DNA of 64,000 bases, from positions 1-64,000 of the forward strand of contig NZ_NFHH01000019.1 of the NCBI RefSeq assembly GCF_002161285.1. Reading direction: 5' to 3'. The translations under genes and the position numbers were made by a program. Positions 1 to 64,000 of this stretch are shown here, piece after piece; position 1 is the stretch's first letter, and each line of letters opens with the position of its first letter. A model generated the notes under the pieces. That model had not been told where the DNA came from. It saw only the letters and a list, made by a program, of their open reading frames with translations, and searched no databases. Origin of the DNA: Blautia sp. An81 (GTDB lineage Bacteria; Bacillota; Clostridia; Lachnospirales; Lachnospiraceae).

Positions 1-120
1 ATCCAAACCTTTTACTGTTTTGGTTCGTTGAACCGTTTTTAAAAATGAATGTAAAAGAATTTTCAGTTCATGTGTTTCACTGTTCAGTTATCAAGGTCCC
101 TGTCTTGCGACAGCCATATC
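1..120 (-). promoter_or_regulatory. Probable rRNA operon leader, 5' end only
   Basis: On the minus strand the sequence downstream of two strong promoters runs off the left edge without an ORF. It contains the motif GACCTTGATAACTGAAC (about 82-98), which resembles conserved leader or spacer boxes of clostridial rRNA operons. With serine tRNAs just upstream, an rRNA operon immediately left of the window is likely. The rRNA gene itself is not visible. Confidence 0.6.
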
Positions 121-149
121 AGATTATCACATCTTTTCTGGCTTGTCAA
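121..149 (-). promoter_or_regulatory. Proximal rRNA-type promoter P2
   Basis: On the minus strand, TTGACA (144-149) is followed by a 17-bp spacer and TAATCT (121-126). The -35 is a perfect sigma-A match. It is the second of two promoters with identical hexamers and spacing about 98 bp apart, the usual layout of Firmicute rRNA operons. Confidence 0.8.
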
Positions 150-218
150 GAACTTTTTTCATTTTCTTGAAAATTTCTTTTTCAAGGTTTTCCAAAAGTT
201 CCTTTTGACAGTTTCTTA

Positions 219-247
219 AGATTACCACAAACTCAAAGTTTTGTCAA
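219..247 (-). promoter_or_regulatory. Distal rRNA-type promoter P1
   Basis: On the minus strand, TTGACA (242-247), 17-bp spacer, TAATCT (219-224). Same hexamers and spacing as the proximal promoter at 121-149. It starts just downstream of the serine tRNA at 280-368, so it separates tRNA from rRNA transcription. Confidence 0.8.
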
Positions 248-279
248 GTTTTTTTAATCCTTAATCTTAAAACCGTCAG

Positions 280-368
280 CGGAGAAAGAGGGATTTGAAC
301 CCTCGCGCCGCTACTAACGACCTACTCCCTTTCCAGGGGAGCCCCTTCAGCCTCTTGGGTATTTCTCC
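280..368 (-). tRNA. tRNA-Ser (anticodon GGA)
   Basis: The minus strand folds as a class II tRNA: acceptor GGAGAAA pairs with TTTCTCC, there is a long variable arm, and the T-loop region reads GGTTCAAATCC. The anticodon loop CTGGAAA sits between CTCCC and GGGAG, giving anticodon GGA (UCC/UCU codons). The discriminator base is G at 280; no CCA is encoded, so CCA must be added after transcription. Confidence 0.95.
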
Positions 369-427
369 TTAGCCTGATTAAAAATCTTCTATATAATATC
401 GGAGGTCTTAAAACTCATTCTCCGAAG

Positions 428-513
428 CGGAGAGAGTGGGATTCGAACCCACGCGCCCTTGCGGACAAACGGTTTTCAAGACCGCCTCGTTATGACCACT
501 TCGATATCTCTCC
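428..513 (-). tRNA. tRNA-Ser (anticodon UGA)
   Basis: Minus-strand class II tRNA: acceptor GGAGAGA pairs with TCTCTCC, long variable arm, T arm with GGTTCGAATCC. The anticodon loop CTTGAAA gives anticodon UGA (UCA codons). Discriminator G at 428, no encoded CCA. It lies 59 bp upstream of the other serine tRNA and they may be co-transcribed. Confidence 0.95.
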
Positions 514-599
514 ATTGTGTCGCTCGGTCAGCGACAGGTAGTATTCTAGCATTCTCCAGCCAATCTGTCAATAGGTTTTTTTATTTTTTTTAACTTTCT

Positions 600-1295
600 T
601 TATTTCATCCTTTTTTCCAGGATTTTCTCGGCAATTAAAAGGTCCTCTGGAGTAGTTATTTTAATGTTTTCATAGCTGCCTTCTATAAGAGGGATTTTAA
701 CATTTCCATAGAGTTCTGCCACCATAGCGTCGTCTGTAATGCTTTCCATATTATCTTTCCGTGCTTTGTCGTATGCTGCCCTGATAAGAGGATAGGAAAA
801 GACCTGAGGCGTCTGTATTGTCCACACCAGACTCCTCTTAGGCGTCTCGGCAATCATCTGATTTTCGTCTGCTATTTTTACTGTATCTTTTGAAGGCATC
901 CCTACAACACAGGCTTTATATTCTTTTACTGTTTTTAAAGCTCTGGCTAGAATCTCCTGGGTAATAAAGGGCCTGGCTCCATCATGTATAAATACATAGC
1001 TGCAGTCTCCACAGGCAAGAAGTCCCTGGTGGACAGAATCATACCGTTCTTTTCCTCCTGGAACTATTTTCTTTACCTTTGAAAAGCCGTAAGCTTCTAC
1101 AATCTCTCGTCTGCAGAAATCTATGCTTTCTTTTCCAGTGACCAAAACAATATTCTGAATCTCCGGGCTTTCTTGGAAGCAGGCAAGGCTGTAGTAAAGT
1201 ATAGGTTTCTCTTTCAGAGTAATAAACTGTTTCTGTATTTTACTGTTCATTCTCTTTCCCTGGCCTGCTGCCAGTACAATAGCTGTACAATTCAT
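600..1295 (-). CDS. ispD: 2-C-methyl-D-erythritol 4-phosphate cytidylyltransferase
   Basis: IspD, 231 aa, transfers CMP from CTP to methylerythritol phosphate in the non-mevalonate isoprenoid pathway in the cytoplasm. The N-terminus TAIVLAAGQGKRM is the glycine-rich nucleotide-binding loop of this family; the HDGARPF motif lies near residue 103, and a conserved TDDA occurs toward the C-terminus. Length is normal. It is the last gene of the minus-strand run that begins at tsaE and starts 1 bp after the tsaD stop, so the two are probably co-translated. The pathway partner ispF is not next to it. Confidence 0.93.
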   Translation of the reverse strand: MNCTAIVLAAGQGKRMNSKIQKQFITLKEKPILYYSLACFQESPEIQNIVLVTGKESIDFCRREIVEAYGFSKVKKIVPGGKERYDSVHQGLLACGDCSYVFIHDGARPFITQEILARALKTVKEYKACVVGMPSKDTVKIADENQMIAETPKRSLVWTIQTPQVFSYPLIRAAYDKARKDNMESITDDAMVAELYGNVKIPLIEGSYENIKITTPEDLLIAEKILEKRMK

Positions 1296-1296
1296 T

Positions 1297-2322
1297 TTAT
1301 CTCTCTCCTAATTTCAGATTGGGCACAGCGTTCAAATCCCAGCCATGGCGGGTCCCTTTCTTATATTCATAATAAGCAGCGGCACCGATCATTGCTGCGT
1401 TATCTGTACATAGAATAGGAGACGGATGATAAAACTTAATATTGTTTTCTTCACAGGCCTTTTCCATAGCACATCTCAGGCCGCTGTTAGAAGCCACTCC
1501 TCCGGCTATTGCAAGCTTATCTATGTGATAGTCTCTTGCTGCTGCCATGGCATGCTCTACCAGCACCTCTACTACACACCGCTGGAAGGAAGCAGCAACA
1601 TCTGCCGTTACAATCTCCTCACCCTGCATTCTACATTTATTCAGATAATTGAGCACCGCCGACTTTACTCCACTGAAGCTGAAGTCATAGGGGGCGTCCT
1701 CAATCTTGGCTTTGGGGAAATCCATGGCCTGAGGGTTCCCTTCTTTTGCCAGCTTATCTATTTTGGGACCGCCAGGATACCCCAGGCCTATAGCTCTGGC
1801 AACTTTATCAAAAGCTTCCCCGGCAGCGTCATCTCTGGTCCTGCCTAAAATCTCAAATTCACCGTAGTCCTTTACGATCACCAAATGGGTATGTCCTCCT
1901 GAAACCACAAGGCACAGGAAAGGGGGCTCCAAATCTGGATTTTCCACATAATTAGCCGCAATATGCCCTTCTATATGATGTACTCCCACCAGGGGAATAT
2001 TTTTTGCAAAGCTGATAGCCTTTGCCTCAGCAACTCCTACCAAAAGAGCACCCACCAGGCCCGGTCCATAAGTAACTCCAATAGCATCCAGGTCATCCAG
2101 AGATATATTTGCTTCCTGGAGGGCTTCTTCAATTACCTGATTGATTTTTTCAATGTGCTTTCTGGATGCGATCTCAGGCACAACTCCTCCGTAAAGTTTG
2201 TGCAGATCAATCTGAGACGAAATAACATTTGATAAAACCGTCCTGCCATTTTTCACTACCGCTGCAGCGGTTTCATCACAGGAACTCTCTATTGCAAGGA
2301 TCAATACTTCTTCTTTTCCCAT
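1297..2322 (-). CDS. tsaD: tRNA N6-threonylcarbamoyladenosine synthase subunit TsaD
   Basis: TsaD (Gcp/YgjD), 341 aa, is the catalytic subunit that transfers threonylcarbamoyl from threonylcarbamoyl-AMP to A37 of ANN-decoding tRNAs. The ASKHA fold starts with [11 protein letters not shown]. The metal-binding HIEGH is near residue 115, and glycine-rich nucleotide motifs include VVSGGHTHL and [19 protein letters not shown] lies before the ATG. Its partners tsaB and tsaE are a few genes upstream in the same run; tsaC is not in the window. Confidence 0.95.
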
Positions 2323-2333
2323 TTTTATCTCCT

Positions 2334-3245
2334 CTATTCTTCCTCAAACTGCAGTTCTGTGGACTGACGGTCTCTGGCAGCAACCGTATTCGGAAATATT
2401 TTCAGTGCTTCTGGAAGAGCCTCTTCAGGCCGTACCAAAGAAGGACTATAATGCGTCAGCCACATTTCTTTTACTTGTGCTTCTCTGGCCAGAACAGCAG
2501 CCTCTTTAAATGTCATATGCTTATATGCTTTGGCTTTTTCTTCCTTATCCTGCTCTCCATACATTCCCTCGCAGATAAAAAGGTCCGCTCCCTCTGCATG
2601 CTCTGCAATAGACTTCACTGGCCGTGTGTCAGTTGTATAGGTAAGTTTTATTCCTTTTCTGGCAGGTCCCAGCACCATATCCGGAGTATAAAGAGTATCT
2701 CCTTCCGTAATGGTTTCTCCTTTCTGAAGAAGATTCCAATATTTCAGAGGAATGTTCTGGTCCTTTGCCCTCTGAGGATCAAATTTCCCCTGTCTTTTAA
2801 TTTCCAGAGTATATCCATAGCAGGTAACATTGTGATTCACCTTAAAAGCCGTAATATGATACCCGAAAAACTCAAAGGTCTCTTCTGGTTTTGTCAGTTC
2901 TATACATTGAATTTCAAAAGGAAGTTCCGGAGCGATTACTCTCAGAGAAGAAACCACCCGGTTCAGTCCCCTTGGTCCTATCAAAGTCAAAGGTTCTGTC
3001 CGTTCCGCATTCCCCATGGTCAGAAGAAGTCCCGGAAGACCGCTGATGTGGTCTGCATGAAAATGGGTAAAGCAGATCACATCGATGGGCTTAAAGCTCC
3101 AGCCTTTTTCTTTTACTGCCACCTGGGTTCCCTCTCCACAGTCAATCATCAGATTACTGCCGTTATACCGGGTCATTAAGGATGTCAGTTTTCTTCTTGG
3201 AAGAGGCATCATACCTCCCGTTCCTAAAAGACATACGTCCAGCAT
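2334..3245 (-). CDS. rnz: Ribonuclease Z
   Basis: RNase Z, 303 aa, is a metallo-beta-lactamase-fold endonuclease that trims tRNA 3' ends. This fits the lack of encoded CCA in the two serine tRNAs of the window. The N-terminus reads [10 protein letters not shown]; the zinc motif [14 protein letters not shown] is near residues 59-72, NHNVTCYGY lies mid-protein, and LTHYSPSL supplies a late metal-binding histidine. It ends 11 bp before tsaD. Placement among t6A genes gives a tRNA-maturation flavour to the whole operon. Confidence 0.93.
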
Positions 3246-3309
3246 AATCTATTCCTCGTTTCTTCCTGTAACTACTAAATATACCTATAATAGCATAGTT
3301 TTTTTTGCA

Positions 3310-3558
3310 CTACAACAATTCCCTCTCCATATTTTTCTCAGGAGGGATCTGAAATCCTGCTGTCAGCCTGTCATAACATTCTTCACAGAGATCAAAGGTA
3401 TGGCTCTCACCATCCTTTTTCGAAAAATATCCCCACTGTACCTGTCCATGGAAAACCCCTTCCTGGACTATGCCTTTTTCTATCCGGATCTTCTTTCCGC
3501 AGCAGTTGCAAAAAATCTCCTGTATCTGACGTTCGTTTTGATTTTCGTATTTTCTCAT
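3310..3558 (-). CDS. Small zinc-ribbon protein of unknown function
   Basis: An 82-aa protein with two cysteine pairs, CNCCGKK near residues 17-23 and CEECYD near 58-63, spaced as in a four-cysteine zinc ribbon. A GAGGAGG Shine-Dalgarno sits 6 nt before the ATG, so it is very likely translated. It lies between rimI and rnz in the tRNA-modification run. I do not recognise a named family. The ribbon suggests nucleic-acid or protein binding, but that is inference. Confidence 0.75.
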   Translation of the reverse strand: MRKYENQNERQIQEIFCNCCGKKIRIEKGIVQEGVFHGQVQWGYFSKKDGESHTFDLCEECYDRLTAGFQIPPEKNMERELL

Positions 3559-3671
3559 ACCTTTCCTCCTCAGTATCGAAAATTTTTGCTTTTACCTGCC
3601 TTATTATACAAAAGACATTTGAGAAAACCCAGTGGGAATTAGATGAAAACTTAGCAAAAGATAGCAGCTTC

Positions 3672-4133
3672 TCATGTACCTTGGACTGTCTCCAGGTCTT
3701 TATGCATGAGAATCCCATCCTCTCTGGGATTTTCATAAAAATTTTTCCGGATTCCCTGGTACAAAAAGCCGCAGCTTTCATATAAATGGATTGCAGCGGC
3801 ATTGCTTTTTCTGACTTCCAGGAAGAAAGAGGCAACCCCTGCCTTTCTCCCTTCTTCTTCCAGAGCTTCCATCAGGCTCCGTCCAATATGCATCCCCTGG
3901 TATTCTTTTCTGACAGAAACCTGGGTAATCTCACCCTCATCCAGAACTGTCCACATGCCGATATAGCCGGCTCTTTGTCCATCTATCAGCGCGATGAGAT
4001 AAATATTTTCTTTTTTTTCCAAGGCTTCCAGAAAGCTATCTTCTTTCCATGGAGCTGAAAAATTTTCCTTCTCTACAGCCGCAGCCCAGGGAATGTCCTC
4101 CACTTTCATCTTTCGGATTTCAAGCTTCTCCAT
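3672..4133 (-). CDS. rimI: Ribosomal protein S18 alanine N-acetyltransferase
   Basis: GNAT-fold acetyltransferase, 153 aa. The acetyl-CoA loop VRKEYQGMHIGRSLM is near residues 73-87, and SNAAAIHLYESCGF is the typical C-terminal GNAT motif. RimI acetylates the N-terminus of ribosomal protein S18, and the tsaB-rimI-tsaD neighbourhood is its classical context. The start overlaps the tsaB stop by 14 bp, with no strong Shine-Dalgarno of its own, so translational coupling is likely. Substrate is assigned from context. Confidence 0.88.
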   Translation of the reverse strand: MEKLEIRKMKVEDIPWAAAVEKENFSAPWKEDSFLEALEKKENIYLIALIDGQRAGYIGMWTVLDEGEITQVSVRKEYQGMHIGRSLMEALEEEGRKAGVASFFLEVRKSNAAAIHLYESCGFLYQGIRKNFYENPREDGILMHKDLETVQGT

Positions 4134-4842
4134 TTTTAGCCAGGCGTTTTGCCCTTTCCCTTTCTGCCTGGGATACTCTGAGATATTCCGGCTGATGTTC
4201 CTCTGGCCTTTGGGTTCTTCCTTCTTTGTAATAGACAGCCCCCAAAGCAGCTACAGCACCGGCTCTCTGCCTGTTTAGATGGGCAGGAGCAAAGGAATAT
4301 GGCACCTGGCACCTTTCAGCGATCATATCTCTGAAAACAGGCACTCCGTCTCCTAAAAAAATCACCGGTCTTTCCAGACTGTTTAACTCTCTGATCAATT
4401 CATCCATAGGCAGAGCTGCCTGGTCTTTTATGGTGATGAGATTATGGTTCTCAAAAGCATAGACTCCTGTATACACCTGTTTTCTCCTGGCATCCATGAT
4501 CGGGCAGACCAGAGTACCTGGAGCCGTATCATAAAGGTTGTATGCCAGAGCCTCTAAAGTTGGTACGCCAATAAGAGGCTTATTAAGAGCCAGACCCAGA
4601 CCTTTTGCCGTTGCGGAACCAATACGCAGTCCGGTGAAAGACCCTGGACCTGCTGCCACTGCAATGGCATCCAGAGTTTCCAGATCAAGCTCCACAGCTT
4701 TTTTGATTTCGTCCAGCATGGGGAGAAGAGTCTGGGAATGCGTCTTTTTATAGTTCATCGTATACTCTGCCACCAGTGTATCGTCTTCCACCAGAGCTAC
4801 AGAGGCCACCAGGCCTGAACTGTCCAATGCTAATATTTTCAT
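4120..4842 (-). CDS. tsaB: t6A biosynthesis protein TsaB
   Basis: TsaB (YeaZ), 240 aa, an ASKHA-fold TsaD paralog without catalytic residues that forms the TsaBDE complex. The start ILALDSSGLVASVALVED and the motif AAGPGSFTGLRIG (about residues 63-75) are diagnostic. Length is normal. It overlaps rimI by 14 bp and follows tsaE by 14 bp, which indicates one transcript. Confidence 0.94.
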   Translation of the reverse strand: MKILALDSSGLVASVALVEDDTLVAEYTMNYKKTHSQTLLPMLDEIKKAVELDLETLDAIAVAAGPGSFTGLRIGSATAKGLGLALNKPLIGVPTLEALAYNLYDTAPGTLVCPIMDARRKQVYTGVYAFENHNLITIKDQAALPMDELIRELNSLERPVIFLGDGVPVFRDMIAERCQVPYSFAPAHLNRQRAGAVAALGAVYYKEGRTQRPEEHQPEYLRVSQAERERAKRLAKNGEA

Positions 4843-4856
4843 ATGGAGTTCCTCCT

Positions 4857-5285
4857 CTATTCCAATCCCTCTACAGTAATTTTCCGATAATCAAACCCTT
4901 TTTCAGGATTTTTCTCTATTGTTACAGAGAGCACCTGTTCCGGCAGAAGCTCTTCTATCAGCTCCGCCCATTCAATCAGGCATACTCCGTCTCCGAAAAA
5001 GTAATCGTCGTATCCGATTTCTTCCATTTCTTCAATGTCTCCGATACGATATACATCAAAGTGATAGAAAGGAAGTCTGCCTTCTTCATATTCCTGGATA
5101 ATAGTAAAGGTCGGACTGTTCACCGGCTCCTGGATTCCCAGTCCGCAGGCAACTCCCTGAGTAAAAACCGTTTTTCCCACACCCAGATCTCCGTTTAAGG
5201 TATAAATCTGTCCTGGAAGTGCTTTTTCTCCTATCTGTTTTCCTAATTGAAATGTTTCTTTTGCACTGTTCGTTTCTATTATCAT
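4857..5285 (-). CDS. tsaE: t6A biosynthesis ATPase TsaE
   Basis: TsaE (YjeE), 142 aa from the chosen ATG at 5285; an in-frame start at 5345 would add 20 non-conserved residues. GAGGA lies 8 nt before the chosen start. The Walker A GDLGVGKT (about 34-41) and the SPTFTIIQEY motif identify the family. Its ATP hydrolysis resets the TsaBD complex during tRNA threonylcarbamoylation. First gene of the tsaE-tsaB-rimI run. Confidence 0.93.
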   Translation of the reverse strand: MIIETNSAKETFQLGKQIGEKALPGQIYTLNGDLGVGKTVFTQGVACGLGIQEPVNSPTFTIIQEYEEGRLPFYHFDVYRIGDIEEMEEIGYDDYFFGDGVCLIEWAELIEELLPEQVLSVTIEKNPEKGFDYRKITVEGLE

Positions 5286-5402
5286 GAATCTATCCTCACA
5301 TTGCCAGTCCACTGACGCCAAAGCAGCAGTTGGAAATTCAGGCAAACCATTCGTCCAATTATGGTCATATCAGTACCTTAGTATAGCACAGAAATTTCCG
5401 GC

Positions 5403-5431
5403 TTGCACCTTTTATTTTTTCCTTCTATAAT
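5403..5431 (+). promoter_or_regulatory. Sigma-A promoter of the cyclophilin gene
   Basis: TTGCAC (5403-5408), 17-bp spacer, TATAAT (5426-5431). It lies about 75 bp before the cyclophilin start at 5505, leaving a GC-rich leader. Confidence 0.75.
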
Positions 5432-5504
5432 ACATAAGTAACCGTTTAGCCGCGGCATAGCCCCGGCCTCAAACAGATCATTCATAAAATAAAGGAGAAT
5501 GCAT

Positions 5505-6023
5505 ATGGCAAACCCAATTGTAACCATTACCATGGCAAACGGCGATGTTATGAAAGCTGAATTATATCCGGAAATCGCCCCAAATACTGTCAACAATTTT
5601 ATCAGTCTTGTAAAATCCGGTTTCTATGACGGCCTCAACTTTCATAGAGTTATCCGAGGCTTTATGATCCAGGGCGGCTGTCCTCAGGGCACTGGCATGG
5701 GCGGTCCCGGCTATTCTATCAAAGGCGAATTTTCTCAAAATGGATTCCCAAATGCTCTGGCCCACACACCAGGAGTTCTTTCCATGGCAAGAGCTATGCA
5801 TCCAGACTCTGCCGGCAGCCAGTTTTTCATCATGCATGAAGCAGCTCCTCATCTGGACGGCTCCTATGCAGCTTTCGGAAAAGTAATCGAAGGTATGGAC
5901 GTGGTAAATAAAATCGCCGAGACTCCTACAGATTACAGTGACCGTCCTATGGAAGAGCAGAAAATCCTGTCCATGACTATAGAAACTTTCGGTACAGAAT
6001 ATCCAGAACCTGAAAAGTGTTAA
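5505..6023 (+). CDS. Peptidyl-prolyl cis-trans isomerase, cyclophilin type
   Basis: Cytoplasmic cyclophilin, 172 aa, a proline isomerase that aids protein folding. It has the family core: [13 protein letters not shown] with the catalytic arginine, [26 protein letters not shown], and a late [12 protein letters not shown]. No signal peptide is visible. The start at 5505 is preferred over 5499 because AAGGAG lies 7 nt upstream of 5505 but almost touches 5499. Transcribed alone from the promoter at 5403-5431, convergent with the yigZ-type gene. Confidence 0.93.
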
Positions 6024-6043
6024 GTAATCCTATTCGGAATCTC

Positions 6044-6700
6044 TCAATTTTCAAAAAGGAGATATTCCCCCTGGGAAACTGCATAATACAGTTCCTTTAT
6101 ATCTGTGATAGAAGCCCGTCCGCTGGTGGCTTCTGTCACAGATTTTTTTATCTGCTCCTTCTCCCCTGCCGGCACCAGGATCTGCATTTTCACGGATTCT
6201 GTATACTGGCTGTCCATGATGGGCACATTACTCTGTCCAAAAAGATACTGGAGTTTTCCCACTCCATTGTAGTCTGTACCTATTTCTATCAGCACTCCAT
6301 GGTTCTTCGTGATCACCCTGCTTTTGACCAGCCCCTCCTGGGCTGCTTTGGAATAGGCTCTCACCAGACCTCCGGTTCCCAGAAGGGTGCCCCCAAAGTA
6401 TCTGGTTACTACCACTGCTGTATTGTAAAGCTCTTCTCCCAGGAGCACATCCAGTATGGGTTTTCCCGCAGTTCCCCCTGGTTCTCCGTCATCACTGAAC
6501 CGCATGATTTCCCTCCGTTCACCTATGACATAGGCAAAACAGTTATGGGTAGCGTTCCAGTATTTCTTTCTCATTTTCTCAATAAAGCTCAGAGCTTCCT
6601 CTTCACTCTCTACAGGCCGTACTGTAGCGATAAATCGGGATTTTTTCTCCAGGATTTCTCCCTCTCCGCCTTCGTAAACCATTTTATATGTTTCCAGCAT
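6044..6700 (-). CDS. YigZ/IMPACT family protein
   Basis: IMPACT/YigZ family, 218 aa from the ATG at 6700, which follows AGAGG at 6 nt. The N-terminal UPF0029 domain (about 10-115) includes KSRFIATV, HNCFAYVIG and the conserved DDGEPGGTAGKPIL stretch; the rest is an EF-G-domain-IV-like ferredoxin fold. Bacterial members are linked to translation or stress in eukaryotic comparison, but the molecular role is not settled. Monocistronic, convergent with the cyclophilin gene with a 20-bp gap. Confidence 0.88.
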   Translation of the reverse strand: MLETYKMVYEGGEGEILEKKSRFIATVRPVESEEEALSFIEKMRKKYWNATHNCFAYVIGERREIMRFSDDGEPGGTAGKPILDVLLGEELYNTAVVVTRYFGGTLLGTGGLVRAYSKAAQEGLVKSRVITKNHGVLIEIGTDYNGVGKLQYLFGQSNVPIMDSQYTESVKMQILVPAGEKEQIKKSVTEATSGRASITDIKELYYAVSQGEYLLFEN

Positions 6701-6809
6701 AAAATACCTCTTTTCTATATCCAACTATTTTGCATTTTAGCATACTTTCCCTGAAACAGGGAATATTTATGATGAAAAAGTGAAAATACTGTGTGTATTC
6801 TAAAGTTTC

Positions 6810-6838
6810 TTGAATTAGAGAACCTCATTTGTTATAAT
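6810..6838 (+). promoter_or_regulatory. Sigma-A promoter of the penicillin-binding protein gene
   Basis: TTGAAT (6810-6815), 17-bp spacer, perfect TATAAT (6833-6838). The transcript would start near 6845, giving a leader of about 19 nt with an AAGGAGG site. Confidence 0.82.
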
Positions 6839-6863
6839 GGACGGGAAAAGGAGGCAAGACTAC

Positions 6864-9446
6864 ATGAATTTTGGAAAACGGGCTACGAATAAGAAACGTA
6901 ATGCTCTGTCCTCCCGTTCAACTATGATGGGAAAGAAAGCCAATGTTTCTATTCTGCGTATCATTTTCATCTCTCTGATCGCAGTAATTGCTATTGGCGG
7001 ATGTATGGGAATCGGGGCAATGAGAGGCCTTATCGACGACGCCCCTGACGTTTCAGAAATCAATATCGTTCCTGTAGGAGAGGCTACTTTTGTTTATGAT
7101 GCAAACGGAGAGCAGCTTCAGAAACTGACAGCTCCGGATTCTAACCGTATGCCTGTAGAGATTGATCAGATTCCCCTGGATCTCCAGCATGCTGTGGTTG
7201 CTATCGAGGATGAACGTTTCTATGAACATAATGGTATTGATATAAGAGGTATCCTTCGCGCCGCTGTAGTAGGCATTACCAGCGGACACTTTTCAGAGGG
7301 AGCCAGTACTATCACCCAGCAGCTTATAAAAAATACGGTTTTCACTGACTGGGTAAACGAATCCACCCTGGAACGTTTCGAACGTAAATTCCAGGAATGG
7401 TATCTGGCACTGGCACTGGAAAAGCAGATAAAAGACAAGGATGTTATTTTACAGAACTATCTGAACACGATTAACCTTGGAAATGGAAATTACGGAGTTC
7501 AGGCTGCTGCCCAGGATTATTTCGGCAAAGATGTCAGTGATCTGACTCTGTCTGAGTGTACCGTTATCGCCGGCATCACGCAAAATCCTACCCGATACAA
7601 TCCAGTGACCAATCCGGAAAATAATGCAGAACGCCGGCAGGAAGTCCTGGATCATATGCTTGAACAGGAATACATCACCAAGGAACAGTATGACGAGTGT
7701 CTTGCAGACAATGTGTACGAAAGGATCCAAAGTGTAGAAAAAGAAAACGAGAGTCAGGATACCACCTACAGCTACTTTATTGACGAGCTGACTGAGCAGG
7801 TCATCCAGGATCTTCAGGACAAGCGGGGCTATACAGAACAGCAGGCTTATAACGCCCTTTGGAGCGGCGGATTAAGAATCTACACAACTCAGGACCCTGC
7901 TATCCAACAGATTTGTGATGAAGAATACAGTGACCCAGATAATTTTCCTGCTGGAAGTCAGGTAGAACTGGATTATGCTCTTACCGTAAAGCATGCTAAC
8001 GGAGAAGAGGAAAATTACAGCAAAGAAATGTTAGAACAGTACTTCATTGAGAATGAAAGTTCTGACTTTACCCTTTTATTTGACAGTGAGGAAAGTGCCC
8101 AGGCTCATATTGATGCCTATAAAGCAGCTATTCTGACAGAGGGCGATGAGGTAGTGGCAGAAACTGTCCATTTCACTCCTCAGCCTCAGTCATCTCTGAC
8201 TATCATTGACCAGCATACTGGATATGTAAAAGCAATTGTAGGAGGCAGAGGCGAGAAATCCGCCAGCCTGAGTCTTAACCGGGCAACAAATACCAACAGG
8301 CAGCCGGGTTCTACCTTCAAGCCTTTGGCTGCTTATGCAGCAGCTCTCAATGAAGGAGGCATGTCACTGGCTACCACCTTTGAGGACGAGCCTTTTACCT
8401 ATGACAATGGAGAACCTCTTTACAACGCTGACAGGCAGTATCACGGAACAGTTACCATGCGGGAAGCCATTGTACATTCTTACAACATACCTGCTGTAAA
8501 ATGTATGATTGAGATAACCCCAGAATTAGGAATTGAATATCTGGAAAAATTCGGGTTCACTTCTCTTATTACTGAACCTACAGAAATTAACGGAAGCATC
8601 TACACGGATGTAAATGCAGCCACAGCTATTGGCGGTATCACCCAGGGTGTAAGCAATCTGGAACTTACTGCTGCCTATGCTGCAATTGCCAACAATGGTA
8701 CTTATATCAAACCGGTATTCTATACAAAAATACTGGATTCTGACGGAAATGTGATCATTGACAATACTGCTGAAAAGACTACTGTGATCAAGCCCAGCAC
8801 TGCATATCTTCTCACAAATGTTTTGGAAGATGTTATTACAGAAGGCACCGGTACTAGAGTGCAGTTTGACGGTATGCATCTGGCAGGTAAAACCGGTACC
8901 ACAGATGATTACCGGGATCTTTGGTTCTGCGGATTTTCTCCTTATTATACCTGTTCTGTATGGGCAGGCTATGATGACAACTCGGTTCTTCCTCAGGGAA
9001 CATACCGCACCTATCAGCAGACCTTATGGCGGAATATTATGGAAAGGATCCATGCAGATCTTCCTGATACAGAGTTTAAGATGCCTTCTACTGTAGAGGA
9101 AGCATCCATCTGTACAAGCACAGGCCTTCTGGCAACCTCAAGCTGTAATGCTGTAACGGAATATTTTGATACAGAACAGCTACCTACTCAGTACTGCTCC
9201 GGCCATTATACTTACAGCTATAGTTATGATTACAGTTCCAGTTATTCTGAAGATTCTTCTTCAGATGAGGGAAGCTCAGAGGACAGTGAAACAACTGTAG
9301 AAGAGCCTACACCAGAAACTCCAGTAGAAGTTCCTGAAGAAACCCAGCCAGAGGTAACTACTCCTGCTGAGGAAACTACTGAGACCCCTCCTGCTGATGC
9401 CGGAGGCGGAGAAACGCCAGCGGACACCGGAGAAGTAATACAATAG
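6864..9446 (+). CDS. Class A penicillin-binding protein (PBP1a type)
   Basis: Bifunctional peptidoglycan synthase, 860 aa from the ATG at 6864, which has AAGGAGG about 9 nt upstream; the promoter -10 covers the longer ORF start. One N-terminal membrane anchor (about residues 30-52) precedes the GT51 glycosyltransferase with the catalytic motif EDERFYEHNG and GASTITQQLIKN. The transpeptidase has SXXK in RQPGSTFKPL, SYN in HSYNIP and KTGT in AGKTGTTDD. The tail of about 80 residues is rich in Tyr, Ser, Glu, Thr and Pro, probably an extracytoplasmic disordered extension. Monocistronic. Confidence 0.94.
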   Translation: MNFGKRATNKKRNALSSRSTMMGKKANVSILRIIFISLIAVIAIGGCMGIGAMRGLIDDAPDVSEINIVPVGEATFVYDANGEQLQKLTAPDSNRMPVEIDQIPLDLQHAVVAIEDERFYEHNGIDIRGILRAAVVGITSGHFSEGASTITQQLIKNTVFTDWVNESTLERFERKFQEWYLALALEKQIKDKDVILQNYLNTINLGNGNYGVQAAAQDYFGKDVSDLTLSECTVIAGITQNPTRYNPVTNPENNAERRQEVLDHMLEQEYITKEQYDECLADNVYERIQSVEKENESQDTTYSYFIDELTEQVIQDLQDKRGYTEQQAYNALWSGGLRIYTTQDPAIQQICDEEYSDPDNFPAGSQVELDYALTVKHANGEEENYSKEMLEQYFIENESSDFTLLFDSEESAQAHIDAYKAAILTEGDEVVAETVHFTPQPQSSLTIIDQHTGYVKAIVGGRGEKSASLSLNRATNTNRQPGSTFKPLAAYAAALNEGGMSLATTFEDEPFTYDNGEPLYNADRQYHGTVTMREAIVHSYNIPAVKCMIEITPELGIEYLEKFGFTSLITEPTEINGSIYTDVNAATAIGGITQGVSNLELTAAYAAIANNGTYIKPVFYTKILDSDGNVIIDNTAEKTTVIKPSTAYLLTNVLEDVITEGTGTRVQFDGMHLAGKTGTTDDYRDLWFCGFSPYYTCSVWAGYDDNSVLPQGTYRTYQQTLWRNIMERIHADLPDTEFKMPSTVEEASICTSTGLLATSSCNAVTEYFDTEQLPTQYCSGHYTYSYSYDYSSSYSEDSSSDEGSSEDSETTVEEPTPETPVEVPEETQPEVTTPAEETTETPPADAGGGETPADTGEVIQ

Positions 9447-9477
9447 CTATTTTAAAAATATAGAATTCAACGTATCC

Positions 9478-9540
9478 AAAAAATACCTGCTGTCAGGCAG
9501 ATGGATGTTTCCATTCCCCTTAGACAGCAGGTATTTTATA
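9478..9540. terminator. Bidirectional intrinsic terminator
   Basis: A long stem AAATACCTGCTGTC / GACAGCAGGTATTT with A- and T-rich flanks sits between convergent genes (PBP on plus, ROK kinase on minus), so it can serve both. Confidence 0.85.
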
Positions 9541-9548
9541 TTCTATTT

Positions 9549-10493
9549 TTATTCACTTAAAACAAGTTTTGCGGCTCCGTATACTCCTGCGTCATTTCCC
9601 AGAATTGCCAGACGGATGGGTGTCTCTTTGCAGGCAGTAAATGCATAATTTTTATAATACTTTTCTACACAGTCAATAAGAGGCTCTCCAGCTTTGGAAA
9701 CACCGCCTCCCAGAACAATCACATCGGGGTCTGTCACACAGGTAAAAGCAGCCAAAGCTCTGCCCATGTATTCAGAAAACTCTTCTACTACCTCAGCTGC
9801 CAGCTCATCGCCTTCTTTATAGGCATCAAATACATCTTTCGCATTTACGCTTGGACAATATCTGAGGGAAGATGATTTATTGGTATTATCCATAGCCTTT
9901 CTGGCCAGACGGGCAATTCCTGTTGCAGAAGCGTACTGCTCCAGGCATCCTTTGTTTCCACAGTTACAGGGGATTGATTCCTCTGGATTTACCGGTGCAT
10001 GTCCGATTTCCCCTCCCGCGCCATGAGCGCCGGTAACAATCTTTTCATTGATGATGATTCCACCGCCTACGCCAGTTCCTAAAGTAACCAGTATCAGGTT
10101 TTTAGCTCCCTGCCCACCGCCTTTCCACATTTCACCAAGGGCAGCTACGTTGGCGTCGTTTCCTGCTTTTACTTTAAGACCGGTCATATCTCCCAGCTCT
10201 TTTTCGATATTTTTTCTTCCCCAGTGAAGATTTACTGCACAGGCAATTTCTCCACTTTCTTCTACAGGACCTGGCAGGCCAATGCCGATTCCCCATACCA
10301 GAGACTTATCCAGTCCTTTTTCCTTCATCTTTGCCAGCACAGTATCTGCAATATCCGGCAGGATCCGTTCTCCCTGGTTCTCTACGTGAGTCTTGATCTC
10401 CCACTTTTCAATCATGTCCCCATTATTTTCAAAGAGTGCGCACTTAACTGTAGTGCCTCCTACATCAATTCCAAAACAGTATTTCTTTTCCAC
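9549..10493 (-). CDS. ROK family glucokinase
   Basis: ROK-family sugar kinase, 314 aa, most likely phosphorylating glucose with ATP. The ATP-binding motif CFGIDVGGTTVKCALF opens the protein; VTLGTGVGGGIIING-like residues follow, and the ROK zinc signature with CNCGNKGCLEQYAS is near residue 180. Start is GTG at 10493, 3 bp after the hprK stop, with GAGGGAG upstream; the two are almost certainly co-transcribed. Physiologically this pairs a glucose kinase with the carbon-catabolite kinase HprK. Other hexose substrates cannot be excluded. Confidence 0.88.
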   Translation of the reverse strand: MEKKYCFGIDVGGTTVKCALFENNGDMIEKWEIKTHVENQGERILPDIADTVLAKMKEKGLDKSLVWGIGIGLPGPVEESGEIACAVNLHWGRKNIEKELGDMTGLKVKAGNDANVAALGEMWKGGGQGAKNLILVTLGTGVGGGIIINEKIVTGAHGAGGEIGHAPVNPEESIPCNCGNKGCLEQYASATGIARLARKAMDNTNKSSSLRYCPSVNAKDVFDAYKEGDELAAEVVEEFSEYMGRALAAFTCVTDPDVIVLGGGVSKAGEPLIDCVEKYYKNYAFTACKETPIRLAILGNDAGVYGAAKLVLSE

Positions 10494-10495
10494 TG

Positions 10496-11437
10496 TTACT
10501 CATCTCCCTCTTCTCTTTTCTTCTCCATGTTCTCCTGAACACGTCTGTATAATTCCTGAGCAGCATTATATCCCATCTTTTTCTGTCTATGATTAACAGC
10601 CGCAGACTCTACAATAACTGCCAAATTACGTCCTGGACGGATAGGAAGAGAATGGCATACAACCTTATTTCCGAGGAATTCTGTATATTCTTCTTCCATT
10701 CCAAGACGGTCATATTCCTTATCCCTGTTCCACTCTTCCAGCTTGATCACCAGATCAATGGACTGTGTGTTCTTTACACTTTCCACACCGAAAAGAGTCT
10801 TTACATCTATGATTCCAATACCTCTCAGTTCAATAAAATGCCGGGTGATATCAGGAGCGGAACCTACCAGCGTTACATCGCTGACACGACGTATCTCCAC
10901 AACATCATCGCTGACAAGACGATGTCCTCTCTTAATCAGTTCCAAAGCGGCCTCACTCTTTCCGATGCCGCTCTCGCCCATGATCAGCACGCCTTCACCG
11001 TATACATCCACCAAAACGCCATGGATGGAAATGCAAGGTGCAAGCTGCACACCAAGCCAGCGGATAATTTCAGCCATGAAAGCAGAAGTAGTATTTCTGG
11101 TCACCAGGATCGGCACATCATATTTATGGGCCAAATTCAGCATATCCTCATCAGGTTCTGTCATGGTAGTAAACACCACGCATGGAATCTTGCTGGAAAC
11201 AAAGCGTTCAAAAGCTTTCACCTTCTCCTCTCTTTCCAGATGCAAAAGGTAGGTATACTCTACATAACCAATGATCTGGACCCGTTCATTGGCAAAATGC
11301 TCCAGATATCCTGTAAGCTGCAGAGCCGGACGGTTAATCTCCGGTGTGTTAATCCTTTTGGCAGATATGTCAATATCCGGTGTTTTATTATACAGGTTCA
11401 GTTCCTGTATCATCTTTTTTAGTTCTACACCTTTCAT
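10496..11437 (-). CDS. hprK: HPr kinase/phosphorylase
   Basis: HprK, 313 aa, phosphorylates or dephosphorylates Ser46 of HPr and so controls carbon catabolite repression in Firmicutes. Walker A GESGIGKSEAALEL lies near residue 155, followed by the HprK motif LVSDDVVEIRR and the signature IELRGIGIIDVKTLFG. The N-terminal domain is present, and length is normal. It lies between uvrC (64-bp gap) and the ROK kinase (2-bp gap). Confidence 0.95.
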   Translation of the reverse strand: MKGVELKKMIQELNLYNKTPDIDISAKRINTPEINRPALQLTGYLEHFANERVQIIGYVEYTYLLHLEREEKVKAFERFVSSKIPCVVFTTMTEPDEDMLNLAHKYDVPILVTRNTTSAFMAEIIRWLGVQLAPCISIHGVLVDVYGEGVLIMGESGIGKSEAALELIKRGHRLVSDDVVEIRRVSDVTLVGSAPDITRHFIELRGIGIIDVKTLFGVESVKNTQSIDLVIKLEEWNRDKEYDRLGMEEEYTEFLGNKVVCHSLPIRPGRNLAVIVESAAVNHRQKKMGYNAAQELYRRVQENMEKKREEGDE

Positions 11438-11501
11438 GTCTCTCTCTCCTTCAGTTTATCTTAAAAATCTATTCCTATTTTATCATATGGTATGCACAAG
11501 T

Positions 11502-13388
11502 TCAACAATCCTCTGGAAGTTTAGTTTCCCCTTTATGAAAAAACTCATACACTTCTGCAGCCGACTTTTCATTCATAGAATCCACTGCGGCCAGTTCTTC
11601 CCGGGAGGCATCCCGGATTCCCTCAAGTCCCTTAAAATGCTTCATCAGAGCCTTTCTTCTGGCAGGTCCGATGCCGGGAATATCATCCAGTACAGAGTGT
11701 ACCTGTCCTTTGCTTCTCAGAGAACGGTGATATTCTATGGCAAACCTGTGGGCCTCATCCTGAATCCTTGTAATGAGTTTAAAACCTTCACTGTCTCTGC
11801 TTATGGGGATTTCCACGTTATTATAATACAGGCCTCTGGTCCTGTGGTGGTCATCTTTCACCATGCCGCATACAGGTATATTCAGATTCAGCTTCTGAAG
11901 CACTTCCAAAGCAATATTCACCTGGCCTCTGCCTCCGTCCATCATCAGCAGATCCGGAAATCTGGTAAAGCTTCCATAGGCATCCTCCAGATTCTCTGTC
12001 TTTCTCTCCTCCTGCTCATCCAGTCCATGGACAAATCTTCTGGTAAGAACCTCTTCCATGCTTGCGTAATCGTTTGGTCCTTTCACCCACTTAATTCTAA
12101 ATTTCCGGTAGTCGCTTTTCTTAGGCTTCCCTTTCTCATAGACCACCATGGAACCTACAGACTGAAAGCCGCTGATGTTGGAAATATCGAAGGCTTCAAT
12201 CCGGTTCACTTCTTTCAGCCCAAGAAGCTCTGCTATCTCCTTCACTGCTCCTATGGTTCGGCCTTCTTCTCTCTTAATCCGCTCCCGGTCCCTCTGAAGA
12301 ACCATCTGGGCGTTCTGATAAGCCAGCTCCACCAGTTTTTCCTTAGTCCCCTTTTTAGGAACGGCAATCCTCACTTTCTGTCCCTTTTTCTTTTCCAGCC
12401 ATTGGCTGATCAGTTCCAGGTCTTCCACTTCTTCCTGGAGCATGATTTCTTTTGGAATAAAGGGAGTCCCTGCATAAAACTGTTTCAGGAAACTGGATAA
12501 GACTCCTTTTCTATCGTCTCCAGGGGCAATCTTCATATAAAAATGGTCCCGTCCAATGAGTTTTCCATCCCGGACAAAAAATACCTGTGTCACTGCATCT
12601 TCCCCCTCCATGGCAGCAGCTATGATATCTTTGTCCTCTTTGTGCTGATCTGTAATCTTCTGACGTTCTCCAATCTTCTCCACGCTCTGTATCAGATCAC
12701 GATACTGTGCTGCTTCTTCAAAATCCATTTTTTCTGAAGCAGAAAGCATTTTTTGCCGCAGCTCCTTGAGAATCTCTTTGTGATTGCCATTCAGAAAATC
12801 CAGCAGACCTTCTACCTGCTTTTTATAGTCTTCCTGGGAAATATAGCCCTGGCAGGGAGCATTGCACTGCTTAATGTGATAATACAGGCAGGGCCGCTCT
12901 TTCCCAATATCTTTCGGAAGACTGCGGCTGCAGGAACGGAGATGATAGAGTTTTCTAGTCAGCTCAATTACATCCTTTACTGCTCCGCCGCTGGTATAAG
13001 GGCCAAAATACCGTGACTTATCTTTTTTCATTTTTCTGGCCATCATAATTCTTGGAAAAGCCTCTCCCACTGTCACTTTTATAAAAGGATAGTTTTTGTC
13101 ATCCTTCAGCATAGTATTATACTTTGGTCGGTGTTCCTTGATCAGATTAGACTCCAGCACCAGGGCCTCCAGCTCAGAGTCTGTGATGATATACTCGAAC
13201 CTGGCAATCTGTTCCACCATCTGCTCTTTTTTTATGCCCAGATTCCTGCTTTTCTGAAAATACTGCCGCACCCGGTTTTTCAGGCTGATCGCCTTGCCCA
13301 CATAAATTATGGCGTCTTTATCGTCATGCATGATATACACTCCCGGACGTGCAGGAAGTTTCTTCAGCTCTTCTTCTATGTCAAACAT
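11502..13388 (-). CDS. uvrC: Excinuclease ABC subunit C
   Basis: UvrC, 628 aa, makes the dual incisions of nucleotide excision repair. The GIY-YIG nuclease ([20 protein letters not shown], about 14-33) is followed by a UVR motif (about 205-240), an RNase-H-like C-terminal nuclease with [10 protein letters not shown] and MDGGRGQ, and terminal helix-hairpin-helix elements ([14 protein letters not shown]). Full length. It precedes hprK on the minus strand and probably shares transcription with it. Confidence 0.95.
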
Positions 13389-13416
13389 GCCACTCTACCT
13401 TTCCTGTTCTTTCAAC

Positions 13417-13473
13417 GAAAAAAGAACTGCTACATTAAGCTTTCTTCAGCATATCCATTTAATGCAGCAGTTC
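13417..13473 (-). terminator. Intrinsic terminator downstream of ftsH
   Basis: Minus-strand stem GGAACTGCTGCATTAA / TTAATGTAGCAGTTC followed by a run of six T residues, directly after the ftsH stop. Confidence 0.85.
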
Positions 13474-13486
13474 CTTATTCTGTAAT

Positions 13487-15460
13487 TTACTCCTGGTCAC
13501 TTCCAGAAGAATTTTCCTCTTCTTTTGTATTCTGAGAAAGGGGCTGGATATCTTCCTTCTTTTCTGTCTGAGTGTTGTCGCTGATCCGCGGTTCTTTATC
13601 AGACTCTTTCATCCCCTTTGCCTCATGGAAAATTTTCATAAATTCCTTGCCGGTAATGGTCTCTTTCTCAATAAGAAAAGCAGCAATCTTATCCATAACA
13701 TCTCTGTTCTCACTGAGAAGACGTTTTGCCTCGTCATAGGATTTTTTCAGAAGCTTCATGACTTCATGATCGATTTCTGTAGCTGTAGCATCGCCGCAGT
13801 TCAGCATTGCCCGTCCATCCAGGTACTGGTTCTGAGTCTCTGCCAGTCCCATAAGACCGAATCTGTCAGACATACCATACTGTGTGATCATGGCTCTTGC
13901 CACCTTAGTAGCCTGTTCAATATCATTTGCAGCTCCTGTAGTCACCGTATCAAATACGATTTCTTCTGCTGCACGGCCTCCCAGATAACCTACCAGCATG
14001 GCTTCCAGCTCTTTCCTGGTATTCAGATATTTTTCTTCTTCCGGCACATGCATTACATATCCCAAAGCCCCCATGGTCCTTGGCACAATGGTAATCTTCT
14101 GTACCGGTTCAGAATCTTTCTGAAGAGCACTTACCAGCGCATGTCCAACTTCGTGATAGGATACAATCTTCCTCTCTTCGGAGCTTAAGATCCTGTCCTT
14201 CTTCTCCTTACCTACCAGGACCACTTCTACGGCCTCCAGCAGGTCTTTCTGAGACACTGCCTGTCTCCCATGCTTAACGGCCAGAATAGCTGCCTCATTG
14301 ATCATATTTGCAAGGTCAGAGCCCACTGCACCGGATGTAGCCAGAGCGATAGCATCCAAATCTACAGTCTCGTCCAGAGAAACATTTTTCGCATGAACTT
14401 TCAGGATGTTTACACGTCCCTTCAGATCCGGACGGTCTACAATAATACGCCTGTCAAAACGTCCCGGACGAAGCAGTGCAGGGTCCAGAACTTCCGGACG
14501 GTTGGTTGCAGCAAGGATCAGAAGTCCCTTGGAAGAATCAAATCCATCCATTTCCGCCAGAAGCTGGTTCAGAGTCTGTTCTCTCTCGTCATTCCCTCCG
14601 TAGCGGGAATCACGGGTTTTTCCAATAGCATCTACCTCATCAATAAAGATAATACATGGGGCATTTTTCTTTGCCTCTTCAAAAAGATCCCTTACACGGG
14701 AGGCTCCCACACCTACAAACATCTCTACAAAGTCAGAACCTGACAAAGAGAAGAAAGGGACATGGGCCTCACCGGCCACTGCTTTTGCCAGAAGAGTTTT
14801 TCCTGTTCCCGGAGGTCCTACAAGAAGGGCTCCTTTGGGAAGCTTGGCTCCAATAGCTGCATACTTTCCAGGATTGTGGAGAAAATCCACTACTTCCTGA
14901 AGAGATTCTTTTGCCTCATCCTCACCGGCTACGTCTTTAAAGGTAACTCCTGTTTCCTTCTGGACATAAGCTTTTGCTTTGCTCTTGCCTACGCCGCCCA
15001 TCATTCCTCCGCCTTTGTTCATGCGGCGGAACAGCCAGCTCAGCAGTCCTACCATAATGATCACCGGAAGGATAATGCTCAGCAGACTATAAATAATACT
15101 GGAAGTCATATCCGGAGGCTCTTTGGAAAAATTATCCACTCCTGCATCTTCCAGACGCTGGGTCAGTTCACTTTCATCCTCCATCAGAGTGGTATAAATC
15201 TCCGTTGTTCCTGCCATAGACCGCTGGGTCTTGGGAGTAATGGTAAGGGTATCTGATCTTAAAACTACGCTTTCTACCTCTCCGTTTTCCAGCATCTCTA
15301 TAAACTCACTGTAAGATATTTCACTGGTCATGTTGCGGGTCATTCTGCTTAAAAGGTTTATGCAGACCAGACTTATCATAATACAGATCAGGAGTACCAG
15401 AAGAGACTGTCTATTTTTGGGTCCGTCATTTTTCGGCTCATTGTTCTGATTTTGATTCAT
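13487..15460 (-). CDS. ftsH: ATP-dependent zinc metalloprotease FtsH
   Basis: FtsH, 657 aa, a membrane AAA+ protease for membrane-protein quality control. The ATG at 15460 has GAGGAGG 6 nt upstream; an upstream GTG overlaps that site. Two membrane segments (about 18-36 and 110-130) flank the extracytoplasmic domain. Walker A GPPGTGKT, Walker [12 protein letters not shown], the SRH region with [20 protein letters not shown], and zinc site HEVGHA are all present. The tail is charged and disordered, rich in Lys, Glu and Ser. Single gene with its own terminator. Confidence 0.96.
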
Positions 15461-15682
15461 CTCATTCCTCCTCACATTATCTTTTATATTATAAAGATTT
15501 CTGCTTTATAAAGTCAATATGAACATGATGAAAAAGAGAACACATTTCTTAAACTTTTGTAAATTTCTGTTGAATGTAAACAAAATAAAATATTTTTTCT
15601 TCCTGGGCTAGAATTTCTCCCGGCATTTGTAGTATACTAACGCAGTAATATAAAAAATTAGGAAAGAAGGGGCGACGAATAA

Positions 15683-17158
15683 ATGAAAATAGGATTCGAC
15701 AACGAGAAGTATTTATCTATGCAGTCTGAGCATATTAAAGAGCGTATCAGCAAGTTTGACAATAAATTGTACCTGGAGTTCGGAGGGAAGCTTTTTGATG
15801 ACTATCATGCTTCCAGAGTATTGCCTGGATTTGCCCCGGACAGTAAGCTCCGTATGTTAATGCAGCTTTCAGAGCATGCGGAAATTGTCATTGTCATCAG
15901 TGCCGGTGATATTGAGAAAAATAAAGTGAGAGGTGACCTGGGGATTACTTATGACATTGATGTCCTCCGTCTCATTGATGCCTTCCGGGAAAGAGGCCTT
16001 TTTGTAGGCAGTGTAGTGATCACCCAGTATTCTGGACAGAACAGTGCCAATGCTTTTAAGACAAAACTGGAAAGTATGGGCATCCGGGTTTATATCCACT
16101 ACCCAATCGAGGGATACCCAAGCAATATTCCCCTTATCGTCAGCGACGAAGGATACGGCAGGAACGAATACATAGAAACTTCACGCCCTCTGGTAGTCGT
16201 CACTGCTCCTGGACCTGGAAGCGGAAAAATGGCAACCTGTCTCTCTCAGCTTTATCATGAGCATAAAAGGGGCATCCATGCAGGCTATGCCAAATTTGAG
16301 ACCTTCCCTATCTGGAATATTCCGCTGAAACATCCAGTGAATCTGGCCTATGAAGCAGCTACTGCCGACCTTAACGACGTAAATATGATCGATCCTTTCC
16401 ATCTGGAAGCCTATGGCGAAACTACAGTAAACTATAATAGAGATGTGGAAATCTTCCCTGTACTTAGCGCAATCTTCGAGCGTATATTCGGCAAGTGCCC
16501 CTACCAGTCTCCTACAGATATGGGCGTAAATATGGCTGGAAACTGTATTGTAGACGACGAGGTATGCCGGGAAGCTTCTAAGCAGGAAATCATCCGCCGG
16601 TATTATCAGGCTCTGGCAGGACGCGTGGAGGAGACAAGCACCGACGAAGAAGTATTCAAACTTGAGCTGCTGATGAAGCAGGCAGGAATCTCTCCTGAAA
16701 ACAGAAAGGTCACTGTTGCTGCCAAAGAGCGGGCAGAACAGACAGGCGGACCTGCTGCTGCTATTGAGCTGGAAGATGGACAGATTATTACAGGAAAGAC
16801 TTCTGATCTTCTGGGAGCCTCTGCTGCTCTTCTTCTGAACACATTGAAAGAGCTGGCCGGCATTCAGCATAAAATTCATGTAATCTCTCCGGTGGCTATC
16901 GAGCCTATCCAAAAACTGAAGACTGAGTACCTGGGCAGCAAAAACCCAAGGCTCCACACCGATGAAGTCCTCATTGCTCTCTCCAGCAGCGCTGCTACCA
17001 GTGATATCGCTAAGCTTGCTCTGGAACAGTTACCCAAGCTGAAAGGCTGTCAGGTCCACTCCTCGGTAATGCTTTCTTCTGTAGATAAGAAAATTTTCAA
17101 GAAATTAGGGGTTCAGCTTACTACCGAACCTGTTTACGAACACAAAAAACTTTATTAG
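15683..17158 (+). CDS. DUF1846 domain-containing protein
   Basis: A 491-aa protein of the DUF1846 family, widespread in Firmicutes. The N-terminus IGFDNEKYLSMQSEHIKERI and the P-loop-like APGPGSGKMATCLSQL near residue 177 are characteristic. The family has been structurally characterised, but I know of no firmly established biochemical role; the fold suggests nucleotide binding. Good Shine-Dalgarno (AAAGAAGGGG). A weak TATACT -10 lies at 15633-15638 without a convincing -35. Monocistronic. Confidence 0.88.
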   Translation: MKIGFDNEKYLSMQSEHIKERISKFDNKLYLEFGGKLFDDYHASRVLPGFAPDSKLRMLMQLSEHAEIVIVISAGDIEKNKVRGDLGITYDIDVLRLIDAFRERGLFVGSVVITQYSGQNSANAFKTKLESMGIRVYIHYPIEGYPSNIPLIVSDEGYGRNEYIETSRPLVVVTAPGPGSGKMATCLSQLYHEHKRGIHAGYAKFETFPIWNIPLKHPVNLAYEAATADLNDVNMIDPFHLEAYGETTVNYNRDVEIFPVLSAIFERIFGKCPYQSPTDMGVNMAGNCIVDDEVCREASKQEIIRRYYQALAGRVEETSTDEEVFKLELLMKQAGISPENRKVTVAAKERAEQTGGPAAAIELEDGQIITGKTSDLLGASAALLLNTLKELAGIQHKIHVISPVAIEPIQKLKTEYLGSKNPRLHTDEVLIALSSSAATSDIAKLALEQLPKLKGCQVHSSVMLSSVDKKIFKKLGVQLTTEPVYEHKKLY

Positions 17159-17181
17159 TCAAAGACCCTCGCGGCAGTCGC

Positions 17182-17210
17182 CAAATGGACATGCGAGCAT
17201 GCCCGCTTGG
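17182..17210 (+). repeat. Dispersed hairpin repeat, copy 1
   Basis: The block CAAATGGACATGCGAGCAT followed by GCCCGCTTGG is related to the block at 48851-48882 on the other strand (CAAGTGGACATGGGAGCAT then GCCCACCACTTGG). Just before it, CTCGCGGCAGTCGCC (17169-17183) recurs at 42931-42945 with one mismatch. No coding capacity. Confidence 0.6.
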
Positions 17211-17225
17211 CTCGTTGCCCGCGGG

Positions 17226-17424
17226 AATAAAAAGGAGCTGCCGCAGGAAACGGCTGTCGCATTAGTCATATTTCAGGAATATTTATACATTTTATGCGAA
17301 TTTGTCGATCATAGCTTTGAGACTATAGGCTCAAAGCGGCACAGACTGAGCAATAAAATGTATAAATATTCTCGATTTTGACTAATGCGACAGCCCCGTT
17401 TCTGCAGCAGCTCCTTTTTCTATT
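17226..17424. repeat. Long inverted-repeat (MITE-like) element, copy A
   Basis: About 200 bp of near-perfect inverted repeat between the DUF1846 gene and galE. The core 17252-17395 has termini GGCTGTCGCATTAGTCA and TGACTAATGCGACAGCC, with inner arms AATATTTATACATTTTAT. Outer arms AAAAAGGAGCTGC / GCAGCTCCTTTTT extend it. The centre holds a smaller hairpin GCTTTGAG / CTCAAAGC (17313-17338). Shorter relatives occur at 39578-39637 and 40675-40749. No transposase gene inside, so non-autonomous. It may also end transcription of the flanking convergent genes. Confidence 0.85.
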
Positions 17425-17443
17425 GCCATATTCCAGTTTTCTT

Positions 17444-18460
17444 TTAGTCCTCATATCCATTTGGATTCTTAGACTGCCAGTTCCAGGAATCTCTGCACAT
17501 ATCTTTGATATCATGCTCTGCCTTCCAGCCCAGCTCTTTCTCTGCTTTTTCTGCACTGGCATAGCAGGTAGCAATATCCCCTGCACGGCGGGGTTTGATC
17601 ACATAAGGAATTTTCACTCCCGTAGCTTCTTCAAAATTCTTTACAATATCCAGCACACTGTATCCTTTTCCGGTTCCCAAGTTATAGATGGAAAGTCCGG
17701 AATTGTCTTCCAGTTTTTTCAGAGCCTTTACATGGCCTTTGGCAAGGTCTACTACATGGATATAATCTCTTACCCCGGTTCCGTCAGGAGTGTCGTAGTC
17801 ATTTCCGAATACGCCAAGTTCTTTCAGCTTGCCAACAGCCACCTGGGTAATGTAAGGCATCAGATTGTTTGGAATACCGTTTGGATTCTCTCCCATCAGT
17901 CCGCTTGGATGAGCACCGATAGGATTAAAATATCTTAACAGAACTACATTCCATTCCGGGTCTGCTTTCTGGATATCTGAAAGAATCTGCTCCAGCATGG
18001 ATTTTGTCCAGCCATATGGATTTGTACACTGCCCCTTTGGGCATTCCTCTGTAATGGGAACAAAAGCGGGATCACCATATACTGTAGCTGAGGAGGAGAA
18101 AATAATGTTCTTTACATTATGCTTTCTCATAACGTCTACCAATGTTAATGTTCCGGAAATATTATTCTCATAGTATTCCCAGGGCTTCTGTACAGATTCA
18201 CCCACAGCTTTCAGGCCTGCAAAGTGAATACAGGAATCAATCTGCTCCTGGTCAAATATTTTATTTAACGCTTCTCTGTCAAGGATATCGGCTTTATAAA
18301 ATTTCACCGGTTTTCCTGTGATCTGTTCCACTCTCTCCAGTGATTTTTCACTGGCATTGGAAAGATTGTCTAAAACAACTACCTCATAGCCTGCATTCTG
18401 CAGCTCCACTACTGTGTGGCTTCCGATAAAACCGGCTCCGCCTGTCACTAAAATTGCCAT
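17444..18460 (-). CDS. galE: UDP-glucose 4-epimerase
   Basis: GalE, 338 aa, interconverts UDP-glucose and UDP-galactose using bound NAD. The ATG at 18460 follows AAAGGAGG at 8 nt; a longer start at 18487 is unsupported. The Rossmann motif [11 protein letters not shown] opens the protein. The catalytic Ser-Tyr-Lys set is in FSSSATVYG and [11 protein letters not shown], and YFNPIGAH is typical of GalE. Monocistronic, convergent with the DUF1846 gene. Confidence 0.95.
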
Positions 18461-18598
18461 TTTCTGTTCCTCCTTTGAGAAATGCACTATATTTCTTGTT
18501 TTGAAACATTTTTTATGTTCCCTTATTTAACTCTACCACTAAATACCAAAAAATTCAAGTACTCTTTTGCATATCTTTCAGAATTCTTTTCCTCTGAT

Positions 18599-19702
18599 TC
18601 AGAATCTGCCGCCCCTGGCAGCCAGCCTTTCCAGCCTCTCAATAGCATAAGGGAAAAATTCCTGATAGGCTCTGCAGAAATAATTCCTTCCTTCCTCTGT
18701 ATAATCTCTTCGGCAGCCTCCTCTGCACAACGGATACCAATGACAGTCAGGACATTCCCTGCCCCTTTCTCTGCCTTCTCTGAGAAAATCTATTTCTGAA
18801 AAATCTTCCCGGCCAAAATGGAAATCCTCATCCTGGATATTTCCTGCTCTGTACTGGTCCAGCACATAAAAATCACAAGGGAATATATCTCCATTGGCCT
18901 CCACGATATTCTGCATAGAGCACCTGCCCATCTGGGCACAGGCTTCAGGGGGATTCCCCTGGAGCATAGCCAGCCAGTTATCAAATTCCCGGATAGAAAC
19001 CGGATGTCCTTCCATAATATCTTTATACCATAAGTCAAACAATTCTTTCAGAGCAGAGCCATAATACTCCGGAGTCAGAGACCAGGGCCTCCTGCCTCGT
19101 TCTTCGCCAAGAGGATCCAGACATGGAATATACTGATGATAATAAAATCCATGTTTTTTCAAAAACTCATAGATTGAACGGATTTTTCTGGCGCTCTGTT
19201 TTGTGAGGACACAGAGAATATTCACATCTACCTGCTTCTTCTGGAGAAATTCCGCATTTTTTAGTACTCTCTTAAAAGTATCCTTTCCCTGAGTATCTTT
19301 TCTGCTGCGGTCATGGATTTCTCCAATACCGTCCAGAGAAATTCCCACCAAAAAGCGGTTCTTCTTCAGAAATTCCGCCCAGTCATCATCTATTAAAGTT
19401 CCATTGGTCTGTATACAAAAAGACAGTCTGGTTTCCGGCTTTTTATATTTCTCTGTAAATTCAATAAATTTCTGAAAAAAGGAAAGTCCTGCCAGCATTG
19501 GCTCTCCTCCCTGGAATCCAAAAGTACAGGAATCCTCTGCCTCCTCAAGAGCCTTCTTTACCAATATCTCCAGCGTATCCAGAGACATAAGGCCATAGGA
19601 AGGTATTTCTCTGTTTCTGCACTCATCCTCATAAAAACAATACGAACAGCGGAGATTGCAGTTTGAAGATGCCGGTTTTATCATCATCTGTAAATGTTTC
19701 AT
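18599..19702 (-). CDS. Radical SAM/SPASM protein, anaerobic sulfatase-maturase type
   Basis: A 367-aa radical SAM enzyme. The [4Fe-4S]-SAM motif CNLRCSYCFY is at residues 17-26; GFQGGEPML and the SPASM cysteines (CAQMGRCSMQN, DIFPCDFY, CPDCHWYPLCRGGC) match the anSME family, which oxidises Cys or Ser in sulfatases to formylglycine. No sulfatase gene is in the window, so the substrate is unknown and could instead be another peptide. It starts 11 bp after the CPBP protease stop, last gene of a long minus-strand run. Confidence 0.85.
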   Translation of the reverse strand: MKHLQMMIKPASSNCNLRCSYCFYEDECRNREIPSYGLMSLDTLEILVKKALEEAEDSCTFGFQGGEPMLAGLSFFQKFIEFTEKYKKPETRLSFCIQTNGTLIDDDWAEFLKKNRFLVGISLDGIGEIHDRSRKDTQGKDTFKRVLKNAEFLQKKQVDVNILCVLTKQSARKIRSIYEFLKKHGFYYHQYIPCLDPLGEERGRRPWSLTPEYYGSALKELFDLWYKDIMEGHPVSIREFDNWLAMLQGNPPEACAQMGRCSMQNIVEANGDIFPCDFYVLDQYRAGNIQDEDFHFGREDFSEIDFLREGRERGRECPDCHWYPLCRGGCRRDYTEEGRNYFCRAYQEFFPYAIERLERLAARGGRF

Positions 19703-19713
19703 CGCTCATGCTC

Positions 19714-20433
19714 CTATAAAAGTCCTAATAATACTCCTGAAAAATTCACTCCAAAATGGCACAGTATCCCGGCTGCCAAAGTACCCTTTCTTTTCACCAG
19801 ATATCCCAGTACCATTCCTGCCAGAAAAGCGTATCCTCCCTGGACCAGATTCCCATGGATCAGGCCGAAATAGAAAGCCTGGAGAAGATTGGCTGCCCAA
19901 AAGGGAAATGCCTCCTCCAGAATTCTCAGAGTCAACCCTCTGAAAAGCAGCTCCTCTGCAATGGGAGCCACTGCCGCCGTGTACAGCAGAGAAAGAAACG
20001 TAGGACTGTTCATACCAAGATTTTCCAGAACCTGAGAATAGGATTCCATCAATTCAGGAAAAGCGGTCAATACCATGATCAAAAGGAAATTGGAAATCAG
20101 CTGCAGAACCAGCCCTGCCAGCACCAGCAGCAGAACACCTCCGGGAGAGATTCCAAAAAATCCCCCCTGCCTTTTCTCTTCTCTGGCAGGCAGGCGCCAA
20201 AACCACAGTGTACCAGGGATCAGAACCAGCGCATCCATCAGTATATAGATACAATAGGTATCATTAATCTCAAGAAAACTGTAAAAGCCTCCGGTATCTG
20301 CCCCTAAAGCGGACAGTACACTTCCAAGCCAGTTCATTACGGGTGGAAATCCCAGAACCACCGCACATTGTACAAACAGCCACATTAGGACCGGCATAAG
20401 GCTAAGTCCCAGAATCTTTCCTTTTCCCGTCAT
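19714..20433 (-). CDS. CPBP family intramembrane metalloprotease
   Basis: A 239-aa polytopic membrane protein of the CAAX-protease/bacteriocin-processing (Abi) family. The diagnostic motif EELLFRG (about residues 160-166) and the later histidine motifs FGLIHGN and LCHFGVNF form the predicted metal site. About seven or eight membrane segments. It overlaps proA by 4 bp. Members process small peptides or act in bacteriocin immunity. The neighbouring radical SAM gene allows a peptide-maturation role, but no precursor gene was seen. Confidence 0.85.
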   Translation of the reverse strand: MTGKGKILGLSLMPVLMWLFVQCAVVLGFPPVMNWLGSVLSALGADTGGFYSFLEINDTYCIYILMDALVLIPGTLWFWRLPAREEKRQGGFFGISPGGVLLLVLAGLVLQLISNFLLIMVLTAFPELMESYSQVLENLGMNSPTFLSLLYTAAVAPIAEELLFRGLTLRILEEAFPFWAANLLQAFYFGLIHGNLVQGGYAFLAGMVLGYLVKRKGTLAAGILCHFGVNFSGVLLGLL

Positions 20434-21725
20434 AGATATTCCTTTTTATCCAGGTCGCGGAAATGGAAAGACTTCTTTCCTGATGCATACTCTCCCACGA
20501 TCTGCCCCTGGCCGAAAAGCTTATATTTATAAGTTACCAGTCCTTCCAGTCCTACAGGACCTCTGGCATGGATTTTTCCGGTGCTGATTCCCACTTCTGC
20601 TCCGAATCCATACCGGAAACCGTCGGCAAATCTGGTAGAACAGTTTTGATATACCCCTGCGGAATCTACCAGCTGCATAAACTCCAGGGCATGTTCTCTG
20701 TTTTCTGTGATAATACAGTCCGTGTGATGAGAACCGTATGTATTAATATGGGCAACTGCTTCTTCCAGGTCTTCTACAATCTTTACAGAAAGGATCAAAT
20801 CCAGATATTCCCGATGGAACTCCTCTTCTTCCATAACCTCGCAGGAAACGATTTTTCCCACCTCTCTGGTTCCCCGAAGCTTTACACCTGCCTCTGTAAG
20901 AGCCTTCTCTACAGCCGGGAGAAATTCTCCTGCTGCCTTCCGGTTTACAAGAAGCGTCTCTACAGCATTGCAGGCTGCAGTATACTGAGTCTTGGCATCT
21001 ACAATAATTGGAATCGCCTTCTCCATATCATATGTTTCATCTACATAGATATGGCAGACACCATCTGCGTGCCCCATTACCGGAATCTTTGTATGGTTCA
21101 TAATATACTGTACAAACTGATTGGAGCCTCTTGGGATCAACAAGTCCACACAGTCATCACAGGCTAAAAGTTCGTCAATCTCATTGTGCAGTTCAGCCTG
21201 GAGCATACAGCCCTGGGGAAGGCCGCAGCCTGTAACTGCCTCATGGATTACAGTAAAAAGTACTTTATTGGTCCTGGCAGTCTCTTTTCCCCCTTTGAGA
21301 ACCGCACAGTTGCCGCTTTTAATACAGAGTGAAGAAATCTGTACCAGGGCATCAGGCCGGGCCTCAAAAATAATTCCGATCACGCCAATGGGACAGGTAA
21401 CCCGATACAGTTCCAGTCCCTGGTCCAGTTCTCTTGCAAGCTGTACCTGAGAAAGGGGGTCTGGCAGTCTGATTAAATCCTGGATTCCTTTGATTACATC
21501 TTCCAGCTTATGCTCATCGAATTTCAGCCGCTTCATCACCGCCTGGCCTAATCCGGATTTTTCGGCGTTCTCCATATCTTCCCTGTTGGCCCGGAAAATT
21601 TCCTCTTTATTCTCCAGCAGAGCCTTTGCCGCAGCCTCCAGGGCTTTATTCCTCGTCTCCGGAGACAGAGCTGCCATAACAGGACTGTCTGCTTTCATTT
21701 TTTTCACTTCTGTTCTGATATCCAT
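20430..21725 (-). CDS. proA: Gamma-glutamyl phosphate reductase
   Basis: ProA, 431 aa, reduces gamma-glutamyl phosphate to glutamate semialdehyde in proline synthesis. The aldehyde-dehydrogenase fold shows IGVIGIIFEARPDA, LKGGKE and the catalytic cysteine in YTAACNAVETLL. Full length. Normally next to proB, which is absent here. It is embedded between an ABC ATPase gene (28-bp gap) and a CPBP protease gene (4-bp overlap). Confidence 0.95.
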   Translation of the reverse strand: MDIRTEVKKMKADSPVMAALSPETRNKALEAAAKALLENKEEIFRANREDMENAEKSGLGQAVMKRLKFDEHKLEDVIKGIQDLIRLPDPLSQVQLARELDQGLELYRVTCPIGVIGIIFEARPDALVQISSLCIKSGNCAVLKGGKETARTNKVLFTVIHEAVTGCGLPQGCMLQAELHNEIDELLACDDCVDLLIPRGSNQFVQYIMNHTKIPVMGHADGVCHIYVDETYDMEKAIPIIVDAKTQYTAACNAVETLLVNRKAAGEFLPAVEKALTEAGVKLRGTREVGKIVSCEVMEEEEFHREYLDLILSVKIVEDLEEAVAHINTYGSHHTDCIITENREHALEFMQLVDSAGVYQNCSTRFADGFRYGFGAEVGISTGKIHARGPVGLEGLVTYKYKLFGQGQIVGEYASGKKSFHFRDLDKKEYL

Positions 21726-21753
21726 ATTGTCTGCCCTCTTTTCTTTTTACCTT

Positions 21754-22458
21754 TTACCACTCGATTTCTGAAATCGGCGTTGGATTTTCATTTAATGTAA
21801 TATCTGTAACCTTTCCGCTTTTAAATCGGATAATCCTGTCTGCCATAGGCGCCAGGGCTGAATTGTGGGTAATGATGATTACTGTCATATGCTCTTTTCT
21901 GCAAGTGTCCTGAAGGAGCTGGAGTATCTGCTTTCCTGTATTATAATCCAGGGCTCCTGTAGGCTCGTCACATAAAAGAAGCTTTGGATTTTTTGCTATA
22001 GCCCTGGCTATAGCTACTCTCTGCTGCTCCCCGCCAGAAAGCTGAGCGGGGAAATTCTTCATCCGGTCTCCCAGCCCTACTTTTTTCAGTACCTCTCCCG
22101 GATCCAGATAATCCTTACAGATTTGCACTGCCAGTTCTACATTCTCCAGGGCAGTCAGATTAGGCACCAGATTATAAAACTGGAATACAAAACCAACATC
22201 ATTTCTTCTGTATTTCACCAATTCTTTTTCAGAAAATTTATTCAGGTGCTTTCCTGCTACGATTACTTCTCCTTCTGTAGCCTGGTCCATTCCGCCCAAA
22301 ATGTTCAGAGCCGTAGTCTTACCAGCACCGGAGGCCCCCAGTATCACCGCCAGCTCCCCTTCCTCTACAGAAAAATTCGTATCATCCAGGGCTTTGATCA
22401 CTGCCTCATTTTTCTTGCCATAAATTTTTTTCACATGCTGAAATTCAATATAAGCCAT
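21754..22458 (-). CDS. ABC transporter ATP-binding protein, LolD/MacB type
   Basis: A 234-aa ABC ATPase of the family that pairs with FtsX/MacB-type permeases. Walker [13 protein letters not shown] is at about 40-51, the Q-loop lies in FVFQFYNLV, signature [14 protein letters not shown] and Walker [13 protein letters not shown]. The tail continues normally to ITLNENPTP. It follows the histidine kinase gene by 15 bp, as in two-component/ABC modules for antimicrobial-peptide or envelope stress, but no permease gene is adjacent. Confidence 0.88.
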
Positions 22459-22473
22459 AGGCCTGCTCCTCTC

Positions 22474-23829
22474 CTATTTTTTCTCACTTACCTCCGGATT
22501 CCGAAAAAATATCTGAATTTTTGTTCCTTCTCCAAGACGGCTTTCCAGGCTGATGCCGGCATGATGCAGGGCCGCCCCATGCTTCACGATAGAAAGCCCC
22601 AGACCAGTTCCTCCCGTCTTTCTGGAATGACTTTTATCCACTCGGTAGAAGCGTTCAAAGATTCGGTCCTGTTCTTCTCTGGCAATGCCGATACCGTTGT
22701 CTTCTACTGTAAATTCAGCGCCATTTTCCCGGTCCTTAAGAGAAACCTTTACCCAGCCCCCTTCCCGGTTGTATTTCACAGCATTGTCCACCAGATTATA
22801 AAACATTTCATACAGCACATGACGGACCCCTCGTATTTTCACAGAGCTGCCTTCTGTCTGAATAGAAATATTCTTTTTACTTGCCGGAAGGGTCAGGTTC
22901 CTGCAGATATCCTGGAGCAGTTCATAAAGGTCCACGGTCTCCAAAGGCAGTTCACCGCTTTTTTCCTCCAGTTTTGATAATTCAATAATATCCTGAACAA
23001 GACTGGAAAGCCTGGCAGCTTCATCATAAATCCTGGCGGCAAATTCAGGAACATCTTCCTGGCGGACCATTCCATTTTTCATGATCTCTGCATAACCGGA
23101 AATAGACATCAGAGGCGTTTTCAGCTCATGGGATACATTTGCCGAAAATTCTCGCCTTACCTTTTCCGCCTGCTGCAGCTCCTCCACATGACTGGCGATC
23201 TGGCGGTTCTGCTGGTCCACCCGGTTCAACAGTGGGCGAAGCTCTTCATAGACCACATTTTTCAGGGGGTTCTCCAGGTCCAGCTGGTTAATGGGTTCAA
23301 TAAGTTTTTTCGCCTGATGTTTCGTATAAAGAAATCCCAGAACCAGAATTAAAATCATAATGATTCCCAAAAGGGTAAAGCTGGAAACCATGGTCTGAAA
23401 AATACTGTCTGTGGTCTTTCCCACCCGGAGAATATCTCCATCATCCAGCCTAACTGCATAATAAAAGGTCTGACGGGAAAACATATCCGAAAACCGAAGG
23501 GACTGGCCCTCCCCCTCTTCCCTTGCGTTTTGAAATTCCTGAAGTTCTTGAAAATCTTTCTGGTCCTCCTCAGGATTCGAGTCATAGACTGCCTTCCCCT
23601 GGGAATCTATCACTGTGATCCGGCTGGTAGTCAGCTGGCCCAGATCTTTTTCAAGGTATTCCTCCCCTACGTTTTCCAGGGCATATCGGATATATTCTGC
23701 CTCCTTGATCACATCTGCCTCCATGTCTCCTCTGTATTTATGGTACATGACCAGGCTGGCCGCCAGATAAGTCAGAAGTACAGTCAGAACGACCAGCACC
23801 GTTACATGGGTCATGATCTTCTGTCTCAT
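22474..23829 (-). CDS. Two-component sensor histidine kinase, PhoR-like
   Basis: A 451-aa membrane sensor kinase. Transmembrane helices at about 8-28 and 160-182 enclose an extracytoplasmic sensor domain of about 130 residues. The phosphoacceptor is in FSANVSHELKTPLMS (H-box). N-box NLVDNAVKYN, G1 VEDNGIGI and G2 GGTGLGLSIVKHG complete the ATPase domain. It overlaps the response regulator gene by 4 bp. The signal is not deducible; PhoR/WalK-like kinases respond to phosphate or the cell wall. Confidence 0.92.
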   Translation of the reverse strand: MRQKIMTHVTVLVVLTVLLTYLAASLVMYHKYRGDMEADVIKEAEYIRYALENVGEEYLEKDLGQLTTSRITVIDSQGKAVYDSNPEEDQKDFQELQEFQNAREEGEGQSLRFSDMFSRQTFYYAVRLDDGDILRVGKTTDSIFQTMVSSFTLLGIIMILILVLGFLYTKHQAKKLIEPINQLDLENPLKNVVYEELRPLLNRVDQQNRQIASHVEELQQAEKVRREFSANVSHELKTPLMSISGYAEIMKNGMVRQEDVPEFAARIYDEAARLSSLVQDIIELSKLEEKSGELPLETVDLYELLQDICRNLTLPASKKNISIQTEGSSVKIRGVRHVLYEMFYNLVDNAVKYNREGGWVKVSLKDRENGAEFTVEDNGIGIAREEQDRIFERFYRVDKSHSRKTGGTGLGLSIVKHGAALHHAGISLESRLGEGTKIQIFFRNPEVSEKK

Positions 23830-24500
23830 GTTTCTTCTCCTATACGGTATCCTACTCCACGTACAGTCTCGATCAGACTGCCGGAATCTCCCAGCTTCTG
23901 CCGCAGAGTACGGATATGAACATCTACGGTCCTGGTTTCTCCATAAATCTCATATCCCCAGATTTTTTCCAGGATTTTTTCTCTGCTGAGCACAGTTCCC
24001 TGATTTTCCAGCAGATACCGCAGTAATTCAAATTCTTTCAGAGTAAGGTCTACGCTTCTCCCATTTTCCCAGACTTTGCGGCTTTTCATATCTACCGTCA
24101 ACTCTTTATAGTGGTACTCTCTGGGAATCTCCTGCTTTTTTGTTCTGCGCAGCACGGCCTTGACTCTGGCCAGAAACTCCATCATACCGAAAGGTTTGGT
24201 GATAAAATCATCTGCCCCCCCTTCCAGTCCCCGGACCTTGTCATACTCCGCCTCTTTGGCGGTGACCATGATCACAGGGATGTCCTGGGTATCCGGCCTT
24301 CCTTTCAGATATTCCAGAACTGCATATCCGTCTTCTCCCGGAAGCATAATATCCAGCAATATCAGATCCGGTATTTCCTCTTTTAAAGCCTTTTTCAGTT
24401 CTTTGCCATTGGCCACTCCTTTTGCCTCATAACCGCTGCTGCCCAGAGTATATACCAGAAGCTCCCTGATATTTCTTTCGTCTTCCACACAGTAAATCAT
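23826..24500 (-). CDS. Two-component response regulator, OmpR/PhoB family
   Basis: A 224-aa regulator. The receiver domain has acidic residues in IYCVEDE, the phosphorylated Asp in LILLDIMLPGEDG and the conserved Lys in ITKPFG. The winged-helix domain reads TRTVDVHIRTLRQKLGD and RGVGYRIG. Partner of the overlapping histidine kinase gene. It lies 66 bp after greA and is probably the first gene of the signalling part of the run. Confidence 0.93.
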   Translation of the reverse strand: MIYCVEDERNIRELLVYTLGSSGYEAKGVANGKELKKALKEEIPDLILLDIMLPGEDGYAVLEYLKGRPDTQDIPVIMVTAKEAEYDKVRGLEGGADDFITKPFGMMEFLARVKAVLRRTKKQEIPREYHYKELTVDMKSRKVWENGRSVDLTLKEFELLRYLLENQGTVLSREKILEKIWGYEIYGETRTVDVHIRTLRQKLGDSGSLIETVRGVGYRIGEET

Positions 24501-24566
24501 TTCTTCACCTCAGCCACAGTTCTTCCCTGTTCAGCCAGGGAATCCGCTCTCTATTCTGTATTTACG

Positions 24567-25070
24567 CTAAAAGCTCCGGATAGCGTCTGCCTCATCATCT
24601 GTGGTATCTTCTATTTTTTTGATCTGAATATAATAACCTGCATTATCATTGATCTTCACATAGACCCTGTCTCCCTCATGATGTCCCAGGATAGCCTTTC
24701 CCAGAGGAGATTCTATACTGATCTTGTTATCCAGGGAATTTCCTCTGATGGAGGTCACCAGTTTATACCTTTCTGTCTCATCATCATCTTCAAAATAAAC
24801 TTCCACAAAGTTGTTCATACCTGCCTCTCCTGTTTTGGAGGTGTCAGAAACAATCGTGGCGGTTTTCAGCATTCTCTCCAGATAACGGATCCTGCTTTCG
24901 TTTTTATTCTTATCCCGCTTGGCTGCATAATACTCAAAGTTCTCACTAAGATCACCCTGGGCTCTGGCTTCTTTTACAGCCTCGATGGCCTCTTTCCTTA
25001 CCACCAGTTTCCGGTAGTCAATCTCCTCCTGGATCTTTTTCACATCGCTTTGGGTTAATCGCTCTCCCAT
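24567..25070 (-). CDS. greA: Transcription elongation factor GreA
   Basis: GreA, 167 aa from the ATG at 25070 (AGGAAG 6 nt upstream); an upstream in-frame start would add 17 unconserved residues. The N-terminal coiled coil contains the catalytic loop ARAQGDLSENFEYYAAK with its acidic tip, and the C-terminal FKBP-like domain has ISIESPLGKAILGHHEGD. It rescues backtracked RNA polymerase by stimulating transcript cleavage. Divergent from the Crp/Fnr gene. Confidence 0.93.
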   Translation of the reverse strand: MGERLTQSDVKKIQEEIDYRKLVVRKEAIEAVKEARAQGDLSENFEYYAAKRDKNKNESRIRYLERMLKTATIVSDTSKTGEAGMNNFVEVYFEDDDETERYKLVTSIRGNSLDNKISIESPLGKAILGHHEGDRVYVKINDNAGYYIQIKKIEDTTDDEADAIRSF

Positions 25071-25194
25071 AACAAACTTCCTTTCTGTCAATACTTCATT
25101 TGTCAGAGCAGATATTATCATCTGTTCTTACAGTATAATCCATTCTAAGAGGATTTGTCTATCTTGATTTATCCCCGCACTATGCAAAGCCTAC

Positions 25195-25237
25195 TGTGAT
25201 GTATATCACAGACAGCAGATTTATTCTATGCTATACT
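25195..25237 (+). promoter_or_regulatory. CRP/FNR-type operator and promoter of the asr operon
   Basis: The palindrome TGTGATGTATATCACA (25195-25210) is a close match to CRP/FNR-type sites. A -10 TATACT with TGC extension is at 25232-25237 and no good -35 is seen, as expected for an activated promoter. With a start near 25244 the palindrome is centred at about -41.5, the class II activator position. Confidence 0.75.
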
Positions 25238-25271
25238 GAAACCAGGAATCTATTTCCATAAGGAGGAAGTC

Positions 25272-25961
25272 ATGGAAACTATATCTGCCAGCCAGCTAAA
25301 GGCCTTGAAATTTTTTCACCGTCTGCCCCTGGAGCTTGTCCAGACTCTTTTAAATGCCGGACATATCCAGAATATACCGAAAAAAAACCTGCTTTTTTCC
25401 AACGGTGAAAATATCCAAAATGTGCTCCTTCTCCTGTCGGGGGAAGTATCTGTCTACAACATCACCAAACACGGACAGCGGAAAATCCTGTTTTTTCTGG
25501 GGAAAGGCCATCTTCTGAACCATGATATAAACAGTTCCCGTTCCCTGTCTCTTTCCTGTGAATCTATCACGCCGGTCCTGGTACTGAAAATTCCCAAAAA
25601 GAGCTTTCTGGGCTTTATGAAGGAAAGCTTTCCTCTCACCCAGGCGGTACTGGATGAATATGAGCGGTATCTCTGGCGTCTGGCCCATCAGCTGAAAAAT
25701 ACCTCAGGCAGTATGGTCACGGAGCGGAAGATTGCGGCAAAGCTGTGGAAATTAGGGAGAGACTTCGGAGAACGGCGGGAAGAAGGGGTGTATATCCGCC
25801 TGCCTTTTACCATGACTTTAATGGCGGACTTTGTAGGCGTGCCCAGGGAAAATGTTTCCAGAGCCTGCAAAAGCCTGACGGCCAGGGGGCTGCTTATCTG
25901 CCGTGACCGCCATTTCATCCTTCCAAACCCTGACGGTCTGGCCGAATTTTATAAAATGTAA
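25272..25961 (+). CDS. Crp/Fnr family transcriptional regulator
   Basis: A 229-aa regulator with an N-terminal cyclic-nucleotide-like beta-roll (about 15-125), a dimerisation helix and a C-terminal winged helix with MADFVGVPRENVSRACKSL as recognition region. The few cysteines (SCESIT, RACKSL, LICRDR) do not form an Fnr 4Fe-4S pattern, so it is not a classical Fnr. The asrA start is 12 bp downstream, so it probably controls sulfite reduction and, given the palindrome at 25195-25210, its own gene. Effector unknown. Confidence 0.9.
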   Translation: METISASQLKALKFFHRLPLELVQTLLNAGHIQNIPKKNLLFSNGENIQNVLLLLSGEVSVYNITKHGQRKILFFLGKGHLLNHDINSSRSLSLSCESITPVLVLKIPKKSFLGFMKESFPLTQAVLDEYERYLWRLAHQLKNTSGSMVTERKIAAKLWKLGRDFGERREEGVYIRLPFTMTLMADFVGVPRENVSRACKSLTARGLLICRDRHFILPNPDGLAEFYKM

Positions 25962-25973
25962 AGGAGTGTGTTT

Positions 25974-26981
25974 ATGGGAAATCTCTGGAATAAGGAAGCC
26001 CTGTCCCGGCTTCTGGAAAATCTGAAAAAAGACTATGATGTATTTGCTCCCAGGCTTTATGCCGGCGCCGGATGTTATTCTGACACAGATATCGTCCGCT
26101 ACGGTATCATAGAGTCCTTTGATGAAATTGTCTGGGATGAAAAATCCGATTACAGCTTTAAGGAGGCGCTGCTGCCTATTTCTGATACCATCATGTATTT
26201 TACAGAAAACAGCGTAAAAATCCCCGAGGAGAAAAGGAAGCGGCTGATCTTTTTAAGAGCCTGCGATCTGAATGCTTTAAAACGTCTGGATGAGATCTAT
26301 CTTCACAACGGACCGGAAGATTTCTACTACAAAAATATCCGGGAAAACGCCAGATTTATCTTAATGGGCTGCAGCCAGTCCTTTAAATCCTGCTTCTGTG
26401 TCTCCATGGGAACCAATCAGGCGGAAAACTATGACGGCTACGCCCACCCTACTGAAGAAGGTCTTTACCTGGAGCTGAAAGATGAAGCTCTTTCTACCTA
26501 TGCAGAAGATATCTCCGTTCCCCGGGACAGCCAGGAAATCCAGTATGTAAAAGAAAATGAAGAAACTGTTCCGATCCCGGAAACTCTCCCGGAAAATATT
26601 GCTTCTCATGAAGTATGGAAAGAATACAGCGGCAGATGTATCGGCTGCGGACGGTGCAACTTTGTCTGTCCTACCTGCACCTGCTTTACCATGCAGGATA
26701 TCTTCTACCGGGATAATGAAAATGCAGGAGAACGGCGGAGAGTCTGGGCTTCCTGCCAGGTAGACGGATACAGCGACATTGCCGGGGGCATCAGCTTCCG
26801 CAAAGATCAGGGAGAGCGTATGCGGTTCAAGGTGCTCCATAAGATCCAGAATTACAAAAACCGCTTCGGCTACCCTATGTGCGTAGGCTGCGGCAGATGT
26901 GAGAATGTGTGTCCAGAATATATTTCTTACATAGAATGTTTAAATAAATTATCAGCGATAGGAGGGAACAGCCATGAATAA
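25974..26981 (+). CDS. asrA: Anaerobic sulfite reductase subunit A
   Basis: AsrA, 335 aa, a ferredoxin-like electron carrier subunit of the three-protein dissimilatory-type sulfite reductase. Two 4Fe-4S clusters are visible near the C-terminus: CIGCGRCNFVCPTC and CVGCGRCENVCPEY. The ATG at 25974 follows AAGGAG at 7 nt; a GTG two codons earlier overlaps that site. The last 8 bp overlap asrB, so translation is coupled. Confidence 0.93.
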   Translation: MGNLWNKEALSRLLENLKKDYDVFAPRLYAGAGCYSDTDIVRYGIIESFDEIVWDEKSDYSFKEALLPISDTIMYFTENSVKIPEEKRKRLIFLRACDLNALKRLDEIYLHNGPEDFYYKNIRENARFILMGCSQSFKSCFCVSMGTNQAENYDGYAHPTEEGLYLELKDEALSTYAEDISVPRDSQEIQYVKENEETVPIPETLPENIASHEVWKEYSGRCIGCGRCNFVCPTCTCFTMQDIFYRDNENAGERRRVWASCQVDGYSDIAGGISFRKDQGERMRFKVLHKIQNYKNRFGYPMCVGCGRCENVCPEYISYIECLNKLSAIGGNSHE

Positions 26982-27765
26982 CGCCTATATGCCTTTTCTG
27001 TCCCAGATTCAGAAAGTCATCCGCCATACTGATATCGAATACACCTTCCGCATGCACTATGTGGGAGAGGTAAAACCTGGTCAGTTCTTTGAAGTCTCTG
27101 TTCCCAAATACGGAGAGGCTCCCATCTCTGTCAGCGGCATTGGAGAGGATTATGTAGATCTGACCATCCGGAAAGTAGGCAAAGTGACCAATGAAATCTT
27201 TGAAAACCAGGAAGGAAAAAGTCTCTTTATGAGAGGGCCTTACGGCAACGGCTTCCTTCCGGAAAATTACCGGGGAAAGGAACTTGCAGTGGTAGCCGGA
27301 GGAACAGGGGTATCTCCTGTAAAGGGGATCATCGACTATTTCGGAAGTCACCCGGAAGAAGTAACATCCCTTACCGTCATTGCAGGATTCAAATCTCCCA
27401 AAGATGTGCTCTTTAAAGAAGACATCGAGCGGTGGAAAAGCCAGAAAATGGATCTCACCATTACCGTAGACGCAGCCGAAGAGCCTGGCTGGAACGTGGG
27501 ACTGGTGACAAAATATATCCCGGATATTACTTTTGAGAATAAGGAAAATGCAGCTGTCATCGTAGTAGGGCCTCCCGTAATGATGAAATTCGCTGTGGCA
27601 GAATTTAAGAAGCTGGATATTGCAGACCACCAGATCTGGATCTCCCAGGAGAGAAAGATGTGCTGCGGTCTGGGCAAATGCGGCCATTGCCGGATGGGAG
27701 ACACCTATATCTGTCTGGACGGCCCGGTATTTAATTATACTGAAGGCAAAAAACTGCTGGATTAA
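26974..27765 (+). CDS. asrB: Anaerobic sulfite reductase subunit B
   Basis: AsrB, 263 aa, a ferredoxin-NADP reductase-like flavoprotein that passes electrons from NAD(P)H to the other subunits. It has an FAD-binding barrel, the nucleotide-binding motif VVAGGTGVSPVKG near 107-119 and a C-terminal 2Fe-2S site with cysteines in MCCGLGKCGHCRMG and YICLDGP. Gap to asrC is 10 bp. Confidence 0.93.
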   Translation: MNNAYMPFLSQIQKVIRHTDIEYTFRMHYVGEVKPGQFFEVSVPKYGEAPISVSGIGEDYVDLTIRKVGKVTNEIFENQEGKSLFMRGPYGNGFLPENYRGKELAVVAGGTGVSPVKGIIDYFGSHPEEVTSLTVIAGFKSPKDVLFKEDIERWKSQKMDLTITVDAAEEPGWNVGLVTKYIPDITFENKENAAVIVVGPPVMMKFAVAEFKKLDIADHQIWISQERKMCCGLGKCGHCRMGDTYICLDGPVFNYTEGKKLLD

Positions 27766-27775
27766 GGAGGTTGGA

Positions 27776-28750
27776 ATGATGCATGTTGATGTAAATACAA
27801 AGAAGTTAAAAAAGAACGCTTTTCGTGTGACCAAACACAGAGATATCGTAGCCTCCAGAGTCCGTGTTCCCGGAGGGGCATGTAACGCAGAGGTGCTGGC
27901 CCAGGTAGCAGCGATTGCCAGAGAATACGGCAACGGCCAGGTGCATATCACTACCCGCCAGGGCTTTGAGATCGAAGGGATCTCTATCCGGGACATGGCA
28001 AAGGTCAATGAAAAACTTCAGCCCATTATTGAAAACCTGGAGATCAATCAGGAGACTCCCGGCACCGGCTACGCCTCTTCCGGCACCAGAAACGTCAGCG
28101 CCTGTGTGGGCAACCGGGTCTGTCCTTTCGGAAACTACAACACGGCGGCCTTTGCAAAACGGATCGAGAAAGCTATTTTCCCTAATGATCTGCATTTTAA
28201 GATTGCCCTTACCGGCTGTGCCAACGACTGTATCAAAGCCAGAATGCACGATTTCGGCATTATCGGCATGACGGAACCTCAGTACGATCCCAACCGGTGC
28301 GTAAGCTGCAGCGCCTGTATCAAAGGCTGCGACCAGCTTTCTGTAGACGCTCTCCACATGGAAAATTATAAGATCGTCCGGAACACAGAAAAATGTGTAG
28401 GCTGCGGGGTCTGCGTCACCAAATGCCCTACCAGAGCCTGGACAAGGAGCCGGAAAAAATATTATCGTCTCACCATTATGGGACGTACCGGAAAGAAAAA
28501 CCCAAGACTGGGAGAAGATTTTCTTCTCTGGGCTGACGAGGATACCATTGTAAAAGTAATCCTGAATACTTATAAATTCGCAAAAGAATACATTGACCCA
28601 AAAGCTCCCGGTGGGAAGGAACATGTAGGCTATATTATTGACCGGGTTGGCTTTAAAGAATTTAAAAAATGGGCCCTGGATGGAGTGGAACTGCCTCCTG
28701 AGACCATTGTGAAGGATAACGTTTATTGGAGCGGAATTTATTTCAGGTAA
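27776..28750 (+). CDS. asrC: Anaerobic sulfite reductase subunit C (siroheme subunit)
   Basis: AsrC, 324 aa, the catalytic siroheme/4Fe-4S subunit reducing sulfite to sulfide. Siroheme-cluster cysteines are in SACVGNRVCPFGNYN and LTGCANDCIKARM; an inserted ferredoxin domain has CVSCSACIKGCDQ and CVGCGVCVTKCPT. The start is ATG 27776 or 27779, both served by AAGGAGG; a much longer in-frame start inside asrB is unlikely. Last gene of the crp/fnr-asrABC operon, followed by a strong hairpin. Confidence 0.94.
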   Translation: MMHVDVNTKKLKKNAFRVTKHRDIVASRVRVPGGACNAEVLAQVAAIAREYGNGQVHITTRQGFEIEGISIRDMAKVNEKLQPIIENLEINQETPGTGYASSGTRNVSACVGNRVCPFGNYNTAAFAKRIEKAIFPNDLHFKIALTGCANDCIKARMHDFGIIGMTEPQYDPNRCVSCSACIKGCDQLSVDALHMENYKIVRNTEKCVGCGVCVTKCPTRAWTRSRKKYYRLTIMGRTGKKNPRLGEDFLLWADEDTIVKVILNTYKFAKEYIDPKAPGGKEHVGYIIDRVGFKEFKKWALDGVELPPETIVKDNVYWSGIYFR

Positions 28751-28761
28751 AATGCTACGTC

Positions 28762-28834
28762 AAAAGGACTGTCTCTCAATCCGTCGGAGCAAGAAACTAT
28801 TGTTTCCTGTTTCGGATCTTGAGACAGTCCTTTT
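28762..28834. terminator. Bidirectional intrinsic terminator
   Basis: The stem AAAAGGACTGTCTC / GAGACAGTCCTTTT between convergent asrC and the membrane-protein gene, with an inner GAAAC/GTTTC hairpin. A- and T-rich flanks on both sides. Confidence 0.82.
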
Positions 28835-28844
28835 ACATTGGTCT

Positions 28845-30077
28845 TTATTTCATTTTTTTCGGAATGATCCTGTCGGATTTATGGCAGTTCAGGAAAATCC
28901 CCAGAAACCAGTAGTGATACCAGTGTATGGCGCCCATGCCGCTGTACCATACCGACAGCAAAGGAAAAAATGCATATTCATATGGTCCCAGTCCGGCAAG
29001 ACAGCCCAGAGAATATAATGTCTGTACCAAAAAACCTCCTAAAATCCCCAGGCACAGTATCCGGCACAGATCATTGGTCAGTTTCCGGATATCCAGGATC
29101 ATCCATAGAAAGAAGCCCAAAATTACTGCTGCACATACACAAAGACTTACTGGAAAATATTCACCGGTCAGAACCTTCAGGATCCCGGGCAGATCGGGCA
29201 TGGCCAGATAACTGTGTATATTATCCTTCCATAGCTGCCTGTATCTGTATTGATGAACAGATACCAAAATCCCCGTGAGAGACAAAATGCCGGAAAGAAT
29301 CCACATCCTTCCCAAAAGTTTCTTCCTTTTTTCCCCATACCAGTTCTTTTTTATCCCTGTTGTCAGGAGAGCCATGTGGGCAGGTACTAACAGTGTCATA
29401 CAGATACCGCCGCCGATCAGAAAGCCCAGAATAAGATCTCCGGCGAAGATAGCCATAAGCCTAGCAAATCCCGTCTTTTTCTCCCGATAGCCAAAAATCA
29501 TTCCTCCATATATAGCCGGAAGCATAGTAATGAGCATACTTGCCATTCTTTGCAGAACTTCCGGGCTGGTAAGGCCAGCTCTCTCTGTTCCGCTGATTCC
29601 TGTTCCTCCGAAAACAACCCCTAAAACAGCAATCGACAGCCACATGACAAACCAGGTAGAGGCCTTATGAAATTTCTGGGAAAAAAAGCTTCTCGCAGCA
29701 AACATCAGCATCCACAGAAAATTTATCAGGCCAAACATCAGCATCGCCACAACAGAAATAACCAGGGATTGTCTTTCTACCCTCAAATAATAGAATATCT
29801 GAAGGATTGCTTCTGCAGCTAATATCAGTGCCACTGCCAGCATCAGCTTTTTATCCAGCTGCGGCTGGTGGACCATATCCAGCTGCACGCCGGTCTCCAC
29901 CGGGTCTCCCATATCTTCTACTGCTTTTTCCACAGCATCTTTCCGGCTCATGCCCGATTCCTGATAAAAATCCGCCTGGTCTTCAATATGCTGCCGCAGT
30001 TCTGTGCGGATTTCTTCCCGCACAGCCTCCTGGCGTATCTGTTTCTCCACCTGATCTAAATACTCATATACTTCCAT
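28845..30077 (-). CDS. Permease-prefix-domain membrane protein
   Basis: A 410-aa protein. The N-terminal soluble segment (about 1-75) with EYLDQVEKQIRQEAVREEI and DAVEKAVEDMGDP matches the permease-prefix domain found next to PadR regulators. About nine or ten membrane helices follow. Start at 30077 follows GGAGG. It overlaps the PadR gene by 14 bp, so regulator and membrane protein form one unit. Function unknown; related pairs may sense envelope or antibiotic stress. Confidence 0.75.
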   Translation of the reverse strand: MEVYEYLDQVEKQIRQEAVREEIRTELRQHIEDQADFYQESGMSRKDAVEKAVEDMGDPVETGVQLDMVHQPQLDKKLMLAVALILAAEAILQIFYYLRVERQSLVISVVAMLMFGLINFLWMLMFAARSFFSQKFHKASTWFVMWLSIAVLGVVFGGTGISGTERAGLTSPEVLQRMASMLITMLPAIYGGMIFGYREKKTGFARLMAIFAGDLILGFLIGGGICMTLLVPAHMALLTTGIKKNWYGEKRKKLLGRMWILSGILSLTGILVSVHQYRYRQLWKDNIHSYLAMPDLPGILKVLTGEYFPVSLCVCAAVILGFFLWMILDIRKLTNDLCRILCLGILGGFLVQTLYSLGCLAGLGPYEYAFFPLLSVWYSGMGAIHWYHYWFLGIFLNCHKSDRIIPKKMK

Positions 30078-30414
30078 AGGCAGGCCCTCCCAGAACACGG
30101 CCTACTGTGCCGGTATAAGTCTCCCACTCCTTTTTCTTTTCTTCCAGATGTTTTCTTCCTGCTCTGGTGATCCTGTAATACTTCCTGATCTTTCCCCCGG
30201 CCTCCCTCTCATAGGATTCCAGATATTTCTTCCCCTCCAACCCGTGAAGAAGGGGATAAAGAGTTCCCGCCTTCAGCTCAAAGATGTTCTCCGAACGCTC
30301 TTTTAATGTCTCGATCATCTCATAGCCGTACATGTCCTTCTCTGACAATAGTTGAAGCAGGAGAAGGGTAGTGCTTCCCGAGAGAAGGCTTTTATCAATT
30401 TTCCCGGCTTTCAT
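30064..30414 (-). CDS. PadR family transcriptional regulator
   Basis: A 116-aa PadR winged-helix repressor; the ATG at 30414 has AAAGGAGG 8 nt upstream. The core LLLQLLSEKDMYGYEMIETL and LKAGTLYPLLHGLEGKKYLES is diagnostic. Its gene overlaps the permease-prefix membrane protein gene, which it presumably represses along with itself. The 290 bp upstream, shared with trkA, hold the trkA promoter and no clear palindrome like those of the other two PadR genes of the window. Confidence 0.88.
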   Translation of the reverse strand: MKAGKIDKSLLSGSTTLLLLQLLSEKDMYGYEMIETLKERSENIFELKAGTLYPLLHGLEGKKYLESYEREAGGKIRKYYRITRAGRKHLEEKKKEWETYTGTVGRVLGGPAYGSI

Positions 30415-30616
30415 AAACACTGCCTCCTTTCAAAAATCCATTTTATATTTATATAGATGTTCTATATATCTGTCATCTATATATTACTCTCAGTACGCCT
30501 TCTTGTCAATAATTCCTCTGGAATAACAGAAAATCCCCCAAAAGTCCTTTCTCCTAAAACTTTTATACAGCAATCTATGAAAATGTAAGGAATTCGTAAA
30601 ATCTTATCATATCTTG

Positions 30617-30644
30617 TTGCATTTAAATTTTGCAGTGCTATAAT
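30617..30644 (+). promoter_or_regulatory. Sigma-A promoter of trkA-trkH
   Basis: TTGCAT (30617-30622), 16-bp spacer, perfect TATAAT (30639-30644). Leader of about 70 nt before trkA. Confidence 0.7.
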
Positions 30645-30719
30645 AGGTCTGATATTTTAATCTTTTTTTATATTTTCATAATATTTTACAAATAATTTAT
30701 CACTAATTTGGAGGTAACC

Positions 30720-32078
30720 ATGAATATTATCATTGTTGGCTGCGGTAAGGTAGGATGGACGCTTGCAGAACAGCTATGCAACGAAGAACACCAGGTAGTT
30801 GTCATCGATACTAACTCAGAAAAAATACAGCAGCTTTCAGAAGATCTCGATTTATTAGGTATCACAGGAAATGGCTCCAGTATCCGGGTATTGTCCGAAG
30901 CCGGACTAAAAGAGGCAGATATCCTGATCGCGGTAACCGGTTCTGATGAGCTGAATCTTCTCTGCTGTCTGATTGCCAAGAAAGTCAGCGATTGTCATAC
31001 CATTGCCCGTGTGCGGAATCCTATCTACAATAAAGAAGTACATTTCCTGAAAGAGCGTTTAGGAATTTCCATGATCATTAACCCTGAACTGGCAGCCGCG
31101 ATGGAGATTTCCCGGCTTCTTCGGTTTCCCTCTGCCATCAAACTGGACACCTTTTCCAAAGGCCGTGTGGAACTGCTGAAGTTTAAAGTTCTTCCGGAAT
31201 TCCGTCTCCAGGGAATGTCTGTTATGGAGGTCATAGAAAAATTCCGTACCGATATCCTGATATGCGGAGTGGAACGTGGGGAAAATGTTTATATTCCTTC
31301 CGGTTCCTTTACTTTGCAGGACAATGATCTGGTATCCATCATTGCCTCTCCCAAAAATTCCGCCCTGTTCTTCAAAAAAATCGGGGTACATACCCATCAG
31401 GTAAGAAATGCCCTTATTGTAGGCGGCGGCACTCTGGGATATTATCTGGCCTCTCTGCTGATTGAAATGCGGATTAAAGTAAGAATTATTGAATCCAGAA
31501 GAGAGCGGTGTGAGGAATTAAGCGATCTTCTCCCGGAAGCCACCATCATCTGCGGTGATGGAACTGATAAAAAACTTCTTTTTGAAGAAGAACTGGCAGA
31601 GGCAGAGTCTTTTGTAACTCTTACAAATCTTGACGAAGAGAATATCTTCCTTTCTCTTTTTGCCAAAAAGGTTTCTAAGGCCAAGCTGGTTACTAAGGTA
31701 AATCGTCTGATGTTCGATGATGTGGTAGATGAACTGGATCTTGGCAGCGTGATCTATCCCAAGTATATCACTGCTGACTATATCCTTCAGTATGTCAGAG
31801 CCATGAGCAATTCTGTAGGAAGTAATGTAGAAACCCTGTACCAGATCCTGGACAGCCAGGCAGAAGCTCTGGAGTTCTATGTAAGAGAATCTTCTATAGT
31901 AACAGATATTCCTCTGGCTCAGCTGAATCTGAAAAATAATCTTCTGGTGGCCTGCATTAACCGGGGCGGAAAAGTCCATATTCCCAGAGGTCAGGACACC
32001 ATACAGGTAGGAGACGCAGTAATCGTAGTAACTACTGTTAAAGGCTTGAAAGACTTAAAAGATATACTGAAAAGATAA
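30720..32078 (+). CDS. trkA: Trk system potassium transporter peripheral subunit TrkA
   Basis: TrkA, 452 aa, the cytoplasmic NAD/nucleotide-binding gating ring for the TrkH channel. Two RCK modules are seen: the first starts IIIVGCGKVGWTLAEQL, the second NALIVGGGTLGYYLASLL near residue 229, each followed by a TrkA-C domain. The ATG at 30720 is preceded by GGAGG; a TTG at 30708 is rejected because it overlaps that site. Operon with trkH, 14 bp downstream. Confidence 0.93.
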   Translation: MNIIIVGCGKVGWTLAEQLCNEEHQVVVIDTNSEKIQQLSEDLDLLGITGNGSSIRVLSEAGLKEADILIAVTGSDELNLLCCLIAKKVSDCHTIARVRNPIYNKEVHFLKERLGISMIINPELAAAMEISRLLRFPSAIKLDTFSKGRVELLKFKVLPEFRLQGMSVMEVIEKFRTDILICGVERGENVYIPSGSFTLQDNDLVSIIASPKNSALFFKKIGVHTHQVRNALIVGGGTLGYYLASLLIEMRIKVRIIESRRERCEELSDLLPEATIICGDGTDKKLLFEEELAEAESFVTLTNLDEENIFLSLFAKKVSKAKLVTKVNRLMFDDVVDELDLGSVIYPKYITADYILQYVRAMSNSVGSNVETLYQILDSQAEALEFYVRESSIVTDIPLAQLNLKNNLLVACINRGGKVHIPRGQDTIQVGDAVIVVTTVKGLKDLKDILKR

Positions 32079-32092
32079 GACCGGAGGCAGAC

Positions 32093-33535
32093 ATGAATTA
32101 TGCAATTGTAAGATATATAATCGGCTATGTACTATTCTTCGAGGCAGCTTTTATGGTGCCTCCCTGCATTACAGCTATTATCTACCAGGAATTCTGCGGC
32201 TGGTCCTTTGTGATCACCGGCCTGCTCTGTGTACTTTTCGGCTGTGTGCTGGTACATAAAAAGCCAAAAAACAAAATATTTTATACCAAGGAAGGATTTG
32301 TCTCAGTAGCTCTGAGCTGGATCATACTAAGTATTATGGGGTCTCTCCCCTTTCTCATCAGCGGCTCTATCACCAATCCCATAGATGCCCTTTTTGAGAC
32401 GGTGTCCGGCTTTACCACCACAGGTGCCAGTATCATCACGGATGTAGAGGTTCTTCCTAAATGTATTCTTTTCTGGCGAAGCTTTACCCATTGGATCGGA
32501 GGTATGGGAGTTCTGGTCTTCCTGCTGTCTATCCTTCATATTACCGGCAGCGGTTCTCATATGAACCTGATGAAGGCAGAAAGCCCGGGTCCCTCTGTAA
32601 GCAAACTGACCCCTACCGTCCGTTCCACGGCAAAAACCTTATACCTGATCTACCTGGGAATAACTATCATAGAAATCATCTTCCTGCTGATCGGGGGCAT
32701 GCCGCTTTTTGATACCCTGACCATTACCTTCGGTTCTGCAGGAACCGGTGGCTTCGGGATCAAAAACGACAGTATGGCAAGCTATTCGGTATACCTTCAG
32801 GTAGTGGTAACTATTTCCATGATCCTCTTTGGTGTCAATTTTAATGCCTATTATCTGATCCTTCACAAAAAATTTAAAGAGGCTTTTGCTATCGAAGAGA
32901 TTCGTTGGTACTTCGGCATTATCCTGGCTTCTACTGTTGTGATCGCAGTTATGGTAACAGATATGTACTCCGGCTTCGGGGAAGCTTTCCAGCAGGCTGC
33001 ATTCCAGGTAGGTTCCATAATCACTACCACCGGATACGCTACTACAGATTTTAATCTATGGCCGGAAATCCCCAGGACGATCCTGCTGCTCCTGATGCTG
33101 GTAGGCGCCTGTGCAGGAAGTACCGGAGGCGGTATTAAAGTATCCCGGCTGGTGATCCTGGTAAAGACTATCGGCAAAGAGCTGCAGACTCTGATACACC
33201 CAAGAAGTGTCAAAAAGCTGAAAATGGACGGGCATTCCATAGACCATGAAGTCATCCGTTCCACAAATGTATTTTTGATTGCCTATGTGCTGATTTTCGC
33301 ATTTTCTGTGCTTCTCATTGCCGTAGACGATTTTGACCTGATCACCAACTTTTCAGCTGTAGCCGCTACATTCAACAATATCGGCCCTGGCCTTGAAATG
33401 GTCGGTCCTACCCAGAACTTTTCTGTATATTCAAACTTTTCCACATTGGTGCTGACCTTCGATATGCTTGCAGGAAGACTGGAGATCTTTCCCATCCTGC
33501 TGCTCTTCGTAAGAGGTACCTGGAGAAGATACTAA
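32093..33535 (+). CDS. trkH: Potassium uptake protein TrkH
   Basis: TrkH/KtrB-type channel subunit, 480 aa. It has about ten hydrophobic segments and four pore-loop repeats with selectivity-filter-like motifs: SGFTTTGAS, GSAGTGGFG, TTTGYATTDF and NNIGPG. The region GACAGSTGGGIKVSR is a hallmark of the family. Works with TrkA. Followed by a strong terminator. Confidence 0.94.
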   Translation: MNYAIVRYIIGYVLFFEAAFMVPPCITAIIYQEFCGWSFVITGLLCVLFGCVLVHKKPKNKIFYTKEGFVSVALSWIILSIMGSLPFLISGSITNPIDALFETVSGFTTTGASIITDVEVLPKCILFWRSFTHWIGGMGVLVFLLSILHITGSGSHMNLMKAESPGPSVSKLTPTVRSTAKTLYLIYLGITIIEIIFLLIGGMPLFDTLTITFGSAGTGGFGIKNDSMASYSVYLQVVVTISMILFGVNFNAYYLILHKKFKEAFAIEEIRWYFGIILASTVVIAVMVTDMYSGFGEAFQQAAFQVGSIITTTGYATTDFNLWPEIPRTILLLLMLVGACAGSTGGGIKVSRLVILVKTIGKELQTLIHPRSVKKLKMDGHSIDHEVIRSTNVFLIAYVLIFAFSVLLIAVDDFDLITNFSAVAATFNNIGPGLEMVGPTQNFSVYSNFSTLVLTFDMLAGRLEIFPILLLFVRGTWRRY

Positions 33536-33578
33536 AATATCAGGCGCTGCGCTTTTGTACGTCTCTGTCTTTACAGAT

Positions 33579-33638
33579 AAAAGCCCACGGAACTGTCCTT
33601 TTCAACATTGTGAAACAGAACAGCCCGGGGGCTTTTTT
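33579..33638 (+). terminator. Intrinsic terminator of trkA-trkH
   Basis: The stem AAAAGCCC-CGG-CTGT / ACAG-CCG-GGGCTTTT ending in TTTTTT, 43 bp after the trkH stop. Confidence 0.82.
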
Positions 33639-33695
33639 ATTTAACTCTATTCTGCTGTTTTTCTTTTATTTGACCAGTATTTCAAAAAACTCAGG

Positions 33696-33899
33696 TTATA
33701 GACAAGAAACAATCCGCTCCAGAATACAATGTGAGATGCAGAAACAGGTGATTCTTTTCAGTCTTTCTACATCTTCTTCTGTATAGCTCCGGTAGCTGCT
33801 GCTTTCCTCTCTTTTTGGCTTCAGCAGTCCCTTCTTTTCATAAAACCGGATATTGCCGGGGGATATCCCCGCTTTCTTTGCCGCTTCTCCTATCTTCAT
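33696..33899 (-). pseudogene. Truncated MerR-family regulator
   Basis: Only 67 aa. The first 50 residues are a good MerR helix-turn-helix (KIGEAAKKAGISPGNIRFYE, then KKGLLKP and the wing). After VERLKRI the sequence turns to unrelated ITCFCISHCILERIVSCL and stops, before the dimerisation helix that normal members of 110-140 aa need. Probably a 3'-truncated or frameshifted remnant. Its upstream region still holds a MerR-type promoter (33986-34016). A functional short protein is less likely. Confidence 0.7.
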
Positions 33900-33985
33900 A
33901 GTCTGTAACCTCCTGCCTCTGATCCTGGATTTCTCTGCAGCCTCGTTTTCCCTGCAGTACAGGACATATGCTTTCTTTTACCTTT

Positions 33986-34016
33986 GCTATACACCTTCTA
34001 TCAGGTGGAAGGTCAA
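33986..34016 (-). promoter_or_regulatory. MerR-type promoter with 19-bp spacer
   Basis: On the minus strand TTGACC (34011-34016), a 19-bp spacer and TATAGC (33986-33991). The spacer contains the dyad ACCTTC/GAAGGT, the hallmark of MerR-regulated promoters. It overlaps the 3' end of the GTPase-nuclease gene and reads into the truncated MerR gene. Confidence 0.65.
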
Positions 34017-36730
34017 GACTTTTTTTCTAAATCCTCGAAATTTTTTCTTCCCAGTCGGACATCTTCCATAAAATCTGTCATATGTTCCGGCAGGCTTTCA
34101 AATAGATAGCTGCCGCTTTTCTTTGTCTTTTCCAGATAATGATTTCGGATCTCCTGGTTCATCATCTGGATCTCTTCTCTCAGATTTCTGGCAGAAAGTC
34201 TGGCTGCTCCCTGCCCCATGATGATCACCTGTTCCAAAGCGTCAGAGGTAGCCACAGTTACATGGTACTTTCTTCCGATCTCATGAACTGTCTTTTCAAT
34301 ATACTGGTCGGCGGTTTCCGCCTCTTTTGTATAGACTACATAGATATTATGGTATTTCTGGACTTCTCCCTGTCCTCCTTCCACCTTATAGGCGTCAAAC
34401 ACCAGGATCAGGGTACATTTTTTGTAGCCCTGATAATTACAGAGCATGTCCATCAGTTTATTTCTGGCCCCTTCAATATTCACCTTGGCCAGTTCCTGAA
34501 GATCTTCCCAGGCAAAAATAATATTGTATCCGTCTACCAGAAGATATTCTTTCTCCGGCTCCTGTTTCTTATACCTTCTGGTCTTTTCCGGAGCTTTCTT
34601 GACTGCAAAGTCCTCTTCCTGGTTATACCTTGGTCTCTTTATAGGGCCGTAAGTACGGACAAAAATCTCCTCCAGTTCCTGCTGGGTCAGGCGGATCTCT
34701 TCAAAACTGGGAGCCGGTGCCGACTGGATCTCCATTTCCGGCTCCTCTTCCTTCCCAAATCCTGTATCGATATGGGCATACTCCTCCACCTGATCCCAGG
34801 GCACATTAAAGCCGGCTCCGTGGGAACAGAAAACAGATCCTGTAGGATTTTCCAGATCTCCTTCCGGATCATAAGCCGCCGCTTCTATGATCTCCTGACT
34901 GTTGTGACAAGGTTCATAGCCTTTCAATACAAAGGACAGATGCCCCCTTCCTCTGGTATAGGCTGTGACTTCTCTCTGATAGTCCCGCATCTCAGACACC
35001 GGAGCGGTTCCCGTAAGAAAAGCATATGCTCCCTGAATATCCGGAGTGGAAAAAGTTCCGCTCATCCGCTGGATATCGGCCATAGCCCGGCCAACCGTAT
35101 CCTGAGGCACCTCCAGGGAATATTCATAAACCGGCTCCAGAAGGATACTTTCTGCCTTTCTCAGTCCCTGGCGTACCGCCCGGTAGGTAGCCTGACGGAA
35201 ATCTCCCCCTTCCGTATGTTTCAGGTGGGCCCTTCCGGCGATCAGCGTGATCTTCATGTCTGTAATTTCCGAACCGGTAAGGACTCCCAGATGGTGTTTC
35301 TCCTCCAGATGGGTAAGGATCAGTCTCTGCCAGTTTCGGTCCAGAACATCCTCGCTGCAGTCTGCGGCAAAAACCAGTCCTGCCCCTCTCTCTAAAGGCT
35401 CCAGCAAAAGATGGACCTCCGCATAGTGACGGAGAGGTTCAAAGTGTCCGATCCCCTCTACCGGCTCTTTGATGGTTTCCTTGTATACAATATTTCCGGA
35501 GCCAAATTCCACTTCTATGCCAAAGCGCTCCAGGATCATCTGTTTCAGGATCTCAATCTGCACTTCTCCCATAACCTGGGCATGGATCTCTCCCAGTTGT
35601 TCGTTCCAGAGGATCTGAAGTTCGGGAATCTCCTCCTCCAGCTGCCGTAGTTTTATCAGCATTCCATGAACATCTGTGCCCTGGGGAAGCCGGATTTCAT
35701 AGGTCAGCACGGGAGTCAGCACCGGAGGAGCAGAAGCCGTCTCTTCCCCAAGGCCTTCTCCTGACCAGGTTTTAGTAAGACCTGTAACTGCGCAGACACA
35801 GCCGGCCCCGGCCTCTTCTACTGTCTGAAAACTCTGGCCGTCATAAATCCGGATCTGGTCCGCCTTTTCCTCCCATCCCTCTCCCGAAAGCAGCTGTTTT
35901 ACTTTCAGGCTTCCTCCGGTGATCTTCATGTGAGTCAGCCGAGTCCCCTTGTCGTCTCTGGAAATCTTGTAAACCTTGGCGCCGAATGATTCAGAATAAG
36001 AAGGACATTCCAAAAGATTCTCCAGCCCTTCCAGAAATTCCGTAATTCCCTGGGATTTCAGAGCTGAACCGAAAAAGCAGGGAAAGAGCTCCCTGTTTTT
36101 TACCATATCCCCAAGTTTCTTCTGAGAGATATTTCCTGTTTCCAGATATTCTTCCAGCGCAGGCTCCCCGCACATAGCAGCCTCTTCCAGAAATTCTTCC
36201 CGGTCTCTGTCCTGGGAAAAGTCTATGCAGTGTTCGTGGAGACGTTTCTTTAACTGGTCCAGTATCTTCTCTTTTTCTGTTCCCTCCTGATCCATTTTAT
36301 TCACAAAGAGTACTGTAGGGATCTGATACTGTTTTAAAAGTCTCCAGAGAGTCTCTACATGCCCCTGTACCCCGTCAGGACCACTGATGATCAGAATCCC
36401 GTAATCCAGCACCTGGAGGGTACGCTCCATTTCCGCAGAAAAGTCCACGTGCCCCGGAGTATCCAGCAGGGTGATCTCCTTGTCTTTCAGTTTAAAAACT
36501 GCCTGCTTTGAGAAAATCGTGATACCTCTGGCCCGCTCCATCTCATTGGTATCCAGGAAAGCGTCCTGATGATCCACTCTTCCCATCTTCCGGATACTTC
36601 CTGTATGAAACAAAAGGCTTTCCGCCAAAGTGGTCTTTCCTGCATCCACATGGGCCAGAAGGCCGATACTGATATGCTTTGAAGGAATTAAAGCCTGGTT
36701 TTTCTGTCTATTTTCAGACGTATTTTCCAT
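34013..36730 (-). CDS. TetM-like translational GTPase fused to a Rae1/YacP NYN nuclease domain
   Basis: A 905-aa protein. Residues 1 to about 650 are an EF-G/Tet(M)-type ribosomal GTPase: G1 AHVDAGKTT, G2 RARGITIF, G3 DTPGHVDF, G4 NKMD, then domains II-V. A linker contains a charged KKAPEKTRRYKKQEPEKEY stretch. Residues 728-905 match the PIN-like NYN nuclease YacP (Rae1 of Bacillus): LLVDGYNIIFAW, LVFDAYKVEGG, ETADQYIEK and VATSDALEQ supply the acidic site. Tet(M) removes tetracycline from the ribosome and Rae1 cuts mRNA in the A site, so a ribosome-directed nuclease is inferred. Tetracycline resistance is not established. Good AAAGGGG site at 36730. Confidence 0.88.
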   Translation of the reverse strand: MENTSENRQKNQALIPSKHISIGLLAHVDAGKTTLAESLLFHTGSIRKMGRVDHQDAFLDTNEMERARGITIFSKQAVFKLKDKEITLLDTPGHVDFSAEMERTLQVLDYGILIISGPDGVQGHVETLWRLLKQYQIPTVLFVNKMDQEGTEKEKILDQLKKRLHEHCIDFSQDRDREEFLEEAAMCGEPALEEYLETGNISQKKLGDMVKNRELFPCFFGSALKSQGITEFLEGLENLLECPSYSESFGAKVYKISRDDKGTRLTHMKITGGSLKVKQLLSGEGWEEKADQIRIYDGQSFQTVEEAGAGCVCAVTGLTKTWSGEGLGEETASAPPVLTPVLTYEIRLPQGTDVHGMLIKLRQLEEEIPELQILWNEQLGEIHAQVMGEVQIEILKQMILERFGIEVEFGSGNIVYKETIKEPVEGIGHFEPLRHYAEVHLLLEPLERGAGLVFAADCSEDVLDRNWQRLILTHLEEKHHLGVLTGSEITDMKITLIAGRAHLKHTEGGDFRQATYRAVRQGLRKAESILLEPVYEYSLEVPQDTVGRAMADIQRMSGTFSTPDIQGAYAFLTGTAPVSEMRDYQREVTAYTRGRGHLSFVLKGYEPCHNSQEIIEAAAYDPEGDLENPTGSVFCSHGAGFNVPWDQVEEYAHIDTGFGKEEEPEMEIQSAPAPSFEEIRLTQQELEEIFVRTYGPIKRPRYNQEEDFAVKKAPEKTRRYKKQEPEKEYLLVDGYNIIFAWEDLQELAKVNIEGARNKLMDMLCNYQGYKKCTLILVFDAYKVEGGQGEVQKYHNIYVVYTKEAETADQYIEKTVHEIGRKYHVTVATSDALEQVIIMGQGAARLSARNLREEIQMMNQEIRNHYLEKTKKSGSYLFESLPEHMTDFMEDVRLGRKNFEDLEKKS

Positions 36731-36792
36731 GAAAATACCCCTTTCTGTTCTATGATCGTGTAAATATAATCATAGCACAGAAAGGGGGATCT

Positions 36793-36810
36793 GTCGATAA
36801 AGGGTTCTTT
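36793..36810 (+). repeat. 18-bp direct repeat, left copy
   Basis: GTCGATAAAGGGTTCTTT, identical to 38449-38466. The two copies frame the single AlbA/ATPase-type gene in between. Confidence 0.85.
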
Positions 36811-36818
36811 GTATGCAA

Positions 36819-38312
36819 CTACTTCAACCTATATCTGCGCCCTTTATTTTTTCCTTCTGCTTCTATTTTTTTAAGCCGTATCAGTTCTCTCACTAATTCG
36901 CGGGTTCTTGTTTCTTTAATCCCGAGGAATTCTGCTATTTCCGCTATTCTATATTCTCTGTCCGGCTCCATCCATTCTATAATTTTTTCTAACTGTTGCC
37001 TGGTTTTACTTGTAAGTCCCTTTTTATCAGCGTTTTTTATCAACGCTTTTTTATCAGCGTTTTTTATCAGCGCTTTTTTATCTGTATTTTTTACAAATGA
37101 TAATTTCAAAATAGTTCTGTCTGGACCATACTCTTCTATAACCTCCGGTCGCCTCCATCCCTGCTGTTCCCACACACTGTAAATATCCGGTACGCCGCTG
37201 CCGGCTCTCTCGCCAATACCGATCAGATTAAACATTTTCATCAATGCTTTATTTCTGGGATCTGATATGCCGCCTTTGAGCATCTGTGCTTTTCCAGTCC
37301 GAATGCTTCCCGGATTCTCCATTACAATGGAATCTGCATCTTTCCGAATCACAATCCCTCTCGGGAAATAAAAGTCTGTATTTACGATACAATTTGCCAA
37401 AGCTTCTCTCAATGCCTTGTGTACAGGTGTATCATCTATACGTGTTATTCCCTCCAGCTTAAAAGGAATCTTCAGATCTTTCACAAGTTTCCCGTAAACC
37501 CGAAAGAAAAAATCAAAGATATTCCCTGTCCAGTCACCGGAACTGGACTGCAGCCTATCCGTCCAGCGGATTGTCGGATCGAGGACTTCCCGATAATCCA
37601 GAAAATATTCAGGAAATTCATATAAAATCTTATACTCTTCTCCAAACATAAGAAGTCCGGCAGCCGTAGGATGTAAAGTATGGTCTCTGGCAGACAGCCT
37701 TGCAGCGCCTATCCTCTCCAAATATTCTTCATCACTCAGTCTTTCCCATACATGTTCTGTTCTATAAGCCATATGCCGGTTGCGATAGGCACGCACAGTT
37801 TCTGAATTAAGCACTTCAAGAGACATATCCTGCAGAATCTTCATATCTGCTGTTTCTTCCGGTTGATCCCGGAGCATTGCAAGCACCTCGCTGCGGTCAC
37901 AGTGATAATCCCCCTCCCAGTTTCTGCGGAAAGTACCGTTAAACATGTCTCCATTTATATATACCGGCTTCTGTTCACGCTTTGCCTTAGGGACATGGAT
38001 AGCCATTATAACATGGTTGTTTTCTTCATATATCTCCAAATCATTATCCGTCAGCAGATTTACTGAAACTTTATTTTTATTATTAATTGTGTCCCAGAAG
38101 TCTTTTCTCAGTTTTGTTGCATTGTCCAGCCCAGTCATATACCAGCTGCCGTCTTTGTTTTCCTTTACACCAAGAATAATGATTCCGCCATAGCAGTTAG
38201 CAAAAGCAGAATATGTCTCCCATAACGAGTTTGGAAGGCCGCCCCTCGCCTTTTTTACTTCCCGCCGATTATCCTCTCGGTAGGAATCAAATTGGGCCAT
38301 ATCAAAATTCAT
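36819..38312 (-). CDS. AlbA_2/Schlafen-domain ATP-binding regulator-like protein
   Basis: A 497-aa protein from the ATG at 38312 (GGGGAGGG 9 nt upstream; the ORF's earlier ATG touches that site). The N-terminal AlbA_2 (divergent AAA-4) domain has ESYSAFANCYGG-like residues and IIILGVKEN; the middle GHKL-like domain reads HKALREALANCIVN. A linker carries tandem KNADKKALI units, then a winged helix (REYRIAEIAEFLGIKETRT). Such proteins are annotated as transcriptional regulators or defence-associated, but function is unproven. It lies alone between 18-bp direct repeats. Confidence 0.8.
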   Translation of the reverse strand: MNFDMAQFDSYREDNRREVKKARGGLPNSLWETYSAFANCYGGIIILGVKENKDGSWYMTGLDNATKLRKDFWDTINNKNKVSVNLLTDNDLEIYEENNHVIMAIHVPKAKREQKPVYINGDMFNGTFRRNWEGDYHCDRSEVLAMLRDQPEETADMKILQDMSLEVLNSETVRAYRNRHMAYRTEHVWERLSDEEYLERIGAARLSARDHTLHPTAAGLLMFGEEYKILYEFPEYFLDYREVLDPTIRWTDRLQSSSGDWTGNIFDFFFRVYGKLVKDLKIPFKLEGITRIDDTPVHKALREALANCIVNTDFYFPRGIVIRKDADSIVMENPGSIRTGKAQMLKGGISDPRNKALMKMFNLIGIGERAGSGVPDIYSVWEQQGWRRPEVIEEYGPDRTILKLSFVKNTDKKALIKNADKKALIKNADKKGLTSKTRQQLEKIIEWMEPDREYRIAEIAEFLGIKETRTRELVRELIRLKKIEAEGKNKGRRYRLK

Positions 38313-38448
38313 AGATTTCATCCCTCCCCATATATTTATTTAAGCACCTCTCTGTCAGTTTTCTGTCAAACCGGGTATAAGCTTCCGATCTTCTTTTATT
38401 GAATTTGTTTATGATAACAATAATAGCATAATATAAACGAAGAAATAA

Positions 38449-38466
38449 GTCGATAAAGGGTTCTTT
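38449..38466 (+). repeat. 18-bp direct repeat, right copy
   Basis: Identical to 36793-36810. It ends one base before the stop codon of the LysR gene (38467). Confidence 0.85.
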
Positions 38467-39357
38467 TCAACGGATTTCTTCCAGAAAATGTTCCAGGATC
38501 TGGTTTTTCCTGTTTTTCTTCCACAGAGCGTAAATATCCACAAATTCTTCGGATCCTTCCAGGGGAATAAATTTCAGATTGTCTCCATTGGTAATTTTGC
38601 TGGTAACAAAAGAGGGAAGTATCGATATACCTTCCTCTGCGGCAACCATCATTAATATACTTTCTATATCATTGCTTTGAAACAGGATATGAGGCTGGCA
38701 GCCGGATTTCTGATACAGTTCCAGGAAATGAAGGTCCCCAAAGGAATTTCCGTCTTCTGAAAGAGTCATATAAATAATCGCTTCCCGTGCCAGTTCTTCT
38801 CTCCTAAGCACCTGTCGGCGGGCAAAGGGATGACCGTCATACAGCACTACCGTCAGCGGCGATCTTTCCACACAGATACAGCCGGTATCCTCGTTTTTTG
38901 CACTATCTTCACTGTTCCATGTAAAGATGATATCGTAGTCTCCTTTCTGAAGGCCGGTCTCCAGGACTCCTGTATCCCAGCGGTAACAGGAAATCAGAAT
39001 GTTTGGATATTTATTATGAAAACTGCGAAGCCGGTCTGAGAGACTGCTTCTTTCATACCCCTTGATATAGCCCACTTTCAGACTGCCTACCAGTCCCACG
39101 GAGGCTTCCCGGACCCTGTGTTCCGCCTGTTCCACACGTTCCAGGATCCCTTTTGCCTCTCTGAGAAATACGCTGCCTTCCGGTGTCAGTCTCACAGGAC
39201 GAGTATTCCGATCAAACAATTGTACGCCCAGATGACTTTCCAGAGCACGGATCTGCTGGGTAATGGCTGTCTGTGTAATATAATAGCGATCAGCAGCTTT
39301 TGTGAAACTCTGGTACTCTGCTACCCCAATGAAATATCGAAGCTGATTGATGTTCAT
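38467..39357 (-). CDS. LysR family transcriptional regulator
   Basis: A 296-aa LTTR. The N-terminal winged helix is typical: MNINQLRYFIGVAEYQSFTK, ITQQIRALESHLGVQLFDR, PVRLTPEGSVFL. A periplasmic-binding-protein-like effector domain follows (about 90-296). It is divergent from the D-2-hydroxyacid dehydrogenase gene, with an ATAAG-N5-CTTAT palindrome between them, so that gene is its likely target. Confidence 0.92.
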   Translation of the reverse strand: MNINQLRYFIGVAEYQSFTKAADRYYITQTAITQQIRALESHLGVQLFDRNTRPVRLTPEGSVFLREAKGILERVEQAEHRVREASVGLVGSLKVGYIKGYERSSLSDRLRSFHNKYPNILISCYRWDTGVLETGLQKGDYDIIFTWNSEDSAKNEDTGCICVERSPLTVVLYDGHPFARRQVLRREELAREAIIYMTLSEDGNSFGDLHFLELYQKSGCQPHILFQSNDIESILMMVAAEEGISILPSFVTSKITNGDNLKFIPLEGSEEFVDIYALWKKNRKNQILEHFLEEIR

Positions 39358-39477
39358 AATATAGTTCTCCCGACAAATATTCTGCCCCCAAAGCCCGGCC
39401 TCCTCATATAAAATATCGAAGCAGCCCTAAGGTCCTGCACCCACGTATGAACAGGCTCTTGACTTTGGTATCATATT

Positions 39478-39492
39478 ATAAGTTTATCTTAT
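39478..39492. promoter_or_regulatory. LysR-type T-N11-A box
   Basis: ATAAGTTTATCTTAT, a perfect palindrome around TTTAT of T-N11-A form, in the divergent region between the LysR gene and the dehydrogenase gene. Position fits a LysR binding site. Assignment is inference. Confidence 0.5.
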
Positions 39493-39577
39493 GTTATCAT
39501 AGGATATTTGCAGTTGCAATCGATCTTTTCCCCCTCTATCATAATCTAGAGACATATTTTACCCATATTGCTATTAT

Positions 39578-39637
39578 GGGGCTGTCGCATTGTCATATTT
39601 CAGGAATATTCTCGATATTGACTAATGCGACAGCCCC
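39578..39637 (+). repeat. Dispersed hairpin element, copy B
   Basis: A 60-bp palindromic element with ends GGGGCTGTCGCATT and AATGCGACAGCCCC, and inner TCATATTTCAGGAATATT and CTCGATATTGACTA. It is a short version of copy A (17226-17424) with the central part missing. It lies between the LysR box and the Shine-Dalgarno of the dehydrogenase, so it must be in or next to that gene's leader. Confidence 0.85.
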
Positions 39638-39653
39638 AAGAAGGAGACATACT

Positions 39654-40649
39654 ATGAAAATACTGGTTTATGAAACACGGGAGGATGAGCTGGATGCCAT
39701 CCGCAAGTTAGAAAAGGAACTGCCCATAGAAATCCGGATAACCACAGAAATCCCTTCTCTGGAAAATGTATCTATGGCAAAAGGATACGACGGAATCTCC
39801 ATTCTGGGACAGGGCAGGATTGATGGGCCCTTTCTGGATGCCTTGGCCAGGCTTAACGTCCACTATATTTCTACCAGAACCATTGGATACAATCACATTG
39901 ATCTGGAATATGCGAAGAAACTGGGCATCCATGTATGCAATGCCAGTTACGCTCCCAATGGCGTTGCAGACTTTACCATTATGATGATGCTCATGTGTCT
40001 GAGGCAGTATAAACAGGCCCTCTGGAGAGGCCAGGTAAACGACTTCTCTCTGGCCGGATTAATGGGCCGGGAAATGAAAGACCTTACTGTGGGGGTTATG
40101 GGGACAGGGCGGATAGGAGCCCAGGTAATCCGGGAACTTTCCGGTTTTGGCTGCAGGATCCTGGCCTATGATGTAAGAAAAAATCCTGCCGTCACCCCTC
40201 CTGCCATTTATGTGGATCTGGATACCCTCTATGCAGAGTCTGACATTATCACTCTGCACATGCCTCTCTTTGATTCTACCAGAGAGATCATCAACCGGGA
40301 AAGTATCAGAAAAATGAAGAAAGGGGTAGTGATCATCAACTGTGCCAGAGGAGAGCTGGCAGATATGGAGGCTTTGATCGAAGGTATCGAATCAGAGCAC
40401 ATCGGCGCTCTGGGGATCGATACTGCAGAAGGAGAAGAGAAGATCATCCATCAGGATCACAAGACCGATATCCTTGCTGACCGGAACTGGTTTTACCTTC
40501 ATCAGTTCCGGAATGTAATCATGACACAGCACATGGCTTTTTATACCGATGCGGCAGTGGAAAGTATGGTAAAATGCGGCATACTGGGCATTTATCAGAT
40601 GATCACCGCCGGGAGCTGCGACACAGAGCTGACTTTCCAGAAACATTAA
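39654..40649 (+). CDS. D-2-hydroxyacid dehydrogenase (VanH/D-lactate dehydrogenase-like)
   Basis: A 331-aa NAD-dependent reductase of 2-oxo acids, probably pyruvate to D-lactate. The Rossmann motif VGVMGTGRIGAQVIREL is near 146-162. Catalytic residues are Arg in INCARGELAD, Glu in DTAEGE and His in TQHMAFYT. ISTRTIGYNHIDLEYAKKLG matches the VanH/D-LDH group. The chosen ATG at 39654 follows AAGGAG by 7 nt; upstream in-frame starts lie across copy B of the hairpin element. No vancomycin-resistance genes are nearby. Probably LysR-controlled. Confidence 0.88.
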   Translation: MKILVYETREDELDAIRKLEKELPIEIRITTEIPSLENVSMAKGYDGISILGQGRIDGPFLDALARLNVHYISTRTIGYNHIDLEYAKKLGIHVCNASYAPNGVADFTIMMMLMCLRQYKQALWRGQVNDFSLAGLMGREMKDLTVGVMGTGRIGAQVIRELSGFGCRILAYDVRKNPAVTPPAIYVDLDTLYAESDIITLHMPLFDSTREIINRESIRKMKKGVVIINCARGELADMEALIEGIESEHIGALGIDTAEGEEKIIHQDHKTDILADRNWFYLHQFRNVIMTQHMAFYTDAAVESMVKCGILGIYQMITAGSCDTELTFQKH

Positions 40650-40674
40650 GCAGTTTTCTGATTAAAGAAACATT

Positions 40675-40749
40675 GGGAGCTGTCGCATTAATCAAAATCG
40701 AGAATATTTATACATTTTATTCCTGACATATGACTAATGCGACAGCCCC
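40675..40749 (-). repeat. Dispersed hairpin element, copy C
   Basis: A 75-bp element opposite in orientation to copies A and B: GAGCTGTCGCATTAATCAAAA, inner AATATTTATACATTTTAT, then CATATGACTAATGCGACAGC CCC. It lies 25 bp after the dehydrogenase stop, so this gene is flanked by two copies. Confidence 0.83.
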
Positions 40750-40817
40750 GCTTTGTTTACATCTTCAATATCTTGTTTTCAGTCCTGTGCTGGATTTTAT
40801 CGCTTATGGCGGCCAGA

Positions 40818-41498
40818 TCAGCATATTTTATTTCCGTTAGCCACCAGTTTGAATTTACATCCCAAAACTTCCGCAGCTCTTCTGCACATGATCATCCGTT
40901 TCAGGAAGATCTCAAAGTAGTCCATTACCGTACACATCTCGTCGTCCAGTTCCAGGTCCATCTGGATCACCCGTTTTTCCCTCTTTACCTCCAGAGTGGA
41001 TGTAAGGGCCGCATAGTTTACCCGGTCATGGATATCAAAATTGGCAATGGAGGAATTCTGAACCCGGTTCCTTCGCACATCTGTTTTATCTGCCAGGATC
41101 AGAGCGGCAGACACCACATCCACCGCAGTGCCTGTAGATTCGTCATGATTTCCGATGGCAGTGGTAACAGTCAGTACATCCTCCAGAGGCATTCCCATCT
41201 CTTTCAGTATCCCGTAAGCCAGCAGTGCTCCTGTATGGGCATGATCGTGGCGATTGATGCTGTTGCCGATGTCATGCATATATCCGGCAATCTTACTCAG
41301 CCGTATTTCCTTTTCTCCATATCCCAGGTCTTTCAGGATCTTTCCTGCGGTCTCTGCCACTTTTGCTGCGTGTTTCCTGGAATGTTCCGTAAATCCCAGC
41401 ACATTCAGCACCTGATTTCCCCGTTCTATGAGCAGGTTTATTTCTTCATTTTTCTTAATCTGCCGATAGGTGATCTCACCTTTTTTCTCTTCAGCCAT
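40818..41498 (-). CDS. HD-domain phosphohydrolase
   Basis: A 226-aa protein from the ATG at 41498 (AAAGGAG about 11 nt upstream). The HD motif is complete: H in EHSRKHA, HD in GYMHDIGNSINRHDHAHTGA and the late ILADKTDVRR aspartate, so a metal-dependent phosphohydrolase is likely. Substrate unknown. It starts 17 bp after the PhoH/PIN gene stop, suggesting a functional tie to RNA or nucleotide metabolism. Confidence 0.82.
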   Translation of the reverse strand: MAEEKKGEITYRQIKKNEEINLLIERGNQVLNVLGFTEHSRKHAAKVAETAGKILKDLGYGEKEIRLSKIAGYMHDIGNSINRHDHAHTGALLAYGILKEMGMPLEDVLTVTTAIGNHDESTGTAVDVVSAALILADKTDVRRNRVQNSSIANFDIHDRVNYAALTSTLEVKREKRVIQMDLELDDEMCTVMDYFEIFLKRMIMCRRAAEVLGCKFKLVANGNKIC

Positions 41499-41515
41499 AT
41501 ATCTTGTAACTCCTT

Positions 41516-42889
41516 TTATAATCTGGTAATCGCGTCCATGGCAAGGAGAGAACGCTCGCACTCCTCCGGGGAGAAAGTAACCTGCCAGCAAAGAGGGCTT
41601 CCTTTCATATATTCGGAAGCGTAACTCAGTCCGTTGGTCCTTTCATCCAGCATGGGCCGGTCAATCTGATTGGTATCTCCCAGAAGTATGATCTTGGTAC
41701 CTTTTCCTGCTCTGGTAATAATCCCCTTCACCTGATTAGGCGTCATATTCTGAGCCTCGTCAATGATCAGGTAGGTTTTTACAATAGAACGGCCCCGGAT
41801 ATAATTCAATGCTTCAGTCTGGATCAGTCCCCGCTCAAAAATTTCCTCTATTTTTCCCTGAAGCTCCCTCTCATCCTCATACCGCTCCTCTTCGCTGGAA
41901 TCAATAAGCTGCTCCAGATTGTCAATAATTGGACGCATCAACGGCGAGATTTTTTCCTGCTCATCTCCCGGCAGAAAGCCGATATCGGAATCAAACTGGG
42001 CATTTGGGCGTGAAATCAGGATTCTCCGGTATTCTCCTGTGGGATTGTTCAGCACCTTTTCCAGACCTACGGCCAGAGTGTAGAAAGTCTTACTGGTCCC
42101 TGCCATGCCCTTAATGATCACCAGAGGAGCTTTCTCTGCAGGCTGCATAAGGGCCTCCTGGGCAAAATACTGTCCTGCATTTCTGGGAGATACTCCATAG
42201 GGCATACTCTTCCGGTATTCCAGTTTTTTTATAACTCCCTTTTCCACTCTTCCAAGCTGTGTCTTCTTGGCAGACTGATCTGCCTTCAGAATCACAAATT
42301 CATTTTCTTCTAATCGGGGCACTTTTCTGTTTCCAAACTCATCGGAAAGGTAAACCTCTTCTACCGGAACCCCTTTTTTCTTGAAATCCTTAAACTTCTC
42401 TTCCGGCACATATACCTCAATTCTTCCCTTATACTGTCCTTCATATTCCACAACCTGCTCAGTAGTATAATCTTCTGCCCGGATTCCTATGATCTGAGCC
42501 TTGATCCGCAGAAGGATATCTTTTGTCACCAGGACCACCTGTTCTCCGGAAGTATCTGCCAGTCCTCTGCAGACCTTTAAAATCCGGTTATCCATTTTGT
42601 CTTCCGGCAGATCCTCCGGGAGCTTTACATCTATGTAATTCTTTTCCACCCGGACTATTCCCTGAGATTCCAGCTTTACTCCCTCCAGCAGGTTTCCCTT
42701 CAGGCGAAGCTCCTCCAGGATCCTGGTGGCCGCTCTGGCGTTTCTTCCTTTCTCCCCTTCTGCTTTCTTCAGATTGTCCAGTTCTTCCAGCACCACTACC
42801 GGAAGGATTACCTGATTGTCTTCAAAACTCAACAGAGCCTGAGGGTTCTGGATGAGAACATTGGTGTCAATGACATAGATTTTTACCAT
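41516..42889 (-). CDS. PIN-PhoH fusion protein (PhoH2/YlaK type)
   Basis: A 457-aa two-domain protein. The N-terminal PIN nuclease (about 1-140) has acidic residues in VIDTNVLIQNPQ and further aspartates. The C-terminal PhoH ATPase has Walker A IKGMAGTSKTFYTLA near 256 and Walker B YLIIDEAQNMTP. PhoH2 proteins are reported as RNA helicase/RNases. First gene of a two-gene unit with the HD protein. Confidence 0.9.
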   Translation of the reverse strand: MVKIYVIDTNVLIQNPQALLSFEDNQVILPVVVLEELDNLKKAEGEKGRNARAATRILEELRLKGNLLEGVKLESQGIVRVEKNYIDVKLPEDLPEDKMDNRILKVCRGLADTSGEQVVLVTKDILLRIKAQIIGIRAEDYTTEQVVEYEGQYKGRIEVYVPEEKFKDFKKKGVPVEEVYLSDEFGNRKVPRLEENEFVILKADQSAKKTQLGRVEKGVIKKLEYRKSMPYGVSPRNAGQYFAQEALMQPAEKAPLVIIKGMAGTSKTFYTLAVGLEKVLNNPTGEYRRILISRPNAQFDSDIGFLPGDEQEKISPLMRPIIDNLEQLIDSSEEERYEDERELQGKIEEIFERGLIQTEALNYIRGRSIVKTYLIIDEAQNMTPNQVKGIITRAGKGTKIILLGDTNQIDRPMLDERTNGLSYASEYMKGSPLCWQVTFSPEECERSLLAMDAITRL

Positions 42890-42969
42890 ACGCAGGTCTC
42901 CTTTACCATATATACTTTTCGATAGGACAGCTCACGGCAGTCGCCTGCCGGACGTATCCCACAAATGTA

Positions 42970-43016
42970 AAAAGGAAAGTTATTCTTTCCTTTACAGAAA
43001 TTATAACTTTCCTTTA
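42970..43016 (-). terminator. Intrinsic terminator of the first MATE gene
   Basis: The stem AAAGGAAAGTTAT / ATAACTTTCCTTT with A-rich sequence beyond it on the plus strand (T tract on minus), 24 bp after the MATE stop. Confidence 0.75.
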
Positions 43017-43039
43017 TTTTACCTGTTACCTGTTTTTGG

Positions 43040-44380
43040 TTAAATCTTGGTAAACAGCTTTTTCTTATTCTTTTTGTAATACAGAAATCCCACAAAATCC
43101 GCCAGAGCCCAGCCAATAGGCACTGACCACCAGATCCCTGTAACGCCGATAAAGTCCACAGCAGACAGGATATAGGCCAGCACTACTCTGGTTCCCAGAG
43201 AAAATATGGTAAGTACCACAGACATTCCCGGTCTTTTAATGGCTCTGTACAGTCCATAGAGGAGGAAGAGACAGCCGATTCCACAGTAAAAGGATCCCTC
43301 GATCCGCAAATACTCCACTCCTGCTGCTAGGATTTCTGTCTCTGAAGGATCCACAAAAATCATCATCAGCGGTCTGGCGAAGATAAATACCAGAAGAGAA
43401 ATCACCAGGCAAAAAGCCACAGACATCATTACTGCTTTTTTAATGCCTTCTTTAATCCTGTTCGTTTTTCCTGCACCATAGTTCTGTGCCACAAAGGTGG
43501 AAAAGGCGTTGCCGAACTCCTGGGCAGGCATGTAGGCAAAAGAATCAATCTTTACCGCTGCCGCAAAAGCCGCCATGATCACTGTTCCAAAGCTGTTTAC
43601 CAGGCCCTGGACCATAAGAATTCCCAGATTCATCACCGACTGCTGGACAGAGGTGAGAAAAGAGAACTGGGCGATTTCCCGGAGCATAGCCAGCCGCGGT
43701 CTCAGATATTTTAACCGGATGCGGAACTCTGGAGTTTTCCAGTAAGTATAGACTGCCAGACCGATCCCGGACACATACTGGGACAGCACCGTGGCAAAAG
43801 CCGCTCCTGCCACTCCCCAATGAAATCCCAGGACAAACCACAGATCCAGAACAATGTTCATCACAGAGGATACTGCCAGGAAAATCAGCGGTGCCACAGA
43901 ATTCCCCACTGCTCTGAGAAGACAGGCAAAATAATTGTATAAAAAAGTAGCCAGAATCCCCCAGAAGATCACCCAGAGATATTCCCGCATCATAGCATAG
44001 ATTTCTTCGGGGACCTGAAGAAGATACATAATGGGATCTATCAGAAGAAAAACTGCCAGATTCAGCACTGCAGCCACTGCAAGGATCAGAACAAAGGAAG
44101 CTCCCAGGCTTTCATGGAGCTTTTCCATATCGCCCTCTCCATAGCGGATAGAAAATACCGCCCCGCTGCCCATGCACAGCCCCAGCAGGATAGATGTGAG
44201 AAAGGTCATCAGGGTATAGGAAGAACCTACCGCCGCCAATGCCCCGGAACCAATAAACCTGCCTACGATCAGGGTATCTGCAATATTATAAAGCTGCTGC
44301 AGCATATTTCCGCCGATCATAGGCAGGGCAAAAAATACTAATGTCTTTGTGATCGGCCCCTGTGTCAGATTTTTCTGCAT
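43040..44380 (-). CDS. MATE family efflux transporter
   Basis: A 446-aa multidrug and toxin extrusion protein with twelve predicted membrane helices in two similar halves. The N-terminal signature PMIGGNMLQQLYNIADTLIV and the later YGAGKTNRIKEGIKKA loop are typical. It would export drugs or metabolites by Na+ or H+ antiport. Monocistronic with its own terminator. Distant paralog of the pump at 50377-51717. Confidence 0.92.
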   Translation of the reverse strand: MQKNLTQGPITKTLVFFALPMIGGNMLQQLYNIADTLIVGRFIGSGALAAVGSSYTLMTFLTSILLGLCMGSGAVFSIRYGEGDMEKLHESLGASFVLILAVAAVLNLAVFLLIDPIMYLLQVPEEIYAMMREYLWVIFWGILATFLYNYFACLLRAVGNSVAPLIFLAVSSVMNIVLDLWFVLGFHWGVAGAAFATVLSQYVSGIGLAVYTYWKTPEFRIRLKYLRPRLAMLREIAQFSFLTSVQQSVMNLGILMVQGLVNSFGTVIMAAFAAAVKIDSFAYMPAQEFGNAFSTFVAQNYGAGKTNRIKEGIKKAVMMSVAFCLVISLLVFIFARPLMMIFVDPSETEILAAGVEYLRIEGSFYCGIGCLFLLYGLYRAIKRPGMSVVLTIFSLGTRVVLAYILSAVDFIGVTGIWWSVPIGWALADFVGFLYYKKNKKKLFTKI

Positions 44381-44436
44381 ATTTCTTTCCCCCTAACGGG
44401 ACTATTCTAACACAAAAGAGCCTCTGTGAAAACTAC

Positions 44437-45822
44437 TTATACCTCATCCTCATAAGGAACCGGTGTATCGTCCTTCATATCCAGATTGTTCAGATATTTT
44501 TTTGTCTCCATAACGATCACCGGCGACAGAAGAAGCACAGCGATCAGGTTTGGTATAGCCATCAGTGCGTTCAGGATATCCGCTACCAGCCAGATCAGGT
44601 TTAACGGTGCGATAGGCGCGATCACTGCCACGATTATGTACAGGACACGATATGGGATCATAATCTTCTTTCCTGCAAAGTATTCAATACACCGCTCTCC
44701 ATAATAAGCCCAGCCCAGAACCGTAGAGAAAGCGAAAGTAATGATACCCATTACCAGGATCACCGGGCCCAGGCCCGGTATCTGATTAAATGCCAGAGTC
44801 GTCAGCACGCCGCCGTCGCTGATACTTCCCATATCGATATCCGGATTTTTCATAATGCTGGTTACCAGTACCAGGCCTGTCATAGCACAGACTACTACCG
44901 TATCCCAGAAGGTTCCTGTACTGGATACCAGCGCCTGGCGCACAGGATTTCTGGTCTGGGCAGCCGCTGCAGCGATAGGTGCAGAACCCATACCGGATTC
45001 ATTAGAAAACAGACCTCTTGCAACTCCGTAATGCATAGCCTGCATAATACCGCCGCCAATGAGACCGCCGGCTGCTGCTCCCGGCTTAAAGGCCAGGGTA
45101 CAGATTGTCTGAAGAGCAGGAATGATAAAGTCATAATTAAAGCAGAGGATGATAATGCAGCCAAATACATAGAAGAAGGCCATGAAAGGAACCAGCTTCT
45201 CACATACATTGGCAATGGATTTGATCCCGCCGAAAATAACCATAGCCACCAGAACACCCACTACGATACCAATAATCCAGGTAGGAATCCCCAGGTTCTC
45301 ATTACATACAGAAGCAATGGCATTTACCTGGGTGGCGCAGCCGATCCCGAAAGAAGCCAGACCGCCGAAGATGGCAAAAAGAAGGCCCAGCCATTTTGCA
45401 TGAAGACCTCTCTCCAGAGCATACATGGCCCCGCCCAGCATACGTCCGTCTCTTGTCTTTACACGATATTTCACAGAGATCAGAGCCTCGCTGTACTTTG
45501 TGGCAATTCCGAATACGCCGGTAAGCCAGCACCAGAGTACCGCGCCGGGTCCTCCAAGGGCAATGGCCGTTCCCACACCGATGATGTTTCCTGTACCAAT
45601 GGTTGCCGCCAAAGCTGTGGTAAGAGCGCCGAACTGGCTTACCTCCCCTTCCGCATCAGGGTCTTTCGTCACAGAAAGCTTAATCCCTTTAAAGACCTTT
45701 CTCTGGATGCCTTTTGTCCGGATGGTCATAAAAATATGGGTGCCTAAAAGCAATATGATCATGGCCCAGCCCCAGACCAGATCATCTACCGCCTGGACGG
45801 CAGAATAGATTGTCTCATACAC
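44437..45822 (-). CDS. Alanine/glycine:cation symporter (AGCS family)
   Basis: A 461-aa Na+:amino-acid symporter with about eleven membrane helices. Family signatures: GALTTALAATIGTGNIIGVG, FSNESGMGSAPIAAA and GYGxRC-like AYYGERCIEYF. Start codon is GTG at 45822 with AAGGAGG 9 nt upstream; the nearby ATG is out of frame. A strong promoter and a terminator-like hairpin precede it. Confidence 0.93.
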   Translation of the reverse strand: MYETIYSAVQAVDDLVWGWAMIILLLGTHIFMTIRTKGIQRKVFKGIKLSVTKDPDAEGEVSQFGALTTALAATIGTGNIIGVGTAIALGGPGAVLWCWLTGVFGIATKYSEALISVKYRVKTRDGRMLGGAMYALERGLHAKWLGLLFAIFGGLASFGIGCATQVNAIASVCNENLGIPTWIIGIVVGVLVAMVIFGGIKSIANVCEKLVPFMAFFYVFGCIIILCFNYDFIIPALQTICTLAFKPGAAAGGLIGGGIMQAMHYGVARGLFSNESGMGSAPIAAAAAQTRNPVRQALVSSTGTFWDTVVVCAMTGLVLVTSIMKNPDIDMGSISDGGVLTTLAFNQIPGLGPVILVMGIITFAFSTVLGWAYYGERCIEYFAGKKIMIPYRVLYIIVAVIAPIAPLNLIWLVADILNALMAIPNLIAVLLLSPVIVMETKKYLNNLDMKDDTPVPYEDEV

Positions 45823-45865
45823 TTTTGTACTCCTCCTTCAAATTTCTCTGCGGCAGAAAGATAAG

Positions 45866-45905
45866 GAAAAAGGGTATATGACACCATCAAAGTCCATACA
45901 CCCTT
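45866..45905 (-). terminator. Terminator-like hairpin in the symporter leader
   Basis: On the minus strand GGGTGTATG ... CATATACCC is followed by TTTTT, between the promoter at 45945-45972 and the symporter start at 45822. It may attenuate transcription, or serve the upstream LURP operon. Confidence 0.6.
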
Positions 45906-45944
45906 GTATCACTTCACCTTTTTATCGCAATAAACTTCTTACAG

Positions 45945-45972
45945 TTTATACCCAAAAAGAGGAACTTGTCAA
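45945..45972 (-). promoter_or_regulatory. Sigma-A promoter of the AGCS symporter
   Basis: Minus-strand TTGACA (45967-45972), 16-bp spacer, TATAAA (45945-45950). Just downstream of the start point lies the palindrome TTTATTGCGATAAA (45921-45934), a candidate operator. Confidence 0.75.
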
Positions 45973-45990
45973 GTTTTATCAGATTTTTTA

Positions 45991-46461
45991 TCATTGGTTT
46001 ACGCAGTTGGCCGCATCAATGGCGATCACTGTCAACATCCCCGGAAGCTCATCTTCCTCACTGGCAAAATCCAGGACATAAGTATCACCCCAATGTAAAG
46101 GTTCCTTAGTGATATGTACCACAGTTCCAAAGTTGTCTGTGACATCATAATTCCACTCCAGAAAGTCTCCCTGTACTTTCCAGTTTTTATAATCAATCTC
46201 ATATCTGGGTTTGAGAAAAGTCAGTTTTTTCTGGATACGTCCCATTTCCTGTCCATGGATCATAATTTCAAAAACCGGCAGCAGCTGAAAAAGTTTTTCC
46301 CGCACCAGTCCTACTTCTTCTCCCTTATTGTCATAGACATGAAGCTTGTGTCCAAGAGACAGAAATTCTCCTTTTACAAAATATTTCACATTCCCCTCTT
46401 CATCGTAAATATCAAAAGTGTCTGTCCAGGAAAACACCCGCTGTTTAATTAAAAGTTTCAT
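45991..46461 (-). CDS. LURP-one-related family protein
   Basis: A 156-aa protein with the twelve-stranded tubby-like LURP-one fold pattern: repeated beta hairpins such as FDIYDEEGNVKYFVKGEF, LHVYDNKGEEVGLV and DVTDNFGTVVHITKE. Function in bacteria is unknown; tubby-like proteins bind lipids or act as scaffolds. It starts 16 bp after the phosphatase gene and is probably co-transcribed with it. Confidence 0.82.
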   Translation of the reverse strand: MKLLIKQRVFSWTDTFDIYDEEGNVKYFVKGEFLSLGHKLHVYDNKGEEVGLVREKLFQLLPVFEIMIHGQEMGRIQKKLTFLKPRYEIDYKNWKVQGDFLEWNYDVTDNFGTVVHITKEPLHWGDTYVLDFASEEDELPGMLTVIAIDAANCVNQ

Positions 46462-46477
46462 CTTTTTCCCTTTCTTT

Positions 46478-47017
46478 TTAAAAATCGTATCTTCGGATCT
46501 GGCAGTTTTTCATGCCGAAAGCCGCAAATTCTTCATTGGTCATATCATAAAAATAGGAGTGCACAGCCCTTGCGATCCCATTGTGGGCCACCAGCAGAAC
46601 CGTTTCTGTATCAGAGCGTTCCCTAAGGTCGTCCAGCAGATTGTAGATTCTCTGACAGAGCTTCAGCATAGATTCTCCCCCATTGTAGCTGGAAACAAAA
46701 TTCTCTTTTGCTTTCCGAAATTCTGCCCCATCTCTGGGCGTAGACTCGTACATGCCGAAGTTCTGCTCCTTCAGTCGTATTTCCTCTTCCATAGGAATCC
46801 CCGCAGCCTCAGAAATCTGTCTGGCTGTCTCTTTTGCCCGGATTAAAGGAGAATAGAGAATCTTATCAATCTTCAATCCCTGGCGAAGGATTTCTTCGCC
46901 CAGTTCTCTGGCCTGCTCATATCCCAGAGGCGTAAGAGGAATATCTGTTGCTCCGCAGATTTTGTTCTCCACATTCCATACTGTCTGTCCATGCCTGACA
47001 TAATAAAAATGCCCCAT
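46478..47017 (-). CDS. Histidine phosphatase family protein
   Basis: A 179-aa phosphoglycerate-mutase-like phosphatase from the ATG at 47017 (AGAGG 9 nt upstream); longer starts reach back to the PadR stop. The catalytic RHG is in YYVRHGQTVWN, the proton-donor region near LKEQNFGMYE, and the second histidine in LVAHNGIARA. Substrate unknown; cofactor-independent mutase, GpmB-like or adenosylcobalamin-phosphatase roles are possible. Confidence 0.87.
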   Translation of the reverse strand: MGHFYYVRHGQTVWNVENKICGATDIPLTPLGYEQARELGEEILRQGLKIDKILYSPLIRAKETARQISEAAGIPMEEEIRLKEQNFGMYESTPRDGAEFRKAKENFVSSYNGGESMLKLCQRIYNLLDDLRERSDTETVLLVAHNGIARAVHSYFYDMTNEEFAAFGMKNCQIRRYDF

Positions 47018-47088
47018 TCTTCCGCACCTCTCTTTTTCTCTATTTTGAGACATTTTATCATATCCCTTCCATTGCCTCAATCTTATTT

Positions 47089-47418
47089 TCACTTCTTCTG
47101 ATTTTTCATTTTTTCTATAAATATTCTGCCGTCTTCTGCCATAATCTTCAGCCGTTCATACTCTTCCAAAAGCATTTTTCTTCCTGCCTCTGTAATAATA
47201 TAGGATTTCCTCCGGTTTTCTTCACCGGTCAGCCGTATGATCTGGTTTTTCTCGAATTTAGACAGCATGGCGTACAAAGTCCCTGGGCCTACCTTTACTC
47301 TGCCGCCGGAAATCTTCCGGACTTTTTCCATAATGTCCACCCCACAGCATTCCTCGGTAAGGGCCAGCAGAATATAATACATAGGTTCTGTCAATGTCTG
47401 AAACTGTTCCCTTGCCAT
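47089..47418 (-). CDS. PadR family transcriptional regulator (system 1)
   Basis: A 109-aa PadR repressor with FQTLTEPMYYILLALTEEC, VDIMEKVRKISGGRV and GPGTLYAMLSKFEK. It resembles the PadR at 57516-57851 (shared FQTLTE, CCGMDIMEKVR-like and VxVGPGTLY motifs). It lies 27 bp downstream of the DUF2812 gene, which carries matching operators upstream (48754-48802). Probably represses that unit. Confidence 0.9.
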   Translation of the reverse strand: MAREQFQTLTEPMYYILLALTEECCGVDIMEKVRKISGGRVKVGPGTLYAMLSKFEKNQIIRLTGEENRRKSYIITEAGRKMLLEEYERLKIMAEDGRIFIEKMKNQKK

Positions 47419-47445
47419 TCTTTAAAGCCTCCTTTTCAAACATTT

Positions 47446-48708
47446 TTATAGCCCCAACGCCTGACGGATAAAGAGGATTTCCTCTTTGTCCAGATTCTTC
47501 TTTCCGATAATATACAGCAATCTGTCCCCATACTTTACAGTTGTATAATTTTTATTCCTATTCTGTTCTGTTTCGATGGCCTCCCATGCCTCTGCGTCTG
47601 GAGGGATTTCCCCTTCTTCTTTTGTATATAAAGAATAGATTCTGTCCAGAATCCATTGATAAGAGGACTGGTATACCTGGCAGATAATCTCGTTTTCATC
47701 ATAGGGGTCATCTGTCCTGGGATAACCATCGGGCAAAAGGACTGAATAGCGTCTGGCACTTCCAAAAATCCCTTCCAATTCATCGGTAAGTTCCAATTCT
47801 CCGGTTCCATATGTATTTTCTATGACTTGAGTATTCTCTTTAGCAGCCGGAGAATCTTCTGCCATATTTACCATAAGAGCGGAAAAACCTATGAAAATGA
47901 TAAGGAAGGCGAAAATCACCTGAAGCAACATATTCCATTCTCTGGAAGGACGAAGTGCCGGTAACAGTACCATCATCAATATCATTCCTACAATAAATAC
48001 CAGATACATTTGCATGGTTCCGGAGTCTGCCAAAAACAGGACAATGGCTATAATCCCCAAAAAGACAACACATGAAATAATTTTCTGAATCGTCTTCCAT
48101 GGAGAAATTTCTTTTACCCGGCTGCCGTAAAAAGGAGTCTTTCCCTGTCCCAGCATTTTCTCTGTTCTTGTTTTCCAAAGCAGATAGCTAACACACCTGG
48201 CAGCATTTTTAAGAAAATATAGATTCCATAGAATAAACACTGCTATCCAGATATCAGAAAAAATATTTCTGGCAAAGTCTATATTGAACAGCACATACCA
48301 TTCACTGACTGCCATAAGGCAAGTAAAGGCGAGTCTTCCCCTGAAGGCCTTCCACTCAGCTTCCCGTATATTCTCATATCTTTCTCTCTCTGTAACAATA
48401 GGCAGGGCATCTTCTCTGATTTTCCGGAATACGCAAAGCTTTCTGGTGCTGTCTATCAATTCCCATCCGGCCTCGCGGCAATATTGAGCATACTCTTTCG
48501 TGTTAGGTTCCGGTTTTACATCATTTTCGTCACCTTCCGGAAACACCTCTACATCATAAATTTCTTTTCGGGGCGCCTCTTTTTCAAATATCATTCCAAA
48601 TCGCCAGCCTCTGAAGAACCAACCCTTAGCTGCCATCTTTTCCAAAAACCGGGCGAAGCTGTCACATTCCCTGTATCCATAGTTTCTAAACACAATTTTT
48701 TTCTTCAT
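47446..48708 (-). CDS. DUF2812 membrane protein (system 1)
   Basis: A 420-aa protein from the ATG at 48708 (GGGGG about 6-7 nt upstream); the longer ORF would run through the promoter and operators. The N-terminal DUF2812 domain (about 1-110) includes FLEKMAAKGWFFRGW and YCREAGWELI. About four to six membrane helices follow, then an extracytoplasmic-looking C-terminal domain. Linked PadR follows. Function unknown; DUF2812/PadR pairs are common in Lachnospiraceae. Paralog of 56189-57535. Confidence 0.8.
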   Translation of the reverse strand: MKKKIVFRNYGYRECDSFARFLEKMAAKGWFFRGWRFGMIFEKEAPRKEIYDVEVFPEGDENDVKPEPNTKEYAQYCREAGWELIDSTRKLCVFRKIREDALPIVTERERYENIREAEWKAFRGRLAFTCLMAVSEWYVLFNIDFARNIFSDIWIAVFILWNLYFLKNAARCVSYLLWKTRTEKMLGQGKTPFYGSRVKEISPWKTIQKIISCVVFLGIIAIVLFLADSGTMQMYLVFIVGMILMMVLLPALRPSREWNMLLQVIFAFLIIFIGFSALMVNMAEDSPAAKENTQVIENTYGTGELELTDELEGIFGSARRYSVLLPDGYPRTDDPYDENEIICQVYQSSYQWILDRIYSLYTKEEGEIPPDAEAWEAIETEQNRNKNYTTVKYGDRLLYIIGKKNLDKEEILFIRQALGL

Positions 48709-48753
48709 AAAGAACACCCCCGTTCTCCGAAAAAACATTCCCCAAAAACAAAT

Positions 48754-48809
48754 TATCGAGTGTCGATATTTCCCACTTTCAATATAATATCGACACTCGA
48801 TAATTGCAA
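48754..48809 (-). promoter_or_regulatory. PadR-type twin operators and promoter (system 1)
   Basis: Minus-strand -35 TTGCAA (48804-48809), 17-bp spacer, -10 TATATT (48781-48786). Palindrome TATCGACACTCGATA (48788-48802) fills the spacer; a second, TATCGAGTGTCGATA (48754-48768), lies just past the start point. Centres are 34 bp apart. Confidence 0.8.
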
Positions 48810-48850
48810 TAGATTTCCTATATTTTATTTTTATTTCTACAGACAATGCT

Positions 48851-48882
48851 CCAAGTGGTGGGCATGCTCCCATGTCCACTTG
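48851..48882 (-). repeat. Dispersed hairpin repeat, copy 2
   Basis: Minus-strand palindrome with arms CAAGTGG / CCACTTG and inner TGGG/CCCA, related to 17182-17210. It lies 10 bp after the stop of the CooC-like gene and could end its transcript, but no T tract follows. Confidence 0.65.
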
Positions 48883-48892
48883 ATTTCATATC

Positions 48893-49663
48893 TTATAACC
48901 CCAGCTTCTCAATGATCTCTTTCAGCGCCATCCGCACTGGAGAATCTTTCGGCAGCTGTACCGTTGGTTTTCCATCACAGTCGTACTGATAGACCATATC
49001 ATCGTGAGGTACCACGCCCAGAAGTTCAAGGCCCTGATTTTTAATCTCTTCCAAAGTGCCCTGGTCCAGTTTGCCATGGGGAGCCCGATTTACGATGAGC
49101 CCGGTTTTCTTTGGGTGGAGCTTCAGCTCTTCCATGAGTCTGGCGATCCTTCCTGCGGCCTGGACTCCTCTTCTGGAACAGTCGCTGACTAAGATAGCAA
49201 CCTCCATGGCCGGCAGGATTCCTCTGCTGATATGTTCCATTCCCGCTTCATTGTCCACCACAATATAAGGATAATGGCTCTGAAGCTTCTGCACCTGAGT
49301 CTGTACCAGACCATTTACAAAACAGTAGCACCCCTGTCCCTGAGACCGTCCCATGACCATCAGGTCATAGTCATCTTCCTCTGCAACAGCATCCATCATA
49401 CGGCTCTCCAGATACTCTGCTTTGGTAATTCCTGCTGGAATCTTATATTTCGGGTCTGCTCCGGCCCGCTCAATCTCCTCTCTCAGCTCGCCCAGAGTGA
49501 TTCCCGGCTCTACTCCCAGAACTTCGTTTAAGTTAGAATTAGCGTCTGCATCTACAGCCAGTACCGGTTTTTTCCCTGTATCACAGAGATACTGGATCAA
49601 AAGTCCGCATAATGTGGTCTTCCCTACTCCGCCTTTTCCGGAAACAGCAATAATATGTCCCAT
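48893..49663 (-). CDS. CooC/AcsF-type P-loop ATPase
   Basis: A 256-aa SIMIBI ATPase. The deviant Walker A SGKGGVGKTTLCGLL opens the protein, and VDADANSNLNEVLG, GRSQGQGCYCFVNG and VDNEAGMEHISRG match the CooC/AcsF family, which loads nickel into CO dehydrogenase/acetyl-CoA synthase. The CYCF pair near residue 113 is the expected metal-binding site. No CODH gene is in the window. AGGAGG site present. Divergent from the TetR gene. Confidence 0.85.
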   Translation of the reverse strand: MGHIIAVSGKGGVGKTTLCGLLIQYLCDTGKKPVLAVDADANSNLNEVLGVEPGITLGELREEIERAGADPKYKIPAGITKAEYLESRMMDAVAEEDDYDLMVMGRSQGQGCYCFVNGLVQTQVQKLQSHYPYIVVDNEAGMEHISRGILPAMEVAILVSDCSRRGVQAAGRIARLMEELKLHPKKTGLIVNRAPHGKLDQGTLEEIKNQGLELLGVVPHDDMVYQYDCDGKPTVQLPKDSPVRMALKEIIEKLGL

Positions 49664-49841
49664 GATTTATTCCTCCTACTAAATTTTCCCTCTGGCAGAG
49701 GGCTATTTTAATGAACACATTGTTGATTTTCTTACATCATGGATATTATAATATAATCCAGCAGAAAGCAATCATCAGATTCTTAAATCTGCTATGTTTC
49801 TCAACAAATCTATAAAACTGTCTATAAACAGGGAGGCGCAT

Positions 49842-50471
49842 ATGAAAAATAAGACGAAAGTTATAGACCGGCGTACCAGATATACCCAGCAGACTATTAA
49901 AGACTCTTTTCTTTCTCTTCTGAAGGAAAAACCTTTTTCCAAAATCACTGTTACGGAAGTCTGCCGTATGTCAGAAATCAATCGTGGAACCTTTTATCTC
50001 CATTATTACGATATAGATGATGTACTGGACAGCCTTCTGGAAGATGTGATCACAGACACTGCCAGGGTCCTGGACCATGTGCTCTGTTCTGAAAAAATCG
50101 GCTGTACCTTTCCTTTCTGTCAGAAAGTACAGGAAGACACCCGGCTCCAGGTTCTGTTTTTTGACGATGTGGCTTCCTCCTGTCTTCTGGAAAAGCTCTG
50201 TAAACTTTCCAAGGAGGAATTTATCACCCATCTCATGCAGAACAGCCTCCTTACCTTTGAACAGGCGGAGGCTGTCTTATATTTTCAGATGAACGGCTGT
50301 CTGGCCATTAATAAAAAAATGCTGAAAAATAAATGCACGGACTGGAGAGAAATCCAGCAGGCCGTAGACCATTTCATCAGAGCCGGTCTTGAAAGCTTCC
50401 TGATCTGTGACGGGCGCCAGACTGTTTCAGGAAAAGGCCCAGGCCCGTCAGGCACACCAGAAACTCTGTGA
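49842..50471 (+). CDS. TetR/AcrR family transcriptional regulator
   Basis: A 209-aa regulator from the ATG at 49842 (GGGAGG 5 nt upstream). The HTH is TQQTIKDSFLSLLKEKPFSK, ITVTEVCRMSEINRGTFYLH, YYDIDDVLDSLLED, matching TetR_C_7-like members of Clostridia. The C-terminal ligand domain is present. It overlaps the convergent MATE gene tail-to-tail by 95 bp and may regulate that pump. Confidence 0.9.
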   Translation: MKNKTKVIDRRTRYTQQTIKDSFLSLLKEKPFSKITVTEVCRMSEINRGTFYLHYYDIDDVLDSLLEDVITDTARVLDHVLCSEKIGCTFPFCQKVQEDTRLQVLFFDDVASSCLLEKLCKLSKEEFITHLMQNSLLTFEQAEAVLYFQMNGCLAINKKMLKNKCTDWREIQQAVDHFIRAGLESFLICDGRQTVSGKGPGPSGTPETL

Positions 50472-51717
50472 CCGGGAAGGCTGCCCATACTCCCAGCAGT
50501 TCTCCCAGAGCAGAAAGGAGAAATGCCATAGGAATGATGAAAATAAAGCCTCTCAGCAGCGAGATGATATGAGCCGGCAGAGGATTATCTGTAGAGGTAA
50601 AGTATACCGACAGAACAATATTAAAGCCTGCAAAAACACAACCTGTAAAATAAATCCTCAGTCCGGTCTGAGCAATGCTCTGGAGGGCCTGGTTCTGCTC
50701 GCTGTTGAAAACAGAAGCAATCGTGTCCGCTCCAAAAAAAATGGCCAGATATATCAGTGCAGATACCAGGACCACGGCGCACATGGCATATCGGAGAGTA
50801 CTGCTTATATTCTTTCGGTTTCCAGAGCCGTAATAGCTGCTCATAAGAGGCTGGATTCCCTGGGAAATACCTGTATAAATGGAAATTACCACCAGAGAAA
50901 GATTTGCAATTACACCATAAGCTGCAACTCCCGTGTTTCCTGCAAGTCCCAGGATGATCATATTAAATACGATCATAACGATTCCTGAAGAAACCTCTGT
51001 GACAAGTGAGGGCAGACCGCTGGAAAAGATACCCAGGATCAGATTAGGCAGTATCCTGCATTTTTTCAGATGGAACTGGTTTCTCTTTCTCAGCAGATAA
51101 GAAGACAAAATCCCGATACTGATCACCGGAGCCAGTCCTGTGGCAAAGGCAGCTCCAAAAATTCCCATATTCAGAGGAAACATAAACACATAGTCCAGAA
51201 CCACGTTGGAAAGACTGCCCACGATCATGGCCGTCATAGACAGCTGAGGGGCCCCGTCATTTCTGATGAAGCACAGCAGAAGATTATTTGTCATAAACAT
51301 CGGCGCAAACATCAGGATTACCCTAAGGTAAGTCTTTCCCATCTCATAAACCGTGTCGTCTGCTCCCAGCAGTCGGATTAAAGGACCGGCGGCAAACAGC
51401 CCCAGCAGGAAAAAGATTCCTGCCATCATGGCAGTCATCGCTGCGCCGTTGGTAAAAATCTGATCTGCACGGTCTTTATTTTTCTGGCTCTTAAAAATGG
51501 AGTATTTGGTTCCTCCTCCCATACCGATCATCAGACCGCTTCCATTGATAAAGCTGTATACCGGAATAGCCAGATTCAGCGCCGTAAGTCCGTTGGCGCC
51601 CAGGGCCTTGGATACAAAAAAAGTGTCCGCCAGAATGTAGCAGGAAAGGGCGATCATTCCCAGCACATTCAGGGAGGCATATTTTATAAACATGCCAAAA
51701 CATGATTTTTCTTGCAT
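50377..51717 (-). CDS. MATE family efflux transporter
   Basis: A 446-aa MATE pump of about twelve helices, nearest to the MepA/DinF-like branch: FIKYASLNVLGMIALSCYILADTF-type start, SGLMIGMGGGTKYSIFKSQK and ISQGIQPLMSSYYGSG. Its last 95 bp overlap the TetR gene on the other strand, giving a basic, hydrophilic C-terminal tail. The leader has a long hairpin (51739-51809). Drug or cationic substrate is presumed. Confidence 0.91.
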   Translation of the reverse strand: MQEKSCFGMFIKYASLNVLGMIALSCYILADTFFVSKALGANGLTALNLAIPVYSFINGSGLMIGMGGGTKYSIFKSQKNKDRADQIFTNGAAMTAMMAGIFFLLGLFAAGPLIRLLGADDTVYEMGKTYLRVILMFAPMFMTNNLLLCFIRNDGAPQLSMTAMIVGSLSNVVLDYVFMFPLNMGIFGAAFATGLAPVISIGILSSYLLRKRNQFHLKKCRILPNLILGIFSSGLPSLVTEVSSGIVMIVFNMIILGLAGNTGVAAYGVIANLSLVVISIYTGISQGIQPLMSSYYGSGNRKNISSTLRYAMCAVVLVSALIYLAIFFGADTIASVFNSEQNQALQSIAQTGLRIYFTGCVFAGFNIVLSVYFTSTDNPLPAHIISLLRGFIFIIPMAFLLSALGELLGVWAAFPVTEFLVCLTGLGLFLKQSGARHRSGSFQDRL

Positions 51718-51738
51718 TTTCTAGTTTCTTCCTTTCTC

Positions 51739-51809
51739 TCCGGGCAAAAGAAAGAACGCCTTGATTCATCCCTTCTAAGGCCTATCGGAATGAATAAGGC
51801 GTTACCCGG
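51739..51809 (-). promoter_or_regulatory. Structured leader of the second MATE mRNA
   Basis: A long hairpin in the leader: AACGCCTTATTCATTCC pairs with GGGATGAATCAAGGCGTT, closed outside by CCGGG / CCCGG. The loop contains the small palindrome TAGGCCTTA. It ends about 22 nt before the ATG, and is not followed by a T tract. I cannot match it to a known riboswitch class. Confidence 0.6.
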
Positions 51810-51881
51810 CGGCAATCATTTTTATAATTTTTTTAACAACTAGAAATTTATCACAGGCCCTCTGCAAAGTCAAGAAAAGTT

Positions 51882-52976
51882 TTAGAGAATTCCCAGTCCC
51901 TTTACGGTAAGCATAATGAAATCCTGTACGTTAGTCACAATAGTCGTAGCGGAAAGGCTGCCTCTGTCCAGAAGCTTGTTCACTACAAACTCGTCTGCAT
52001 CTACAGTATAGAGGAAGACGGGACGGATCTCCTTATCCGCCGTTACTGTATAGGAAGGCGTCATATTTCCTGTGGCAATGGTATGGAGCATCGTAGCCAG
52101 GCAGACTACGGTAGTGGCCTTTTCTACCATGTTCCTCATAGCTGTCTGTCCCTCATAGGCATTTCCGATAACCTCCGGCAACGGACCGTCGTCACGGATA
52201 GAACCGGTAAGGACAAAAGGTATCTTATTTTTCACACAGCTGTACATAATGCCGTTGTCAATCTTATAATCCTCAATAAACTGGGCGATAGAGCCGCTTC
52301 TTCTTACCCGGTTGATCACATCCAGATGGTTGTAGTGGCCGTTTAGATGGGATTTCTGTGTATAAATATCCTGTCCCAAGGCCGTATGGAACATAGCCCC
52401 TTCCAGATCATGGGTAGCCAGGGCATTCCCAGCCATAAGTCCGTCTACATATCCATTCTCCACCATGGCTTCCATGGCCCTTCTGGCGTCGGCGTCAAAA
52501 GCAAAAGCCGGCCCCATGACCCAGAGGATATTCCCATGTTCCCGCTCATAGTTCAGCAATTCAAAAAAACGGTCATAATCTCTGGCGTAAGAGGTCTCCC
52601 GGCTTCTTCCCTGACGGAATACGAACTGATCCTTCTCTGTCTCTTCAGGATCTTCAAAACCCCCGGTATGAAGGTAGATTCCCTCTTCTCCCTTCTCTGT
52701 CCTTCCCAGTATCACCCGGTCCCCTTTTTTCAGATTCCGGTTCTCCACAACTTTTAAAGTCCCATCTTTTTCCAGGACCACACTGGAATCCATCCGGGAT
52801 TTTTCCGGCAGTTTCCATTCTCCATGGATCTTAAAATATTCCGGATACATAGAGGTGCTGTGGTAATTCTCCGGTGCCACTCCGTCTGCCTCTGCTTCTT
52901 CCCAGCGGACGTCCGGAGCATTTTTTAACTTTTCTGATGAAAAATCCGGTTCATAGTATTTTGGTAATGTAAACAT
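51882..52976 (-). CDS. LOR/SDH-domain enzyme (possible archaeal-type ornithine cyclodeaminase)
   Basis: A 364-aa protein resembling the conserved region shared by LOR/SDH bifunctional proteins (TIGR00300-like) and the C-terminal domain of AgrE/archaeal ornithine cyclodeaminase. Motifs seen: GGFEDPEETEKDQFVFRQGR, WVMGPAFAFDADARRAME, GLMAGNALATHDLEGAMFHT and GSIRDDGPLPEV. A role in amino-acid (ornithine or lysine) catabolism is suggested but not shown. It starts 48 bp after the amidohydrolase gene on the same strand, so they likely form an operon. Confidence 0.72.
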   Translation of the reverse strand: MFTLPKYYEPDFSSEKLKNAPDVRWEEAEADGVAPENYHSTSMYPEYFKIHGEWKLPEKSRMDSSVVLEKDGTLKVVENRNLKKGDRVILGRTEKGEEGIYLHTGGFEDPEETEKDQFVFRQGRSRETSYARDYDRFFELLNYEREHGNILWVMGPAFAFDADARRAMEAMVENGYVDGLMAGNALATHDLEGAMFHTALGQDIYTQKSHLNGHYNHLDVINRVRRSGSIAQFIEDYKIDNGIMYSCVKNKIPFVLTGSIRDDGPLPEVIGNAYEGQTAMRNMVEKATTVVCLATMLHTIATGNMTPSYTVTADKEIRPVFLYTVDADEFVVNKLLDRGSLSATTIVTNVQDFIMLTVKGLGIL

Positions 52977-53024
52977 AGGCTTCTCTCCTTGTGTTTTATT
53001 TTCATAATTATCCGTCTATAGGAC

Positions 53025-54644
53025 TCAGAATGGGAAAAACTTTCCCTCTTTATAAACTCGGCGGCCCCCGATATATGTTTCAGCTACCCGGACCTGATCG
53101 ATCTCCTTGGCAGGTATCTCTAAAATATCCCGGTCCAGAATCAGAAAGTCGGCTTTGTACCCTTCTTTCAGCTGTCCCAGACGGTCAAATCCTGCCATTT
53201 CCCCAGCTTCCCTGGTATAGAGGATCAAAGCGGTTTCTATATCTACCCCCTGTTCTTGGCCGCAGTCTGTTCCGTCATAGGCTTTTCGTGTAACAGCGCC
53301 CTTGATATTAGGAAAAGGATCAGAGGGAACTGCCCAGGAAGTAGCCGGAGCGTCTGTAGAAAAGCAGAGCCGTACCCCCTTATCTAAAAGATGTCTTACT
53401 GGATAGCAGGTCTTCATCCTCTCTGTACCCAGATTTTTCAGATAACTTTCTATTTCCGCATACAGGAAAATAGGCTGGGTCACAAATCCGATCCCTTTTC
53501 CTGCCGCTTTTTCAATACTGTCCTCAGATGGAAGGGTAATGTGCTCCACCCGCACATAAGGCTCTGGTCCCAGATTCCACTTTTCTTCCCTGGCAGCCCG
53601 GTCCACTACTCTCTCAATGGCCTTAGTTCCCATAGCGTGCATGGAAAGCTGGCAATGGTTCTTCTTGCAGAAGTCTACTGCCGTCTCCATCTGCTTCTCG
53701 TTGCACACGGAAATCCCACAGGAATCAGAATCCAGATAAGGCTCCGCCATCCAGGCGGTCCTTCCGGAAACACTTCCGTCTCCGATAAGTTTCAGCCCTG
53801 AAACAAAAATCTGCTGCTTCTTATCAAAACGCTCCTGAGGAATCTGAAAGTCTTCTTTGTCCATGAAAAAGTCCCACATATAGTAGACGCCTACTTCCTG
53901 AAGAAATCCTTTCTCTGCCGCTTCCTGATACAGCGGATAATTATCTCCCTCATCCAGATTTCCCATGTCCGTTACCGCTACGATTCCCTGGGATGTAAGA
54001 AGTTTCCCCAGCTCTACAAGATTTTCCACAGCTTCTTCTTTTTCCGATACGGGCATAAAAGGTGTGACCAGATTTCTGGCGTTTTCTTTCAAAACTCCTG
54101 TAGGCTCCCCGTTTTCATCTCTCTCGATTTCTCCCCCTTCCGGGTCCGGGGTATTCCGGTCTATTCCGGCAATCTCCAGGGCCTTGCTGTTTACACAGCG
54201 GATATGGCCGCAGGTCCGGATAATGGACACAGGAGAATCACTGCATCCCTTATCCAGGTCCCAGCGGTTAATAGAACGGCGTTCTGCAAACTTTCCTTCA
54301 TCATATCCCCATCCCAGGCACCATTTCCCCGGTCCCTGCTCTTCTCTCTTCTCCCGTATTGCCTGGATCAGTTCCTCAATAGAATGGATTTTCGGCGGCA
54401 GGGCAGAAATCTGTCGGCTGTAGTCTGCCAGCATCATGGGATGCATATGGGCATCTATAAACCCCGGTATCACACGATGGCCCTGAAGGTCCACCCTCTG
54501 GCAGTCCTGGGAAGCCAGTTTTTCTATTTCTTCTGCTTTCCCCACTTTCCGGATAAAACCATCTTCCACCAGCATGGCTTCTCCATACAGATTTTCCTTA
54601 TCTGATGTGAATATTTTTCCATTTTCATAAATACAAGCTTTCAT
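53025..54644 (-). CDS. YtcJ-type amidohydrolase
   Basis: A 539-aa metal-dependent hydrolase of the amidohydrolase-3 family. The metal motif is IPGFIDAHMHPMM near residue 57; later histidines are in LSMHAMGTKAIE and VEHITLPS, and the aspartate in CFSTDAPATSW. It hydrolyses an amide or cyclic ring; substrate unknown. Upstream of the LOR/SDH-domain gene and downstream of brnQ on the same strand. Confidence 0.87.
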   Translation of the reverse strand: MKACIYENGKIFTSDKENLYGEAMLVEDGFIRKVGKAEEIEKLASQDCQRVDLQGHRVIPGFIDAHMHPMMLADYSRQISALPPKIHSIEELIQAIREKREEQGPGKWCLGWGYDEGKFAERRSINRWDLDKGCSDSPVSIIRTCGHIRCVNSKALEIAGIDRNTPDPEGGEIERDENGEPTGVLKENARNLVTPFMPVSEKEEAVENLVELGKLLTSQGIVAVTDMGNLDEGDNYPLYQEAAEKGFLQEVGVYYMWDFFMDKEDFQIPQERFDKKQQIFVSGLKLIGDGSVSGRTAWMAEPYLDSDSCGISVCNEKQMETAVDFCKKNHCQLSMHAMGTKAIERVVDRAAREEKWNLGPEPYVRVEHITLPSEDSIEKAAGKGIGFVTQPIFLYAEIESYLKNLGTERMKTCYPVRHLLDKGVRLCFSTDAPATSWAVPSDPFPNIKGAVTRKAYDGTDCGQEQGVDIETALILYTREAGEMAGFDRLGQLKEGYKADFLILDRDILEIPAKEIDQVRVAETYIGGRRVYKEGKFFPF

Positions 54645-54695
54645 TTATGTACTGCACCTCCATAGTCCGGGGAAAACTCCCCACTCTGCTTCTCA

Positions 54696-56036
54696 TCATA
54701 TGGTATAGGGAATACTTTCCTTTCCCCTGACTTTATAAATCACTGCCCCCACAAAAAATCCAATGATCGTAGGCACTGCCCAGGCGAATCCCTGTCTGGC
54801 AAAAGGTATCTTATAGATAATATTCATAATACCGGAAACATCTATTGGTATCAAGCCGGAAGACTGGGCCACATTCAGAGCGTCAAAGAGGGACATAACT
54901 GCGGATACGATCACCGCACCCTTCCATGCTCCGTCATTGGGCACAAACTTTTTAAACAGCCCCAGTATCATCATTACCACAGACATAGGGAAGAGGATAG
55001 TGAAAATCGGTCCTGAAATTGTCAGCACATTGCTGACTCCGGTGGAAGATACCAGAAAAATGGCAATGGTAATTATCAGAGAAGCCCATTTATAAGGAAT
55101 TTTCCCCTTTGTCCATTCTTCCACCCACTGGCCTGTAGTGGCGATCATGCCCACCGCCGTAGTCAGACAGGCAAAAATCACAGCCAGGGAAAGAACGATG
55201 CTTCCTCCTGAACCAGCCAGCCTTCTTACCAGGTCTGTGAGAAGATAGGTAGTATCCACATCTTCAGGATAGTCGCTTCCTCCCTGAGCTCCCAGATAAG
55301 CCAGACCTCCGTAGACGATAAAAAGCAGAAAAAACCCTATTACAATAATCCCAAACATCATTTTCTTATATTCTTCTTTTCCAGTATAGCCTTTTTCCCG
55401 GAAAGCCGCTATAAAAATCCCTGCACAGATGATTCCCGTTCCCACATCTCCGGTATTATATCCTGTGAGAAAAGCACTGAGAAAAGCTTCCTGTCCGCTT
55501 TCCTGAACGCCTCCTCCGATGGCTCCCATAGGCCGGAAAATTGCCAGAAGGATAATGACCAGAAGGGTGATCAGGAGAATTGGCGTAAGATACTTCCCGA
55601 TACGGTCAATAACATTAGACTTATTCATGGCAAAGTAATAGGAAACGCCGAAAAAAATCAGCAAAAAGAGAATTCTTGCATACACTGGAAGGGAGCCGAA
55701 GATACCCTCAAATCCCGTCTCATAAGCTACCCCTCCGCATCTGGGAATGGTTCCGAAAATAACCACCAGCAGCCCCAGTCCCATATAGAGGTAATGCCAC
55801 CAGCTGGTCACATGCTTCATCATATCCTGGAGTCCGTACCCTACGTTTCCTACTGCGGCCACTGCCAGCATGGGAAATAAAATTCCCGATAAGGCCAGTC
55901 CTCCAATGGCCCAGAATACATATTCACCGGAAAGAAGCCCTACCTGAGGCGGAAATATCAGATTGCCGGAGCCAAAAAAGATGGCAAACATAGCAAATCC
56001 GGTGATCAGAATGTCTTTGAACATATTTTTCTTCAT
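54696..56036 (-). CDS. brnQ: Branched-chain amino acid transport system II carrier protein
   Basis: BrnQ, 446 aa, a Na+ or H+-coupled importer of Leu, Ile and Val with twelve predicted helices. N-terminal motif FAIFFGSGNLIFPPQVGLLSG is diagnostic. AAAGGAG lies before the ATG. It precedes the amidohydrolase by 51 bp, so a transporter-hydrolase-dehydrogenase unit is possible. A strong promoter and hairpin lie upstream. Confidence 0.93.
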   Translation of the reverse strand: MKKNMFKDILITGFAMFAIFFGSGNLIFPPQVGLLSGEYVFWAIGGLALSGILFPMLAVAAVGNVGYGLQDMMKHVTSWWHYLYMGLGLLVVIFGTIPRCGGVAYETGFEGIFGSLPVYARILFLLIFFGVSYYFAMNKSNVIDRIGKYLTPILLITLLVIILLAIFRPMGAIGGGVQESGQEAFLSAFLTGYNTGDVGTGIICAGIFIAAFREKGYTGKEEYKKMMFGIIVIGFFLLFIVYGGLAYLGAQGGSDYPEDVDTTYLLTDLVRRLAGSGGSIVLSLAVIFACLTTAVGMIATTGQWVEEWTKGKIPYKWASLIITIAIFLVSSTGVSNVLTISGPIFTILFPMSVVMMILGLFKKFVPNDGAWKGAVIVSAVMSLFDALNVAQSSGLIPIDVSGIMNIIYKIPFARQGFAWAVPTIIGFFVGAVIYKVRGKESIPYTI

Positions 56037-56052
56037 CTGTACATCTCCTTTT

Positions 56053-56091
56053 ATTCGCAGTATTATCGCATTAATCTTTTATCGCGTAAAA
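56053..56091 (-). promoter_or_regulatory. GCGATAA palindromic boxes upstream of brnQ
   Basis: Two boxes, on the minus strand TTTTACGCGATAAAA (56077-56091) and ATTAATGCGATAATA (56061-56075), resemble TTTATTGCGATAAA at 45921-45934 before the other amino-acid transporter. Candidate shared operator; not a motif I can name. Confidence 0.45.
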
Positions 56092-56100
56092 GCAAACAAT

Positions 56101-56136
56101 AAAAAAACAGGTGCCTCAGCCTGAGGCCGAAGCACC
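56101..56136 (-). terminator. Intrinsic terminator upstream of brnQ
   Basis: Minus-strand hairpin GGTGCTTCGGCCT / AGGCTGAGGCACC (56110-56136) followed by seven T residues. It either ends the PadR/DUF2812 transcript or lies in the brnQ leader. Confidence 0.83.
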
Positions 56137-56152
56137 ATTGCTTATCTTCTAT

Positions 56153-56182
56153 ATAATACTCTTGTTTACATGTCTTTGTCAA
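56153..56182 (-). promoter_or_regulatory. Candidate sigma-A promoter before brnQ
   Basis: Minus-strand TTGACA (56177-56182), 18-bp spacer, TATTAT (56153-56158), just after the DUF2812 stop. It reads directly into the hairpin at 56101-56136, so either the hairpin attenuates brnQ or this promoter is not used. Confidence 0.55.
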
Positions 56183-56188
56183 TGCTTG

Positions 56189-57535
56189 TTAAATCTCTCT
56201 TAGCCGTTCCAGGATCACCTCCTGCTGGCTGGCTGTAGGCTCAAAGCTCAGATCTATTTTCAATATTCTGTCTTCCATACAGAGGAGATAGCGGAAGATT
56301 TTCTGTCCTTTTCTGTCAAAAACCGACTGCAAAGCCTGGAGCTCGTTCTTCTCTCCTGTTCCCCAGGAATCCATGGTCTGCCAGTTTTCTCCGCTTCTAT
56401 AAGTTCTTTCCATGGAAGACCTGACAAATCCGTAAAAAGGAGCCAGCTTTACCTTTGTCACCACATATTCCAGATAATATCCCGGAGTCCCCTTTGCTCC
56501 CGACAAAGCCTCATCATAAAGCTGTTCTATCTCCATTCTGGAAAGGAAAGCCGAGCTTTGGATATTCTGGGTATCAATATACCCCTTCCCATTAAACTCT
56601 GGTCCCGCCAGTTCCTGAAGAGTCAGAGGAGTTTCCTGCCCCTGCAAGTGAAATCCTCTCTTTTCATAATAATCCCCGGCTTCAAAAGAACTAAAATAGT
56701 AATAACCATTAAATACCACAAAGAAAATAAGAAAAGCCAGGACAAGATTTACGCCTATGTTTGCTGCAGTGGCAGAGCCTCTGTCCCGCATACGGTTTCT
56801 GATGATATCCTGAAAGTAATAAACGATAAAATATCCTGCCAGTACGGCCAGCACCAGGCCGCCTCCTGCTGTAAAGGCATAAAAAACTACAGCAGCCATG
56901 GTCAAAAGCATAATTATTTTTGAAAGCGCCGGATACCCTTTTGTTGGTGTAAAAGACTGGTCTCTCTTAGCATTTGCTTTTGCCTTCTTATACCAGCGCC
57001 GAAAAGTGATAAATTCCACTGATCCATACACTCCCAGCATAAATCCCGTAAAGGCCAGAGTTAAGCCGCTTCCGTCAGAAAGAGTCCTTGCTCCGTCAAA
57101 ATAAAGGCTCAAGAAGAAATAAATTGTAAGCAGCCAGCCGATCATTCCCAGGATCCCATCTGCAATCCGGAACCTTCTTGAACCATTGCGGATATTCTTT
57201 ACCTGAATATCTGCCTGGGTCTCCAGCGGAACAGGATTTTCCCTTTCATTACAGAAAATCTTCATGGCTCCATGCTCTGCCGCCAGCTCCCATCCCGCTA
57301 TCTGACAGTATTCTTCAAAGGTCAGCTCTTCTCCGGTAGGGGGTGCATAAACCCCGCTTCCCGGAAAATATCCTACTGCGTAGCGGAGCTCTTTTGGTTC
57401 TGACCGGCGGTAGTGCCAGAAAATTCCCATTCGATCCAGGATCCAGCCTTTCCTGGCCATTTTTTCAAAGTGCTGTTCCATTGTGGTATGATCAAAATAA
57501 TAAGTCCATACGAGTTCAAGCTTCCCCCTGCTCAT
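56189..57535 (-). CDS. DUF2812 membrane protein (system 2)
   Basis: A 448-aa protein from the ATG at 57535 (GGAGG 9 nt upstream). The N-terminal DUF2812 part includes HFEKMARKGWILDRMGIFWH and EYCQIAGWELA. Several membrane helices follow and a C-terminal soluble domain ending in EVILERLREI. It starts inside the PadR gene (20-bp overlap), a tighter coupling than in system 1, where the gene order is reversed. Function unknown. Confidence 0.8.
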   Translation of the reverse strand: MSRGKLELVWTYYFDHTTMEQHFEKMARKGWILDRMGIFWHYRRSEPKELRYAVGYFPGSGVYAPPTGEELTFEEYCQIAGWELAAEHGAMKIFCNERENPVPLETQADIQVKNIRNGSRRFRIADGILGMIGWLLTIYFFLSLYFDGARTLSDGSGLTLAFTGFMLGVYGSVEFITFRRWYKKAKANAKRDQSFTPTKGYPALSKIIMLLTMAAVVFYAFTAGGGLVLAVLAGYFIVYYFQDIIRNRMRDRGSATAANIGVNLVLAFLIFFVVFNGYYYFSSFEAGDYYEKRGFHLQGQETPLTLQELAGPEFNGKGYIDTQNIQSSAFLSRMEIEQLYDEALSGAKGTPGYYLEYVVTKVKLAPFYGFVRSSMERTYRSGENWQTMDSWGTGEKNELQALQSVFDRKGQKIFRYLLCMEDRILKIDLSFEPTASQQEVILERLREI

Positions 57536-57851
57536 TTTCCTGCACCTCCATATAGCGGCGGTAATCTGCCGCCTGACCGCATATCCTCTCATACTCTGCC
57601 CGAAGTGCTTCTTTTCCCGCCTCTGTAAGGATATAGCTTTTCCTTCTCCCCTCTACCTTTGTTTCTACGATCATTTCCGCCTGAGAGAACTGGTCCAGAA
57701 GATTATACAGGGTTCCCGGTCCCACGTTCACCCTGCCCTCTGTCATCTCACGGACTCTCTCCATGATATCCATACCGCAGCATTCCTGCCGAAGGCAGAG
57801 AAGGATATAAAACATCTGCTCCGTTAAAGTCTGAAACTTTGCTCTGGCCAT
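57516..57851 (-). CDS. PadR family transcriptional regulator (system 2)
   Basis: A 111-aa PadR repressor from the ATG at 57851, which follows AAAGGAG at 7 nt; the longer ORF would cross the operators. FQTLTEQMFYILLCLRQECC, MDIMERVREMTEGRV and VGPGTLYNLLDQF define the winged helix. First gene of the unit, followed by overlapping DUF2812 gene. Two palindromes around its own promoter indicate autoregulation. Confidence 0.91.
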   Translation of the reverse strand: MARAKFQTLTEQMFYILLCLRQECCGMDIMERVREMTEGRVNVGPGTLYNLLDQFSQAEMIVETKVEGRRKSYILTEAGKEALRAEYERICGQAADYRRYMEVQENEQGEA

Positions 57852-57865
57852 AGCATCGCTCCTTT

Positions 57866-57923
57866 TATCGAATATCGATATTCTTCTTAATTTCATTATA
57901 ACATCGAATATCGATAATAGCAA
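57866..57923 (-). promoter_or_regulatory. PadR-type twin operators and promoter (system 2)
   Basis: Minus-strand -35 TTGCTA (57918-57923), 17-bp spacer, -10 TATAAT (57895-57900). One palindrome (CATCGAATATCGATA, 57902-57916) fills the spacer; the other (TATCGAATATCGATA, 57866-57880) lies between the start point and the Shine-Dalgarno. Same architecture as 48754-48809. Confidence 0.82.
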
Positions 57924-57948
57924 GCTAGACTTTCTAAAAGATTCAGAT

Positions 57949-58338
57949 TTACAGCTCCAGATCCTTTATAAGTTCTCCATATCCGGCATGCTCCCCAATC
58001 TGTTTCATTCCCTCTGCTGCCTCCTCCAGAGAATATCCGTGTTTTCTCAGAAATTCCTCTCCCTTTTCACTGACATATTCATAAAACAGAATAGCCGCCG
58101 CCAGTTCTTCCCGGTTCTTATAATCTATAGATTCCAAAAGCATGTTCTCCGCTTCATTGATCTTCCCCTGGTCTACCAGTCCTGTAAAATCCTCCAGTCC
58201 CTTTCCCGAAACGGAAAACTTATTCTCCTTTGGCAGTTCTACCTGGGTATATTTCTTTCCCAACATAAGAGAAAACAGAACTCTGGCCATCTCTTTTATC
58301 ATACGCATGATATAATCAGCTTCTTCCTCGTAGATCAC
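57949..58338 (-). CDS. DUF6483-like hypothetical protein
   Basis: A 129-aa acidic, largely helical protein, opening EEEADYIMRMIKEMARVLFS and later NREELAAAILFYEYVSEKG. It resembles the DUF6483 family known from Lachnospiraceae; I recall no function. No signal peptide or membrane helix is clear. It overlaps the Xre regulator stop by 4 bp, so the two are co-translated. Confidence 0.7.
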   Translation of the reverse strand: MIYEEEADYIMRMIKEMARVLFSLMLGKKYTQVELPKENKFSVSGKGLEDFTGLVDQGKINEAENMLLESIDYKNREELAAAILFYEYVSEKGEEFLRKHGYSLEEAAEGMKQIGEHAGYGELIKDLEL

Positions 58339-59030
58339 AGTTCCACCTTCTTCCCTTTGTCCCTCTGCTTTTTATTGATACAGGCAAGCCCTCTCAGAAC
58401 CAGGAATCCAACAATTGTAATTCCTACAAAAAATCCTGTGCCCAGACGTACTGCCTCTATTCTTTCTGCTCCCATTTTCAGTATACAGCAGCCGTACAAT
58501 ACTGAAAAAAATCCCCCGCAAAGGATACTGACTACCAAATCTGTAAGCCATAGCTTCTTCTCAGTTCTTCTCTCCCACAGTCCATTATATAGGATCAGTG
58601 CCAGATATACGATTCCTCCGATAATGACTGCTGCCGTCTCTCCTGCCGCCCTTCCCAGGTCTGCAGTCAATGCCATCTGTATTACAATAGCAATTACACA
58701 GACAGAAAACATTAGCATAAAAGCTGCATTCCCTGCCTTTGCCTTCTTTTCCTTTTCCAGCTCGCTGTAATCCGCTGCCTTTAATAAGGTATCCTTCAGT
58801 TTTTTATCCATATCCTCATTTTTCCTTTCTCCGCTGAAAATTTCATCAAGTTCTACATCATAGAATTCTGCAATCTGTACCAGCAGTCCTAAATCCGGCA
58901 TATTGACACCGGTTTCCCAGCGGGAAACTGTCCGTCCCGTTACCATAAAAATTTCACCTGCCTGTTCCTGGGTAAGTCCTTTTTCTTTGCGAAGGGCTTT
59001 CAGAAATGCTCCGATTTTTTTCATGTCCAT
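58335..59030 (-). CDS. Xre family regulator with membrane domain
   Basis: A 231-aa protein from the ATG at 59030 (GAGGAGG 8 nt upstream). The helix-turn-helix is at about 6-60 (LRKEKGLTQEQAGEIFMVTG, RTVSRWETGVNMPDLGLL). Behind a linker lie four hydrophobic segments and a short basic tail, so DNA binding is anchored at the membrane. Overlaps the DUF6483-like gene by 4 bp. The palindrome GACATAAAATGTC (59120-59132) upstream may be its site. Confidence 0.85.
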   Translation of the reverse strand: MDMKKIGAFLKALRKEKGLTQEQAGEIFMVTGRTVSRWETGVNMPDLGLLVQIAEFYDVELDEIFSGERKNEDMDKKLKDTLLKAADYSELEKEKKAKAGNAAFMLMFSVCVIAIVIQMALTADLGRAAGETAAVIIGGIVYLALILYNGLWERRTEKKLWLTDLVVSILCGGFFSVLYGCCILKMGAERIEAVRLGTGFFVGITIVGFLVLRGLACINKKQRDKGKKVEL

Positions 59031-59197
59031 GGCCTTCACCTCCTCTTCTGCCTTCAGGATACATCGCCGAATCAAAAAAAACCAGGACATAAACGGAGAA
59101 ATGAGAAAAAATTATCCAGACATAAAATGTCCTGTTCATATATCCTGTATCTTTTTGATGCTGCATACCTCATTGAGGCATTTCCTGTTCTGGTATA

Positions 59198-59253
59198 AAA
59201 AAAGGACAGCCCCCGTTCCAAGGCAACCTCTCCTTGTTCCAGGCACTATCCTG
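59198..59253 (-). terminator. Probable intrinsic terminator of the CMD gene
   Basis: Minus strand: AGGATAG pairs with CTGTCCT (one G-T pair), with inner CAAGG/CCTTG, followed by TTTTTTT. Lies downstream of the CMD stop at 59294. The middle of the stem is imperfect. Confidence 0.55.
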
Positions 59254-59293
59254 ATGTTCAAAAATTTTATAAATATTTTTTTGCAAAGTTCCT

Positions 59294-59992
59294 TTAGGAA
59301 TCTTTTCTGGCCTCTGCCGCTTTATTGATACAGGTAATAGCGTTGAGGCTCCTTGGATATCCTATATAGGGCAGGCATTGAGATACCACTTTCGTGAGAA
59401 ATTCTTTGTCATTTCCCAGATTCATGTTTCCTCCTGCATGGGCGATGAGCTGAGGTTCACAGCCTCCCTGAGCAGCCAGGAAGCAGAAAGTGATCATTTC
59501 CCTCTGAGCCAGGTTAAGACCTGTACGGGTATAGTAATCTCCAAAGCAGTTGGCAGCCAGCCAGCGGTTGATATGGCCGTTTTTCCAGGCTTCCCTCATT
59601 CCTTCGCCGAAAATGTCCACCTGTGCCTGCACGCCTTTTTCCAGACGGTCTTCCATAGTGGTGGTAGCCTGTCCCTCTAAAGGCAGCTTCACGCCTCTCT
59701 GGGTCAGGATTTCATTAACTGCATCCAGGAAAGGACGGACTCTGCCGATTCCCAGATAGTCCACTGCCTGATAAACTACCTCTTTGATCATTACCGGAGT
59801 AAGTCCTCCATCCAAAGCCCGTGGCACTTCCAGCTTAAACTCATCGATTCCCTGGCATCCTAAAAGGGTAGCGATGATCGCCATATGGCGGGTGGTTTCT
59901 TCCAGCTGCTGGCCTTCTTCCTGGACTACCTCTTCAAAGGTAAAATGTTCAAAACGTTCTGCAAATTCTGAATCTGTTTCTCTGTAATTCAT
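59294..59992 (-). CDS. Carboxymuconolactone decarboxylase family protein
   Basis: A 232-aa protein with two CMD-like halves: residues about 25-105 (RHMAIIATLLGCQGIDEFKL) and about 135-220 (LAQREMITFCFLAAQGGCEPQLIAH). Some family members are AhpD-like peroxidases, but no paired CXXC site is evident here, so catalysis is uncertain. A GGAGG site precedes the ATG. Next to an aldo/keto reductase, MerR and cupin genes, a grouping seen in stress or quinone detoxification clusters. Confidence 0.83.
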   Translation of the reverse strand: MNYRETDSEFAERFEHFTFEEVVQEEGQQLEETTRHMAIIATLLGCQGIDEFKLEVPRALDGGLTPVMIKEVVYQAVDYLGIGRVRPFLDAVNEILTQRGVKLPLEGQATTTMEDRLEKGVQAQVDIFGEGMREAWKNGHINRWLAANCFGDYYTRTGLNLAQREMITFCFLAAQGGCEPQLIAHAGGNMNLGNDKEFLTKVVSQCLPYIGYPRSLNAITCINKAAEARKDS

Positions 59993-60023
59993 TTTATTAT
60001 CCTCCTGCGATCTATTTATTTTT

Positions 60024-61070
60024 CTATTTTGTCACTATTTTCTGGCTGCCTGTGGACCATACATGCTCCTGTTTTGCTGCAGCCGGTGTATTCTGAGCCA
60101 TTACTCCCACCAGCTTATGGGGAACATAGGCCTCTTCCAGATAATTTTTCTCTTCCTCTGTCAGCACAAGATCCACTGCTTTTGCCGCTCCCTGGATATG
60201 GTGCAGTTTTGTGGCACCCACCACCGGTGCTGTCACCCTGGTCAGCAGCCAGGCCAGAGAAATCTCTGTCATGGATACTCCCCGTTTATCTGCCAGATCA
60301 GCCACCCGGTCAATGATCACCTGATCCTGCTGTGCTGTAGCGTCGTATTTGAACTTTGCATAACTGTCTTCCTCCAGACGCTTGGAAGTCTCTCCCGGAC
60401 GTTTGGAAAGACGGCCTCCTGCCAGAGCGCTGTAAGGCGTCATAGCAATATTGTCCTCCGCACAGAGCTTTGCCATTTCCCTTTCCTCTTCACGGAAAAT
60501 CAGATTGTAATGGCCCTGTATGGATACAAATTTAGGAAATCCTTCTTTTTCCGCCAGGGCATTTGCCTTGGCAAGCTGATAGGCAAAGCAGTTGGAAATT
60601 CCGATATACCTGGCTTTTCCTTCTTTTACGATTCGATTCAGCCCTTCCATAATATCATAAAGAGGTGTTTCGTAATCCCACATATGATAAATATACAGAT
60701 CCACATAGTCCAATCCCAGATTTTTCAGACTGGTATCGATTAATCTCTCAATATGTTCCTGTCCGGTGATACCCTGGCGGATTTCCTCCTGTGTCCGTGG
60801 AAGAAATTTGGTAGCCACTACCACATCTTCACGCTTTGCAAAGTCTCTCAAAGCCCGGCCTACATACTGTTCGCTGGTACCGCTCTGGTACCCTACCGCT
60901 GTGTCAAAAAAGTTCACACCTAACTTCAGTCCTTCTTTAATTATCTCACGGGAATGTTCTTCATCGATGGTCCAGCTGTGCTGCCCGTTTCCAGCTTCTC
61001 CAAATCCCATACATCCCATACAGATACGGGAGACTGTCAGATCTGAATTTCCCAGTTTTGTATATTGCAT
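60024..61070 (-). CDS. Aldo/keto reductase
   Basis: A 348-aa NADPH-dependent oxidoreductase with TIM-barrel fold. Catalytic residues: Asp and Tyr in FFDTAVGYQSG, Lys in VVATKF and His in LYIYHMWD; the cofactor region is VTAPVVGATKLHHIQGA. Substrate unknown. The minus-strand promoter at 61170-61199 with a CAGGT/ACCTG dyad suggests MerR control from the divergent gene. Confidence 0.9.
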   Translation of the reverse strand: MQYTKLGNSDLTVSRICMGCMGFGEAGNGQHSWTIDEEHSREIIKEGLKLGVNFFDTAVGYQSGTSEQYVGRALRDFAKREDVVVATKFLPRTQEEIRQGITGQEHIERLIDTSLKNLGLDYVDLYIYHMWDYETPLYDIMEGLNRIVKEGKARYIGISNCFAYQLAKANALAEKEGFPKFVSIQGHYNLIFREEEREMAKLCAEDNIAMTPYSALAGGRLSKRPGETSKRLEEDSYAKFKYDATAQQDQVIIDRVADLADKRGVSMTEISLAWLLTRVTAPVVGATKLHHIQGAAKAVDLVLTEEEKNYLEEAYVPHKLVGVMAQNTPAAAKQEHVWSTGSQKIVTK

Positions 61071-61169
61071 AAAAGCTTACCTCCCTGTTTTGTCCTGTAC
61101 TGATTTTATTCTCAGTACCTAAAAATCCCTCTGTACACTGAGGGTAATACAGTTTTTTATCTATGTTTA

Positions 61170-61205
61170 ATTATAGTTCCAGGTTCTTTACCTGTCTAAT
61201 GCTTA
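61170..61205 (-). promoter_or_regulatory. Aldo/keto reductase promoter with dyad
   Basis: Minus-strand TTAGAC (61194-61199), 18-bp spacer, TATAAT (61170-61175). The spacer contains the dyad CAGGT-AAAGA-ACCTG (61180-61194). The copy CTGTCTAATGCTTA (61192-61205) is inverted at 61289-61302. MerR control is inferred. Confidence 0.6.
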
Positions 61206-61288
61206 AGTTTTATCTCTGTTCATGCCTTTTTTCTATTTTTCCCGGAAAAGTCTAAAAATATCTTTCAGGCATTTATGATGATTGAATA

Positions 61289-61302
61289 TAAGCATTAGAC
61301 AG
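61289..61302. repeat. Inverted-repeat partner in the akr-MerR intergenic region
   Basis: TAAGCATTAGACAG is the perfect reverse complement of 61192-61205. The two 14-bp blocks are 83 bp apart and lie between divergent genes. Confidence 0.75.
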
Positions 61303-61400
61303 ATTTTTGCAAAGGAACTAAAATATAAGTGTTCAGAGATGGACACCTACATTTATGGTATCAGCGGACAAAAAGTCTGCGGGCAGAGAGGAGTGAAAAG

Positions 61401-61766
61401 ATGACTATCGATGAAGCAAGCCAGCGTTATCACATACCCCTTGAGATTCTTCATGAGTATGAGCGCTGGGGATTATGCGGAGCCGTAAAGAAAGTAATAG
61501 GTTCCTGGCAGTATGATGATACAGACCTGGAACGCCTGAGCATGATCATGACTCTCCACGATATCGGCTTTGAAAGCTCTGAGATAGAAACCTACATGAA
61601 ATTGCTGCTGGAAAAAAGCGACGCAAAAGCTCAGTGTCTGAATATCCTTGAGCGAAAGCGGCAGAGTATTCTGGCGGATATCCACTTCCGTGAAAAGCAG
61701 CTAAGTCATCTGGACTATCTCCGCTACAGCATCCGCAAAAATCAGGATACCAAAAGAACGATTTAA
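61401..61766 (+). CDS. MerR family transcriptional regulator
   Basis: A 121-aa MerR-type regulator from the ATG at 61401 (GAGGAG 7 nt upstream). The winged helix is short and atypical (IDEASQRYHIPLEILHEYER, WGLCGA), followed by LERLSMIMTLHDIGFESSEI and a dimerisation helix. Thirteen bp before the cupin gene, so it is in an operon with it, and divergent from the aldo/keto reductase. Confidence 0.88.
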   Translation: MTIDEASQRYHIPLEILHEYERWGLCGAVKKVIGSWQYDDTDLERLSMIMTLHDIGFESSEIETYMKLLLEKSDAKAQCLNILERKRQSILADIHFREKQLSHLDYLRYSIRKNQDTKRTI

Positions 61767-61779
61767 GGAGGTATTTTTT

Positions 61780-62217
61780 ATGAAGATTCAGGACAAGGAA
61801 ACATTCGATAAGGCAAACGTATTTGGTCTGGGACAGGAAAACTCTGCTTTTGCCCAGTATTTTATTGGAAATTCTTATTTAAATCCTCTGACAAAACCAG
61901 GAGAATGTCCTATCTCTCTGGCAAATGTCACCTTTGAGCCAGGCTGCCGCAATAACTGGCACATCCACCATGCAAAAACCGGCGGCGGACAGATCCTTAT
62001 CTGCACAGCAGGAAGCGGCTGGTATCAGGAAGAAGGCAAAGATCCTGTAAGCCTGGAGCCAGGAACTGTCATTGTAATCCCACCGGAAGTAAAACACTGG
62101 CATGGAGCCAAAGCAGACAGCTGGTTCTCTCATATCGCATTTGAGGCTCCGGGAACAGAAACCAGCAACGAATGGCTGGAAGCTGTAGATGACGATACCT
62201 ATGCCAAATTAAAATAA
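61780..62217 (+). CDS. Cupin domain-containing protein
   Basis: A 145-aa single-domain cupin. Metal-binding motif 1 is NWHIHHAKTGGGQILI, motif 2 GTVIVIPPEVKHWHGA. Such proteins are common next to carboxymuconolactone decarboxylase-like and aldo/keto reductase genes. Enzymatic role unknown. Strong AAGGAGG site. Second gene of the MerR operon. Confidence 0.88.
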   Translation: MKIQDKETFDKANVFGLGQENSAFAQYFIGNSYLNPLTKPGECPISLANVTFEPGCRNNWHIHHAKTGGGQILICTAGSGWYQEEGKDPVSLEPGTVIVIPPEVKHWHGAKADSWFSHIAFEAPGTETSNEWLEAVDDDTYAKLK

Positions 62218-62267
62218 ATAACACCATGGGCCAACAAATAGCTGGTTATGCGAACCGTCAATTCCCA

Positions 62268-62305
62268 TAAGAGCTGCCGTAATTTTGTCTGTGCGGCAGC
62301 TCTTA
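62268..62305. terminator. Hairpin after the cupin gene
   Basis: TAAGAGCTGCCG / CGGCAGCTCTTA, a perfect 12-bp stem 50 bp after the cupin stop. The T tract is weak on both strands. It overlaps the stop of the pseudogene at 62303-62967. Confidence 0.6.
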
Positions 62306-62967
62306 TTCTGTCAAATACCTGCAAACAAGTTTCTCTATGAGCTGCATATCCAATGCTGTCCTTTCTGTCTCAAAAGTAAGGATCAGCCTTTCTCCTGGAT
62401 AGATGTCGTTTTCTTCATAAGCTTGTATTTTTCTTACTGCATTCTGGGCATATATGGGATCATCCATTCTGCCGTCATGCTCCCAGTAAATTTCCTGTCT
62501 TGTTCTTTTCGAGAGAAATGTAAAATCAGGGGTGTTCCCTCCTGAAATTCTTTTCCCTTATATGTTTCGGATATCCAGTCCTTTAGTTGCTGTTCCCATG
62601 TAGGTTCAACCGGTTCGATTAACTTCTGCCTTGTCATATGTTCCTTCAAAAATATCTTCTCAATTTCTTTTTCATCATAATCTCCCGTAATTTTCCTGAT
62701 CTGCCACAGCCTTCTTTCCGTCAGTTTCAATATCTTTTTGTCATAGTCCTTCTGAGCAAGTCCGGAAATCAATTTCTCATTGGTTTTTGCAATGTATTCC
62801 CCACTTTGCTTTCCACCGAGAACACAATGATAATACTGCGTCCATTTCTTGTTGGTAGATAACCGAAGTCTTCCCTGGGGCGCATCCTTCAAACGTTCTG
62901 TAGTTTTCTGAAGAATTTTCTCCAGTCGGTCCTGTTCTTGTAATAACTTTTCCCTAAGACCTGTCAT
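62303..62967 (-). pseudogene. Deletion pseudogene of a Lachnospiraceae hypothetical with nuclease-like C-terminus
   Basis: The 5' frame gives 177 aa (62434-62967), starting after GGGAGG. It reads normally to about residue 146 (EFQEGTP) then goes out of frame. From about 62520 to 62303 a second frame continues with IYWEHDGRMDDPIYAQNAV and RLILTFETERTALDM, then stops. These C-terminal parts fit one family I recall, with a PD-(D/E)xK-like core. The missing part would hold that core, so a frame-changing internal deletion is likely and the gene is probably dead. Confidence 0.72.
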
Positions 62968-63055
62968 ATGAATTCCTCCCTATTTTCACAATGTAAACTT
63001 GAATTTTAATAGTTAACATTTTACTTGTATTTATATCTCTAAAATTAGTATTTTC
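62968..63055. other. AT-rich intergenic sequence with no recognised feature
   Basis: Between the pseudogene start and the tandem array. No ORF, clear promoter or palindrome is seen. Confidence 0.5.
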
Positions 63056-63488
63056 AATATATGAGCCACAGCTATTTTAGGAGTTATACCTTCGAAATCA
63101 GTACTTCTTATATCTAGGCCACAGTAATTTTAGGCTCTATACCTCCGGTATCAGCATTTCTCATATCTGGGCCACAGTAATTTTAGGCTCTATACCTCCG
63201 GTATCAACGATTCCCCTATATGGGCCACAGCAATTCGAGATTCTATACCCCTGGAATCGGCATTTCTCTTATATGGGCCGCAGTAATTCGGGATTCTATA
63301 CCTCCGGTATCGACAATTCTCATATCTAGGCCGCAATAGTTCCGAATTCTATACCCCTGGAATCGGTATTTCTCTTATATGGGCTGCAGTAATTCGGGAT
63401 TCTATACCGATATCAATATTCCTCATATCTGGGCCACAGTAATTCTGAAATCTACACCCCTGGAATCAATATTTTCATATCTAAGCAT
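63056..63488. repeat. 53-bp tandem repeat array
   Basis: The GCC(A/G)CA anchor occurs at 63065, 63118, 63171, 63224, 63277, 63330, 63383 and 63433: seven exact 53-bp steps except the last of 50. Each unit has ATATNNGGGCC(A/G)CAG, then a TATACC-TCC-GGTATC or TATACCCCTGGAATC part. Units are diverged copies. Period is not a multiple of 3 and no ORF runs through it. Confidence 0.9.
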
Positions 63489-63612
63489 ATTTTTCTCTAA
63501 ACTTTATTGTCTGGAATTATTTTGAATATTGGATTTGTGTCAGCAGTATTCCTGCCGTCAGTGAAAAGTAAAATTAAGAAATGAATTTAGATTTAAATGA
63601 AGCTTCTACCTT
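63489..63612. other. Intergenic spacer between the array and the rpsI terminator
   Basis: AT-rich sequence with no ORF or recognised signal. Confidence 0.5.
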
Positions 63613-63645
63613 TGAAAAAATCCCGGAAGCCGAAACTTCCGGGAT
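63613..63645 (-). terminator. Intrinsic terminator of rpsI
   Basis: Minus-strand hairpin TCCCGGAAG / CTTCCGGGA followed by six T residues. It lies 35 bp after the rpsI remnant stop, as expected for the native rpsI terminator left at the site. Confidence 0.85.
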
Positions 63646-63679
63646 AAAAATCTTTTGTAATCGAGCACAGGCTCTTTGA

Positions 63680-63730
63680 TTATCTCTTGGAGAACTGTGG
63701 TGCACGACGTGCAGCTTTGAGACCGTACTT
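63680..63730 (-). pseudogene. rpsI: 3' end of rpsI (ribosomal protein S9) at an attachment site
   Basis: Minus-strand translation gives KYGLKAARRAPQFSKR and a stop, the conserved C-terminus of ribosomal protein S9. Upstream of Lys the frame no longer matches S9 (no ERK motif). So only the last 16 codons are here, beside a tyrosine integrase. This fits the displaced half of an attachment site after integration into the 3' end of rpsI. Confidence 0.8.
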
Positions 63731-63825
63731 CAATCGTCTGAGCGATGATTTTCCTTGATATTCCGGGCTTTTTTGAGCCTCGGCCCCTCGGTTGTCCTAT
63801 TCCTTAACCAAAAAACAGGCCACTT

Positions 63826-64000
63826 TTACGAGGGGACAGCTTGATGAAATGCAGAATTTACTACATCGAATAGCTGTTCTGGTTTATTATACTTTACTCT
63901 TGCATAGATGTCCATAGTTGTCTTGCTGTTCTCATGTCCGGCAAGGTACTGGACCGTCTTGGGGTCAACACCTGCATACAGAAGATTGGTGATGTAGGTA
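63826..64000 (-). CDS. Site-specific tyrosine recombinase (integrase), C-terminal part
   Basis: The gene runs off the right edge; only the last 57 codons are seen. Minus-strand translation reads TYITNLLYAGVDPKTVQYLAG, then HENSKTTMDIYARVKYNK. This is the catalytic C-terminus of a phage/ICE-type tyrosine integrase: His in AGHENS and nucleophile Tyr in MDIYARV. It lies about 95 bp from the rpsI remnant, the expected position at an element end. Confidence 0.88.
   Translation of the reverse strand, partial: TYITNLLYAGVDPKTVQYLAGHENSKTTMDIYARVKYNKPEQLFDVVNSAFHQAVPS

Follow-up and report, generated by a model that had tools for sequence, protein, structure and literature searches.

Fused gene and domain architecture

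The window, meaning the whole 64,000-nucleotide stretch of Blautia sp. An81 that was analysed, carries on its minus strand a single ORF of 905 aa with an ATG start codon, in which a translational GTPase is joined through a linker to a Rae1/YacP NYN nuclease domain (Table 1). Pfam matches cover GTP_EFTU (residues 18-240, E 5.2e-52), EFG_III, EFG_IV and EFG_C (530-611); the EF-G_D2 match, at 21.2 bits, lies under its cut-off of 27. In the predicted model, the GTPase part has a mean pLDDT of 85.4 and the whole protein a pTM of 0.67. The linker falls below a pLDDT of 50 at residues 662-681 and 697-723, and with these values the model gives no prediction of how the NYN domain sits against the GTPase. 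Of the linker residues, E685 is kept in 100/106 and T693 in 92/106 fused proteins.

Table 1. Features of the fused gene and its upstream region, in window coordinates (residues are those of the 905-aa protein)
Feature	Position	Strand	Basis
Fused gene, 905 aa, translational GTPase + Rae1/YacP NYN nuclease	34013..36730	minus	ORF call, Pfam
GTPase part, residues 1-655: G domain 18-240, domains III, IV, V, C-terminal extension	34766..36730	minus	Pfam
Linker, residues 656-727, predicted mostly disordered, short helix 683-694 (ELEEIFVRTY)	34550..34765	minus	pLDDT
Rae1/YacP NYN nuclease domain, residues 728-905 + stop codon; catalytic acids D733, D779, D808, D830	34013..34549	minus	
Domain IV loop III, residues 496-511, LIAGRAHLKHTEGGDF	35198..35245	minus	alignment
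C-terminal extension, residues 608-653, CHN...SVFCxHGAGFxVxW...H	34772..34909	minus	alignment
Hairpin / inverted repeat, arms 36735-36756 + 36769-36790	36735..36790	minus	folding z-score, pair counts
Promoter-like site TCGACA-17-TATGAT, overlapping the hairpin 5' arm	36769..36797	minus	consensus match only

A frame error or chimera as the source of the fusion is ruled out, with both parts lying in a single ORF at 79 of the best 80 titled loci among at least 590 relatives, in a scan whose query was the fusion itself and which favours fused matches. The one exception (L076), from a metagenome contig of 3.5 kb, is 97% identical to the window protein over residues 1-612, stops after 614 aa and has no match to the window beyond that point. 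Set A3 comprises 69 sequences, the window and 68 of the 79 fused loci. The original prediction had named a sequencing error, with the two parts always found separately, as what would overturn it; fusion instead proves to be the rule in the family Lachnospiraceae.

Rae1/YacP nuclease domain

The NYN_YacP match of residues 730-892 (E 4.5e-54) reaches 183.3 bits against a cut-off of 24.6, which places the domain in Rae1/YacP. The YacP crystal structures 5mq9/5mq8 are the closest solved structures of residues 729-873 (sequence match, E 1.2e-26); the fold was tested by sequence only, because the rows of the structure search (VIA-align) span mostly residues 13-644. The domain and all catalytic acids are common to the window protein and Rae1/YacP of B. 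subtilis. B. subtilis Rae1 is a stand-alone protein of ~170 aa, whereas the NYN domain of the window protein follows a GTPase of 655 aa, in a gene whose location varies between genomes. This fused domain is the single YacP match in the genome.

Residues D733, N736, D779, D808 and D830 are invariant in 106/106 fused and 27/27 separate NYN proteins, and E812 is kept in 105/106 fused proteins. Every protein in these sets was found through its NYN match; one of the fused, L066, represents just the second frame of a disrupted gene, and among the separate, L054 derives from a contig-cut fusion and L065 from an adjacent gene pair. A degenerate nuclease is thus ruled out by the active-site aspartates. 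Comparison with the same-genus copy G028 gives 42.3 synonymous and 4.7 non-synonymous changes in the NYN part (dN/dS 0.02), so this part is under purifying selection. Many forks of the NYN tree are weakly supported. The complete GTPase followed by an NYN domain at 728-905 with its acidic motifs, as first described from the sequence, is therefore confirmed by Pfam and by the intact catalytic residues, and the feared loss of acidic residues among orthologs did not appear.

Position of the GTPase among ribosomal factors

The fused protein falls below all tet cut-offs of NCBIfam, with 421.6 bits against 775 for tet_protect and 261.9 against 1100 for the Tet(M/W/O/S) model; a true Tet(O) elsewhere in the same genome scores 851.5 and 1308.1 bits on these two models. 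The EF-G equivalog cut-off is likewise unreached (301.1 against 659 bits), and the genome's own EF-G, which scores 1126.9 bits, is 27% identical to the fused protein's GTPase. EF-G gives the best fold match to the GTPase part and shares its factor-site GTPase motifs and the position of the loop III histidine; TetM 3j9y (Z 32.0) is also among the closest solved folds.

The GTPase tree separates Tet(M/O/Q/B(P)) (100/99) from a second clade that holds the fused and unfused GTPases (100/99); it samples only four Tet proteins, leaves out OtrA, and the program warns of long branches in it. Within the second clade, 21/23 unfused rows form their own clade (96/66), the fused clade is supported at 98/89, and few changes are required to account for the fused rows. 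Tet(M), Tet(O), Tet(Q) and TetB(P) share the EF-G-like domain order with this sister clade (28-32% identity over ~588 aligned columns) but differ from the fusion in loop III, in the C-terminal extension, in the NYN domain and in its presence in most family genomes. Unfused GTPases of the same subfamily (e.g. that of Ligilactobacillus salivarius pMP118, and unlinked copies in family and class) lack the NYN domain, are 43-51% identical to the fused GTPase (three compared), and in nearly all rows share its HTxGGDF tip and SVFC/SIFC...G C-terminus.

Loop III of the window protein, LIAGRAHLKHTEGGDF, differs from the SPVSTPADF of Tet proteins and the SYHEVDSS of EF-G, and the SP[VA]STPADF tip common to the four sampled Tet proteins is absent from it in the alignment. 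The loop is strongly conserved among fused proteins (H505, 105/106; K504, 103/106; H502, 102/106), and the histidine aligned with the EF-G tip histidine is kept in domain IV of 102/106. In the C-terminal extension, which may form a metal site, the counts are C608 105/106, C635 103/106, H637 102/106, H653 102/106 and H609 only 85/106. On this tree and these alignments and scores, the GTPase is assigned to a clade beside Tet(M/O/Q/B(P)) with a different domain-IV tip and is not a Tet protein, an assignment that is new here.

The architecture itself has been in print since 2015 and is not new: PMC4342817 describes Tet proteins with a YacP-like NYN domain in 'ten species of clostridiales' and reads them as a resistance gene. 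As described there, domain order and host group agree with the window protein, and the two very probably belong to the same protein family. What differs is that the fusion was there classed as Tet in ten species, whereas here it has a separate GTPase clade, occurs in most sampled family genomes and takes the place of the operonic rae1.

According to that proposal, the GTPase would displace tetracycline in the manner of Tet(M), with the nuclease contributing an RNase-based mechanism. Sister-clade relationship to the ribosomal protection proteins and the shared fold agree with such a role, and loop sequence alone does not exclude it, since Tet(M) with an altered loop III (S508A P509A V510A) is reported to be able to remain active (PMC4750697). 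Even so, a tetracycline response or resistance role is improbable: the protein has neither the loop III shared by the four Tet proteins sampled nor the C-terminus typical of Tet(M)/Tet(O), the scores stay under every tet cut-off, a true Tet(O) is present in the same genome, and the gene occurs in most family genomes without strongly conserved neighbours, unlike an acquired resistance gene. Of the original prediction, the GTPase-Rae1 architecture and its concealment by annotation stand, a TetM-like function is weakened or unsupported, and A-site entry, cutting, rescue and defence are putative. The expected concealment is visible in the labels of an Agathobacter rectalis copy ('TetM/TetW/TetO/TetS family tetracycline resistance ribosomal protection protein') and a Monoglobus copy ('translation factor GTPase family protein').

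Co-occurrence of GTPase and Rae1

At a GTPase threshold of E <= 1e-130, 250 genomes of the family comprise 214 with both GTPase and YacP, 30 with neither, six with YacP alone and none with the GTPase alone. Two of the six YacP-alone genomes are set aside (the fusion in G178 is divergent, and a contig edge truncates G128), leaving four. This pairing in the family sample, in which the GTPase was never found without Rae1, is new here. Because the counted genomes share ancestry, they cannot be treated as independent events.

The class Clostridia is more mixed. Across 245 genomes, 63 carry YacP without the GTPase, and eight of the 106 GTPase-bearing genomes lack YacP (six unfused copies, one contig fragment and one split gene); the GTPase set was cut at 595 bits by choice, with the lower-scoring fragments G386, G461 and G483 added. 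A strict rule that the GTPase occurs only with Rae1 thus holds in the family sample and is false in the class. Fused and unfused copies were never found together in the 67 genomes examined (E <= 1e-120). Two YacP matches do occur in four class genomes (G380, G383, G448 and G488); fused and second copies can therefore coexist, and two-state exclusivity is not absolute.

These distributions bear on whether the two parts work together. The GTPase could have its own job (e.g. EF-G-like, or in ribosome recycling), with Rae1 co-regulated and merely tethered and hydrolysis irrelevant to cutting. Each part standing alone in many class genomes, the long linker predicted to be disordered and the retained equivalent of the EF-G tip histidine are all compatible with such independence. 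The family sample, with no GTPase lacking Rae1, argues the other way, as do the 13 family genomes with a true stand-alone YacP, nine of which keep an unfused GTPase on another contig. Independent parts are on balance unlikely.

Genomic location and neighbours

Separate rae1 adjoins rlmB and/or sigH in 20/26 loci, and in Listeria the gene row is cysS-mrnC-rlmB-rae1-sigH. The fusion adjoins rlmB or sigH at none of 100 fused loci; five of these show weak matches of 27-50 bits: L088, L132 (where the match adjoins the fused gene) and L138 to rlmB (37-50 bits), L100 to sigH (27 bits), and L125 to cysS (35 bits). As true rlmB beside rae1 scores 243-296 bits, these are taken to be other methyltransferases or proteins. 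In 12 chosen fused genomes, the 1.5 kb around rlmB never contain a rae1, and rlmB and sigH are neighbours in ten of them; in the window's own genome they stand 14 bases apart with no rae1 between. The fusion is thus Rae1 in a new place, and rae1 is not found beside rlmB in the 12 fused genomes examined, an observation that is also new here.

Both rlmB and mrnC act on 23S rRNA. Their company with stand-alone rae1 would fit a factor-site-bound nuclease that serves rRNA/tRNA maturation or 50S quality control, and a maturation role for the NYN domain is among the proposals cited in PMC4342817. The fusion, however, lies outside the rlmB-rae1 operon, and B. subtilis Rae1 is described as an endonuclease that attacks mRNA in the A site (PMC12320835, PMC6613710), and a role in maturation or 50S quality control is highly improbable.

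No conserved operon partner was found among the 100 fused loci. The largest neighbour cluster touches 29 of them, on both sides and strands, and resembles response regulators; the next largest resembles ABC proteins and transporters (both named by eye). No resistance gene was found among the neighbours of the window gene that were examined, as had been noted at the outset. A phage match (MT835514) proved to be a complete copy of the fusion on an unverified scaffold from faeces, so it gives no evidence of a phage gene, and a phage origin was rejected.

An A-site nuclease could shut down translation, and in the window an SLFN/AlbA_2 gene lies directly upstream of the fused gene, as might suit an antiphage or abortive-infection effector. 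That gene is missing at the corresponding place in a same-genus genome, and the fusion is present in most family genomes with no strongly conserved neighbours; such a function is extremely improbable.

Predicted upstream hairpin

The inverted repeat upstream of the gene has a folding z-score of -6.26, and the likely ribosome-binding site, AGAAAGGGG at 36738-36746, falls within its 3' arm. The 5' arm pattern is found in 14/20 same-genus genomes. Pair counting used 13 distinct upstream sequences out of 20 matched, with the structure taken from one of them; the rows left out were L031 and L084, whose arms were either unseen or not adjacent, together with five window-like copies (L244, L246, L250, L252 and L253). 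Both sides had changed in six cells, 14 cells were G-U after a one-sided change and 19 were unpaired. In the genus, a covarying hairpin, as predicted from these sequences, covers the ribosome-binding site; this too is new here, and 66/500 shuffles match or exceed its observed number of pair types.

The element may instead be a DNA operator. The unpaired and G-U cells, the shuffles and the derivation of the structure from one of the sequences are compatible with this, as is the promoter-like site: if TATGAT is a real -10, the 5' arm would be missing from the gene's own transcript. The site also occurs in most relatives aligned; the region holds two promoter-like sites, whereas shuffled sequence would be expected to give 3.2.

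A proposed GTPase-delivered Rae1

The explanation that fits best, and that probably holds, though with limited assurance, is that this protein serves as the Rae1 of the cell: a ribosome-dependent mRNA endonuclease in permanent union with its own ribosome-binding GTPase, which would deliver it for cleavage. Architecture, conserved active sites, purifying selection, co-occurrence and the lack of an operonic rae1 in fused genomes are observed; that the GTPase delivers the nuclease, in which order the steps follow and which ribosomes are chosen as targets is inferred. The EF-G/Tet-like GTPase would occupy the factor site of 70S ribosomes, and its domain IV would extend into the A site where ribosomes have paused. 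GTP hydrolysis would then free or reposition the GTPase, while the NYN domain, on its flexible linker of ~70 residues, would stay held at the ribosome and cut the mRNA in or beside the vacated A site. The cut would start decay of the message and open the ribosome to rescue.

Several points speak against delivery: the parts also occur apart in the class (63/245 genomes with YacP and no GTPase, 8/106 GTPase genomes with no YacP), four family genomes have a stand-alone YacP without this GTPase, fused and second YacP copies can coexist, the placement of the NYN domain is left open by the model, and domain IV and Rae1 would compete for one A site and so would have to act in turn. A broader and more tentative reading would have the GTPase recognise paused or collided ribosomes, empty the A site and pass the mRNA to Rae1, in cis where fused and in trans where the genes are separate. 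Rae1 would then be factor-delivered in most of the family and many others of the class, and in the window's genus the hairpin hiding the ribosome-binding site would stop synthesis from read-through transcripts.

A natural union of Rae1 with a factor-site GTPase, conserved in a large bacterial group, offers a direct test of how an endonuclease gains entry to the A site during translation and how the cell restrains it, since binding, hydrolysis and cutting can be followed with one purified protein. Annotation is also corrected: a widespread chromosomal protein of translation and mRNA decay is listed, in some records at least, as a tetracycline-resistance gene. The comparisons suggest that most sampled bacteria of the family, whose Rae1 comes joined to the GTPase and not as a separate protein, would possess a built-in cutter of messages on stalled ribosomes.

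Architecture and conservation of the fused protein

The fused protein joins an EF-G/Tet-type GTPase part to a Rae1/YacP-type NYN part, for which the closest solved structures are EF-G and Tet(O)/Tet(M), and YacP (5mq8/5mq9), respectively. An AlphaFold2 model built from 69 aligned fused proteins (mean pLDDT 85.4) predicts two confident bodies and, between them, a mostly disordered linker with one short helix (683-694). In Foldseek and VIA-align comparisons, the GTPase body matches EF-G with Z up to 40.7; it also matches TetM (3j9y), at Z 32.0.

Features of the fused gene and its surroundings
Feature	Position	Strand	Remarks
Fused gene	34013-36730	minus	905 residues
Translational G domain	residues 18-240		EF-G domains III, IV, V after it
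YacP-type NYN domain	residues 730-892 of the fused protein		
Inverted repeat and promoter-like site	36735-36797	minus	directly upstream of fused gene
SLFN/AlbA_2 + HATPase_c_4 gene	36819-38321	minus	just upstream of fused gene, same direction

The original prediction of a GTPase and a nuclease in one protein, with the acidic NYN motifs present, is borne out. Among the best 80 titled loci of at least 590 relatives, found with the fusion itself as query, 79 carry both parts in a single frame; the sole exception (L076) ends early, at 614 aa. Hosts include Robinsoniella, Herbinix, Butyrivibrio, Anaerovorax odorimutans, Fusibacter, Flavonifractor, and Lawsonibacter, and the nearest titled relative among the matches listed is Candidatus Blautia avicola (97%). 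An alignment of NYN proteins, 106 of them fused and 27 separate, shows D733, D779, D808, and D830 to be invariant, as is N736; in a sequence alignment to the YacP structure, D733 and D808 fall on chain residues 7 and 81. In the GTPase part, K32 is kept in 103 of 106 aligned fused proteins (3 gaps) and H94 likewise in 103 (2 gaps, 1 Tyr).

Comparison with G028, the copy from the same genus, gives a dN/dS of 0.04 in the GTPase part and 0.02 in the NYN part. Within the gene, dS climbs from 0.05 (GTPase) to 0.55 (NYN), and differences cluster at about residues 750-900 (34013-34500). Because of this jump and clustering from about residue 750, the NYN end was probably exchanged by recombination between strains, with a breakpoint inside the fused gene. 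A 67-aa ORF at 33696-33899 (minus strand) holds only a MerR N-terminal DNA-binding part and is probably a remnant.

Two states of Rae1 in the Lachnospiraceae

In the Lachnospiraceae sample, YacP occurs in 220 of 250 genomes and the GTPase (E <= 1e-130) in 214, all of which also have YacP. Counted from open frames, both parts are fused or side by side in 207 genomes, a figure that takes in two adjacent genes (G042), frame breaks (G140, G229), and contig-end cuts (G095, G128, and G173 among others). One genome scored as YacP-only (G178) holds a divergent fusion of 928 aa. True stand-alone YacP is found in 13 genomes (G007, G016, G020, G024, G029, G054, G059, G068, G099, G161, G202, G217, and G242). 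Nine of these carry an unfused GTPase on another contig (the G099 copy is spread over two ORFs); in the other four, G007, G016 (87% complete), G020 (67% complete), and G068, none was found, G068 yielding only a more distant GTPase.

Stand-alone rae1 lies beside rlmB in 10 of the 13 genomes; those 10 all have mrnC, 8 have cysS, and 4 have sigH directly adjacent, the same gene row as in Listeria. Over family and class, 20 of 26 separate rae1 loci adjoin rlmB and/or sigH, the other 6 including one fusion cut by a contig end and one pair of adjacent genes. Conversely, none of 100 fusion loci (99 intact plus L076; flanks <=8 kb; a few weak matches discounted) stands beside rlmB or sigH. In 12 of 12 selected fused genomes there is no rae1 within 1.5 kb of rlmB, and rlmB and sigH are neighbours in 10 of the 12, lying 14 bases apart in the genome of the window (L234), whose single YacP match is the fused one. 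The operon slot and the co-occurrence counts therefore define two states: operonic Rae1, often with a separate GTPase, or both fused at another place.

Distribution and history across the Clostridia

Among 245 Clostridia genomes, YacP occurs in 161 and the GTPase, at the score cut chosen, in 106; of these 106, 86 are clearly fused, 13 are unfused, and 7 are broken or cut. The two parts occur together in 98 genomes, the GTPase only in 8, YacP only in 63, and neither in 76; Fisher tests give very small p values, but they ignore the relatedness of the genomes. The GTPase tree groups 29 fused rows with 2 unfused ones (Ligilactobacillus salivarius, G042) in one clade (98/89) and places 21 unfused rows in another (96/66). 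A single fusion followed by rare losses would fit this topology, although the tree program counts 3 label changes. Around 100 fused loci, no strongly conserved neighbour gene was found.

Four class genomes (G380, G383, G448, and G488) have two YacP matches each, so a second copy can exist alongside the fused one. A complete fused gene also lies on an 'UNVERIFIED Bacteriophage sp.' scaffold (MT835514.1, 3847-6456; L220), probably bacterial sequence.

Relation of the GTPase to Tet proteins

By sequence, the GTPase is not a Tet protein, and the earlier description 'TetM-like' is weakened where function is concerned. Its NCBIfam tet_protect score is 421.6 bits, under the cut-off of 775. A 58-protein tree separates Tet(M/O/Q/B(P)) from the relatives of this GTPase, all of which group together; each of the two clades has support 100/99. 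In this GTPase family the domain IV tip is typically AHxKHTxGGDF, where the four Tet proteins sampled have SPxSTPADF, and a histidine in it aligns with the tip histidine of EF-G, a position presumably occupied by a functional tip residue. The C-terminal ending of Tet(M)/Tet(O) is replaced by CHN...SVFCxHGAGFxVxW...H, which may form a metal site.

A printed proposal regards the fusion as RNase-based tetracycline resistance (PMC4342817). The score, tree, tip, and C-terminus weigh against it, as do the distribution results, making it improbable. As a caveat to the tip comparison, one study reports that a Tet(M) triple mutant (S508A P509A V510A) can stay active (PMC4750697).

The same genome carries a separate, complete tet(O) (G000:C46:368-2287, L169), whose protein is identical to plasmid Tet(O) of Enterococcus faecalis. 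An unfused subfamily member on the L. salivarius megaplasmid pMP118 (L219, 3983-5917) adjoins rpsN (S14) and is annotated as tetracycline resistance. Another EF-G/Tet-like subfamily, with loop III HHLEHTHPLDF, is represented in G068 (C12, 1831-3756; L224), a genome with operonic rae1.

Upstream hairpin

The 22-nt inverted repeat is 91% complementary, with arms 12 nt apart and a likely ribosome-binding site in the 3' arm; as RNA, its predicted energy is -29.4 kcal/mol (z -6.3). Of 61 genomes, 17 have the 5'-arm pattern (14 of the 20 within the genus); its 19 matches comprise 14 with a GTPase start downstream, 2 with a similar gene start (L243, L246), and 3 elsewhere. In the wide set, 6 of 100 upstream regions have the 3'-arm motif plus inverted repeat; the hairpin is local to near relatives. 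Over 13 distinct sequences, pairing holds in 92.5% of cells (1 of 500 shuffles as high; slid controls drop to 45.5-55.3%) and two-sided changes occur in 4 pairs (10 of 500 shuffles); the pair-type count is matched by 66 of 500. The SLFN/AlbA_2 gene is missing between hairpin and LysR gene in G028 and is a probable insertion in the window relative to that genome.

The 5' arm shares bases with a promoter-like TCGACA-17-TATGAT. Transcription of the gene from this promoter may thus start within the loop and leave the ribosome-binding site free; in read-through transcripts that site would be hidden. Some transposase genes are protected from read-through by an arrangement that this one resembles. 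Alternatively, the paired RNA may be a switch, or the inverted repeat a repressor site.

A proposed delivery model

The GTPase-YacP fusion was already printed in 2015 (PMC4342817). No functional test was found in the accessible text of the open literature searched, which lacks several key Rae1 papers; as far as that literature shows, the protein belongs to a known but functionally untried kind. The GTPase reclassification, empty operon slot, co-occurrence, and hairpin count as new. In Bacillus subtilis, Rae1 is reported to cut mRNA at the ribosomal A site (PMC12320835, PMC6613710). For a Rae1 nuclease with a factor-site GTPase, delivery is the simplest model, with steps that reach beyond architecture and co-occurrence: the GTPase part would bind the ribosome at the factor site, act on the A site, and then depart, after which the tethered NYN nuclease would cut.
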